From Bacteroidota bacterium (lineage in GTDB: Bacteria; Bacteroidota; Bacteroidia; Palsa-965), in assembly GCA_021299855.1 (NCBI GenBank), contig JAJTEY010000016.1:40149-83958 (forward strand): DNA of 43,810 nucleotides, given 5' to 3'. Shown one piece after another: positions 1 through 43,810 of the stretch. How positions within the stretch are numbered: the stretch's first letter is position 1; each line of letters opens with the position of its first letter. The position numbers and the translations under genes were made by a program. A model generated the notes under the pieces. The model did not search any database, was not told where the DNA came from, and saw nothing but the letters and a program-made list of their open reading frames with translations.

Positions 1-151
1 CTATGTGCTGCTGTGTAACAAGATTTGCGGAGCAGCTCACTACAACATGCAGCTGCCGATCAAGATTGTAGAAAAGGCAGAATATCAGAAGTGGATGGAA
101 GCAACAAAAACTTCCGGTTCTAATGGAAATCCTTATTACGCAAAAAAATAA
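1..151 (+). CDS. coxB: Cytochrome c oxidase subunit II, C-terminal end (partial)
   Basis: Only the last 49 codons are present; the gene begins before the window. The reading frame starts at base 2 and stops with TAA at 149-151. The visible residues CNKICGAAHYNM form the Cys-x3-Cys-x3-His-x2-Met part of the binuclear CuA site, which takes electrons from cytochrome c outside the membrane and passes them to haem a in subunit I. A short lysine-rich hydrophilic tail follows. coxA starts 67 bases downstream on the same strand, so the two are almost certainly co-transcribed. The CuA motif makes the family certain; whether a fused cytochrome c domain lies upstream cannot be seen. Confidence 0.95.
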   Translation, partial: YVLLCNKICGAAHYNMQLPIKIVEKAEYQKWMEATKTSGSNGNPYYAKK

Positions 152-218
152 CTGAATTGTTAAACCAATTCCCGTTCTGAAGGGTTAGATAAGAAGGGAA
201 AACTAAATTTAAAACACT

Positions 219-2060
219 ATGGCAGCTGAAACGCACCTCCACAGTGACTTACACGCTCGGTCTTTAGAGCATGATGCACACGCTCACCACGATCATCATG
301 ATGATCACGAGCACCATGAGTCCTTCATTTCGAAGTACGTGTTTAGTATGGACCACAAGGTCATTTCTAGGCAGTTCCTGATTACAGCCGTAATCATGGC
401 TTGTTTGGCAATGGTTATGTCCATTGTCTTCCGCCTTCAATTGGCATGGCCGGGTGAGAAATTCGCTTTCATCAACTGGGTAATGGGAGACAAGTGGGGC
501 AAAGATGGTATTCTTGATCAAAATGCATATTTGGCTTTGGTAACCATCCACGGAACGATCATGGTATTTATGGTATTGACGGGCGGATTGTCCGGCACAT
601 TCAGTAACCTGTTAATTCCTTACCAGATTGGAGCACGTGATATGGCTTCCGGCTTCATGAATATGTTGTCGTACTGGTTCTTCTTCTTGTCCAGTCTACT
701 GATGACAATTTCTTTATTTGTTGAAAGTGGGGCTGCTTCAGGTGGTTGGACAGTTTACCCTCCGCTTTCTGCTTTAGAAAAAGCAATGCCGGGTTCCGGT
801 GTAGGTATGACGTTGTGGTTGGTATCTATGTCTCTCTTTATTGTTTCGTCTTTGCTAGGTGGTTTGAATTATATTATTACCGTTTTAAACTTCCGTGCGA
901 AAGGATTAAAGATGACACGTCTTCCACTGACTATTTGGGCGTTCTTCGTAACTGCAATACTTGGTGTATTATCATTCCCGGTGTTGTTCTCCGCAGCATT
1001 GCTATTAATATTTGATCGTAGTTTCGGAACTAGTTTCTATTTATCGGACATCTATATTGGAGGAGAGGCGTTAACGCAAACCGGTGGCAGCCCTGTATTG
1101 TTTGAGCACCTGTTCTGGTTCTTAGGTCACCCGGAAGTTTATATCATTATTCTTCCTGCATTAGGTCTAACTTCTGAAATCATTTCTGTGAATGCACGTA
1201 AGCCAATATTCGGTTATCGTGCGATGATCACTTCAATTTTGGCAATTGGTTTCCTGTCGTTCATTGTCTGGGGTCACCACATGTATATTACGGGTATGAA
1301 TCCATTTTTAGGTTCTGTATTCGTATTCACCACTTTATTAATTGCGATACCTTCCGCGGTAAAAGCGTTTAATTACATCACTACACTTTGGAAAGGTAAT
1401 ATTCAGTTTACACCTGCAATGTTGTTCGCTATAGGATTAGTTTCAACATTTATTACAGGCGGTGTAACAGGCATTATCCTTGCCGATTCTGCGCTGGATA
1501 TCAACTTGCACGATACGTATTTCGTTGTAGCGCACTTCCACATTGTAATGGGTGTGTCTGCAATTTTGGGAATGTTGGCCGGTGTTTATCATTGGTTTCC
1601 GAAGTTGTTCTTGCGTAAGATGAACAAGAACTTGGGGTACTTGCATTTTTGGTTAACGTTCATTAGTGCTTACGGCGTATTCTTCCCGATGCACTTCCTC
1701 GGATTAGCAGGCGTTCCTCGTCGTTACTACGAAAATTCAGCATTCCCGATGTTTGATAATTTGCAAGATTTGAACGTGTTGATTACAATGTTTGCCATCT
1801 TGGGTGGAACAGCTCAGATAATTTTCCTGTTCAACTTCTTCTACAGCATCTTCCGTGGTCCGAAGTCAGAACAGAATCCTTGGAACGCAAATACATTGGA
1901 GTGGACTACACCAATGGCTAATATTCACGGTAACTGGCCGGGTCCATTGCCGGAAGTTCACCGTTGGCCTTATGATTACAGTAAGCCCGGAACAGAAGAA
2001 GATTTCATTCCTCAAACTGTGCCGCTCAAGGAAGGTGAAGTGGATGGCGGAGGTCACTAA
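219..2060 (+). CDS. coxA: Cytochrome c oxidase subunit I
   Basis: Catalytic subunit of a haem-copper oxidase that reduces O2 to water and pumps protons in the inner membrane. All metal ligands are visible: His111 and His441 for low-spin haem a, His439 for the high-spin haem, and His304, His353 and His354 for CuB. His304-Pro-Glu-Val-Tyr308 is the cross-linked His-Tyr pair of A-type oxidases. About 12 membrane segments fit the 613-aa length. Two oddities: the first 33 residues contain 12 histidines, and the protein ends in VDGGGH, a tail also found on subunit IV 38 kb away. A strong terminator follows the stop. The ATG at 219 is preceded by an AT-rich leader. Confidence 0.97.
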   Translation: MAAETHLHSDLHARSLEHDAHAHHDHHDDHEHHESFISKYVFSMDHKVISRQFLITAVIMACLAMVMSIVFRLQLAWPGEKFAFINWVMGDKWGKDGILDQNAYLALVTIHGTIMVFMVLTGGLSGTFSNLLIPYQIGARDMASGFMNMLSYWFFFLSSLLMTISLFVESGAASGGWTVYPPLSALEKAMPGSGVGMTLWLVSMSLFIVSSLLGGLNYIITVLNFRAKGLKMTRLPLTIWAFFVTAILGVLSFPVLFSAALLLIFDRSFGTSFYLSDIYIGGEALTQTGGSPVLFEHLFWFLGHPEVYIIILPALGLTSEIISVNARKPIFGYRAMITSILAIGFLSFIVWGHHMYITGMNPFLGSVFVFTTLLIAIPSAVKAFNYITTLWKGNIQFTPAMLFAIGLVSTFITGGVTGIILADSALDINLHDTYFVVAHFHIVMGVSAILGMLAGVYHWFPKLFLRKMNKNLGYLHFWLTFISAYGVFFPMHFLGLAGVPRRYYENSAFPMFDNLQDLNVLITMFAILGGTAQIIFLFNFFYSIFRGPKSEQNPWNANTLEWTTPMANIHGNWPGPLPEVHRWPYDYSKPGTEEDFIPQTVPLKEGEVDGGGH

Positions 2061-2742
2061 GAAATACAAAGACAAAAGGTTGCTCAGTGGGCAACCTTTT
2101 TCTTTACTACTTACGCTGTTGCTATGCTCTAAAGCAATGACTCTGCGTGGTCAAATGGCAGATAGTTTGCGCGCTTACTTTAGCGGCAAGCCATCTGTTA
2201 CAGCTTATTACGATTCACGAAATACATTTGTTGAAGCGCGCAGGGCCTACGTTTGGGCCGTTAAAGCCGGTGTGACATTTGGAGGTAAAGTGCAGTTCGG
2301 ATTAGGATATAACCAGCATCAGGGACAACGATATAGACCGATAGCATTAGCAGAAGGCGATACTGTGGTCGGTGAATTGCGATTTAAATATGGAGGATTG
2401 TACACGCGCTATACGTATTTCGAAAGTCGTTGGTGGAAGCTTATTGTTATTCCGGTTCAAATTGGTTGGGGTAAGATATGGAACGTGTACGAGCGACAAT
2501 CGTTCGAGTTGGAAACAGCGCGCGAGAATTTATGGGCTTATGAACCCGGTTGTTCACTGCAATTTAAACTTACACCCTGGGCGGGATTGGGAGCTGATCT
2601 GGGTTATCGTGTCATGTTTATTTCCGAGAACAGATTTCGACAACGATTAACTTCACCTATGTATGCATTCTACTTCACGATCAACTGGACCGAGGTATTT
2701 TATACATTATTCCCGAACAAACGCTTGCCTTACGGATTATAA
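2044..2742 (+). CDS. Putative outer-membrane beta-barrel protein of unknown function
   Basis: I do not recognise the family. From the ATG at 2044 the product is 232 aa. It starts with a lysine-rich stretch, then a hydrophobic segment (SLLLTLLL) and a likely cleavage region around residues 30-40, followed by alternating aromatic and polar strands with many Tyr, Trp and Arg, typical of a small barrel. The start overlaps the coxA stop by 17 bases. The coxA terminator hairpin (2074-2105) lies inside the codons for the putative signal peptide, so expression must depend on read-through or on a promoter I cannot place. A start at the TTG at 2080 or an ATG after the hairpin is possible; the latter would remove the signal sequence. 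The frame itself looks real; the start is uncertain. Confidence 0.65.
2074..2105 (+). terminator. Rho-independent terminator after coxA
   Basis: AAAAGGTTGC (2074-2083) pairs perfectly with GCAACCTTTT (2091-2100) around a 7-base loop and runs into a T-rich tract. It starts 13 bases after the coxA stop codon. It also lies inside the frame of the next gene's putative signal peptide. Confidence 0.85.
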
Positions 2743-2758
2743 ATAGATGCTGTAGTGT

Positions 2759-2766
2759 TACCTTTG
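2759..2766 (+). promoter_or_regulatory. Possible -7 box for ruvB
   Basis: TACCTTTG matches the Bacteroidota -7 consensus TAnnTTTG. It ends only 5 bases before the ruvB ATG at 2772, so transcription from it would give an almost leaderless mRNA. No -33 TTTG box lies at the usual distance, so this is weak. Confidence 0.35.
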
Positions 2767-2771
2767 TTTGT

Positions 2772-3806
2772 ATGAGTACCAATCCGAATCTTAATCCTGA
2801 TAGCGAAAATTTAAGCCCTGCAGAACGTGAAATGGAAAAGCTTTTGCGACCGCAGGAGTTTGAAGATTTCACGGGACAAGAGTCGGTTGTGGAGAATTTA
2901 CGAATTTTCGTTCAGGCTGCCAAGCAGCGAGGCGAGGCATTGGATCATGTTTTGCTTCATGGCCCTCCGGGATTAGGAAAAACTACATTGGCTAATATTG
3001 TTGCGCAGGAATTAGGGGTAAACATGAAAACCACATCAGGGCCCGTGTTGGATAAGCCCGGTGATTTAGCAGGCTTGCTGACGAATCTGGAACAATACGA
3101 TGTTTTATTTATTGATGAGATTCATCGATTAAGTCCTGTTGTGGAAGAGTATTTATACTCCGCGATGGAGGATTATCGGATCGACATCATGTTAGATTCA
3201 GGTCCGAGTGCAAGGACAGTTCAGATTAATCTGAATCCGTTTACATTGGTAGGCGCAACAACTAGAAGCGGGTTGCTTACTGCTCCATTACGTGCACGTT
3301 TCGGAATTACCTCACGATTGAATTATTATAATGCAGCGTTGTTGAAAAAGATTGTGGTGCGTTCTGCCGGAATTCTTAACGTTCCTATTGAAGAAGAAGC
3401 TGCTCAGGAAATCGCCCGACGGAGCAGAGGGACACCACGAATTGCAAATGCATTGTTGCGTCGTGTCCGAGATTTTGCGCAGATAAAAGGCACCGGAGTT
3501 ATTGATCTTGAAATATCCAAATATGCGTTGCAGGCGTTGAATGTAGATCAGAACGGTTTGGATGAAATGGATTTACGAATACTAACCGCGATTATCGATA
3601 AGTTCAAAGGTGGCCCCGTTGGTGTAACAACGATTTCCACTGCTGTTGGTGAAGAGGCCGGAACAATAGAAGAAGTGTACGAACCATTTTTGATACAAGA
3701 AGGATATTTGATTCGCACACCACGCGGTCGTCAGGCTACGGAACAAGCCTATAAGCACTTAGGGCGCATCTCAGGGTTTACTAAAGGTTCCTTATTCGAA
3801 GAATAA
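2772..3806 (+). CDS. ruvB: Holliday junction branch migration helicase RuvB
   Basis: AAA+ ATPase motor that, with RuvA, drives branch migration of Holliday junctions in recombinational repair. At 344 aa it has the normal family length. Visible motifs are Walker A GPPGLGKT (residues 64-71), Walker B LFIDEIH (around 112-118), sensor 1 GATTRSG, an arginine-rich stretch [19 protein letters not shown] and the C-terminal winged-helix domain ending in PRGRQAT. The gene has the same orientation as queG, with only 5 bases between them, so the two are probably one transcript. ruvA is on the same strand 10 kb downstream and is not part of this unit. Confidence 0.98.
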
Positions 3807-3811
3807 TCGTC

Positions 3812-4741
3812 ATGGACTTGTCGTTGCGAAGCGCATTAGTGAAGCAAATTGCCCGTGAGCACGGCTTCGATTATTGCGGCATTTCGAAAGTTGAGTTTCT
3901 GGAACAAGAAGCACCACGACTGGATCAATGGTTGCAAACCAACAAACACGGAGAGATGAAATGGATGGAGGCGCATTACGATATGCGTTTAAATCCTGCG
4001 TTGCTGGTGCCCGGAGCGAAGTCGGTGATTTCATTGTTATTTAATTACTACACGTCAGAACGAAACAGTGACGATGAATCCCCAAAAATTTCTACATACG
4101 CGTATGGTGAAGATTATCACCATGTGATCAAGGATAAGTTGAAATCATTTATCGCAACATTAAAGGAGCGTATTGGTGAACACGTTGAAGGACGCGTTTT
4201 TGTTGATTCTGCGCCGGTAATGGATAAAGTGTGGGCGAAGAAATCAGGATTGGGTTGGGTCGGTAAAAACTCGAATTTAATCACACGCCACAGTGGCTCG
4301 TTTTTTTTTATTGCAGAAGCGATTGTGGATATGGAATTGGAGCCTGATGGGGCTATTGAAGATTATTGTGGCACTTGCACCAAATGCATAGATGCATGTC
4401 CAACTGACGCCATCAGTGAACCGTATGTGGTTGATGGTAGTAAGTGCATTTCGTATTTCACGATAGAGCTGAAAGGCGCAATTCCTGAAAGTGAGAATGG
4501 AAAATTTAATAATTGGATTTTCGGTTGCGACATTTGTCAGGATGTTTGTCCATGGAACAGATTTGCCAAACAGCATGACGAGCCGCGATTTCAGCCGCAT
4601 CCACAACTTTTAAATCTGAGCAAAAGTGAATGGGAAGATATGTCGGAAGAACTGTATCAGCAATTGTTCCGAAGATCTGCAGTAAAACGAACTAAGTTTG
4701 AAGGCTTGAAACGCAATTTACGTTTCGTTACATCTTCGTGA
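3812..4741 (+). CDS. queG: Epoxyqueuosine reductase QueG
   Basis: Cobalamin-dependent iron-sulfur enzyme that reduces epoxyqueuosine to queuosine at the wobble position of GUN tRNAs. Two ferredoxin-type clusters are visible: [12 protein letters not shown] from residue 186 and CDICQDVCP from residue 239. The N-terminal half has the DUF1730 region typical of the family. Length (309 aa) is normal for versions without the C-terminal HEAT repeats. It starts 5 bases after ruvB, and its 3' end overlaps the convergent 64-aa gene by 14 bases. Confidence 0.95.
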
Positions 4742-4922
4742 AGTTGTTATAAGCCTCACGAATAACGTCACCGTACATGTGACCAAATGTTGCAATAGCC
4801 CAAGCGTGCAGCAACATTGCTTCATCGGGCTTCAGGCGCTTTAACGTTTTCAATAATTCTTTATGAAACAAAGCGCGGTCGAAACTTACGCTTTTCAAAA
4901 TGTGCTTACTAAACTCCAACAT
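4728..4922 (-). CDS. Conserved small hypothetical protein (64 aa)
   Basis: A 64-aa, probably all-helical cytosolic protein with no signal peptide or membrane segment. The middle reads [20 protein letters not shown], a pattern I associate with an uncharacterised small Bacteroidota family; no function is known to me. Its 3' end overlaps the queG stop on the other strand. Unusually for this phylum it has a near-perfect Shine-Dalgarno sequence, AAGGAGG, at 4927-4933 (minus strand), 4 bases before the ATG. That supports both the start and that the gene is real. Confidence 0.7.
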
Positions 4923-4926
4923 ACTT

Positions 4927-4933
4927 CCTCCTT
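4927..4933 (-). promoter_or_regulatory. Strong Shine-Dalgarno site of the 64-aa gene
   Basis: On the minus strand AAGGAGG lies 4 bases upstream of the ATG at 4922. Bacteroidota rarely use strong SD sequences and most genes in this window have none, so the site stands out. Further upstream, CAACACG (4949-4955) and CGTGTTG (4986-4992) form an inverted repeat that could be an operator or leader stem. Confidence 0.6.
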
Positions 4934-5052
4934 AACATTTAAGAGTTACAACACGATCAATTCATGATCACACACTAATATAAAACGTGTTGAACGATTC
5001 TACAATACTATAATCGCCTAAAACGTGATAGAAATTGTATTCTTATGAAATT

Positions 5053-5625
5053 TTAAGATTCTTCTCCCCAGCGATAGGATTCCTGACGAATGCCGCACAT
5101 GTCGATAATGCGATCAACAACAGTCATTGTCGCAGCTTCAAGATCAACCGGATTGCTGTAAAACGAAGGCGACGCAGGCAAGATTATTCCGCCGGCTTCC
5201 GTCACAGTTTTCATATTGTTAATGTGAATGAGATTTAACGGTGTTTCACGTGTCACCAATATCAGACGCCGACGTTCTTTCAAACACACGTCAGCACCAC
5301 GAGTAATCAAGTCGTCGGAAATACCGGAAGCAATTCGTCCTAGAGTTCCCATGCTGCAAGGACAAATAACCATCGTCTGACATCCCGAGGAACCCGATGC
5401 AATAGGCGACATGAAATCTTTTTTATCATAAATTCGAAATGGCAAATCTTTGAACGACTCATTGCCACGTTCTGTTTGCCACACCAACTTGGCGTTATCA
5501 CTCATCACTACAACAACCGATGAAGTATCCTGAATTAGCGTGGACAGCTTTCGTAAAAGTTGTTCCGCATAAATAGAACCACTTGCTCCGGTAATGGCAA
5601 CAGCAATCTGAATTCTGCTTTTCAT
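5053..5625 (-). CDS. ubiX: Flavin prenyltransferase UbiX
   Basis: Makes prenylated FMN, the cofactor of UbiD-type decarboxylases, by joining a dimethylallyl group to FMN. The N-terminus VAITGASGSIYAEQLL is the FMN-binding Rossmann start. PCSMGTLGRIASGISDDLI and the basic stretch LKERRRLILVTRETPL are family signatures, and the length of 190 aa is typical. No ubiD is in the window. The gene lies 30 bases downstream of the PorT-like gene on the same strand and may share its transcript. Confidence 0.95.
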   Translation of the reverse strand: MKSRIQIAVAITGASGSIYAEQLLRKLSTLIQDTSSVVVVMSDNAKLVWQTERGNESFKDLPFRIYDKKDFMSPIASGSSGCQTMVICPCSMGTLGRIASGISDDLITRGADVCLKERRRLILVTRETPLNLIHINNMKTVTEAGGIILPASPSFYSNPVDLEAATMTVVDRIIDMCGIRQESYRWGEES

Positions 5626-5655
5626 GTTGTTATAACATCTTGTTGCATGATATGT

Positions 5656-6288
5656 TTATTCCCCGCTTCTGCCCGGTAAACGATATGTTACGGTTAATCC
5701 TAAGATATTGTTGTACATGCCACGGTTAAATAAATTCTGCAATCTGTTTTGGTAATATAACGGTACTGCAAATTTTTTAATGGGCAACATCGAGTTCACC
5801 ATGCGCATATCAACTGCCAAAAACTCGTTGATTTGATAACCTATGCCCACGATGGAAGCATGCTCCAGTCGTTGAAAATCACGTGGAGGAACTTCGCCAA
5901 AATCATCCCATTCACGAACTTTTGCGAGAACTCCAAACGACCATCCCGCCTGGAAGTAAATGTCTTTGTGCTGATAACGCACTAGCAAGGGAAGTTCAAC
6001 ATAATTCAGTCGAAGCTGGAATGCATCGTAATCTCCTTTTTCAGGGTATGCGATTTTACGACTTCCTTTCATGGAATATTGAAACTCCAATAACCAATAC
6101 AGTTTTTTATCAGGGTTCACTGCAATGCTCACTCCTGCAACAGGTCCTGCCGCATTAAAACCGGAGTATGAATCGCCATGAATTTGACAGCCATTAATTC
6201 CCGCCTGAACACCTGCGCGAAAAGTCCGTTGCGCAACAGCATTTGTGATTATTACGCAGCAACATAGAATGAAGAACCAGCATCTCAT
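5656..6288 (-). CDS. PorT-like outer-membrane beta-barrel protein
   Basis: 210 aa with a signal peptide (hydrophobic core FFILCCCVIITNAVA, cleavage near residue 19) and repeated amphipathic strands ending in LGLTVTYRL. The start FRAGVQAGINGCQIHGD and the strand FQAGWSFGVLAKV look like the PorT / outer-membrane beta-barrel family. True PorT is needed for type IX secretion, and SprA and a T9SS cargo protein are in the same window. The family contains many barrels unrelated to secretion, so I do not assign the symbol. Downstream lies ubiX, 30 bases away; upstream, the Omp28 gene ends 45 bases before this start. Confidence 0.7.
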   Translation of the reverse strand: MRCWFFILCCCVIITNAVAQRTFRAGVQAGINGCQIHGDSYSGFNAAGPVAGVSIAVNPDKKLYWLLEFQYSMKGSRKIAYPEKGDYDAFQLRLNYVELPLLVRYQHKDIYFQAGWSFGVLAKVREWDDFGEVPPRDFQRLEHASIVGIGYQINEFLAVDMRMVNSMLPIKKFAVPLYYQNRLQNLFNRGMYNNILGLTVTYRLPGRSGE

Positions 6289-6333
6289 GGTTTAAAAGTA
6301 CCACTAATGCCTGTGATATGGAAGTGCGGGAAA

Positions 6334-7197
6334 TTATTCTACGTGTTTAGAAATAGCTTGAATAGCTTCTTTCGTATTCGTTTCATACACGTATGCAACA
6401 ACTTCGCAATGCGCAGGATCGAAATTAGCCGGCATAGTGTAGGCCGCAGGTAATGCATAATTGAACGCCGTTCCTGCAGCGGTTGTTCCGGTTGCGACGG
6501 ATGAGCCGATGATAGATCCCGGCGTGTTGAGGCATGTTCTCAATACATGTTTAAATTCAAAATTGTTTAGGTAGTTGGATCCATCAACTTGCCATCCAAC
6601 GATAGACGATTCTGTAATCATCAACACAATATTGTAGTCTCCGTTTAAAGTTTGGAGAAATTGTCCATCTACGTTTACGTCCAGTTCGCGTGTGGTTGCG
6701 TTATAGGTATGGTTTATTTTTAACCAAACCTGAGGAGTAGCGTTTACAATACTATCAACCAAACCGGCCCAAGCGCCTTGTGATTTCGCGTGATTGTTGG
6801 GATATCCTAAACGGTTTACCATAGCAACAGGCGGTGCACCGGCCAAAGAATAAACAGTTTCATACGCTGCAGCTTCCGGACAACGTAAATCCAGATTAAA
6901 TGAACCTTGAGGCGCGCCATTAGGCAGTGGGTGTGGAGGACATGGTTCCGCAAACCACCCGTGGTGGATTGCAATGGCAACTACTTTTTCCGGATATGCG
7001 TTGAGAATACTTTCTACCGTACCTGCAGCAGCGGCGCAATTCGAACAAGTATGTCCTGTAAATTCTTCTATTAGAGCGGTACGTTGCAGCGTATCTCCAC
7101 CAATCGGCCCCGGGCCTGCAACTGTAATGGGCGCACTCACGTAGTCGCATCCAATCGCGAAAACAGAGGCAGTGGCAAGAATCATTAAGTTTTTCAT
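6334..7197 (-). CDS. Omp28-like lipoprotein with CxxC motif
   Basis: 287 aa. I chose the ATG at 7197 rather than a longer frame because it gives a clean lipoprotein signal (MKNLMILATASVFAIGC, with Cys17 as the lipidated residue). The motif GHTCSNC (Cys51 and Cys54) followed by a thioredoxin-like stretch, and GAPPVAMVNR as the cis-Pro region, place it with Omp28-related proteins of Bacteroidota. The role is probably thiol chemistry or redox-linked maturation at the outer membrane, but the family is not well characterised. It ends an apparent operon TlpA - DUF6029 barrel - Omp28, with 23 bases between it and the DUF6029 stop. Confidence 0.85.
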   Translation of the reverse strand: MKNLMILATASVFAIGCDYVSAPITVAGPGPIGGDTLQRTALIEEFTGHTCSNCAAAAGTVESILNAYPEKVVAIAIHHGWFAEPCPPHPLPNGAPQGSFNLDLRCPEAAAYETVYSLAGAPPVAMVNRLGYPNNHAKSQGAWAGLVDSIVNATPQVWLKINHTYNATTRELDVNVDGQFLQTLNGDYNIVLMITESSIVGWQVDGSNYLNNFEFKHVLRTCLNTPGSIIGSSVATGTTAAGTAFNYALPAAYTMPANFDPAHCEVVAYVYETNTKEAIQAISKHVE

Positions 7198-7220
7198 CAC
7201 CCTTAAGTTAAGAAATACAA

Positions 7221-8912
7221 TTAAAATGCGCTCGTAATGGAAAGTGTAAATCCATTGGACGCAGGAACAAATCGGCACACACCACCCACACAGAAAATAC
7301 CTGCACGTTGTTTACCATACCCAACAACGATTCGTGTGGTGTTGCGCATATATCCAACTTGTCCGTTGATATAGTGAATACGACGAATGCTCTCGTAATT
7401 ACCGTAATTATATTGATCCATTACGGCAACATACCAATGTTCTCCTATTGTAAGTTCTTCGGTAAGCGCAACCCAGTGTCCGAAGTCAACAACATTGCCA
7501 TGAGTGTTGTGAGTAAAATAGTTGTCATCGGAAGTAGTAACGAACATGTGTTCGGCATCCGATCGTAATGTGAACTTGTCATTGATTTTCCAAATAACAT
7601 CAACAACAGCTGTATGAGCGTCAATAATCGGATAGTTGGCTTTTCCTTCGATCACGTTTTTGTTGTAACGCAAGAAGGTATAAACGAGATTCAGTTTTAG
7701 TTTCTGATTGATCTTGCGATTGATTTCGATATTAATATCCTGGAAGAATAATGAATCGCCCCAACGTCCCATTTTGGTGGTGTAGCCCATCAGACGAACG
7801 GTGTCGTTTAATGATGTAGTGTCTAAAGCGTGAGCAACGGAATAATTGAATTGAACATTAGTGCCGTATTTCCCACCCAATTTCGTTCCTTTTTTGATTT
7901 TGTAGGTAACCTCTGCCTGAGCACCAACTTCACCATTAGCTTGTGTAGCGTACGGATAATAAGCTGCTAGAATGTAGGTGTGTTGCTTTGTCAATGCAGG
8001 TAAGTAGTTGATGAACATTGCAGTTCCTGTTGCTGTGCGATCAGAACGGAAGGAAAAATTGTCAATGTGCTTTGCAGATAAGATCACTCCCAAACCTTTT
8101 TGTGAATAGGTTGCAGACAGATACAACGCTTGTCCCGGCTTATAAACGTATTTGTTGTTGATCTTGAATCCGTCTTGAGGATCATTAATTTTATATCCGT
8201 ATTCGGCATACAACGAAAACCGCTTCCACATAATATTCGCTCGTGCGGCCCACGTTCCTACATTGACAGGTAATTCGTAAGTCGGATCCTGATCAATTTG
8301 ATAACGGCTAACAAAGCTTCCGCCCAGAATTATTCGAGCGTCCCAATTTTTTGTTAGTGAATCCAACGCTTCATTAATGTTTATTTCACCATCGAAACCA
8401 CGCACAATACCTGCACTTTGCGTCCAGAATGCGCGTTGCTTTCCCCAGATTCCTTTTAGATAAATTCCTTTACGCGGGGTGAAACGTGCTTGAAATCCGT
8501 CAATGGAGTTGTCCCATACCAGACCACGATCTTCGTACGCACGAAATATCAATCCGCTACCAAATTGATCGTAACAATTCCCGAGACGAATCTCGAGTTG
8601 TTCTCCTTTATACGAAGCAAAACGATACGGAAATCCTTGTCCTTTATATCGAGGATCGATATCAGGAGTTGGATTCATGAATGCTTCGTAACGCACACCG
8701 GCAGAGAACTTGCCATTAACATAATTGAGTTGTCCCCAACCATTCAACACGCTTTTTTCAGGAACATTGGGTGCATTAATTAATGTGTCGGGAAACAAAT
8801 AGCGAGAGTCTATCTGAAAGTTCCCCGAAATCTGTCCCATGTTGGGACTCTGAGCCTGAATTCCACCGCCAAGCAAGCAAGCGCCGGCAAGCACAACAAA
8901 AAATTTATTCAC
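7221..8912 (-). CDS. DUF6029-type outer-membrane barrel protein
   Basis: 563 aa with a clear signal peptide (MNKFFVVLAGACLLGGGIQAQ) and a long series of amphipathic beta strands, so a large outer-membrane barrel. Its layout (short N-terminal motif SGNFQIDSRYLFPD, barrel, final strand ending in SITSAF) matches what is called DUF6029 in Bacteroidota; no biochemical role is known. It sits between a TlpA-like thioredoxin (24 bases upstream) and an Omp28 lipoprotein (23 bases downstream), so the three are probably made together. The two flanking proteins carry CxxC motifs, which suggests the barrel itself or its cargo needs disulfide handling; that is inference. Confidence 0.8.
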   Translation of the reverse strand: MNKFFVVLAGACLLGGGIQAQSPNMGQISGNFQIDSRYLFPDTLINAPNVPEKSVLNGWGQLNYVNGKFSAGVRYEAFMNPTPDIDPRYKGQGFPYRFASYKGEQLEIRLGNCYDQFGSGLIFRAYEDRGLVWDNSIDGFQARFTPRKGIYLKGIWGKQRAFWTQSAGIVRGFDGEININEALDSLTKNWDARIILGGSFVSRYQIDQDPTYELPVNVGTWAARANIMWKRFSLYAEYGYKINDPQDGFKINNKYVYKPGQALYLSATYSQKGLGVILSAKHIDNFSFRSDRTATGTAMFINYLPALTKQHTYILAAYYPYATQANGEVGAQAEVTYKIKKGTKLGGKYGTNVQFNYSVAHALDTTSLNDTVRLMGYTTKMGRWGDSLFFQDINIEINRKINQKLKLNLVYTFLRYNKNVIEGKANYPIIDAHTAVVDVIWKINDKFTLRSDAEHMFVTTSDDNYFTHNTHGNVVDFGHWVALTEELTIGEHWYVAVMDQYNYGNYESIRRIHYINGQVGYMRNTTRIVVGYGKQRAGIFCVGGVCRFVPASNGFTLSITSAF

Positions 8913-8936
8913 TATAGCGTTTTATTGATATGTCAA

Positions 8937-9458
8937 TTATTCGGGCTTTTCACCTTTCGCCACTTTACGCACCACTTCGAGCAAATGTTTTTCTCCACCT
9001 TCAACGTATGCTGTGCTTTGGTAAACAATTTCCCCTTTGCCATTCAGGACAAAAGTGTGAGGAACCATGTTTACATTAAGTGCGCGTTTCAAATCCTGGT
9101 TTTCGTCAAGATATACTTCGTATTCCCAGGACATTGATTCTGTGTATGGCTTTACTTTAGGAGAATTACGAGCATCATCAATGGAAATTGCGATAAGTTT
9201 TACGCCCGTTTCAGCTTGCCAGTCTGCGTATACATCTGCTATCGCATTCAGTTCTTTTTTGCACGGTGCACACCACATCGCCCAAAAGCTGATGATCATC
9301 GGCTTCCCGTCGTTAGCGAAAGTAGAGGAATTGACTGTTTTGCCATCCAATGTTTTTACGTCAACAGCAGGTAATTTTTGCGCCGGATCCTGAATGCGAA
9401 ATGCAACGGCAGTAAATGCAAATACAACGAGCAGGGTAAGAGTACTAATCTTTTTCAT
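8937..9458 (-). CDS. TlpA/ResA-like thiol-disulfide oxidoreductase
   Basis: 173 aa. The ATG at 9458 gives MKKISTLTLLVVFAFTAVAF, a good signal peptide or anchor; a longer frame to 9497 adds a poor N-terminus. The thioredoxin-fold active site is WCAPC (Cys63 and Cys66), followed by the AhpC/TSA-Redoxin layout with the cis-Pro region VPHTFVLNGKG. Proteins of this kind keep cysteines of exported proteins reduced in the periplasm, for example during cytochrome c maturation. The operon context with the DUF6029 barrel and the Omp28 lipoprotein suggests it serves those proteins instead. Confidence 0.9.
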   Translation of the reverse strand: MKKISTLTLLVVFAFTAVAFRIQDPAQKLPAVDVKTLDGKTVNSSTFANDGKPMIISFWAMWCAPCKKELNAIADVYADWQAETGVKLIAISIDDARNSPKVKPYTESMSWEYEVYLDENQDLKRALNVNMVPHTFVLNGKGEIVYQSTAYVEGGEKHLLEVVRKVAKGEKPE

Positions 9459-9789
9459 AATGATTGTTTTGTATTTGAGAAGCAAAAGCCGCGCCAAGAT
9501 TACGGCTCACCAAAGTGTAATACTATGCTTTTTTTAACTTGTTTCTGTGATCATTGGTGTGAAATTAGTCAGTAAATGCAAACTCTCACCGAAAAAATGC
9601 CGCTTTCCTCATGAAAAGTTAATCACCGTCAATAAACGGTTAAAATCGTACAAGTTCCCAATAGAACGATTTCTCAATTTTGTGACACAGTAAACCACAT
9701 GACGAGAATTAAAGCGAGTTAGGTATTTGCTTTTTGAAATCGTAATAGTTAGATTTGTTTAATCGACTTTAGAATTAAGAACTAATCAT
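9459..9789 (+). other. Intergenic region, 331 bases, divergent promoters
   Basis: No open frame with gene-like features on either strand. The right part holds the two-box promoter of the T9SS-secreted protein. The TlpA operon must start from the left part, but I found no convincing TAnnTTTG box there on the minus strand. Confidence 0.6.
9726..9757 (+). promoter_or_regulatory. Bacteroidota-type promoter for the T9SS cargo gene
   Basis: TTTG at 9726-9729, then 20 bases, then TAGATTTG at 9750-9757, which matches -33 TTTG / -7 TAnnTTTG with ideal spacing. A start of transcription near 9763 would leave a leader of about 27 bases before the ATG at 9790. Confidence 0.75.
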
Positions 9790-10557
9790 ATGAAAAAACT
9801 TTTACTTGCCATTGCTGCGATTGGAACTGCAGGGTTGATGAATGCTCAGAGCAGCTTCACCATAGTACACCAGGAGTTGGGCGCTGTTACCAGCGGTCAG
9901 ACGTTGACATTCTGGGTTCCTATTACCGACGCGAGCAGTAATTCGTATACGATAAGCGAATATTTTACTGTGTACAACAATACCGGATCTACAGTAACTA
10001 CAAAGGTTCGCAAGACTGAATTGCAGATGCATGATGCTGCCGGAACGGCTTGGTTCTGTACGGATCAGAATTGCTATTCTCCCGGAACTTTTGTTACACC
10101 GGCTACAATTCCAATGTCTGCGGGCGGTGGAAATTTCTTGCTGAAGCCTGAATTCAATACAGGTGCAACTGCGGGTACAGGAATGGCGCGCGTACGTTAT
10201 ACGGTGTTTAACGTGAATAACGCAAGCGACACTGCATATTTTGAGATTGTTTACATGCTGGCAACAGGGGTTGGAGTTAATAACCTTGCTAATGTTAAGC
10301 CTAGCATTTCGAATCCGATGCCGAACCCTGCAAGCGCGGTATTTAGCATTGATTTTAAAGTTGGAAACGCGGGTGTTACCAATACAAAAATGGTAATGTA
10401 TAACATGTTGGGTTCAAAAGTTTGTGAAATGGACGTGAACACTTTAGAAGGCACTATGCGTGTTGATGTTTCAGATTTGGAGCAAGGAGTATACTTCTGC
10501 ACGTTAGTGTCTAATGGAAAGCAGTTGGCTACACGACGAGTAATGATTACACGATAG
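9790..10557 (+). CDS. Secreted protein with type IX secretion (type A) sorting domain
   Basis: 255 aa. The signal peptide (MKKLLLAIAAIGTAGLMNAQ) is followed by an Ig-like or beta-sandwich region of about 150 residues of unknown role. The last ~80 residues are a T9SS type A sorting domain: start SISNPMPNPAS, middle VMYNMLGSKVCEMD, then LEQGVYFCTLVSNGK and the end ATRRVMITR. Such domains send proteins through the SprA translocon to the cell surface. It is monocistronic, between a good promoter and a strong terminator, so it may be well expressed. Two cysteines near residues 89 and 96 could form a disulfide. Confidence 0.9.
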   Translation: MKKLLLAIAAIGTAGLMNAQSSFTIVHQELGAVTSGQTLTFWVPITDASSNSYTISEYFTVYNNTGSTVTTKVRKTELQMHDAAGTAWFCTDQNCYSPGTFVTPATIPMSAGGGNFLLKPEFNTGATAGTGMARVRYTVFNVNNASDTAYFEIVYMLATGVGVNNLANVKPSISNPMPNPASAVFSIDFKVGNAGVTNTKMVMYNMLGSKVCEMDVNTLEGTMRVDVSDLEQGVYFCTLVSNGKQLATRRVMITR

Positions 10558-10574
10558 AAAATAGTATTCAAAAG

Positions 10575-10601
10575 AAAAGCGGCTCTAAAGCCGCTTTTTT
10601 T
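10575..10601. terminator. Bidirectional Rho-independent terminator
   Basis: AAAAGCGGC (10575-10583) pairs with GCCGCTTTT (10590-10598) around a TCTAAA loop, with a T-run after it and an A-rich stretch before it. It serves the T9SS cargo gene on the plus strand and the convergent Sir2 gene, whose stop codon touches it, on the minus strand. Confidence 0.9.
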
Positions 10602-11304
10602 ATGTCCATAATTTTTCAATTTCTGCTATCGCTTCCGGTACACCGCGAACAGCAGAAGTTTTGATGATCTTTAGGTTTTTGATTCCTGAAACCGAGACGT
10701 CTTGAGGATCAATCAGAAACTTGTGTGAAAACGCAGGTACTTCATGCACCAGTCCGGCAGCCGGGTAAACATTGAGAGACGTTCCTACGATTAACAAGAC
10801 ATCACAATCTTGAACCATTTGCACAGCATTATCCATTTCAGGAACACTCTCACCAAACCATACAATGTGCGGTCGTAACTGAGAGCCCAATTCACAGCTA
10901 TCACCTTTTTTCAGTTCCCATCCATCGAGCGGATAAACCAAAGAAGGTTGAAGAGTACTCCTAACCTTTCGAATTTCACCATGCAGATGCAGGATGTTTT
11001 TAGTCCCTGCGCGTTCATGAAGATCATCTACATTCTGTGTAATGACAAGGGTTTCGTAACGTTTTCCCAATTCGGCAATTGCAAAGTGTGCGCCGTTCGG
11101 CTGCGCCTCAATTACTTGTCGTCGCCTTTGGTTGTAAAATTCTAAAACCAGATCCGGATTTTTTCTCCAGGCTTCCGGTGTGGCGACATCCCGGACATCG
11201 TATTTTTCCCATAAACCGCCACTATCCCGAAAAGTACTAATGCCACTTTCGGCACTAATTCCTGCTCCGGAGAAAACAACAATTTTAGGTTTCGAACTAC
11301 TCAC
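10600..11304 (-). CDS. NAD-dependent protein deacylase, Sir2 family
   Basis: 234 aa, cytosolic. Motifs GAGISAESGISTFRD (NAD pocket), TQNVDDLHERAG and catalytic His108 in HLHGE are intact. Tyr57 and Arg60 form the Y-x-x-R pair of class III (SIRT5/CobB-like) sirtuins, which favours removal of succinyl or other acidic acyl groups from lysine. The region between the catalytic His and LRPHIVWFGE normally holds four zinc-binding cysteines; here only one Cys is present, so the structural zinc site is lost. The gene converges on the T9SS cargo gene and shares its terminator; it is probably transcribed alone. Confidence 0.92.
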   Translation of the reverse strand: MSSSKPKIVVFSGAGISAESGISTFRDSGGLWEKYDVRDVATPEAWRKNPDLVLEFYNQRRRQVIEAQPNGAHFAIAELGKRYETLVITQNVDDLHERAGTKNILHLHGEIRKVRSTLQPSLVYPLDGWELKKGDSCELGSQLRPHIVWFGESVPEMDNAVQMVQDCDVLLIVGTSLNVYPAAGLVHEVPAFSHKFLIDPQDVSVSGIKNLKIIKTSAVRGVPEAIAEIEKLWT

Positions 11305-11446
11305 AGGAAGCTTATTTGTAGGGCTAAAATAAGGCCAATTTTGGCACCCAAAAACCCGCCAATCGTACTTATAATATCATTACCTTCGTCGTTCCGCTTT
11401 TTTAAAAACGCGGTGTAATACCAAGTATTAAAATAGAATTTCAGTT

Positions 11447-13720
11447 ATGGCAAAATTTCGAAAGCAGGATGCGCTGGATTACCATTCGCAGGGTAGACCG
11501 GGAAAAATCGAAGTTGTTCCTACAAAACCATATAGTTCGCAACGAGATTTAACCCTGGCTTATTCGCCGGGTGTTGCGGAGCCTTGTTTGGACATCGAGA
11601 AAAATCCTGAAGATGCTTACAAGTATACCTCAAAAGGAAATTTGGTAGCCGTTATATCCAATGGTACTGCGGTGTTGGGACTTGGTGATATCGGCGCATT
11701 AGCATCTAAGCCGGTGATGGAAGGAAAGGGAATGCTCTTCAAAATTTACGCTGATATTGACGTGTTCGATATTGAAGTGGATACTAAAGACATTGAAACC
11801 TTCATCACTACGGTTAAAGCGATTGCCCCAACTTTCGGCGGTATTAATCTGGAAGACATAAAAGCTCCGGAGTGCTTTGAAATAGAGCGTCGTCTTAAAG
11901 AGGAACTGGATATTCCGTTGATGCACGATGATCAGCACGGCACTGCCATTATTTCGTCTGCTGCGTTGATTAATGCGTGTGAACTGGCCGGGAAGAAACT
12001 GGAAGATGTGAAGTTGGTAGTGAACGGTGCAGGAGCATCGGCTATTTCCTGTGCGAAGATGTATGAAGCGGTTGGTGTAAAACGCTCGAACATTACCATG
12101 CTCGATAGCAAAGGAGTGCTTTCAACGGAGCGCGATGATCTTGATGAAAATAAAAAGTATTTCGCACGTCCATCGAAAGGTATTACCACGTTGGAAGATG
12201 CGATGAAAGGTGCGGATGTGTTCGTGGGATTGTCAAAGGGTAATGTGGTGAATGCAGATATGGTGCGTTCTATGGCTGATCGTCCTGTTGTATTTGCGCT
12301 GGCTAATCCTGATCCTGAAATTTCGTACGATACAGCGATTGCTGCGCGCCCGGATATTATCATGGCAACCGGACGTTCTGATCATCCTAATCAGGTGAAT
12401 AATGTCTTAGGATTTCCTTTCATCTTCCGAGGAGCATTAGATGTTCGTGCAACGCAAATTAATGAAGCCATGAAATTGGCTGCAGCGTATGCAATTGCTC
12501 AACTAGCGAAAGAGCCGGTTCCTGATGATGTCAACTTGGCTTACGATACACGTAACTTATCGTTTGGACCAACCTACATTATTCCGAAACCTATCGATTC
12601 CCGATTGATTTCGACAGTTGCCCCTGCTGTTGCTAAAGCGGCCATGGAGTCGGGTGTGGCAAGAAAAAGCATTACCGATTGGGAAGCTTACAAGATGGAA
12701 TTAAATAATCGTCTTGGATTGGATAATAAGCTCATGCGCGGCCTGGTTACAAAGGCGAAGCAGAATCCTAAGCGTGTTGTATTTGCTGAGGCAGATACCT
12801 ACAAGATTTTGAAAGCGGCTCAGTTGGTGCGTGAAGAAGGCATTGCTAAGCCCATTTTGCTTGGCGATAAAACAAAAATTGAACGCCTCATTCAGGAGCA
12901 CAATCTGGATTTAGGAGATACTACGTTGATCGATCCGCGTGATGCGTCACAAGAGGAAAATCGTTTACGTTTTGCCGAGATGTTTTTCCAAAAGCGCAAG
13001 CGTCGCGGTTTCACGCAGTATGAATCGAAACGCGTCATGCAGGATCGAAATTATTTCGGTGCCATGATGGTAGAGACGGGTATGGCCGATGCGATGATTT
13101 CCGGATTGACACGTCGTTACGGTGTGCCGATAAAGCCTGCATTGCAATGTATTGGTGTTCAGGAAGGTGTAAATCGTGTAGCGGGAATGTATATCATGTC
13201 GACCAAGCAAGGCAACTTTTTCTTTGCGGATACGACTATGAATGTGAATCCCACAGCACAGGAGCTGGTGGATATTACAGTGTTAACAGCACAAGCCGTT
13301 AGAAGGTTTAATATCGTTCCGCGAATCGCTTTGTTGTCGTATTCCAATTTTGGATCTGCACAAGGCGAAATCCCGGAAAAGGTTGCCGAGGCCGTGTCTA
13401 TTTTGCACCGTGATTATCCGGGACTAGTTGTAGACGGAGAAATGCAAGGAAATTTCGCACTTAACAATGATCTTTTGAAAGAGCAATTCCCATTCAGTGA
13501 ATTGGTAGGGAAAAAGGTGAACACCTTGATTTTCCCGAATCTGGCATCGGGCAATATTTCTTATAAGTTGATGCAGGAATTGGGAAATGCCGAGGCCATA
13601 GGTCCCGTATTATTGGGCTTACGCAAGCCGGTGCATGTGCTGCAGTTAGGCAGTTCCGTTAGAGAAATTGTAAACATGGTCACTATTTCTGTAGTTGACG
13701 CTCAATCTTCCAAAGGGTAA
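11447..13720 (+). CDS. maeB: NADP-dependent malic enzyme, two-domain (MaeB type)
   Basis: 757 aa, the usual length of the large form. Residues 1 to about 430 are the malic enzyme (YSPGVAEPC, MHDDQHGTAII, and the nucleotide site VVNGAGASAISC); about 430 to 757 is a phosphotransacetylase-like domain thought to be regulatory. It decarboxylates malate to pyruvate while making NADPH. The stop is 2 bases before ruvA, so the two are co-transcribed, and ruvA leads straight into sprA. I see no strong promoter, only an AT-rich region before the ATG. Confidence 0.97.
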   Translation: MAKFRKQDALDYHSQGRPGKIEVVPTKPYSSQRDLTLAYSPGVAEPCLDIEKNPEDAYKYTSKGNLVAVISNGTAVLGLGDIGALASKPVMEGKGMLFKIYADIDVFDIEVDTKDIETFITTVKAIAPTFGGINLEDIKAPECFEIERRLKEELDIPLMHDDQHGTAIISSAALINACELAGKKLEDVKLVVNGAGASAISCAKMYEAVGVKRSNITMLDSKGVLSTERDDLDENKKYFARPSKGITTLEDAMKGADVFVGLSKGNVVNADMVRSMADRPVVFALANPDPEISYDTAIAARPDIIMATGRSDHPNQVNNVLGFPFIFRGALDVRATQINEAMKLAAAYAIAQLAKEPVPDDVNLAYDTRNLSFGPTYIIPKPIDSRLISTVAPAVAKAAMESGVARKSITDWEAYKMELNNRLGLDNKLMRGLVTKAKQNPKRVVFAEADTYKILKAAQLVREEGIAKPILLGDKTKIERLIQEHNLDLGDTTLIDPRDASQEENRLRFAEMFFQKRKRRGFTQYESKRVMQDRNYFGAMMVETGMADAMISGLTRRYGVPIKPALQCIGVQEGVNRVAGMYIMSTKQGNFFFADTTMNVNPTAQELVDITVLTAQAVRRFNIVPRIALLSYSNFGSAQGEIPEKVAEAVSILHRDYPGLVVDGEMQGNFALNNDLLKEQFPFSELVGKKVNTLIFPNLASGNISYKLMQELGNAEAIGPVLLGLRKPVHVLQLGSSVREIVNMVTISVVDAQSSKG

Positions 13721-13722
13721 AC

Positions 13723-14310
13723 ATGTATAACCATTTTCAAGGAAAGTTAGCGGTGAAGACGCCTACCTACGCAGTGATTGAATGCGCTGGTGTTGGCTAT
13801 TTGCTGAACATTTCGTTGAATACGTTTACCAAACTGGGAGATGAAGAAAACTGCAAGTTGTATGCGCATCTGGCAGTTCGTGAAGATGCGATGGTGTTGT
13901 ACGGATTTGCGGATGAAGCTGAACGTGAAATTTTTCGTCAGTTGATTTCTGTATCGGGCGTAGGTCCGGGAACTGCGCGCATGATCTTATCATCGTTGTC
14001 AGCCGGAGAAATTGAACAGGCTATTCAAACCGGAAATGTTGCGGTGTTGAAGGGCGTGAAAGGAATCGGAGAGAAGTCTGCACAACGTATCATAGTTGAT
14101 TTAAAAGGCAAATTAGGCAAACAAGACAGCGCTTTACCGGTACAAATGTTTGCCGGAGACAATAAATTGCGCGAAGAAGCGTTATCTGCGCTGGTAATGC
14201 TCGGCTTTGCGCGGAATATGGCAGAGAAGGCTGTCGACAAATCCTTGAAAGCAGAGGGCAATGTGGTGTCGGTAGAACATTTAATTAAACTGGCATTAAA
14301 GAATCTATAA
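13723..14310 (+). CDS. ruvA: Holliday junction DNA-binding protein RuvA
   Basis: 195 aa, normal length. It has an N-terminal OB fold (MYNHFQGKLAVKTPTYAVIE), two helix-hairpin-helix motifs (VSGVGPGTARMILS and LKGVKGIGEKSAQRII) and the C-terminal RuvB-binding domain (EEALSALVMLGF). It binds Holliday junctions and loads RuvB, whose gene is 10 kb upstream. The gene sits between maeB (2 bases) and sprA (7 bases), a ruvA-sprA order common in Bacteroidota. Confidence 0.97.
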   Translation: MYNHFQGKLAVKTPTYAVIECAGVGYLLNISLNTFTKLGDEENCKLYAHLAVREDAMVLYGFADEAEREIFRQLISVSGVGPGTARMILSSLSAGEIEQAIQTGNVAVLKGVKGIGEKSAQRIIVDLKGKLGKQDSALPVQMFAGDNKLREEALSALVMLGFARNMAEKAVDKSLKAEGNVVSVEHLIKLALKNL

Positions 14311-14317
14311 CCGTATA

Positions 14318-17300
14318 GTGAATCGTTTAGTTAAATATCTCGTTATTGTCGTAGCAGGCGTAAGCCTGTTTTCTACGGTAATGAATAGCGATGCACGTGT
14401 TTACCATGGACAGCGAGGGCTTGTTGGCGGTAACGATTCGCCTGTAGGAGAATCGCTTGCGTATCCTTTTAATGACAATTCGTATCTCGATCCGTTGCAT
14501 TACAGCAACAGCGGCAATCTGAAGCTGGAAGATCCATCGAATATTAAAACTAATGTTACCTACAATCCGGATAGCAATGTATATCTGGTGGATCAAACAT
14601 TGGGAAATAATGGTTTGATGTATCGCCCTTCATCGTACATGACTTTCGAAGAGTATTTGTATTACGACATGAAAAAGTCCGTGCGCGAATACTGGAAACA
14701 GCGGGAGCACGCGGAAAGTGAAAGTCAGGGCAGAGGAGGTAAAAGTTTGTTATCACCGATTAAAATCAACAGCGAAGGGTTCGACCGCATTTTTGGTGGT
14801 GGTACCATTGACATTCGTCCTCAGGGTTCTGCAGAATTGATATTTGGTGTTAACGTTAACAAAACCAACAATCCTGCATTGCCTGAACGTCAGCGACGCA
14901 TTGCAACATTCGACTTTGATGAAAAAATTCAGTTGAACGTTGTTGGTAAGATTGGTGAGAAATTGAAGTTGACTACCAACTACAACACCGAATCCACATT
15001 TGAATTCGAAAATCAGATGAAGCTGGAATATACCGGTTTCGAAGATGAAATTATCAAGAAGATAGAAGCAGGTAACGTGAACTTCGGATTAAACACTTCG
15101 TTGATCACGGGTAGTCAAACTTTATTTGGAATTAAAACACAAATGCAGTTTGGTCGATTAACTGCAACTACGATTGTTTCTCAAGAGCGCGGTAAAAAGT
15201 CGGAGGTTAATGTTACGGGCGGCGCGCAGGTAAGCAATTTCGAAGTAACGGCAGATAATTACGAACAAAACAAACATTTCTTCCTTTCGCAGTATTTTTT
15301 CAATAATTACAACACCGCGTTGGCAAATTTCCCTGTGATCAATTCAGGTGTTTTTGTAACACGAATTGAAGTGTGGGTAACGAACAGAACCGGTGCAGTT
15401 GATAACACAAGAAACATTGTCGCGCTCAGTGACATTGGCGAACCCGATGGCATGCTGGAAAGTGTTGGCACATCATTCATCAGCAACAACCCTACACATC
15501 CTCAAATTCCGGACAACGACGTTAACGATTTGTATTCGCAGATGGTGGCAACTCCCGGCATTCGCGATATTAATACACCGTTACAAACCTCATTAGCAGG
15601 ATATATTTCACAAGGCTTTACGCAAGCAATCAATTATGAGCGCGTGAACAACGCGCGTAAATTATTGCCGACAGAATTTACATATAACGAACGTCTCGGT
15701 TATGTATCGTTGAACCAGGGACTAAACTTTGATGAGGTTGTTGCGGTGTCGTATCAATACACGCTGAATGGGCAAGTGTATCAGGTAGGAGAATTTTCTA
15801 CCGATTTCACAAACGGTCAGGACGCGTTGATTGTGAAAATGTTGAAGAGTACCAACAACGTTCCGAAAGTGAGTTTCAATTCGCAGCGAGTTCCCTATAA
15901 AACGTGGGACTTGATGATGAAGAACGTATATTCCATCGGTGCGTATCAGGTGAATCCGCAAGACTTTCAATTGCAAGTGTGGTACAATAACCCATCTACG
16001 GGAACTGATGTCCCGTTTATTCCGGAGGGTCCGATCAACGGAAAGCCATTGATTCAAGTTATGAATTTGGATAAGCTGAACCAACAGCAGCAACCTTCTC
16101 CGGATGGACAATTCGATTTCATTGATAAGTTAACCATCATTGCCGCCAACGGAAGGGTGATATTTCCCGTAACGCAACCTTTCGGTGAATGGTTGTACCC
16201 GCAACTTGGGAACGACACGTTGCTCTATCAGAAATATGCATACCCGCAGTTATACGATTCTACAAAAATTGTAGCACAAACTACATTCGCTGGAAAGAAT
16301 CGCTTTAAGTTAAAGGGAACATATAAATCTTCGTCCAGTTCCGATATCTCCCTGAATGCGGTGAATATTCCACAAGGATCGGTAATGGTAACTGCCGGTG
16401 GTGCGCCACTCACAGAGAACGTGGATTACACAGTGGATTACACGTTAGGTCGTGTGAAGATTATTAATGAAAGTATTTTGAATTCCGGAGTGCCGATTAA
16501 AATTTCACTGGAGAGTAATTCATTGTTTGCTATACAAGCGAAAACGTTGTGGGGCGCGCATTTCGATTATCGTGTCAATCGCGACTTCACGGTGGGTGCA
16601 ACAGTAATGAATTTAACGGAACGCCCGATTACTCAAAAGATCAATATTGGTGATGAGCCTATGAGCAACACGATCTGGGGCTTTGATGTGAACTACAGAA
16701 CAGAAGCACCTTTTTTAACGCGCATGGTTGATAAGCTGCCGTTGATTGAAACGAAAGCGCCTTCTTCGATTACAGTGCAAGGTGAATTTGCATACTTGGT
16801 TCCGGGTCACAACAAAGCAATCGGTAAAAACGGTAATTCGTACATCGATGATTTTGAAGGAACACAAAGCGCGATTGACATTCGTGCTCCACAAGGTTGG
16901 TCATTGGCATCAGTGCCTCAAGGTCAACCGGGTCGTTTCCCTGAAGCGTCTCAGGATAGTGTCGTGTCCGGTTTGAATCGTGCGAAACTGGCGTGGTATG
17001 TTATTGACCCGTTGTTCTTACGTCCTGATAATAACTTGAAACCGGGTCACGTTACCACTGCCGATCAATCGAATCACCGTGTGCGTGAAGTATTGGAAAC
17101 AGAAGTGTTTCCTAACAAACAACCGCCTAACGGACAACCGTTGAACGTTTCAATGTTGGATTTAGCGTATTATCCTTCGGAACGGGGTCCTTATAATTTC
17201 GATGCACGACCAACTGCATTCTCTGCAGGTATTGCTAACAATGGTTTGCTGAATAATCCGGCAGGACGTTGGGGTGGTATCATGCGCCGAATTGAAACCA

Positions 17301-20300
17301 ACGATTTTGAAGCTGCAAATATCGAGTTCATTCAGATTTGGTTGATGGATCCGTACAACGAAGATGTTGCGCCGCAGGATCAAAACACTACCGGAGAATT
17401 TGTAATCAACATCGGAAACATTTCAGAAGATGTATTGAAAGATTCGCGAAATGCGTTTGAAAACGGGCTTCCAACAACATCCGATTTATCGCTTGTAGAC
17501 ACTACAGCTTGGGGAAGAGTTCCTGTTGTTCAGTCTATCGTAAACGCATTTGATAACGATCCCGAGAAGCGTGCATTACAGGATGTGGGATTAGATGGCA
17601 TTGGTGATGATGACGAAACAACATTCTTCAAATTTTATCTGGACACGATTTTAACATTGCACGGTTCGGCATCACAAGCTTATCAGAATGCAGTGAAAGA
17701 TCCTGCCGGAGATAACTATCATTATTACCGAGGAACCGATTACGATAACCAAGCCAAACCAATTTTGGAACGTTATAAATTGTTCAACGGTCCGGATGGA
17801 AATTCGCCTGCTACTGGTCAACCAAATGATGATGGATTTACTGAAGATTATCCAACACAAGCAACTACACTTCCGAACCAGGAAGACATTAATCGCGATA
17901 ACACGTTAAATGAAACGGAAGCATACTTTGAATATCGCGTGAAGTTGACACCGAATGATATTAATGCTACAAACGTAGGTAATAACTTTATCACGGACGT
18001 GTATCAAACTACTGTGCCTACGAAAGATGGACGTACGCGCCCAATCACTTGGTATCAGCTGCGTATACCGGTGCGTTCGTATACAACGAAAGTGGGTAAC
18101 ATCGAGAACTTCAACTCCATTCGTTTTATTCGTATGTATTTCTACAACGTGGATAAACCGGTGGTGATGCGTTTTGCGCGATTGGAGTTGGTGCGAAGCG
18201 ATTGGCGTAAATATCAGTATTCGTTATTGCATCCGGGCGAATATATTTCAAATGGACAAAGCAATACGCAGTTTGACTTAGCAGCTGTAAACATTGAAGA
18301 AAATGGTAATCGTGTTCCTGTGAATTATGTATTACCTCCGGGAATTGATCGTGAACAAAACGTGCAGAGCGCAACCTTAGTTCGGCTGAATGAGCAATCG
18401 CTGGCAATGCGTGTATGCGACTTGGAAGACGGTGATTCACGAGCAGCATTTAAGACAACAGGGAATCTGGATATGCGTTCTTATAAAAAGATTCGAATGT
18501 TCATTCACGCTGAACAGCGCGCCGGTAGTGCAGCTGTATTGAACAATGGTGATTTAGTCGGCTTTATTCGTTTGGGTATGGATCAAACGGAGAACTATTA
18601 CGAGTATGCGATTCCGTTAAATGTTACACCTCAAGGAAATTATTCGCCGAATGATCAAGCTGATCGTGAAAAGGTTTGGCCGGTTTCTAATAATTTGGAG
18701 TTGTCGTTTGAATTGTTGCAATACGCGAAGCAACAGCGCAACATCGCGATCTCTAACGGAACAACCACATTAACGCAAGAGTTTACAATTGCAGATCCGA
18801 CAAATCCTGCACGTACGATTACCATTAAAGGAAATCCAAACTTATCGACGGTGCGTGTGATTACCTTAGGTGTCCGCAATCCGAAACGGACAACAGGAAC
18901 CCCGGAAGATGATGGTTTATCGAAATGTGCAGAAGTGTGGTTTAACGAATTGCGCTTAACGGATTTCGATGATCAGGGCGGATGGGCGGCAACAACTCGC
19001 ATCACAGCACGACTTGCTGATTTCGGAACAGTGAACATCAGTGGGAATATGGCAACTCCCGGATTTGGAAGTATTGAGAAAAAAGTAAGTGAACGTTTGC
19101 GTGAAGATCAACGTAACTACGATGTGAGCGCACAATTGGAGTTAGGCAAGTTCTTTCCTGAATCAACCGGTATTCGTTTGCCTTTATTCTGGGGATACGG
19201 AGAAACGTACATTACACCACAATTCAACCCGCTGGATCCGGATATCTTGTTAGCACCCGTTTTGGGTAATGAAGCATTGGGCGATAATGTGCGTGATTCG
19301 ATTCGCGGCGCAACTGTTGATTATACACGACGCAAGAGTTTCAACTTAACCAACATTCACAAGGAGCGCGGTAAAGGCAGCAGTAAAAAATCATATCCGT
19401 GGGATATTGAAAATTTCTCGGTAAGCTACGCTTACACGGAAATATATCGACACAATGTGAGTCTGGAATATAGTTCGTTGTTAAATCAACGAGGTGGATT
19501 GACATACGTGTACAACTCCAATGCAAAGCCGTTAAAGCCGTTTGATAAAGCAGCGTGGGCGAAAGGCAAGTGGATGACAATTGTTAGAGAGCTCAATTTC
19601 ACTCCGTTGCCAAGTTCGTTCAGTTTTTCAACTGACTTGAATCGTATGTACAGTGAAGTGAAAAACAGAAATATCACGGGATTCAGTGATATTTTCATGC
19701 CTACTAACTTCAACAAAAACTTTACGTGGACAAGGAATTATAATTTGCGTTGGGATTTAACGAAGAATTTAAAGCTGGATTTCTCTGCGGATAATGATGC
19801 GCGTGTATTGGAGCCATTCGGGAAAATTGACACCGAAGAAAAGCGTGATACGTTGTGGGATAACATCCGTGGATTTGGAACGACAATGAACTATCGACAC
19901 GGTTCAAATATCAGCTACAACGTTCCGATTAACAAGATTCCGATTTTCGATTGGGTCACTGCAAACGTTCGTTATCAAACCGGTTTCACTTGGAACCGTG
20001 CACCACTTTCTGCCGATTCTGTAGGGAATACAATTGGGAATAATGCACAGTGGCAATATACAGGACAGTTGAATATGGTCACTTTGTATAACAAAGTTCC
20101 GTACTTCAAGAAGGTGAATAATAAACGTCCGGGAGCCAAGTCGAATTCGCCGGGTCGAGGTCCTGCTGCACCAAATACACAGCAGAAAAAAGACTCAACG
20201 AAAAAGGGTAATGATCAGTATGAAGTAGTAGAATATCTGGCTCGTTTGCTGATGACGTTGCGTACAGTTTCTGTAAACTATTCCGACAACTCAACCATGG

Positions 20301-21619
20301 CATTGCCGGGCTATGCCAAGCGAACACAGTTTCTTGGATTTGACGAAAAGTTTGATGGGCCGGGATTAGGTTTCTTGTTTGGTAAGCAAAAAGGGTTTGG
20401 AGAGTTTGGAACAGAATTCCCGATTTGGGCTGCAGAGAACAATTGGTTGGTTCAAACGCAATCGCTGTTTACGCCTTATACACGAGGAAATTCGCAAAAC
20501 ATAACGGTACGGGCTACTTTGGAGCCATTCCCTGATGTGCGCATCGAATTAACCGGTAACAGAACATTTAGTTTAAATAAGAGCGAGTTCTTCCGTTGGG
20601 ATAATACGCTTCAGGATTACGTGGTTCAATCACCCATGGAAACAGGGAACTTCAGTATTTCAATTATTACGATTCGTACAGCATTCAAGAAGGAAGATCA
20701 GGAAACACGCGTGTCTTCTGTGTTTGAGCAGTTCCTGAATAATCGTGCGGTTATTTCTACAAAGTTGGGTTCGGAGAACTTGTATTCAACGGGAGTTTTA
20801 AATACCGGGTTTGCTGATGGCTATAGTGGTGTTTCGCAAGAAGTAATTATTCCGGCATTCCTAGCAGCATATACGGGACGTTCTGTTACCGGCGGTTCTA
20901 CCAATTTGTTCCCGGCAATTCCTCTTCCGAACTGGAGAATTACCTACGACGGCTTAACCAAATACGAAAAGGTGAAGAAGCGTTTCAAGACTATTGCCGT
21001 TGGGCACACTTATCGTTCTACATTTAGTTTATCCGGGTTTAATACCAATTTGAACTTTGTCGATTTGGACGGTGATGGTTTCTCCGATAACATCCGAAAT
21101 GTAAACGGAGATTTTGAGAGCAAGTATATCATCGGAACAATTCAGATCTCTGAGCAGTTTAGTCCGTTGATCAGTTTAGATATGACGTGGAAGAATAGCT
21201 TGACTACACGTATCGAGTATAAGAAGGATCGCACATTAAGTATGAGTCTGGCCAATACACAGCTTACTGAAGTTTCCGGTCGCGAAGTTGTAGTTGGGTT
21301 AGGTTACCGATTGCCACAGGTGGAAGCGAAATTCATGAAGAAGTTTACCAAAAAGAAACCTCCTACAAGCGATTTGAACCTAAGAGCGGATGTTTCGTTC
21401 AGAAATAATCAGACTGTTATTCGTAAGGCGGTGGAAGGCATCAACGTGTTAACCGCAGGTCAGAATATCATGTCCATTAAGACGTCAGCGGATTACCAGT
21501 TGAGTCAGCAGTTGATGATTCGATTCTTCTTCGATCGTGTGATGACCAATCCGCTGATTTCATCATCGTTCAAAACAGCGAACACCAATTCCGGCATCAG
21601 TCTGCGCTTCACGTTGTAG
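14318..21619 (+). CDS. sprA: Type IX secretion system translocon protein SprA
   Basis: 2433 aa, in the range of SprA/Sov proteins, the very large outer-membrane barrel through which T9SS cargo leaves the cell and which gliding needs in motile species. It begins with GTG (14318), a short basic stretch and a hydrophobic signal sequence (YLVIVVAGVSLFSTVM). Family features include the IDIRPQGSAELIFGVN stretch near residues 168-183, DDFEGTQSAIDIR, and many amphipathic strands up to the terminal SGISLRFTL. The gene follows ruvA by 7 bases. The frame is intact over 7.3 kb. A likely substrate is the sorting-domain protein at 9.8 kb. Confidence 0.97.
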   Translation: MNRLVKYLVIVVAGVSLFSTVMNSDARVYHGQRGLVGGNDSPVGESLAYPFNDNSYLDPLHYSNSGNLKLEDPSNIKTNVTYNPDSNVYLVDQTLGNNGLMYRPSSYMTFEEYLYYDMKKSVREYWKQREHAESESQGRGGKSLLSPIKINSEGFDRIFGGGTIDIRPQGSAELIFGVNVNKTNNPALPERQRRIATFDFDEKIQLNVVGKIGEKLKLTTNYNTESTFEFENQMKLEYTGFEDEIIKKIEAGNVNFGLNTSLITGSQTLFGIKTQMQFGRLTATTIVSQERGKKSEVNVTGGAQVSNFEVTADNYEQNKHFFLSQYFFNNYNTALANFPVINSGVFVTRIEVWVTNRTGAVDNTRNIVALSDIGEPDGMLESVGTSFISNNPTHPQIPDNDVNDLYSQMVATPGIRDINTPLQTSLAGYISQGFTQAINYERVNNARKLLPTEFTYNERLGYVSLNQGLNFDEVVAVSYQYTLNGQVYQVGEFSTDFTNGQDALIVKMLKSTNNVPKVSFNSQRVPYKTWDLMMKNVYSIGAYQVNPQDFQLQVWYNNPSTGTDVPFIPEGPINGKPLIQVMNLDKLNQQQQPSPDGQFDFIDKLTIIAANGRVIFPVTQPFGEWLYPQLGNDTLLYQKYAYPQLYDSTKIVAQTTFAGKNRFKLKGTYKSSSSSDISLNAVNIPQGSVMVTAGGAPLTENVDYTVDYTLGRVKIINESILNSGVPIKISLESNSLFAIQAKTLWGAHFDYRVNRDFTVGATVMNLTERPITQKINIGDEPMSNTIWGFDVNYRTEAPFLTRMVDKLPLIETKAPSSITVQGEFAYLVPGHNKAIGKNGNSYIDDFEGTQSAIDIRAPQGWSLASVPQGQPGRFPEASQDSVVSGLNRAKLAWYVIDPLFLRPDNNLKPGHVTTADQSNHRVREVLETEVFPNKQPPNGQPLNVSMLDLAYYPSERGPYNFDARPTAFSAGIANNGLLNNPAGRWGGIMRRIETNDFEAANIEFIQIWLMDPYNEDVAPQDQNTTGEFVINIGNISEDVLKDSRNAFENGLPTTSDLSLVDTTAWGRVPVVQSIVNAFDNDPEKRALQDVGLDGIGDDDETTFFKFYLDTILTLHGSASQAYQNAVKDPAGDNYHYYRGTDYDNQAKPILERYKLFNGPDGNSPATGQPNDDGFTEDYPTQATTLPNQEDINRDNTLNETEAYFEYRVKLTPNDINATNVGNNFITDVYQTTVPTKDGRTRPITWYQLRIPVRSYTTKVGNIENFNSIRFIRMYFYNVDKPVVMRFARLELVRSDWRKYQYSLLHPGEYISNGQSNTQFDLAAVNIEENGNRVPVNYVLPPGIDREQNVQSATLVRLNEQSLAMRVCDLEDGDSRAAFKTTGNLDMRSYKKIRMFIHAEQRAGSAAVLNNGDLVGFIRLGMDQTENYYEYAIPLNVTPQGNYSPNDQADREKVWPVSNNLELSFELLQYAKQQRNIAISNGTTTLTQEFTIADPTNPARTITIKGNPNLSTVRVITLGVRNPKRTTGTPEDDGLSKCAEVWFNELRLTDFDDQGGWAATTRITARLADFGTVNISGNMATPGFGSIEKKVSERLREDQRNYDVSAQLELGKFFPESTGIRLPLFWGYGETYITPQFNPLDPDILLAPVLGNEALGDNVRDSIRGATVDYTRRKSFNLTNIHKERGKGSSKKSYPWDIENFSVSYAYTEIYRHNVSLEYSSLLNQRGGLTYVYNSNAKPLKPFDKAAWAKGKWMTIVRELNFTPLPSSFSFSTDLNRMYSEVKNRNITGFSDIFMPTNFNKNFTWTRNYNLRWDLTKNLKLDFSADNDARVLEPFGKIDTEEKRDTLWDNIRGFGTTMNYRHGSNISYNVPINKIPIFDWVTANVRYQTGFTWNRAPLSADSVGNTIGNNAQWQYTGQLNMVTLYNKVPYFKKVNNKRPGAKSNSPGRGPAAPNTQQKKDSTKKGNDQYEVVEYLARLLMTLRTVSVNYSDNSTMALPGYAKRTQFLGFDEKFDGPGLGFLFGKQKGFGEFGTEFPIWAAENNWLVQTQSLFTPYTRGNSQNITVRATLEPFPDVRIELTGNRTFSLNKSEFFRWDNTLQDYVVQSPMETGNFSISIITIRTAFKKEDQETRVSSVFEQFLNNRAVISTKLGSENLYSTGVLNTGFADGYSGVSQEVIIPAFLAAYTGRSVTGGSTNLFPAIPLPNWRITYDGLTKYEKVKKRFKTIAVGHTYRSTFSLSGFNTNLNFVDLDGDGFSDNIRNVNGDFESKYIIGTIQISEQFSPLISLDMTWKNSLTTRIEYKKDRTLSMSLANTQLTEVSGREVVVGLGYRLPQVEAKFMKKFTKKKPPTSDLNLRADVSFRNNQTVIRKAVEGINVLTAGQNIMSIKTSADYQLSQQLMIRFFFDRVMTNPLISSSFKTANTNSGISLRFTL

Positions 21620-21666
21620 GTTACTAAAAATGTAAGCGCAACGTGTCCATGATAAAAAGATTACCG

Positions 21667-21674
21667 TAAATTTG
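21667..21674 (+). promoter_or_regulatory. -7 box upstream of gcvH
   Basis: TAAATTTG fits TAnnTTTG and lies 26 bases before the gcvH ATG. No TTTG at -33 was found, so it is only half a promoter. Confidence 0.45.
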
Positions 21675-21700
21675 AAATCATCATTTATAACAACACAACT

Positions 21701-21997
21701 ATGAATTTTCCGGATCATCTAAAGTACACTAAAGATCACGAATGGGTTTTAGTGGATGGCAATGTTGCTACTGTAGGTATTACCGATTTCGCACAGAGCG
21801 AGTTGGGTGATATCGTTTACGTAGAAATTGAAACTGTTGGCGAGGAGCTGAACAAAGAAGAAGTCTTTGGAACAGTGGAAGCTGTGAAAACCGTTTCTGA
21901 TTTGTTTATGCCTTTATCCGGCAAAGTATTGGAACGTAATGATGCAATTGATGGTAATCCGGAGTCGGTGAATTCAGATCCCGCGTTGCAACCGTAG
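21701..21997 (+). CDS. gcvH: Glycine cleavage H protein, C-terminally truncated
   Basis: Lipoyl carrier that shuttles the aminomethyl group between the P, T and L proteins of glycine cleavage. The N-terminal part is normal: [22 protein letters not shown], and lipoyl Lys63 in [12 protein letters not shown] proteins are usually about 125-130 aa and continue after NSDP with a PYGxGW-like strand and a final helix. Here the frame runs NPESVNSDP, then ALQP and stop at 98 aa. The DNA after the break immediately encodes the first membrane segment of a VanZ protein in another frame. This looks like a deletion that removed the gcvH 3' end and the vanZ start. Whether the stub still folds is doubtful. 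Confidence 0.85.
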
Positions 21998-22014
21998 CCT
22001 GGGCTTTAGTTATT

Positions 22015-22656
22015 TTGGTGCTGTGTGCCATACCGGGCCGCGACTTGCCCAATATTTCCTGGTTAGCGTTGTTGGCTTTTGATAAATGGGTACACGCAGG
22101 AATTTTCTTTGTGCTTGTCTTGTTATTTCTTCGTGCTAATGTTTTGGAGTTAAAGTCGCAAATAGTTGTTGCGCGCATGGGTCTTGCAGCTATGATTGTA
22201 TATGGTGGATTGCTTGAGGTGATGCAGGGAGCTTTGTTCGAGGAACGCACGGCTGATGTTTATGACTTTATTGCCAATAGTTTTGGTGCGGTGCTGGGCT
22301 TTGTGTTGTTTTCGCGCCTGATTAAGAAGTTTCCGATTTTAATTCGTCCGATTATGGGTTACGCGGACGACGCTGTAGTTGCAACGGCACGCATTGTCGC
22401 GCCGGGCGTTTCTTATGACGAGGTTTCAATTGGTCGTGTGGCTACAGCTGCTTCGCATCGTGGCACCGGTGCAGGCAAGGATCTGATGCGTGTGTGTCTG
22501 CAAACGATTGCTGATAGGTATGGTGAAGTTCCTGTGCGAATTTCGGCGCAGTCGTATTTACAGCGCTTTTACGAATCATTCGGATTTCATCGCACGGCAA
22601 AGCCTGAATATTTGGAAGATGATATTCCGCATGCAGAAATGCTGCGTTTGAGTTAA
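22015..22656 (+). CDS. VanZ-like membrane protein fused to the C-terminal half of an ElaA-type acetyltransferase
   Basis: 213 aa from the TTG at 22015 (GTG at 22018 is also possible). Residues 1 to about 110 are VanZ-like: IPGRDLPNI, FDKWVHAGIFF, LLEVMQGALF, then DVYDFIANSFGAVLGF. The rest matches the second half of ElaA (GNAT fold): MGYADDAVVATARIVAPGVS, SIGRVATAASHRGTGAGKDLM, and FYESFGFHR...DDIPHAEML. The ElaA N-terminus of about 60 residues is missing. The vanZ reading frame is open from 21958 and encodes part of its first helix ([11 protein letters not shown]) before any start codon, so the true start has been lost. It may be a decayed or chimeric gene; no function can be claimed. Confidence 0.7.
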   Translation: MVLCAIPGRDLPNISWLALLAFDKWVHAGIFFVLVLLFLRANVLELKSQIVVARMGLAAMIVYGGLLEVMQGALFEERTADVYDFIANSFGAVLGFVLFSRLIKKFPILIRPIMGYADDAVVATARIVAPGVSYDEVSIGRVATAASHRGTGAGKDLMRVCLQTIADRYGEVPVRISAQSYLQRFYESFGFHRTAKPEYLEDDIPHAEMLRLS

Positions 22657-22698
22657 CAACGTCCGGTACTTTCTTAAATTTCCCAAACCTGGATTACA

Positions 22699-23970
22699 TT
22701 AAATAATCATGCCGGCTCCAACAGTTTCGTTGGTCGCTTCATCGATTAGAATGATAGATCCGGTAATTCGATTCTTTTTATAGGAATCAATAAATAAAGG
22801 AACCGTTGTACGCAACCGAATACGTCCAATGTCATTCATTTGAATATTTTTACCTTCTTCGTTACGATGAAGTGTGTTGATGTCCATCTTGTAGACAACC
22901 TCCTTAATCACACATCTCGCATCACGTGTTGTGTGACGAATCGCATATTTTCCATTAAGTTGTAACGGACGCGAATTGAACCAGCACACCATCAAGTCAA
23001 TGTCTTGAGTAGATTCCGGTTGATTATTGTCCTTCACAATCATATCACCGCGTGAAATATCAATTTCGTCGTTTAACGTTAATGTAACACTCATTGGAGC
23101 AAACGCATCATCTATCGTCCCTTCAAATACGTCAACAGATTTTACGGTTGAGTTAAATCCGGAAGGCAGCACGGTTACCTTATCTCCTGCGCGGAAAATG
23201 CCACCAGCAACACGTCCTGCAAATCCTCTGTAATCGTGATGTTCAGTACTCATCGGACGAATTACATACTGAACCGGAAAGCGTGCATCAATATGATTAT
23301 GATCGGATGAAATGTGTACGTTTTCAAGAACGTGTAATAATGTTGGACCGTTGTACCAATTCATGTTCGTGGAACGATCAACAACATTATCTCCCAGTAA
23401 GGCGGAAATTGGAACAAACTGAATATCGATGGCATCAAGCTTACTGGCGAATGCTTCATACTCAGATTTGATAGTATTGAACACCTCTTCGCGATATTCG
23501 ACAAGATCCATTTTGTTAATACAAACAACGATATGAGGAATGCGCAGCAGTGATGCAATGAAGGTATGACGCATGGTTTGCTCGATGATTCCTTTGCGCG
23601 CATCAATTAAAATAATCGCGAGGTTTGCAGTAGAAGCACCGGTAACCATGTTGCGGGTATATTGAATATGTCCCGGCGTATCTGCGATAATAAATTTTCG
23701 TTTTGGTGTTGCGAAGTACCGGTATGCAACATCAATCGTAATACCTTGTTCGCGTTCGGCACGCAACCCATCAGTAAGTAGCGCAAGATTTACATATTCT
23801 TCACCGCGTTTTTCGCTAGTTGCTTTTACAGCTTCGTACTGATCTTCAAAAATTGATTTGGAGTCATACAATAATCTTCCAATCAACGTAGATTTACCGT
23901 CATCAACACTTCCTGCTGTTGTGAAGCGAAGTAAATCCATGTTCAGGTAATTGTTTTGTTCTGGATTCAT
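22699..23970 (-). CDS. cysN: Sulfate adenylyltransferase subunit 1 (GTPase)
   Basis: 423 aa. An EF-Tu-like GTPase that drives formation of adenosine 5'-phosphosulfate by CysD. G motifs: GSVDDGKSTLIGRLL (G1), DTPGHIQYTRNM (G3) and NKMDLV (G4), followed by the two beta-barrel domains. No APS kinase domain is fused; cysC is separate. The gene is third in the order cysC-cysD-cysN but is separated from cysD by a 498-base cassette carrying a GxxExxY gene, so it depends on transcription through that insert or on a promoter inside it. Confidence 0.97.
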   Translation of the reverse strand: MNPEQNNYLNMDLLRFTTAGSVDDGKSTLIGRLLYDSKSIFEDQYEAVKATSEKRGEEYVNLALLTDGLRAEREQGITIDVAYRYFATPKRKFIIADTPGHIQYTRNMVTGASTANLAIILIDARKGIIEQTMRHTFIASLLRIPHIVVCINKMDLVEYREEVFNTIKSEYEAFASKLDAIDIQFVPISALLGDNVVDRSTNMNWYNGPTLLHVLENVHISSDHNHIDARFPVQYVIRPMSTEHHDYRGFAGRVAGGIFRAGDKVTVLPSGFNSTVKSVDVFEGTIDDAFAPMSVTLTLNDEIDISRGDMIVKDNNQPESTQDIDLMVCWFNSRPLQLNGKYAIRHTTRDARCVIKEVVYKMDINTLHRNEEGKNIQMNDIGRIRLRTTVPLFIDSYKKNRITGSIILIDEATNETVGAGMII

Positions 23971-24001
23971 AAGGCTAAATATCTTCTAGTTGCTATAGTT
24001 T

Positions 24002-24043
24002 CGAGGCCACGAAGACACGACGTCACAAGGTGGTCACTAAGTG
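24002..24043. repeat. Inverted repeat, left end of GxxExxY cassette
   Basis: Begins CGAGGCCACGAAGACACG and ends CACTAAGTG. The reverse complement of 24459-24499 shares its first 9 bases exactly, then CACAA and CACTAAG at matching places, about 70% identity by eye. Confidence 0.7.
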
Positions 24044-24454
24044 TCAGAGAACTAATCTGCGTATACCATTTTTAATAAGCGGGACATTGAAATTGATCAG
24101 GTAACCAAGACGATGTCCTGTAAGTTTTAACTGACTAAGTACCTGTGCTTCCCAAACCGGATTAACATTCTCAAGCGCCTTAACTTCACAGATGACCTTA
24201 TTTTCGATTAATAAATCAAGACGAAGACCATCTTCAAATTGTATTCCGTCGTAGACAACAGGAACTTCAACTTGTCTAGAAACAGTAAAACCTCTTTTTT
24301 GTAATTCATGAGCAAGAGATATCTCATATACTTTTTCTAAGAGACCGGGCCCAAAGTATTTGTGAACTGTAAATGCTGCGTCAATCAAGGATTTGCCAAT
24401 TCGCTCTTCTTCGTCAGATATGGCAGCGTATATTGTGTCGTTTTTTGTTCTCAT
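24044..24454 (-). CDS. GxxExxY family protein
   Basis: 136 aa, the family's normal size. It carries the name-giving motif GLLEKVY and the C-terminal stretch ICEVKALENVNPVWEAQ, with a D/E-x-K pattern that suggests a PD-(D/E)xK nuclease-like fold; no activity is established. Members are often scattered in several copies in Bacteroidota genomes. This one lies on the operon strand between cysD and cysN, flanked by inverted repeats, and has no role in sulfate activation that I can infer. A 3' boundary directly at the left repeat supports capture as a unit. Confidence 0.92.
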   Translation of the reverse strand: MRTKNDTIYAAISDEEERIGKSLIDAAFTVHKYFGPGLLEKVYEISLAHELQKRGFTVSRQVEVPVVYDGIQFEDGLRLDLLIENKVICEVKALENVNPVWEAQVLSQLKLTGHRLGYLINFNVPLIKNGIRRLVL

Positions 24455-24458
24455 TGTA

Positions 24459-24499
24459 CGCTTAGTGTATCATTGTGTCTTGATGCCTTAGTGGCCTCG
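24459..24499. repeat. Inverted repeat, right end of GxxExxY cassette
   Basis: Begins CGCTTAGTGTATCATTGTG and ends GGCCTCG; imperfect inverted copy of 24002-24043. It lies between the cysD stop (10 bases away) and the GxxExxY start (4 bases away). Confidence 0.7.
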
Positions 24500-24509
24500 A
24501 TTAAAATGT

Positions 24510-25415
24510 CTAAAAATATCCTTGCTTCTTTCGATCTTCCATAGCAGCTTCGCTGCGCTTATCATCCGCGCGTGTTCCCCGTTCTGTTGTGCGGGATGCG
24601 GCAACTTCCTGCACTACTTCTTCCAACGTAGCAGCTTTAGACTCTACAGCGCCGGTGCATGTGATATCACCAATAGTACGGAAACGAATTACACGCTCTT
24701 CAACAACTTCTGTCGGTCTTTTCATCATGAAATCGAAATCCGCCAACCATTGTCCGTCGCGTTGGAATACTTTTCTTTTGTGTGAAAAATAAAGTGAAGG
24801 CAGTGGAATGTTCTCTGCTAGAATGTATTGCCAAACATCCATTTCAGTCCAGTTCGAAATTGGGAATACACGAAAATGTTCGCCCATGTTTTTCTTACCG
24901 TTGAATATGTTCCATAATTCTGGACGCTGATTTTTCGGATCCCACTGGCCGAACTCGTCTCTGTGCGAGAAGAAGCGTTCTTTTGCGCGTGCCTTTTCTT
25001 CATCCCTTCGAGCTCCTCCAATTGCACAATCCAATTTCAATTCTTCTATGGTGTCAAGAAGAGTTACCGTTTGAAGAGCATTGCGGCTGGCGTTGTAACC
25101 TTTCTCCTCCACCGCACGACCTTTGTCGATAGAATCCTGCACATATCTGACGATAACTTTAGCGCCAATTTTTTCTGCCCAAGCATCACGGTATTCCAAT
25201 GTTTCAGGGAAGTTGTGGCCGGTGTCGATATGTAATAACGGAAATGGAATTTTTGCGGGAGAAAACGCTTTTCGTGCCAAATGACTTACAACGATTGAGT
25301 CTTTGCCACCTGAAAATAATAAAGCAGGGCGTTCAAATTGTGCAGCAACTTCACGCAATACGTAAATAGATTCGGCCTCTAATTCTTTAAGATGAGATAA
25401 CGCGTAGCTTTTCAT
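24510..25415 (-). CDS. cysD: Sulfate adenylyltransferase subunit 2
   Basis: 301 aa, normal length. Catalytic subunit that makes APS from ATP and sulfate together with the GTPase CysN. Motifs: the PP-loop FSGGKDSIVVSHLARKAF, HIDTGHNFPETLEYRD, GGARRDEEKARAKER and the C-terminal RFRTIGDITCTGAV. Its ATG overlaps the cysC stop by 4 bases (ATGA), so translation is coupled to cysC. Expression should be controlled by the attenuator before cysC. Confidence 0.97.
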   Translation of the reverse strand: MKSYALSHLKELEAESIYVLREVAAQFERPALLFSGGKDSIVVSHLARKAFSPAKIPFPLLHIDTGHNFPETLEYRDAWAEKIGAKVIVRYVQDSIDKGRAVEEKGYNASRNALQTVTLLDTIEELKLDCAIGGARRDEEKARAKERFFSHRDEFGQWDPKNQRPELWNIFNGKKNMGEHFRVFPISNWTEMDVWQYILAENIPLPSLYFSHKRKVFQRDGQWLADFDFMMKRPTEVVEERVIRFRTIGDITCTGAVESKAATLEEVVQEVAASRTTERGTRADDKRSEAAMEDRKKQGYF

Positions 25416-26014
25416 AATTTCTGATCAGTGATTCGTTCTTTGATAAAACTATACAGCAGTTCAACGCTATCGTTTATGGAGAGTGATTGTGTTTTTATCT
25501 CCAGATCAGGACGTGCAGGCTCTTCAAATGGCGCAGTAATTCCTGTAAAATCAGCAATTTCTCCCGCTCGTGCTTTGGCATACAGTCCTTTCACATCACG
25601 TTCTTCGCACACTTCCAGCGGAGTATTGATATACACTTCACGAAAATCATCGTGTCCGATTATTGTTGCTGCTGCTGAACGAATTTTTCGCGTAGGACTT
25701 ACAAAACAACAGATAACGATGATGCCTACATCAGCCATCAGTTTAGCAACTTCTGCAATTCTGCGAATGTTTTCTTCCCTATCAGTCTCCGAGAATCCGA
25801 GATTTTTGTTGATACCCGCGCGAATATTATCGCCGTCCAACACGTAGGCTAAATGACCGTCTCGGTGAAGTTTGTGTTGCAATCCAATTGCAATAGTAGA
25901 TTTTCCCGACCCCGAGAGACCGGTCATCCATACTACGGTTCCGCGCTGACCGAGCATTTTTTCTCGTTCTGTGCGTTGCACCAATTTATCGAATATCGGA
26001 TGTATATGATTCAT
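25412..26014 (-). CDS. cysC: Adenylylsulfate kinase
   Basis: 200 aa. Phosphorylates APS to PAPS, the donor for reductive assimilation or for sulfotransferases. Walker A GLSGSGKSTIA, DGDNIRAGINKNLGFSETDR and the FVSPTRKIR stretch are intact. First gene of cysC-cysD-(GxxExxY)-cysN. The start codon at 26014 is preceded almost directly by the U-tract of a terminator, inside a 5' leader that encodes a cysteine-rich peptide; there is no room for a normal SD site. No cysH or sulfite reductase gene is in the window, so the sequence does not show whether PAPS is used for cysteine or for sulfation. Confidence 0.97.
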   Translation of the reverse strand: MNHIHPIFDKLVQRTEREKMLGQRGTVVWMTGLSGSGKSTIAIGLQHKLHRDGHLAYVLDGDNIRAGINKNLGFSETDREENIRRIAEVAKLMADVGIIVICCFVSPTRKIRSAAATIIGHDDFREVYINTPLEVCEERDVKGLYAKARAGEIADFTGITAPFEEPARPDLEIKTQSLSINDSVELLYSFIKERITDQKL

Positions 26015-26023
26015 AGTTAAAAC

Positions 26024-26055
26024 AAAAAAGGTCTATCCAAATGCGGAAAGACCTT
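26024..26055 (-). terminator. Attenuator terminator in the cysC leader
   Basis: On the minus strand AAGGTCT (26055-26049) pairs with AGACCTT (26034-26028), and TCC (26047-26045) with GGA (26038-26036) inside it. A run of six Ts (26029-26024) overlaps its end. It lies between the leader ORF and the cysC ATG, 9 bases before the start codon, so it cannot be the end of an upstream gene on this strand. Confidence 0.85.
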
Positions 26056-26079
26056 GATACAAAATGTTATCGGCTTTCC
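26045..26079 (-). promoter_or_regulatory. Antiterminator stem of the cysC leader
   Basis: GGAAAGCC (26079-26072) can pair with GGTCTTTCC (26053-26045) with one bulged T, giving 8 pairs that use up most of the 5' arm of the terminator. A third option pairs CCTCC (26142-26138) with GGAGG (26082-26078), which would block the antiterminator. The three pairings are mutually exclusive, as in classical attenuators. Confidence 0.7.
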
Positions 26080-26081
26080 TC

Positions 26082-26129
26082 CTAAAGCAAAGTCATGCAA
26101 CAGCACATTGTGCATACAACAAATGACAT
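26082..26129 (-). CDS. Cysteine-rich leader peptide of the cysCDN operon
   Basis: A 15-codon ORF, ATG at 26129 and TAG at 26084-26082, reading MSFVVCTMCCCMTLL. Four Cys codons, three of them consecutive, plus two internal Met codons in 15 residues is far from chance composition. It starts about 30 bases after the predicted transcription start and ends 67 bases before the cysC ATG. A ribosome stalled at the Cys codons would leave the antiterminator arm (26079-26072) free; a ribosome at the stop codon would cover it. It is therefore likely a sensor of charged tRNA-Cys, with no need for the peptide itself to act. Confidence 0.75.
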   Translation of the reverse strand: MSFVVCTMCCCMTLL

Positions 26130-26164
26130 TACCAAATGGAGGTTTGAGTTTTTCATTGACGTGG

Positions 26165-26196
26165 CAAATATAAGAGAATATCGGACAATTTTACAA
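26165..26196 (-). promoter_or_regulatory. Promoter of the cysC leader
   Basis: On the minus strand TATATTTG (26172-26165) fits TAnnTTTG, and TTG (26196-26194) lies 21 bases upstream as a -33 element. Transcription would begin near 26158, about 29 bases before the leader-peptide ATG. Confidence 0.6.
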
Positions 26197-26229
26197 TTCT
26201 ATTGATACCTACAAACGCAACGGTTTACG

Positions 26230-26237
26230 TACATTTG
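26230..26237 (+). promoter_or_regulatory. -7 box upstream of deoC
   Basis: TACATTTG matches TAnnTTTG and lies 18 bases before the ATG at 26256. The nearest TTG upstream (26202-26204) is 25 bases away, wider than usual. It is divergent from the cysC leader promoter, about 60 bases apart. Confidence 0.5.
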
Positions 26238-26255
26238 TTTAAACTCTTAGATTTT

Positions 26256-27155
26256 ATGAGCATCAGAAATTTTATCCCTACAGCCACTATTGATCAGACC
26301 GGCATAGAGGAGCGTGTAGCAAGGCTTAATTCCAGAAGCATTAAAAAAGAGAGTAAAGTGTTCGCGTTAAAAATGGCGCTGAACATGATTGATTTAACCA
26401 CGCTGGAAGGTAAAGATACTCCCGGCAAGGTGAAGCAAATGTGTTATAAAGCGATGCATCCGCACGATGCTTTACCGGGAATACCTACTGTTGCTGCAGT
26501 GTGCGTGTATCCAACTTTTGTTGCATTAGCCAAAAAGGAGTTGGGCAATTCCGGTGTTAAAGTGGCGTCAGTTGCAACCGCGTTTCCTGCAGGACAATCT
26601 TCGCGCGATATTAAACTCCGCGATACAAAAATTGCTGTAGATGCGGGTGCGGACGAGATAGATATGGTTATTTCGCGAGGTAAATTTTTGGCAGGAGAAT
26701 ATGCGTTTGTGTATGACGAAATTGCTGCAATTAAAGAAGCCTGCAAATCCTCGCGTTTGAAGGTTATTCTGGAAACGGGAGAATTAAGTACGCTCGATAA
26801 TGTACGTTTAGCCAGCGAAATTGCCATGCAGGCCGGTGCTGATTTTATTAAAACATCAACCGGAAAAATTCAACCCGCGGCAACTGCACCGGTAACTTTA
26901 GTTATGCTGGAAGCTATCCGCGATTATTATTACGAAACGGGAAGAATGGTGGGAATGAAACCCGCCGGTGGTATTTCCACTGCGAAGGCAGCGCTGCAAA
27001 ACCTGGTAATGGTAAAAGAAACGTTAGGCGCAACTTGGTTGAGCAATCTGTGGTTCCGCTTTGGCGCCAGCAGTTTAGCAAATGATGTGCTGATGCAGTT
27101 GGCCAAAGAAGCCGAAGGGCGTTATCAAAGCGGAGATTATTTTTCTAAAGACTAA
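26256..27155 (+). CDS. deoC: Deoxyribose-phosphate aldolase
   Basis: 299 aa from the ATG at 26256; a longer TTG frame from 26202 would include the promoter box and is rejected. Splits 2-deoxyribose 5-phosphate into acetaldehyde and glyceraldehyde 3-phosphate. The Schiff-base lysine is Lys199 in DFIKTSTGK, followed by the phosphate-site motif KPAGGIST; DAGADEIDMVIS is also conserved. The length fits the longer DeoC subfamily. Downstream at 15-base spacings follow two aldehyde dehydrogenase-like genes, which suggests that the aldehyde made here, or deoxyribose itself, is oxidised by their products. Confidence 0.95.
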   Translation: MSIRNFIPTATIDQTGIEERVARLNSRSIKKESKVFALKMALNMIDLTTLEGKDTPGKVKQMCYKAMHPHDALPGIPTVAAVCVYPTFVALAKKELGNSGVKVASVATAFPAGQSSRDIKLRDTKIAVDAGADEIDMVISRGKFLAGEYAFVYDEIAAIKEACKSSRLKVILETGELSTLDNVRLASEIAMQAGADFIKTSTGKIQPAATAPVTLVMLEAIRDYYYETGRMVGMKPAGGISTAKAALQNLVMVKETLGATWLSNLWFRFGASSLANDVLMQLAKEAEGRYQSGDYFSKD

Positions 27156-27170
27156 TTCGAATTATAAGTT

Positions 27171-28652
27171 ATGTCGAAACGTGTTAATAAAATTAATGTA
27201 ACTGAGCTGGATTTTTCTTCAGTTTGGAGTTATGCAGCTTCACCGGAAAGCACGGACCATATTAAGATTGCTCCACGCTATGAGCATTTCATAAATGGAG
27301 AGTTTGTGAGGCCTACATCCGGAAAATATTTCAAAACGATCAATCCAACTTCTGAAGCTGCTTTGTCTGAACTTGCACAAGGGAATGATAAGGATGTGGA
27401 TAAGGCCGTAAAAGCCGCACGTAAGGCTTATACTGAAGTGTGGAGTAAAATGTCCGGTGCTGAACGCGGAAAATATTTGTATCGTATTGCACGTATGATT
27501 CAGGAGCGTTCGCGCGAATTCGCTGTGATTGAATCCATGGATGGAGGTAAGCCGATTCGTGAATCACGTGATATCGACATTCCTCTCGTAGCAGCACATT
27601 TCTTTTATTACGCGGGCTGGGCAGATAAATTGGAGTTCGCATTTCCCGGAAAAAGCGTGGCACCGATCGGTGTGTGTGGTCAAATTATTCCATGGAATTT
27701 TCCATTGTTAATGGCTGCGTGGAAACTTGCACCTGCGTTGGCTTGCGGAAATACCGTTGTGTTAAAGCCTGCAGAAACTACTTCACTTACTGCGATGAAA
27801 CTTGCAGAAGTAATTCGTGATTGCGGATTACCGCCTGGAGTTGTGAATATTGTTACCGGTGACGGCGTCGCAGGTGCTGCGATAGTAAATCATCCGGATG
27901 TAGATAAAATTGCTTTTACAGGTTCGACAGATGTAGGAAAAATTATTCAACGAGCTACAGCAGGCACAGATAAGAGGTTGACCTTGGAATTGGGTGGTAA
28001 GGCTGCGCACATCATTTTTGATGACGCTCCGTTAGATCAAGCGGTGGAAGGGATCATCAATGGAATTTTCTTCAATCAGGGACATGTGTGCTGTGCAGGT
28101 TCGCGCCTATTTATTCAAGAAAGCGTACACGATAAAGTGATTCGTAAACTGAAGGATCGCATGAATACTCTTGTAGTGGGTGATCCGTTGGATAAAAATA
28201 CTGACGTGGGCGCAATCAATTCGGCCGAACAATTAGGGAAGATCAATCATTACTTAAAATTGGGTGTGAAGGAAGGTGCGGAAATCTGGCAAAGCTCATG
28301 TGCAATTCCTCGCAAAGGGTACTTCTGCAAACCAACATTATTTCTAAAGGCATCACAATCACATCGTATTGTTCAGGAAGAAATATTCGGACCGGTGCTT
28401 GCTGTGCAGTCGTTCCGCACTATTGAAGAAGTGATTGAAAAAGCCAACAATACACCATTTGGGTTATCTGCAGGTGTATGGACAGACAAAGGGTCGCGCA
28501 TATTCAACTTAACTACAAAATTGCGCGCAGGGGTTGTGTGGGCAAATACGTATAACAAGTTTGACCCTACTTCTCCATTTGGAGGCTACAAGGAAAGTGG
28601 CTTCGGCAGAGAAGGTGGATTGCATGGATTGAGTGCATATTTAAAGTTTTAA
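27171..28652 (+). CDS. Aldehyde dehydrogenase (NAD(P)+-dependent)
   Basis: 493 aa, full length. All catalytic parts are present: PWNFPLLMAAWKLAPAL, FTGSTDVGK for the cofactor, the general base in LELGGKAAHI, the nucleophile Cys307 in NQGHVCCAG, and EIFGPVLAV followed by NNTPFGLSAGVWT. It oxidises an aldehyde to a carboxylate. Position directly behind deoC (15 bases) points to acetaldehyde or a deoxyribose-derived aldehyde as substrate; that is inferred from context only. The first 30 residues before the usual ALDH start are an extra, hydrophilic extension. Confidence 0.95.
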   Translation: MSKRVNKINVTELDFSSVWSYAASPESTDHIKIAPRYEHFINGEFVRPTSGKYFKTINPTSEAALSELAQGNDKDVDKAVKAARKAYTEVWSKMSGAERGKYLYRIARMIQERSREFAVIESMDGGKPIRESRDIDIPLVAAHFFYYAGWADKLEFAFPGKSVAPIGVCGQIIPWNFPLLMAAWKLAPALACGNTVVLKPAETTSLTAMKLAEVIRDCGLPPGVVNIVTGDGVAGAAIVNHPDVDKIAFTGSTDVGKIIQRATAGTDKRLTLELGGKAAHIIFDDAPLDQAVEGIINGIFFNQGHVCCAGSRLFIQESVHDKVIRKLKDRMNTLVVGDPLDKNTDVGAINSAEQLGKINHYLKLGVKEGAEIWQSSCAIPRKGYFCKPTLFLKASQSHRIVQEEIFGPVLAVQSFRTIEEVIEKANNTPFGLSAGVWTDKGSRIFNLTTKLRAGVVWANTYNKFDPTSPFGGYKESGFGREGGLHGLSAYLKF

Positions 28653-28667
28653 TCGCGGTTAAATAAA

Positions 28668-29552
28668 ATGGAAAGAATAGAAGTATTAAAAACATATAAA
28701 CTGTATATCGGTGGACAGTTTCCCCGCACTGAAAGCGGTCGGTATTATGCGCTTACCAATAAGCAAGGCGCAACTATTGCGAACGTTTGTTTAGCATCGC
28801 GCAAAGATTTTCGTAATGCTGTAGTTGCCGCTCGTGGGGCTTTCGCGGGATGGAGTTCCCGAAGCGGATATAACAGAAGTCAAATTCTGTATCGCATTGC
28901 CGAGATGATGGAAGGTCGCAAACAACAGTTGGTGGACGAGTTGTTGTTGCAAGGCATTTCTAAATCATCAGCAACGAAGCAAGTTGAAACAGGTATTGAT
29001 CATTGGGTTTATTTCGCCGGATGGTGTGATAAATATCAGCAGGTTTTTAGTGCTGTGAATCCTGTGCAATCATCTCACTTTAACTTTTCTGTTCCTGAAC
29101 CTACCGGTGTTGTTGTTGCGATCGCTTCTCAAGACAGTCCGCTGGTGAGTGTAATTGATCTGATCGCCGCTGCCATTGCCGGTGGAAATACGATCATTGT
29201 ACTAGCTTCTTCAAAGTATCCATTATGTGCAATCACTTTGGGTGAAATTATTGCTACGTCGGATGTTTCCGGCGGTGTTGTTAATATACTTACCGGAAAA
29301 CCGGAAGAACTGCTGGGTCAATTTGCATCACACATGGATGTAAATGCGTTGGTATTGCCTGAAATTGCTAATGACTTGCTGACGAAGGCGAAGTTAGAGG
29401 GAGCGAATAATGTAAAGCGTGTTCACCACTACAAGAATACAAACTGGGAGCGTGGCGATTTTTTGCAGCCATACCCAATCATGGATTTACAAGAGATTAA
29501 AACTACATGGCATCCGATTGAACAGATTGGAAGTTCAGGTTCCAAATATTAA
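28668..29552 (+). CDS. Half-length aldehyde dehydrogenase-like protein lacking the catalytic domain
   Basis: 294 aa. It aligns by eye to the N-terminal cofactor-binding half of an ALDH (LYIGGQFPRTESGRYY, then AFAGWSSRSGYNRSQILYRIAEMM, and AAAIAGGNTIIVLAS). The PWN motif has become SQDSP, and there is no ELGGK base and no catalytic cysteine. The remaining C-terminal half is absent from the following DNA, because cysQ starts 2 bases after the stop, so this is not a frameshift. It is probably a partner subunit or pseudoenzyme for the full ALDH upstream. Pairs of ALDH genes behind deoC also occur in other bacteria, which suggests a kept role. Confidence 0.8.
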   Translation: MERIEVLKTYKLYIGGQFPRTESGRYYALTNKQGATIANVCLASRKDFRNAVVAARGAFAGWSSRSGYNRSQILYRIAEMMEGRKQQLVDELLLQGISKSSATKQVETGIDHWVYFAGWCDKYQQVFSAVNPVQSSHFNFSVPEPTGVVVAIASQDSPLVSVIDLIAAAIAGGNTIIVLASSKYPLCAITLGEIIATSDVSGGVVNILTGKPEELLGQFASHMDVNALVLPEIANDLLTKAKLEGANNVKRVHHYKNTNWERGDFLQPYPIMDLQEIKTTWHPIEQIGSSGSKY

Positions 29553-29554
29553 CT

Positions 29555-30400
29555 ATGAACGAATTGATAGAAGTTGCCTTTAAAGCGGCTTTGCAGGGCG
29601 GTGCAGCTATTCTTAACGTATACGGTAGTGAAGACTTTGATATTGAAATCAAAGGGGACAACTCTCCGTTAACAAGGGCGGATCGTGCAGCAAACGATTG
29701 TATTACAGCGGTGTTGTCCGGAACGAAAATTCCTATTATCAGCGAAGAGGATGTCCGTAATCATACTTTCGAAGAGCGCGAAAACTGGACCCAATGCTGG
29801 ATTGTAGATCCTTTGGACGGTACGAAGGAGTTTATTAAACGTAACGGAGAGTTTACCGTGAACATTGCTTTAGTAGTTAACGGGAAAGCAGAGTGTGGTG
29901 TTATTTACGTTCCGGCAACTGATACGCTGTATTACGGGGGCTCATCAATAGGAAGCTTTCGTGTTGATGATGCGTCAACCATAAAGATCAATGACATTAT
30001 ACGCGCAGCACGTAAACTGCCGCTTCAGGATAAGCCATCAGGATTCCATGTTGTAGGAAGTCGATCACACGGATCCGCAGAAACAGAAAATTTTATTAGC
30101 AGATTACGTCAGGAGTTCGGTGAAACCTCATTCGTTGCAGCGGGCAGCTCACTCAAATTTTGTTTAGTTGCCGAAGGGAAGGCTCATTTGTATCCGCGAT
30201 TTGCACCCACAATGGAATGGGACACGGCGGCGGGCCAGGCCATTGCGGAAGCGGCAGGATGCACCGTGATGGTGTGGCCTTTGCAGCAGCCGCTGCGTTA
30301 TAACAGACGCGATTTAACCAATCCGTGGTTTTTAGTAAGTGCGCCCGGTGTGGAAGTGATGCACTTAAGCGAATTACCTGCAGAGGAGGACGTTAACTAA
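29555..30400 (+). CDS. cysQ: 3'(2'),5'-bisphosphate nucleotidase
   Basis: 281 aa, inositol monophosphatase fold. Removes the 3'-phosphate of PAP (or PAPS), which clears the by-product of PAPS use. Metal-site motifs are EED (around residue 65-67), DPLDGTKEFIKRNGEFTVNI, and WDTAAGQAIAEAAG. It follows the ALDH-like gene by 2 bases and precedes gmd by 18, on the strand opposite to cysCDN. It thus completes the PAPS cycle in the neighbourhood without sharing the cysteine attenuator. Confidence 0.93.
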   Translation: MNELIEVAFKAALQGGAAILNVYGSEDFDIEIKGDNSPLTRADRAANDCITAVLSGTKIPIISEEDVRNHTFEERENWTQCWIVDPLDGTKEFIKRNGEFTVNIALVVNGKAECGVIYVPATDTLYYGGSSIGSFRVDDASTIKINDIIRAARKLPLQDKPSGFHVVGSRSHGSAETENFISRLRQEFGETSFVAAGSSLKFCLVAEGKAHLYPRFAPTMEWDTAAGQAIAEAAGCTVMVWPLQQPLRYNRRDLTNPWFLVSAPGVEVMHLSELPAEEDVN

Positions 30401-30418
30401 AATTTATATCTCAATAGT

Positions 30419-31507
30419 ATGTCAAAAGTTGCGTTAATAACAGGAATTACCGGGCAAGACGGCGCGTATTTAGCGGAGTTCCTTCTAAATAAAGGTTATA
30501 CTGTACATGGTGTTAAGCGACGTAGTTCTCTTTTCAATACTCATCGTATTGATCATTTGTACCACGATCCGCACGATAAAGGTGTGCCCTTTTATTTGCA
30601 TTACGGTGACTTGACAGATTCAACTAATTTGATTCGTATCGTGCAAGAAGTACAGCCGGATGAAATTTATAATCTCGCTGCACAATCGCACGTGAAAGTT
30701 TCTTTCGAAACTCCTGAGTATACAGCAAATGCTGATGCAATCGGAGCGTTGCGTATTCTTGAAGCGATTCGTATTCTGAAGTTGGAAAATAAAACACGTT
30801 TCTATCAGGCATCAACTTCCGAATTATATGGATTGGTGCAGGAAGTTCCACAGCGAGAAACCACGCCTTTTTATCCGAGAAGTCCATACGGTGTTGCGAA
30901 GTTGTACGCTTTCTGGATTACTAAAAATTATCGTGAAGCTTACGGAATGTATGCGTGCAATGGAATTTTGTTTAATCACGAAAGTCCTATTCGAGGCGAA
31001 ACATTTGTAACTCGGAAAATCACGCGTGCTGCCGCACGTATAGTATTGGGCTTACAAAAAAAGTTATACCTCGGAAATCTTGATGCGGAGCGTGATTGGG
31101 GGCATGCGCGCGATTATGTGGAAGGAATGTGGTTGATGTTGCAGCAAAAAACTGCGGACGATTTCGTACTGGCTACCGGAAAGAAAATTACGGTACGTCA
31201 GTTTGTGGAATGGTCTTTTAAGCATGTAGGTATTGAGCTGTTGTGGGAAGGATCTGGGGCGGACGAAAAAGGGTTGAACGCTGCGACCAAAGAAGTGTTG
31301 GTAGAAGTGGATCCGAAATACTTCCGTCCTGCAGAAGTGGATCTTCTGGTGGGTGATGCAACGAAAGCAAAACAAATTTTGGGTTGGGAAGCACAGACAT
31401 CGGTGGAAGAGTTGTGTAAGGAAATGGTAACGGAAGACATGAAATTGTTTAGTAAAGACAAATACTTGATGGAGGGTGGCCATAGTATTAATCAATTTCA
31501 TGAATAA
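30419..31507 (+). CDS. gmd: GDP-mannose 4,6-dehydratase
   Basis: 362 aa, SDR family. Converts GDP-D-mannose to GDP-4-keto-6-deoxymannose, the first step to GDP-L-fucose. Visible: [15 protein letters not shown] (NADP site), [27 protein letters not shown], the Y-x3-K pair in [12 protein letters not shown] and the [14 protein letters not shown] stretch. It is followed 5 bases later by fcl, the next enzyme, which makes the pathway assignment firm. Confidence 0.97.
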
Positions 31508-31512
31508 GAATC

Positions 31513-32478
31513 ATGGATAAGTCGACAAAAATTTATGAGGCAGGTCATCGTGGAATGGCGGGATCAGCTATTGTGCGGAATTTAAATAAGCGCGGTTATA
31601 ATAATATTTTGGTGCGTACATCCAAAGAATTGGATTTGCGAAATCAACAGGCGGTGTTTGATTTTTTTGCGCAGGAAAAACCGGAATACGTTTTTTTAGC
31701 TGCTGCTAAAGTTGGTGGCATTCTCGCGAACAATACTTACAAGGCTTCGTTTCTATATGATAACATCATGATTCAGTCGAATGCGATTGAAGCTTCGCGT
31801 GTTCATGGGGTAAAGAAATTATTGTTTCTGGGGTCAACATGTATTTACCCAAAGATGGCGCCTCAGCCACTTAAAGAAGAATATTTGTTAACCGGTGCGT
31901 TAGAACCAACCAATGAGCCGTACGCCATAGCGAAGATTGCAGGAATCAAAATGTGTGATGCTTTCAGGCATCAGTACGGTTGCAATTTCGTTTCGGTAAT
32001 GCCAACTAATTTATACGGCCCAAATGACAATTACGATCTACATAATTCACACGTTTTGCCTGCCTTGTTGCGCAAATTTCACACAGCGAAGGTGCAACAG
32101 GCTAGTCATGTGGAGATATGGGGAACCGGATCACCATTACGCGAATTCCTTCATGTAGATGATATGGCTGATGCCTGTGTGCATGTGATGTTGAACTGGA
32201 ATGATTACGGATTTGTGAATTTGGGTACAGGAGTAGATATCAGCATCAAGGATCTGGCGTTAGCAGTGAAAGACGTGGTGGGCTTTGAAGGCGAATTAAA
32301 GTTTGACACAAGCAAGCCGGATGGAACACCACGTAAACTGACAGACGTAACGCGTCTGCATAGTTTGGGCTGGAAGCATAGTATAGAATTGCGCGACGGA
32401 ATTGCAGCTGTATACAGTGAGGTTAAAGATCTCTTTGATCAGGAACTAAAGGGTAATCACGTTTTACGCGAAGCATGA
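31513..32478 (+). CDS. fcl: GDP-L-fucose synthase
   Basis: 321 aa. 3,5-epimerase and 4-reductase turning GDP-4-keto-6-deoxymannose into GDP-L-fucose. Motifs: [13 protein letters not shown] (dinucleotide site), [20 protein letters not shown], and the Tyr-x3-Lys in [10 protein letters not shown]. The last codon overlaps the ATG of the following barrel gene (ATGA), so the fucose enzymes and the surface protein are translationally coupled. GDP-fucose is therefore probably used in a cell-surface glycan. Confidence 0.97.
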
Positions 32479-34220
32479 TACGTATATTCATAACCGCGGT
32501 TATTATTTGTTGGCAAATTGCTGTGGTGGCCCAACAGTCAAACGTGCCGTTGAATTATGAGTGGCTTCAGGAGACGGAAGCCAAGATGGTGGAACACCGC
32601 GGTTTTAATTTGTCTGTGGGGCTGATGAACTACAGTGCGGATACCTCACTTTCTTCACTGTACGATAGTTTGTTTTACACCCCTAAACGCAGTGACGAAG
32701 TCACGATCGCATATCCGATACATTCAGGAATGCGCCCATGGTTGGAGCAAGGGCAAGCGTTGAGGCACAATGTCAGCGCGCATAACACGTTTCAGAGACG
32801 TACGACATACAACAAAACATTCGGTTCGTGGGTGAAGCAATATTATTCGTGGGGAAGTTTATTACAAGTGGAAAAACCGGCAACGTATAACACGCCATTG
32901 TTTCGCTTGTACATCAATCCGCTAATTCATGCGCAGAGCACGACGCTGTTAAACGATACGTCCACAGAGCGACTATATATTAATACACGTGGATTTACTG
33001 CTCGAGGAGACATCGGGACTAAGATTTCGTTTGAAACAACGTTCCTGGAGAATCAAGCATTTTTACCGGCGTACCAGGATTCTTTCGCGCTGCAATATGG
33101 CGTAATTCCCGGGCAAGGACGTTGGAAGCGTTTTAAGCAAACCGGATATGATTATGCTTCTGCATTTGGAACATTGTCCTATTCACCGTTCAGATTATTA
33201 AATATTCAATTCGGTAACGATAAGTTGTTTGTAGGTGATGGAATTCGCTCACTGCTGTGGTCCGATCGCGCTTTCAATTTTCCGCACGCACGCATTACGC
33301 TTTGGTCCGATGCCTCCCGTATTGTGCAATACACGATGGTGTACGCTTCGTTAATGAATCTTACCGCGGGTGGAGTTACAACACCTCCGGGAACAGAACG
33401 ATTATTCCAAAAGAAACCTGCCGCTTTTCAACACTTGTCTTTGCGTATTGGTCGTACTGGTCAGATCGGTTTGTTTCAAGGTTTAATTTGGAATAGAACC
33501 GACAGCACGAATCGTCAGTCGTTAAATTTCCATTACTTCAATCCTGTTATATTCAGCAGTCTGCCTGCTTTTGGTTTAGGTGATACGGTTAATTATTTAA
33601 TCGGGGCCAATTATCGTTTCAATATTATTAAACGTATCAGTCTCTACGGACAGTTTATGCTGGATGAATTCAGCGGTAGTAAGCAGGTGCGTTCCAAAGG
33701 CGGATTGCAAGTCGGTTTAAAATATTTCAACGCGTTTTTTATTCCACACCTACACGTACAAGTAGAATACAATCAGGTGAGACCATTTACGTACAGCAGC
33801 CGCGATTCGTTGCAGGCATGGACACATTACAACCAATCTATTGCGCATCCGCTCGGTGCGAATTTTAAGGAGTGGTTGGTGGCGTTGCAATACAAAGTAG
33901 GCCCTGTATTTTTACACGCGCGATATAGTTCAGCAGTAATTGGTGTTAATGGATTAAATATCAATCACGGACAGAATCCGTTTTGGTCCGATAATTTCCC
34001 GGGATCCGCAGGGCCTTACACCATTGGCTCCGGCGTAAACGGAAAACTGGTTAATGCAGATGTACAGTTGGGCATGGTATTCAATCAGGCTACGAATTTG
34101 AATTTGTCCGTTGGTTACAATTATCGTAACCGCACCTATGGAAGTTTGGAACAAAATACCGGAATGATTTACGTTACATTCCGTACTACTTTGTTCAATT
34201 TCGGTCACGATTACTTTTGA
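32475..34220 (+). CDS. RemB/Wzi-like outer-membrane protein (first copy)
   Basis: 581 aa with a signal peptide ([17 protein letters not shown]) and a barrel-like C-terminal two thirds. It shares aligned segments with the protein at 35451: [58 protein letters not shown], then [13 protein letters not shown]. These fit the capsule assembly Wzi family, which in Bacteroidota includes the gliding-associated protein RemB. Overlap with fcl and position before wecA suggest a role in anchoring or exporting surface polysaccharide. The exact role cannot be decided between capsule attachment and gliding. Confidence 0.78.
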
Positions 34221-34254
34221 TTTGCAACCTTTATCGTCCATTTTCGTACATTTG
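34221..34254 (+). promoter_or_regulatory. Promoter for the wecA-type gene
   Basis: TTTG at 34221-34224 and TACATTTG at 34247-34254, with 22 bases between them, slightly longer than the usual 19-21. Transcription would start near 34260, giving a leader of about 64 bases. Confidence 0.55.
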
Positions 34255-34268
34255 TAGACAAGTTGTTG

Positions 34269-34292
34269 AAATCAACGCCATTCTGTTGATTT
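34269..34292 (+). other. Hairpin in the leader of the wecA-type gene
   Basis: AAATCAAC (34269-34276) pairs with GTTGATTT (34285-34292) around an 8-base loop. Only a short T-run follows, so it is a weak terminator at best. It lies just after the predicted transcription start and may be a leader structure. Confidence 0.4.
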
Positions 34293-34323
34293 TACAGCCA
34301 CCTAACGCTATCTAACACGATCT

Positions 34324-35451
34324 ATGGGATTATTGTTGCTCGCTGTAATAACCTCCTTTGCTGTGGTTTTGCTATCGACCCCTTCGGTGATTCGTGTAGC
34401 CTTTCTGAAGCGTTTGTTTGATGAGCCTGGTGAAGAACGGAAACTCCATAAGCGAATTACACCTACCATCGGCGGTATCATGATTTTTGCCGGGACCATT
34501 TTTGCATTTGCGTTATGGTTTCCCTGGAATCATGAAAATCAGGAGCAATTGCAATCGTGGGTTCGGGAATTCCAATTTATTGTGGCAACGTCATTAATCC
34601 TGTTTTTCGTTGGTATCAAAGATGATATTATTGGAACGGCGCCTATCAAGAAACTAGCTGCGCAAATTATAGTGGCGTTAATGTTGGTGCTCATGGCGGA
34701 AATCAGAATTCGCAGTTTGCACGGACTTTTCTTGGTGCAGGAAATTCCTTTGTGGGCGAGTATTTTCTTGTCCCTGTTCACGATAATCGTTATAACGAAT
34801 TCGTTTAACCTGATTGATGGCGTCGATGGACTCGCCTCAGGTGTGGGTTTAATTGGCGCTATTTGTTTCGGGGTATTGTTCTATCTCGGCGGCGATTTAA
34901 TGATGAGCATATTAGCATTCGCACTGGCAGGATCATTAGCTGCGTTTTTGGTGTTCAACTTTTCACCTGCAAAAATTTTTATGGGCGATTCAGGCTCACT
35001 GACCATTGGCTTATTCATGTCGATTCTTGCTATTCGTTACGTCGAATTTAAACCTGTTGCAACTGCCCCCGAATGGCTCACATATACGACAAATCCTGTA
35101 GTTGTAATGGCGTTATTAGCTTATGCATTAACGGATACCTTGCGCATATTTATTTATCGCGCAATCAAAGGCTTATCTCCGTTTTCTGCAGACCGAAACC
35201 ACTTGCATCACCTGCTCGTGGATAGCGGTTTCTCTCACGCGGCAGCGGTTGTCAGCATTTATGTTTCGATGTGTATTGTAATAGCTGTCGCTGTATTAAC
35301 AAGCCCATTAGACCATACTTTAGGCTTCGCAATTACGGGAGGAACGGTGGTTGTGTTTATCTTCATACCGGTGCTTATTAAGCGCAGATTTGTAAAGAAA
35401 AACGGAAACCAATCTAAAACACGTCGGCTCGACCCGATGGAAGCAGCATAA
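34324..35451 (+). CDS. Undecaprenyl-phosphate N-acetylaminosugar-1-phosphate transferase, WecA/TagO type
   Basis: 375 aa with about 11 membrane segments. Transfers a sugar-1-phosphate (usually GlcNAc) from a UDP-sugar to undecaprenyl phosphate, the first step of O-antigen, capsule or teichoic acid-like glycans. Motifs of the MraY/WecA superfamily: GIKDDIIG, NSFNLIDGVDGLASG, FMGDSGSLTIG and the cytosolic HLHH. It lies between two paralogous RemB/Wzi-like genes and overlaps the second by one base (TAATG), and it has its own promoter. The sugar used cannot be told from the sequence. Confidence 0.93.
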   Translation: MGLLLLAVITSFAVVLLSTPSVIRVAFLKRLFDEPGEERKLHKRITPTIGGIMIFAGTIFAFALWFPWNHENQEQLQSWVREFQFIVATSLILFFVGIKDDIIGTAPIKKLAAQIIVALMLVLMAEIRIRSLHGLFLVQEIPLWASIFLSLFTIIVITNSFNLIDGVDGLASGVGLIGAICFGVLFYLGGDLMMSILAFALAGSLAAFLVFNFSPAKIFMGDSGSLTIGLFMSILAIRYVEFKPVATAPEWLTYTTNPVVVMALLAYALTDTLRIFIYRAIKGLSPFSADRNHLHHLLVDSGFSHAAAVVSIYVSMCIVIAVAVLTSPLDHTLGFAITGGTVVVFIFIPVLIKRRFVKKNGNQSKTRRLDPMEAA

Positions 35452-37049
35452 TGCGAATACCCGGTCTCGTATTTATTTTTTGTTTGATTGCTCCGGTACT
35501 CGCGGAATCGCAAACGTTTTGGTATCAGAACGGCGAAGCTCCCAATTACAATGACTACATACTAAATAATGCGGATGCACATACCGCTATTAAACCTTGG
35601 TATAACAATCAATTTACCGGAGCGCCCATCAAATTCAAGCGTAGAGAAACATTAGGAATGTTGGGTAAAAAAGAATTGTTGGGAGTTGATACACTTTTGG
35701 TTTATGAACCCGGGAAAACATACACGCTGCTGTTACAAGAGCGGGGAAAGTGTAGCGTTACTCCTGTGTACAGTGCTCTTGCCGGTGTTAATCAGCGTGG
35801 AACTACGTTGCAGGAGTTTATGTTAGGTGCGCAATTTCAGGGGCAGCTGAATCATAAGTTCGGTTACAATTTAAATGTTGCTGCAGGCTCTGCAGTTTTC
35901 CCGACGCATCAGGATTCTATTGCGAAACAAGCACGTGTGTTGCCCGGCTGGGGCGACAGGGTCTATCGTTCCGGAGACGGTAAATTAAACTGGCAACACA
36001 TAAGTGGTTCCGTTACGTGGCAGCCTTCTAAAGTTTTTTACCTGAGTGCAGGTCGTGATAAACATTTCTGGGGCGAAGGTCATCGCTCGCTGTTTATTTC
36101 AGATGTGAGCGCTCCAATGACATATTTAAAACAAACTACTTCAATCTGGAAATTGCAGTATACTTCATTATTCACGGCGCTAAAGGATTACAGTGTGTCC
36201 CCCGATTTCAAAGGTGGATTTAGGAACAAGTGGGCCGCGATGCATTACATCAGTTTTAATCCGACACGTTGGTTGAATTTGAGTGTGTTCGAGTCCGTCA
36301 TCTGGCAAGGAACAGACAACAATCGTTTCCGTGGATTTGATCCGAATTACTTGAACCCTCTCGTGTTTTATCGCCCGGTAGAATATAGTTTAGGGTCTTC
36401 GGACAATGTATTTCTGGGCTTTGCCGCGAAATTGCGCATCAATCGTAACAATGTTCTATACGGACAAATTTTGCTGGATGAGTTTTATTTGAAAGAGATT
36501 CGAGCCAAAGCAGGCTGGTGGGCGAATAAATACGGAATTCAGATCGGATTCAAGTCTTATAACGTGTTCTTTGTAGAGAATTTGCACATGCAGGGTGAAT
36601 TCAACATGATACGTCCTTTTACGTATTCACATGGCAGCGTTCAACAAAGCTATTCACATGCGGGTCTCCCGATCGCACATCCTTCGGGAAGCAATTTTGC
36701 AGAAGTGGTGGGCATTTTAGCATATGACAACAAAGGCTTTCATGTACAGGGCAAATTGGTAGTCAATGTTGGCGGTCGTGATACTTCCGGATTAAACTAC
36801 GGCAACAATGTTTTGCTGAGTTACACCACGCGTGAGTTGGAATATGGAAACGAATTATTTCAGGGACTAACGACTGCGACCATCTACGCGGAAACTCGGT
36901 TATCTTACACCATACCTAAGTTTCGTTGGGTGCGATTTGAGTTGACGGCAGCAGCTCGTCGTGAGGCAAATGACCATTACGCGAAAAATCAGGTGTTTGT
37001 TATTGGTGGATTGCACATTCCGCTATGGAATTCATCCCGTGATTTTTAA
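35451..37049 (+). CDS. RemB/Wzi-like outer-membrane protein (second copy)
   Basis: 532 aa with a signal peptide (LVFIFCLIAPVLAES). The barrel region is clearly related to the protein at 32475: GRDKHFWGEGHRSLF, YGQILLDEF, YGIQIGFKSYNVFFVENLHM, then FNMIRPFTYSHG and PIAHPSGSNFAEV. The N-terminal ~100 residues differ (QNGEAPNYNDYILNNADAHT), so the two paralogs probably act differently. Translation is coupled to the wecA-type gene by a one-base overlap. Probable role in surface polysaccharide or gliding, as for the first copy. Confidence 0.78.
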   Translation: MRIPGLVFIFCLIAPVLAESQTFWYQNGEAPNYNDYILNNADAHTAIKPWYNNQFTGAPIKFKRRETLGMLGKKELLGVDTLLVYEPGKTYTLLLQERGKCSVTPVYSALAGVNQRGTTLQEFMLGAQFQGQLNHKFGYNLNVAAGSAVFPTHQDSIAKQARVLPGWGDRVYRSGDGKLNWQHISGSVTWQPSKVFYLSAGRDKHFWGEGHRSLFISDVSAPMTYLKQTTSIWKLQYTSLFTALKDYSVSPDFKGGFRNKWAAMHYISFNPTRWLNLSVFESVIWQGTDNNRFRGFDPNYLNPLVFYRPVEYSLGSSDNVFLGFAAKLRINRNNVLYGQILLDEFYLKEIRAKAGWWANKYGIQIGFKSYNVFFVENLHMQGEFNMIRPFTYSHGSVQQSYSHAGLPIAHPSGSNFAEVVGILAYDNKGFHVQGKLVVNVGGRDTSGLNYGNNVLLSYTTRELEYGNELFQGLTTATIYAETRLSYTIPKFRWVRFELTAAARREANDHYAKNQVFVIGGLHIPLWNSSRDF

Positions 37050-37121
37050 CATTTAGGCGCGGTTTATTTAGAAGTGATCTAAATTCTACCCCTTACTAAA
37101 AGCGCGGATGCTACTATTAGT

Positions 37122-37129
37122 TAAATTTG
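37122..37129 (+). promoter_or_regulatory. -7 box for the cytochrome oxidase assembly operon
   Basis: TAAATTTG matches TAnnTTTG and ends 19 bases before the GTG at 37149. No -33 TTTG is present at the usual distance. It would drive ctaB and the subunit III/IV genes. Confidence 0.45.
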
Positions 37130-37148
37130 CCCACCTAAGCGCAGAGCT

Positions 37149-38057
37149 GTGTACGCATCTGACTCACATACCGAAATAAAGCGCGTCAGCATAGGCAGTA
37201 AAATTGCCGATTATGCTGCGTTTGCGAAGTTGCGTCTGGCTTCTTTGGTGGTTTTCTCTGCAGCGATCTCGTATTTTATCGGTGTTCGAAATTTGGGCTT
37301 TGAAACCAACTGGATCACGTTTGCCGCTTTACTCGTTGGAGGATTCTTAGTAACGGGTTCTTCCAATGGTTTTAATCAGGTTATCGAAAAAGATTGGGAT
37401 AAATTAATGAACCGTACCATGAATCGCCCCATTCCTGCCATGCGCATGAGTGTCGTGGAAGGTTTGCTGGTTGCGGGAATAATGGGCGTTTCGGGAATAA
37501 TTATCCTTTGGGTTTGGACCAATACTACTGCCGCTATTTTAGGCGCGCTTGCCTTATTGCTGTATGTTGCGGTTTATACACCGATGAAGCGCATCACTCC
37601 ATTTGCAACTTTTGTCGGCGCGTTTCCGGGAGCAATTCCTACCATGTTAGGATGGGTGGCCGCTACGGAAGGATTCGGACACATTGGAGCTCCGGCGCTG
37701 TTTTTATTTGCAACACAGTTCATGTGGCAATTCCCGCATTTTTGGGCTATAGCATGGGTAATGGATGATGATTATAAGAAGGCAGGGTTTAATTTATTGC
37801 CTTCCGGAAATCGTGATAAATCCAGCGCCTTTCAAACTTTGGTGTATACGTTGATGTTGTTGCCGGTAAGTCTTTTGCCTGTTGCATTTCAAATATGCAA
37901 TCCGTGGAGTGGTATCGTGATATTAGTTGCAGGAAGTGTATTTCTGTGGCAGGCATGGCAGTTGTATGATGATTGTGAGATCAATTCGGCACGAAAGTTA
38001 ATGTTCGGTTCATTTTTTTACTTACCGATCGTTCAAATCGCATATTTAATAGGCTAA
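37149..38057 (+). CDS. ctaB: Protohaem IX farnesyltransferase (haem O synthase)
   Basis: 302 aa, UbiA family with about 8-9 membrane segments. Attaches farnesyl to haem B to make haem O, the precursor of haem A for subunit I. The first Asp-rich motif region reads NGFNQVIEKDWDKLMNRTMN followed by RPIP, as usual; the second is at YKKAGFNLLPSGNRDKSS. The GTG at 37149 is the only sensible start, 19 bases after a -7 promoter box. It is first in the operon with subunits III and IV and SCO. Confidence 0.95.
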   Translation: MYASDSHTEIKRVSIGSKIADYAAFAKLRLASLVVFSAAISYFIGVRNLGFETNWITFAALLVGGFLVTGSSNGFNQVIEKDWDKLMNRTMNRPIPAMRMSVVEGLLVAGIMGVSGIIILWVWTNTTAAILGALALLLYVAVYTPMKRITPFATFVGAFPGAIPTMLGWVAATEGFGHIGAPALFLFATQFMWQFPHFWAIAWVMDDDYKKAGFNLLPSGNRDKSSAFQTLVYTLMLLPVSLLPVAFQICNPWSGIVILVAGSVFLWQAWQLYDDCEINSARKLMFGSFFYLPIVQIAYLIG

Positions 38058-38060
38058 ACA

Positions 38061-38657
38061 ATGGCAGTAGCAGTTATGGAGAAGAGTGAAGAACAGTTGA
38101 GAAAAGAGAAGGGCAGCCGCAATATGCTATTGCTGGGCATTTTCAGCATGACCATGGTTTTTGGCGGATTAACTTCTGCTTACGTGGTGCGCCAAAAAGC
38201 CGGTGATTGGTTTTCAATTGAGTTGCCTCCGGTATTTACTGCAAGTACTGCGGTTATTATCTTAAGCAGTGTCAGCATTATTTTGGCAGGACTGTTCTAC
38301 AAGCGCGGAAATTCGGGATTGGGAACAACTTTGGTGGGTGTTACATTCCTTTTTGGATTAGCGTTTACTTACTTCCAATTTGTAGGCTGGGGCGAACTGG
38401 TGAAAAACGGCATTTTCTTATCTCCAGATTCCAAGCAGGTTTCCCTTATTTCCGGATCATTTATTTATGTTTTAACCGGACTCCATTTGGTGCATTTGGG
38501 CGGCGGTTTATTGGTGCTGTTATTCACGTTTATTAAGGGTTTGCTGGGGAAATACAGTGCAGATAATTATCATGGAGTAAAGCTGGCAGGAATTTACTGG
38601 CATTTCCTCGATGCATTATGGATATATTTGTTCCTGTTTTTAACGATTTTTAAGTAA
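38061..38657 (+). CDS. Cytochrome c oxidase subunit III family protein (short form)
   Basis: 198 aa with 5 membrane segments (around 22-42, 55-78, 88-108, 130-155, 175-195). The end HGVKLAGIYWHFLDALWIYLF and GGLTSAYVV near the start match subunit III of haem-copper oxidases. It follows ctaB by 3 bases and precedes a second, longer subunit III gene. Such pairs are common in Bacteroidota; which one is in the purified enzyme cannot be said from sequence. Confidence 0.92.
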   Translation: MAVAVMEKSEEQLRKEKGSRNMLLLGIFSMTMVFGGLTSAYVVRQKAGDWFSIELPPVFTASTAVIILSSVSIILAGLFYKRGNSGLGTTLVGVTFLFGLAFTYFQFVGWGELVKNGIFLSPDSKQVSLISGSFIYVLTGLHLVHLGGGLLVLLFTFIKGLLGKYSADNYHGVKLAGIYWHFLDALWIYLFLFLTIFK

Positions 38658-38708
38658 ACTTGCACCGCACACAAAAAAGCTAAATCATTAACTAATCATA
38701 TTTGAATT

Positions 38709-39527
38709 ATGGCAGGCGCTACTGCAAACCTCGAAAAAATTGAAGGCTGGGACGGACAAACCTCTCCCATGCGCGCGAGCTACGGAAAGCTATTCATGTG
38801 GTTTTTCTTAGTATCCGATGCATTGACTTTCTCAGGATTTCTTTGTGCGTACGGTTTCTTCCGTCACCGTTTTGCCGGCGAATGGCCTGATCCGCAAGAA
38901 GTATTCCACCACTTCCCATTCTTGCACGGGAAGCACTTGCCTTTGATGTACGTAGGTTTGATGACGTTCATCCTCATCATGAGTTCTGTGACTATGGTGT
39001 TGGCGGTAGAAGCAGGTCATCGTAAGAACAGACGTCAAGTATTGATTTGGATGTTCGCTACCATTATCGGTGGTTTCATGTTCGTTGGCTCACAGGCTTG
39101 GGAGTGGTACAACTTCATTAAAGGAACTGATACAGGAGCTGTGTTGTATGAAAACAAAATGTATTTATACAAAGTAGATCATGCCACTCACGCTATCGAT
39201 ACTACAACACTTCGATTTAAAGGAGCAGAACTTTCCAAAGAAGAATCAGCGCGCATTATTGCAAGTGGTGAAAAGTTCTACGGTGCGAATTTGAAGCATA
39301 ACGAATACGGTCACATTGCATTCGCAGATTTCTTCTTCTTCATCACAGGCTTCCACGGCTTCCACGTATTCTCTGGTGTTATGATTAACATCGTTATATT
39401 CATTATGGCCTTGCAAGGTTACATGGATCGAGTGGGTCACTACGAAATGGTGGAGAAGGTTGGGCTGTATTGGCACTTCGTAGATTTGGTTTGGGTATTC
39501 GTATTTACCTTCTTCTACTTGCTCTAA
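38709..39527 (+). CDS. Cytochrome c oxidase subunit III family protein (long form)
   Basis: 272 aa, five or more membrane segments. Start region FMWFFLVSDALTFSGFLCAYG and the end KVGLYWHFVDLVWVFVFTFF are subunit III signatures. Between the third and fourth helices lies an inserted periplasmic or cytosolic loop of about 65 residues (from KGTDTGAVLYENKMYLYK to the FYGANLKHNEYGHIAF stretch) that the short paralog lacks. Its own AT-rich leader of 51 bases separates it from the short form; it is followed by subunit IV. Confidence 0.93.
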   Translation: MAGATANLEKIEGWDGQTSPMRASYGKLFMWFFLVSDALTFSGFLCAYGFFRHRFAGEWPDPQEVFHHFPFLHGKHLPLMYVGLMTFILIMSSVTMVLAVEAGHRKNRRQVLIWMFATIIGGFMFVGSQAWEWYNFIKGTDTGAVLYENKMYLYKVDHATHAIDTTTLRFKGAELSKEESARIIASGEKFYGANLKHNEYGHIAFADFFFFITGFHGFHVFSGVMINIVIFIMALQGYMDRVGHYEMVEKVGLYWHFVDLVWVFVFTFFYLL

Positions 39528-39563
39528 TTTTGAATTTACACATTAACTGAAATAATACATCTT

Positions 39564-39974
39564 ATGTCAGAATTTCACGATCCGTTTCCAAGCTATGAAA
39601 CCATGTCTCAGCACGACGAGGCTCATGGAAAGAAAGCACGTCGCACGCTATGGAATGTGTTTTGGCTGTTACTCGTTGTAACCATCGTAGAGGTTGTCGT
39701 TGGTTTATACGCGGTAGATTGGAATTTGAGTAAAACCTTTTTGAAGATTTTCTTCATCGGGTTTACGCTGGTTAAAGCGTTCTACATTGTGTACACGTTT
39801 ATGCACTTAGGACACGAGAGCAAATGGACCAAGTGGGTGATCATCGGACCATTCACAGGATTCATTTTGTATTTGATTTTTATGATGGTGATCGGTGAGG
39901 GGAATTATTCTATGACTAAGCGCTTGGACGAGCCTGCCGCTAAAGTGGAACATGTGGATGGCGGAGGTCACTAA
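39564..39974 (+). CDS. Cytochrome c oxidase subunit IV-like protein
   Basis: 136 aa with a hydrophilic His-containing N-terminus and three membrane segments (about 30-52, 60-80, 90-112), the layout of prokaryotic cytochrome c oxidase subunit IV. FIGFTLVKAFYIVYTFMHLGHE is the characteristic central part. The protein ends VDGGGH, exactly as CoxA does, and the last 21 bases including the stop are identical to those of coxA. The next gene starts 3 bases downstream. Confidence 0.9.
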   Translation: MSEFHDPFPSYETMSQHDEAHGKKARRTLWNVFWLLLVVTIVEVVVGLYAVDWNLSKTFLKIFFIGFTLVKAFYIVYTFMHLGHESKWTKWVIIGPFTGFILYLIFMMVIGEGNYSMTKRLDEPAAKVEHVDGGGH

Positions 39975-39977
39975 TTC

Positions 39978-40661
39978 ATGAAAAAGGCAGTACTGCTATT
40001 CGGCATATTACTATTACCAACGCTGATTTATATTTATTTCGCGCTGGGTGTTCCGCAAGTTAGACGTGCTGCGTTTTATGGTCCTCGTGCTATAGGTCCG
40101 GTAAAAAACCCTAAAACTGGCGTAATTACTCAAGACACAGTTTATCATTCTATAAAACCCTTCGTGTGTAAAACGCATGAAGGGTTTGACTTTTCCAGCG
40201 CTAAGCTTGGTGGGCGCTCGTATTTGGCGGTGTTTATGCACCCCGATTCAATTCGCGCTGTGCTGCCTATTCTTGCACAAGATTTGAAGGTTAACAAACG
40301 CACACATACATATAGTCGTTTTGTCTTCTTCTGGCCGGAAGATACCTTGCAAGCTGCACCGGATTTGGCGGGTCAATTGGGATTAGGAACAGATACCGGA
40401 TACACTTTAGTGCTGCCACCTGCAGAATATCAGGCGATGCGGGACGGTCAATATTTTTTGCCGAATCCAACCCAAAGCAAAAAGCCTTATGCCACATTAA
40501 GTGATGCCGTCCTGATTGATCGTATGGGAAGAATTCGTGGTTACTATAATATTCGTTACGCTGCCGACATCAAAAAGATGAAAGAAGATTTGCGTCATGT
40601 GTTGTTCCGCGACGAATCGGTGAAGACGATTGAAGAAACAAAAGTTGAACAGAGACGCTAA
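39978..40661 (+). CDS. SCO-like thioredoxin-fold protein without copper-binding cysteines
   Basis: 227 aa with an N-terminal membrane anchor (residues 4-24). The second half runs parallel to the SCO protein that follows: DGQYFLPNPTQSKK with the later DAVLIDRMGRIRGYYNIRY matches GYFLPVEPGKG and FVLTDRNGIIRGYYTG in SCO. At the place of the SCO CxxxC motif it has FMHPDSIRAVLP, without cysteine, and the conserved His is gone. It is therefore a degenerate SCO paralog, perhaps a scaffold for oxidase assembly. It lies between subunit IV and SCO with gaps of 3 and 5 bases. Confidence 0.75.
   Translation: MKKAVLLFGILLLPTLIYIYFALGVPQVRRAAFYGPRAIGPVKNPKTGVITQDTVYHSIKPFVCKTHEGFDFSSAKLGGRSYLAVFMHPDSIRAVLPILAQDLKVNKRTHTYSRFVFFWPEDTLQAAPDLAGQLGLGTDTGYTLVLPPAEYQAMRDGQYFLPNPTQSKKPYATLSDAVLIDRMGRIRGYYNIRYAADIKKMKEDLRHVLFRDESVKTIEETKVEQRR
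40155..40187 (+). other. Intragenic hairpin
   Basis: AAACCCTTC (40155-40163) and GAAGGGTTT (40179-40187) are perfect inverted copies, with a partly paired TGTG/CGCA inside. It falls in the coding sequence of the SCO-like protein and is followed by a weak T-tract. Confidence 0.6.
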
Positions 40662-40666
40662 TTCGC

Positions 40667-41320
40667 ATGAAATTTCGTGTTGTATTTGTTGCTGCAATAG
40701 CCGCTTTGATCGCTGCCTGCGGCTCAGAGAATCCTGATAATCCCGGTATTGTTTTCAATAAAGGCGGTGTTGAACGCTTGATGAAATATTATCCATTGCC
40801 CGACCATACGCCTGAGAAACCGCATTATCACACTATTCCTGTGGATACGTTTCAGGCACACACGGGAAGTGTTTTTGTTACCGATCGTTTGAAAGGTGTT
40901 GTTACGGTAAGTGATTTTTTCTTCGCAGAATGCGGTGGCATTTGCCCCAAAATGTCCTCACAATTAGAGCGTGTACAAGCCGCTTTCAAAAACAATAAGG
41001 ACTTTCGAATTGTTTCTTATACGGTAGATCCGGAAAGTGATTCGGTTGCGGCATTGCAGGAATACGCTTTCGGATATCAGGCAGATACTGCTATGTGGAC
41101 GTTTGTAACCGGAAAGAAAAAGAACTTGTACGACCTGGCTCGTCATGGTTATTTTCTTCCCGTTGAGCCGGGCAAAGGCGATTCGGAGGATTTCATTCAT
41201 AGCGATCAGTTTGTGTTAACCGATCGTAATGGAATTATCCGCGGTTATTACACCGGTACCGATAGCACCGCAGTGGATAGCTTGATTCAAGATATACGAA
41301 TTTTGTTAAACGAAAATTAA
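40667..41320 (+). CDS. SCO1/SenC family copper chaperone
   Basis: 217 aa lipoprotein: the signal ends LIAAC with Cys18 as lipidated residue. The copper site is complete: Cys89 and Cys93 in AECGGICPKM and His178 in DFIHSDQF. SCO proteins deliver copper to, or reduce the cysteines of, the CuA site of subunit II, whose gene ends at the start of this window. It follows the cysteine-free paralog by 5 bases and is followed by DUF420 one base after its stop. Confidence 0.95.
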   Translation: MKFRVVFVAAIAALIAACGSENPDNPGIVFNKGGVERLMKYYPLPDHTPEKPHYHTIPVDTFQAHTGSVFVTDRLKGVVTVSDFFFAECGGICPKMSSQLERVQAAFKNNKDFRIVSYTVDPESDSVAALQEYAFGYQADTAMWTFVTGKKKNLYDLARHGYFLPVEPGKGDSEDFIHSDQFVLTDRNGIIRGYYTGTDSTAVDSLIQDIRILLNEN

Positions 41321-41321
41321 G

Positions 41322-41906
41322 ATGTTACAACCCACCTTATCCAAAAACGACCCTAAAGCCAAACTGTTAATTTGGGTATTTAGTTTCGTAGTGTTTGCTG
41401 CTGTAGTTGTATTAGGTAAAGTGAAACTCGAAGTCGATCTAGGCTTTGATGTGCACATTTTCGCTAAGATCAATGCGTTTTTAAATTCGCTGGTTGCAGT
41501 GCTGTTAGTATGGGCTTTGGTCGCAGTAAAGGGCAAGAACTATGAACTGCACAAAAAGATCATGTTGAGTGCAATGGTGCTTTCCATCTTATTTCTTGTC
41601 TCGTACATTGCGCACCATTTGTTGAGTGGAGACACCCGCTTTGGCGATACGAATCATGATGATGTGGTGGACGATATGGAGTTGGCAGCTATTAGCGCAG
41701 TTCGCATTTTTTATTATATCATTTTAATCACCCACATATTTTTGGCGGCAATTATCTTGCCTTTCATCCTGTTCACAGCTTATCGTGGTTTAACCGGAGA
41801 ATATGCGGCACATAAGAAGTTGTCGAAAATTACCTGGCCGATATGGCTTTATGTTTCTTTAACGGGACCGGTAGTTTATTGGATGATTTCTCCTTACTAC
41901 GGATAA
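41322..41906 (+). CDS. DUF420 family membrane protein
   Basis: 194 aa with five membrane segments. HKKIMLSAMVLSILFLVSYI, HHLLSGDTRFG, ITHIFLAAIILPFILFT and HKKLSKITWPIWLYVSLTG are the DUF420 pattern with conserved membrane histidines. The family includes CtaM, an oxidase assembly factor in Gram-positive bacteria, and occurs with haem-copper oxidase genes, so a role in haem or copper insertion is likely but unproven here. Confidence 0.9.
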   Translation: MLQPTLSKNDPKAKLLIWVFSFVVFAAVVVLGKVKLEVDLGFDVHIFAKINAFLNSLVAVLLVWALVAVKGKNYELHKKIMLSAMVLSILFLVSYIAHHLLSGDTRFGDTNHDDVVDDMELAAISAVRIFYYIILITHIFLAAIILPFILFTAYRGLTGEYAAHKKLSKITWPIWLYVSLTGPVVYWMISPYYG

Positions 41907-41931
41907 ATAAACGTCGTAACTTTGAAGTGTT

Positions 41932-42162
41932 ATGAAACGGTTTCTTTTTGCTTTCGCATTTATCGCTCTTGCTGCATCCGCACAGGCGCAATGTTCTATG
42001 TGCAAAGCAACCGTTACCAATAACACAGGAGGGTTAAATATGGGCGCCGGTATCAACGACGGTATCGTTTACCTCATGCTCATTCCTTACATTATTCTCA
42101 TGATCTTCTTCCGCAAACGTATCGTTAGCGGATTTCGCCAATTGCTGGCACTCTGGAAATAA
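41932..42162 (+). CDS. Small exported CxxC membrane protein (76 aa)
   Basis: Signal peptide (MKRFLFAFAFIALAASAQAQ) followed at once by CSMC (Cys21 and Cys24), a short polar stretch NNTGGLNMGAGINDGI, then a single membrane segment (YLMLIPYIILMIFF) and a basic end. The arrangement puts the CxxC outside the inner membrane, next to the anchor. Similar mini-proteins occur at the end of SCO-DUF420 clusters in Bacteroidota as far as I recall; no function is known. A role in copper or thiol handling for the oxidase is a reasonable guess. It starts 25 bases after DUF420. Confidence 0.8.
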   Translation: MKRFLFAFAFIALAASAQAQCSMCKATVTNNTGGLNMGAGINDGIVYLMLIPYIILMIFFRKRIVSGFRQLLALWK

Positions 42163-42179
42163 CAGATTCACTTTATTAT

Positions 42180-42187
42180 TATCTTTG
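42180..42187 (+). promoter_or_regulatory. -7 box upstream of the metH riboswitch
   Basis: TATCTTTG fits TAnnTTTG and ends 18 bases before the first riboswitch stem, so transcription would start near 42194. No -33 TTTG was found at the usual distance. Confidence 0.5.
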
Positions 42188-42205
42188 CCCTGTTCTTTCA
42201 CATTG

Positions 42206-42300
42206 CTTATCAAGAAAGGCTGAGGGATAGCGCCCGTTGAAGCCTTGGCAACCCCTTAGGGAAGGTGCCAACTCGCACTCCACGTTTGGAGATAGATAAG
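42206..42300 (+). promoter_or_regulatory. SAM-I (S-box) riboswitch controlling metH
   Basis: The P1 stem CTTATC (42206-42211) / GATAAG (42295-42300) closes a four-way junction containing the S-box core: AGGCTGAGGGATAGCGCCC, GAAGCCTTGGCAACC and GGAAGGTGCCAACTC-like segments. Binding of S-adenosylmethionine should stabilise P1. AAGTCATGAG (42298-42307) can instead pair with CTCTTGACTT (42330-42339) as an antiterminator, and a terminator follows. This is a transcriptional OFF switch for methionine synthase. Confidence 0.95.
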
Positions 42301-42325
42301 TCATGAGTAATCGATTTGATTCACG

Positions 42326-42356
42326 ATCCCTCTTGACTTTACAAGCGGGATTTTTT
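42326..42356 (+). terminator. Terminator of the SAM-I riboswitch
   Basis: ATCCCTCTTG (42326-42335) pairs with CAAGCGGGAT (42342-42351) with one mismatch, followed by a run of Ts to 42356. It overlaps the antiterminator partner, so the two exclude each other. Confidence 0.9.
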
Positions 42357-42384
42357 GTTTTATCACAATGTGCGAACGTAGTTT

Positions 42385-43810
42385 ATGAACGACATCAAAT
42401 CGCAACTCGAAAAACGAGTACTCATCATCGATGGTGCAATGGGCACCATGATTCAACGTTATAATTTAACTGAAGCTGACTATCGTGGCGAACGATTCAA
42501 AGATTGGCCGTACGATCTGAAAGGGAACAACGATTTGCTTGTGCTCACTCAGCCTGCTATTATCGAAGAGATTCACCGACAGTATCTGGATGCCGGTGCT
42601 GATATCATTGAAACAAATACGTTTAATGCACAACGCATTTCAATGGCGGACTATCACATGGAAAGTCTGTCCTATGAAATGAATGTTGCTGCGTCACAAA
42701 TTGCACGACGCGCAGCAGATGCGTTTAATGCGAAAACTCCACAACAACCGCGATATGTTGCCGGAGCAATAGGACCTACGAACAGGACAGCATCGTTGTC
42801 GCCGGATGTAAACGATCCGGGATTTCGTGCGATTTCGTTTGATGATTTAGTAAGTGCATATCTGGAACAGGCACGCGGGTTGGTAGAAGGCGGAGTGGAT
42901 CTGTTTCTGATTGAAACGATTTTTGATACGCTTAATGCCAAAGCTGCTTTGTTTGCAGTGCAGACGCTATGTGAAGAATTAGGAAGAAAAATTCCCGTAA
43001 TGGTTTCCGGTACCATTACCGATGCCAGTGGAAGAACGTTGTCGGGTCAAACCACGGAAGCATTTTTAAATTCCGTTGCACATGTCGATTTGCTGAGTGT
43101 CGGCTTGAACTGTGCGTTGGGTGCTCCGCAGATGCGTCCGTTTTTGGAAGAGTTAGCGAATAAGGCTCCGTTTTATGTGAGTTGTTATCCGAATGCGGGA
43201 TTGCCGAATCAGTTTGGTGAATACGATGAATCTCCTGAACAGATGGGCGAACATATTCGCGATTTCGTGAAGAGTAATTTCGTGAATATTATTGGAGGAT
43301 GTTGCGGAACCACGCCGGATCATATTCGCCGCATTGCTGAAGTAGCCCGTGGTGAACGTCCTCGCAGTGTGCCCTATTTGGAGCCTTACATGAAGTTGTC
43401 GGGTCTTGAACCTGTTACATTACGTCCTGAAAGTAATTTCATGAACGTAGGTGAACGTACCAATGTGACAGGATCGAAAAAATTCGCACGATTAATTAAA
43501 GAAGAACAATACGACGAAGCATTAGCGATTGCCCGCGATCAGGTGGAAGGCGGTGCACAGGTAATTGACATCAACATGGATGAAGGCATGTTGGATGCAG
43601 TTGCTGCAATGACACGATTTTTAAATTTGATTGCTGCAGAACCCGATATTGCGCGTGTTCCCATCATGCTCGACTCGTCCAAGTTTCATGTTATTGAAGC
43701 AGGATTGAAGTGTGTGCAAGGCAAGGCCGTCGTGAATTCCATCTCATTGAAAGAAGGTGAAGCTGAATTTATTCGTCAGGCGAAATTAATCAAGAAGTAC
43801 GGTGCTGCTG
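42385..43810 (+). CDS. metH: Methionine synthase, cobalamin-dependent, N-terminal part (partial)
   Basis: The frame is open from ATG 42385 to the window end (475 codons). It transfers a methyl group from methyltetrahydrofolate via cobalamin to homocysteine. Visible are the homocysteine domain ([25 protein letters not shown] and the zinc ligands Cys306-Cys307 in [11 protein letters not shown]) and the start of the pterin domain ([31 protein letters not shown]). The ATG at 42368 opens only a 6-codon frame and is rejected. Expression is controlled by the SAM-I riboswitch upstream. In some Bacteroidota metH is split into two genes; the window ends too early to tell. Confidence 0.97.

Follow-up and report, generated by a model that had tools for sequence, protein, structure and literature searches.

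A conserved cysteine-codon leader with a covarying terminator, a candidate transcription attenuator, precedes sulfur assimilation genes in Bacteroidota

Within the window, by which the whole 43,810-nt stretch of DNA analysed here is meant, the sulfate assimilation genes cysC, cysD and cysN follow each other on the minus strand (Table 1), with a small ORF between cysD and cysN (24044-24454, likewise on the minus strand) that by eye resembles the GxxExxY family; in the family genome G006, a different small ORF occupies the same gap. Upstream of cysC are found a promoter, a short leader ORF with a run of cysteine codons and a hairpin with a T-run that reaches almost to the ATG of cysC at 26014. 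No Rfam family, be it SAM riboswitch, T-box or any other, matches positions 26000-26210 up to E = 1, and the sole gathering-level Rfam match in the window lies 16 kb from the cys leader. This match is a SAM riboswitch (42204-42302, plus strand, 76 bits) located directly before a metH-like methionine synthase gene that begins at 42385 and leaves the window. With both elements in the window, one and the same genome pairs a SAM riboswitch at a met gene with a putative Cys-leader attenuator at sulfate assimilation genes.

Table 1. Genes and putative regulatory features of the cys locus in the window
Feature	Coordinates	Strand	Basis or remark
cysN, sulfate adenylyltransferase large subunit	22699..23970	-	TIGR02034, NF003478 above cut-off
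cysD, sulfate adenylyltransferase subunit	24510..25415	-	TIGR02039, NF003587 above cut-off
cysC, adenylyl-sulfate kinase	25412..26014	-	NCBIfam NF003013, TIGR00455 above cut-off
Intrinsic terminator, predicted (hairpin 26055-26028, T-run to 26019)	26019..26055	-	-13.4 kcal/mol
Antiterminator (2:3) downstream arm, also terminator 5' arm, GGTCTTTCC	26045..26053	-	pairing and covariation
Antiterminator (2:3) upstream arm, GGAAAGCC	26072..26079	-	pairs 8/8 with 26053-26045 in folding with the ribosome at the Cys codons
Protector (1:2) downstream arm, GGAGG	26078..26082	-	includes the final base of the stop codon
Protector (1:2) upstream arm, CCTCC	26138..26142	-	complementary to 26082-26078
Control codons, Cys15 (26114-26112) and Cys18-20 (26105-26097), Met17 between	26097..26114	-	sequence and translation
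Leader peptide ORF, 24 codons, MKNSNLHLVMSFVVCTMCCCMTLL and stop	26082..26156	-	translation; homologous leaders before relatives' cysC
Bacteroidota-type promoter, TTG (26196-26194), 21-bp spacer, TATATTTG (26172-26165)	26165..26196	-	read from sequence

An earlier note on this DNA had described a promoter-like pair followed by a 15-codon leader ORF with four Cys codons. While a promoter is indeed present, its TTG element, 21-bp spacer and TATATTTG box fit the Bacteroidota type better than a consensus sigma-70 promoter, a reading which was set aside. Promoters of the TAnnTTTG type are typical of Bacteroidota, and most of the 51 leaders collected in this work have a box of this kind 4-25 nt upstream of their start. 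The four Cys codons of the note stand as well, while its start codon at 26129 turns out to be an internal Met of a 24-codon ORF that begins at the ATG at 26156. As the leaders of relatives begin alike, with a common N-terminal MKNxx(F/L)H (MNNNLHIS..., MKNNFHIY... and MKNNLLPV...), this longer ORF is considered the real leader, which places the upstream arm of the protector inside the ORF. Only 8 nt separate the promoter box from the ATG, so that the leader mRNA is predicted to be almost leaderless. The Cys run is kept in the leaders of the relatives, and over the 51 leaders its reading frame is conserved; TGT (98) and TGC (98) codons are used equally, which argues for conservation of the amino acid rather than of one RNA word.

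By itself, a Cys-rich ORF at this position is not beyond chance, as 205 of 2000 dinucleotide shuffles of the window's upstream region yield a comparable one, defined as a short ORF with at least three Cys among its last 14 codons (31/2000 and 69/2000 for the upstream regions of two relatives). With this test of the window region being non-significant, the case rests on conservation, covariation and gene context.

The three pairings proposed in the earlier note, namely the protector CCTCC:GGAGG, the antiterminator GGAAAGCC:GGTCTTTCC and the terminator with its T-run, are all present and complementary, with an overlap between protector and antiterminator of 2 nt only in the window leader. The terminator hairpin, followed by six T residues, folds with z -3.8 versus shuffles (positions 26070-26015 folded); a simple consensus terminator scan, the rules of which are missed by the hairpin 26055-26028, does not report it. 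When 8 and 17 leaders are aligned, pairs of the terminator are seen to differ in both partners, in the larger set at 5 of 9 pairs; the covariation score is reached by no shuffle, and slid versions of the hairpin pair less.

Support for all three pairings comes from a swap test over 51 leaders, in which the pre-Cys segment, the post-Cys segment and both terminator arms were exchanged among leaders. Cognate segments pair more strongly than swapped ones for the protector 1:2 (mean -9.94 vs -7.73 kcal/mol, z -6.6), the antiterminator 2:3 (-12.31 vs -10.04, z -6.4) and the terminator 3:4 (-18.57 vs -11.89, z -16.6), in each case with 0/20000 permutations, whereby the z-scores are inflated by sequence relatedness and are not to be read as probabilities. 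Examples are GCAATTCC with GGAATTGC for the protector, taken from the sulfite-reductase leader of G003, and GGAAAAGCC with GGCTTTTCC as well as GGAAGAG with CTCTTCC for the antiterminator. In the cysC group alone, no 2:3 covariation beyond the fixed motif is detected (z +0.7); as the antiterminator motif is near-invariant within this group, the swap test says nothing there, and it is outside the cysC group that the 2:3 pairing covaries.

An alignment of the upstream regions of cysC/cysD from relatives had been proposed in the earlier note as a check, and in it Cys codons are kept and stems covary. Among the genomes of the window's family that carry cysC, 7 of 10 possess a Cys leader with a terminator before the gene, the Cys ORFs being located 67-140 nt before cysC and followed by a hairpin with a T-run; three family cysC genes (L006, L007, L010) have no recognisable leader. 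At more distant cysC loci, a Cys ORF of comparable kind is found in 3 of 79. MAG-78, a genome of another collection, equally carries a Cys leader with a terminator before cysC (L011), which is also recovered by the covariance model R2. This model was built from 17 leaders with no downstream sequence included, and its application to 395 genomes of the window's class identified 54 genomes with a match at E <= 1e-4. Outside the family, 27 matches at E <= about 1e-6 are distributed over genes mainly of sulfur metabolism: 10 are located before sulfite reductase, 8 before cysC, 2 before an aldo/keto-reductase gene with sulfite reductase behind it, 3 before the alpha subunit of 2-oxoacid:ferredoxin oxidoreductase, 1 before homoserine dehydrogenase and 1 before a gene which by eye is TauE/SafE-type permease-like, with 2 lacking an assigned gene. 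As the model was trained on Cys leaders, Cys codons in its matches are partly circular, which does not hold for the gene context. When sulfite-reductase genes were gathered from 119 genomes by protein search, that is without the RNA model, 14 of 27 loci outside the family, from 10 families, showed a Cys leader and terminator directly upstream. Genes for O-acetylhomoserine (OAH) sulfhydrylase and for homoserine dehydrogenase also occur downstream of Cys leaders. On the basis of these comparisons, the element recurs before sulfur genes across many Bacteroidota families.

Several model matches had to be set aside as plain terminators with no Cys leader and with unrelated genes downstream (L219, L227, L228, L230, L235, L236 and L239). 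Among the named genomes that were reached through individual loci, Cys leaders are found in MAG-78 only, the others showing leaders for other amino acids or plain terminators. A further MAG-78 match (L244), near a contig end, has seven Cys codons in a row (MKNNIHITTCCCCCCCLIRSMRKG) and is immediately followed by a second match of the model.

All sequence-level features of an attenuator of the trp/his type are found at the cysC leader, that is a leader ORF with codons for the end product, a terminator, an antiterminator and a protector; moreover, the GGAR arm begins 1-9 nt after the stop codon in 32 of the 36 leaders in which the arm was found. We therefore consider the element very probably a classical ribosome-mediated transcription attenuator that senses the supply of cysteinyl-tRNA, as the earlier note had suggested; conservation, covariation and folding support this part of its reading, while the Met codons, the tandem units and the wider regulon described below had been missed. 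The 24-codon leader would be transcribed from a nearly leaderless start with the ribosome trailing the polymerase. With ample Cys-tRNA, the ribosome would reach the stop codon and cover the GGAAAG behind it, leaving the terminator free to form and to end transcription ahead of cysC; the geometry and the pairings are seen in the sequence, the termination event is predicted from them. With scarce Cys-tRNA, the ribosome would stall in the Cys run with its 3' edge near 26086-26091 and the protector opened, upon which GGAAAGCC and GGTCTTTCC could pair before the terminator 3' arm is made and allow read-through into cysC-cysD-cysN, as suggested by staged folding and covariation.

In staged folding with the ribosome at Cys18, Cys19 or Cys20 and the transcript extended to 26045-26032, the antiterminator forms with 8/8 pairs, while with the ribosome at the stop codon only the terminator is found; this is the order of structures expected for attenuation. 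Once the terminator 3' arm is complete, however, the terminator is preferred even with a stalled ribosome (-14.6 vs -10.8 kcal/mol). As equilibrium favours the terminator in the stalled state, the ON state would have to be kinetic, and kinetic antitermination is the case for trp. For the untranslated leader, a block of the antiterminator by the protector had been proposed. Staged folding without a ribosome does give the protector (5/5 pairs) together with the terminator, a coexistence that would correspond to an OFF state, yet the protector shares just those 2 nt with the antiterminator arm.

Beyond cysteine, the leaders are rich in methionine codons, and it is possible, while still somewhat short of probable, that they act as dual sulfur-amino-acid sensors which read Cys-tRNA and Met-tRNA, a refinement of the Cys attenuator that does not conflict with it. 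The 1096 non-start codons of the 51 leaders include 196 Cys and 143 Met codons, with 5 and 8 Met codons in the other frames, compared with 4 Met among 162 codons in eight His, Trp, Thr, Asn and Ile/Val leaders (Fisher p 1e-5). Met adjoins Cys in 49 of 51 leaders, a core MMCCMMC being frequent, and the presence of OAH sulfhydrylase and homoserine dehydrogenase downstream is in line with joint sensing. On the other hand, as Met has a single codon, selection for the residue and selection for the RNA sequence are indistinguishable; near the Cys run of the window leader there are only two Met codons, Met17 and Met21, and the same genome uses a SAM riboswitch before a met gene.

Sulfite reductase is often preceded by not one but two Cys leaders, each of which is followed by a separate terminator. 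Such tandem leaders are found in six family genomes (G003, G006, G007, G008, G009 and G011) and also at loci in the families f44, f19, f16, f10, f25 and f21. In G008, G009 and G011, a tRNA-Cys gene is located between the tandem leaders and sulfite reductase, in two of the three behind a peroxiredoxin gene. The 2-oxoacid:ferredoxin oxidoreductase (kor) genes of several families have Cys leaders with a conserved terminator; as the swap test does not support protector (z +0.9) and antiterminator (z -1.1) pairings in the kor leaders, kor is considered a probable member of the set only. The sulfite reductases find their best matches, below cut-off, in the NirA/ferredoxin-dependent kind, so that the supply of reduced ferredoxin may link them to 2-oxoacid:ferredoxin oxidoreductase. 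Taken further, and more speculatively than the reading of Met codons alone, a class-wide Bacteroidota set of attenuators might read Cys and Met codons jointly, often with two arranged serially so as to steepen the response; it might include, in some lineages, the tRNA-Cys gene, the product supply of which would feed back on its own sensor, and 2-oxoacid:ferredoxin oxidoreductase could feed electrons to sulfite reductase.

Two further Cys-rich ORFs were noticed in sulfite-reductase surroundings. In the window's genome, a short ORF ending in RMRCCCCKSSF (L156, G000:C21) lies between sulfite reductase and a cobA-like gene; it has no evident terminator, and the sulfite-reductase 5' end is beyond the contig edge. 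In G004, a Cys-rich ORF (...FCSTCCMRSRQ; L157, 1970-2062) is located just before the aldo/keto-reductase gene of a sulfite-reductase operon and is possibly a degenerate or translational version.

Alternatively, the Cys leader could act at the level of translation by exposing or hiding the cysC start region, with the hairpin being incidental. Leaderless or near-leaderless Cys-rich short ORFs with a mechanism described as translational are reported for mycobacteria in PMC13236596 and PMC9094748, both citing Canestrari 2020, and the terminator of the window does adjoin the cysC start codon. We judge this alternative improbable, as the hairpin with its T-run is conserved and covarying, and at several loci the hairpin lies at a considerable distance from the gene start, with a second leader, a tRNA-Cys or a peroxiredoxin gene intervening. 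While the mycobacterial translational attenuators are characterized by the absence of a terminator, here a covarying terminator is present which can be followed by tRNA-Cys or other genes. Even less probable is a Cys/Met-rich peptide with a function of its own, such as metal binding, combined with a plain terminator or constitutive brake: motifs such as MMCCMMC do recall soft-metal ligands, but the leaders, which carry the Cys run at their extreme C-terminal end, vary in length and in their N-terminal part, the antiterminator arm begins a few nt from the stop codon, the structures covary and sulfur assimilation genes lie downstream. A chance ORF before an ordinary terminator, which about a tenth of the window-region shuffles would allow, is contradicted by the recurrence of the leader at family cysC genes as opposed to distant ones and at about half of the sulfite-reductase loci outside the family, and can be dismissed.

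The ribosome-mediated attenuator thus preferred resembles the enterobacterial trp, his, thr and ilv attenuators in its run of end-product codons, its mutually exclusive 1:2, 2:3 and 3:4 pairings and the matching pathway genes downstream. It differs from them by its Cys (and Met) codons, its Bacteroidota promoter, its nearly leaderless ORF and its tandem copies before sulfite reductase. In actinobacteria, cys operons are preceded by short ORFs whose Cys runs lie close to the stop codon, and for which conserved terminator hairpins were not detected (PMC1262725), whereas here a terminator and an antiterminator are present and covary. Closer in architecture is uORFC-8-2 of Rhodobacterales, for which attenuation has been proposed, with tandem Cys codons and then an intrinsic terminator before cysS only; the available part of the source mentions no tandem copies (PMC8632094). 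In contrast to uORFC-8-2, cysC and a different gene set are located downstream here, in another phylum. Within Bacteroidota, 'strong clues' of leader-peptide attenuation have been put forward for amino-acid biosynthesis operons of Flavobacterium psychrophilum, in a passage that names no cysteine leader (PMC9723704). A serial arrangement is shared with Salmonella mgtCBR, where, according to the abstract, two short ORFs and attenuators precede an operon for a Mg2+ transporter and virulence (PMC3641672), while here both paired leaders are Cys-rich with sulfur genes downstream.

In a targeted literature search, which covered few subscription journals, no Bacteroidota Cys attenuator with terminator and antiterminator was found; an earlier prediction in the 2010 survey of Lopatovskaya et al. 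is possible. As judged by comparative sequence analysis, the element is real and conserved; ribosome-mediated attenuation is well known, and for a Bacteroidota Cys version of it the searched literature gave no precedent. It provides Bacteroidota, a major phylum, with candidate RNA-level control of sulfate assimilation by Cys or perhaps by Cys and Met. Both the tandem Cys attenuators and the placement of a tRNA-Cys gene inside the putatively controlled transcript are unusual arrangements with measurable response curves, and the proposed regulon predicts new links to sulfur metabolism, such as korA.

Leaders for other amino acids were also encountered in Bacteroidota. His-rich leaders with terminators before hisG (L116, MKTTSHTHHHVCTPIR; L224, MNNSLVINNHHHHHVIST...; L237, MFTTQKHHHRHHTT...) appear as histidine attenuators. 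In Jejuia sp. UBA6058, a Trp leader (MNKNLNKTWWWCFRN) with a terminator is found before a trpE-like gene (L241), and in Splendidivirga corallicola a Thr/Ile leader (MNNIISITRTTTGIIISAKRGMV) with a terminator precedes an aspartokinase gene (L234). Asn-rich leaders with terminators lie before an asnA-like gene in Salinimicrobium catena (L233, MNLNTNNNPFNNNLNN...) and before a gatA-like amidase gene in Jejuia sp. UBA6058 (L249, MKNNNNNNNFNNPTC), both genes being named by eye; these two are possibly asparagine attenuators, the latter on the route of tRNA-dependent amidation. Finally, an Ile/Val-rich leader (MKHSIIISENVQVIVISVASPTGMV) with a terminator is located upstream of an ilvE-like gene in G008 (L121).
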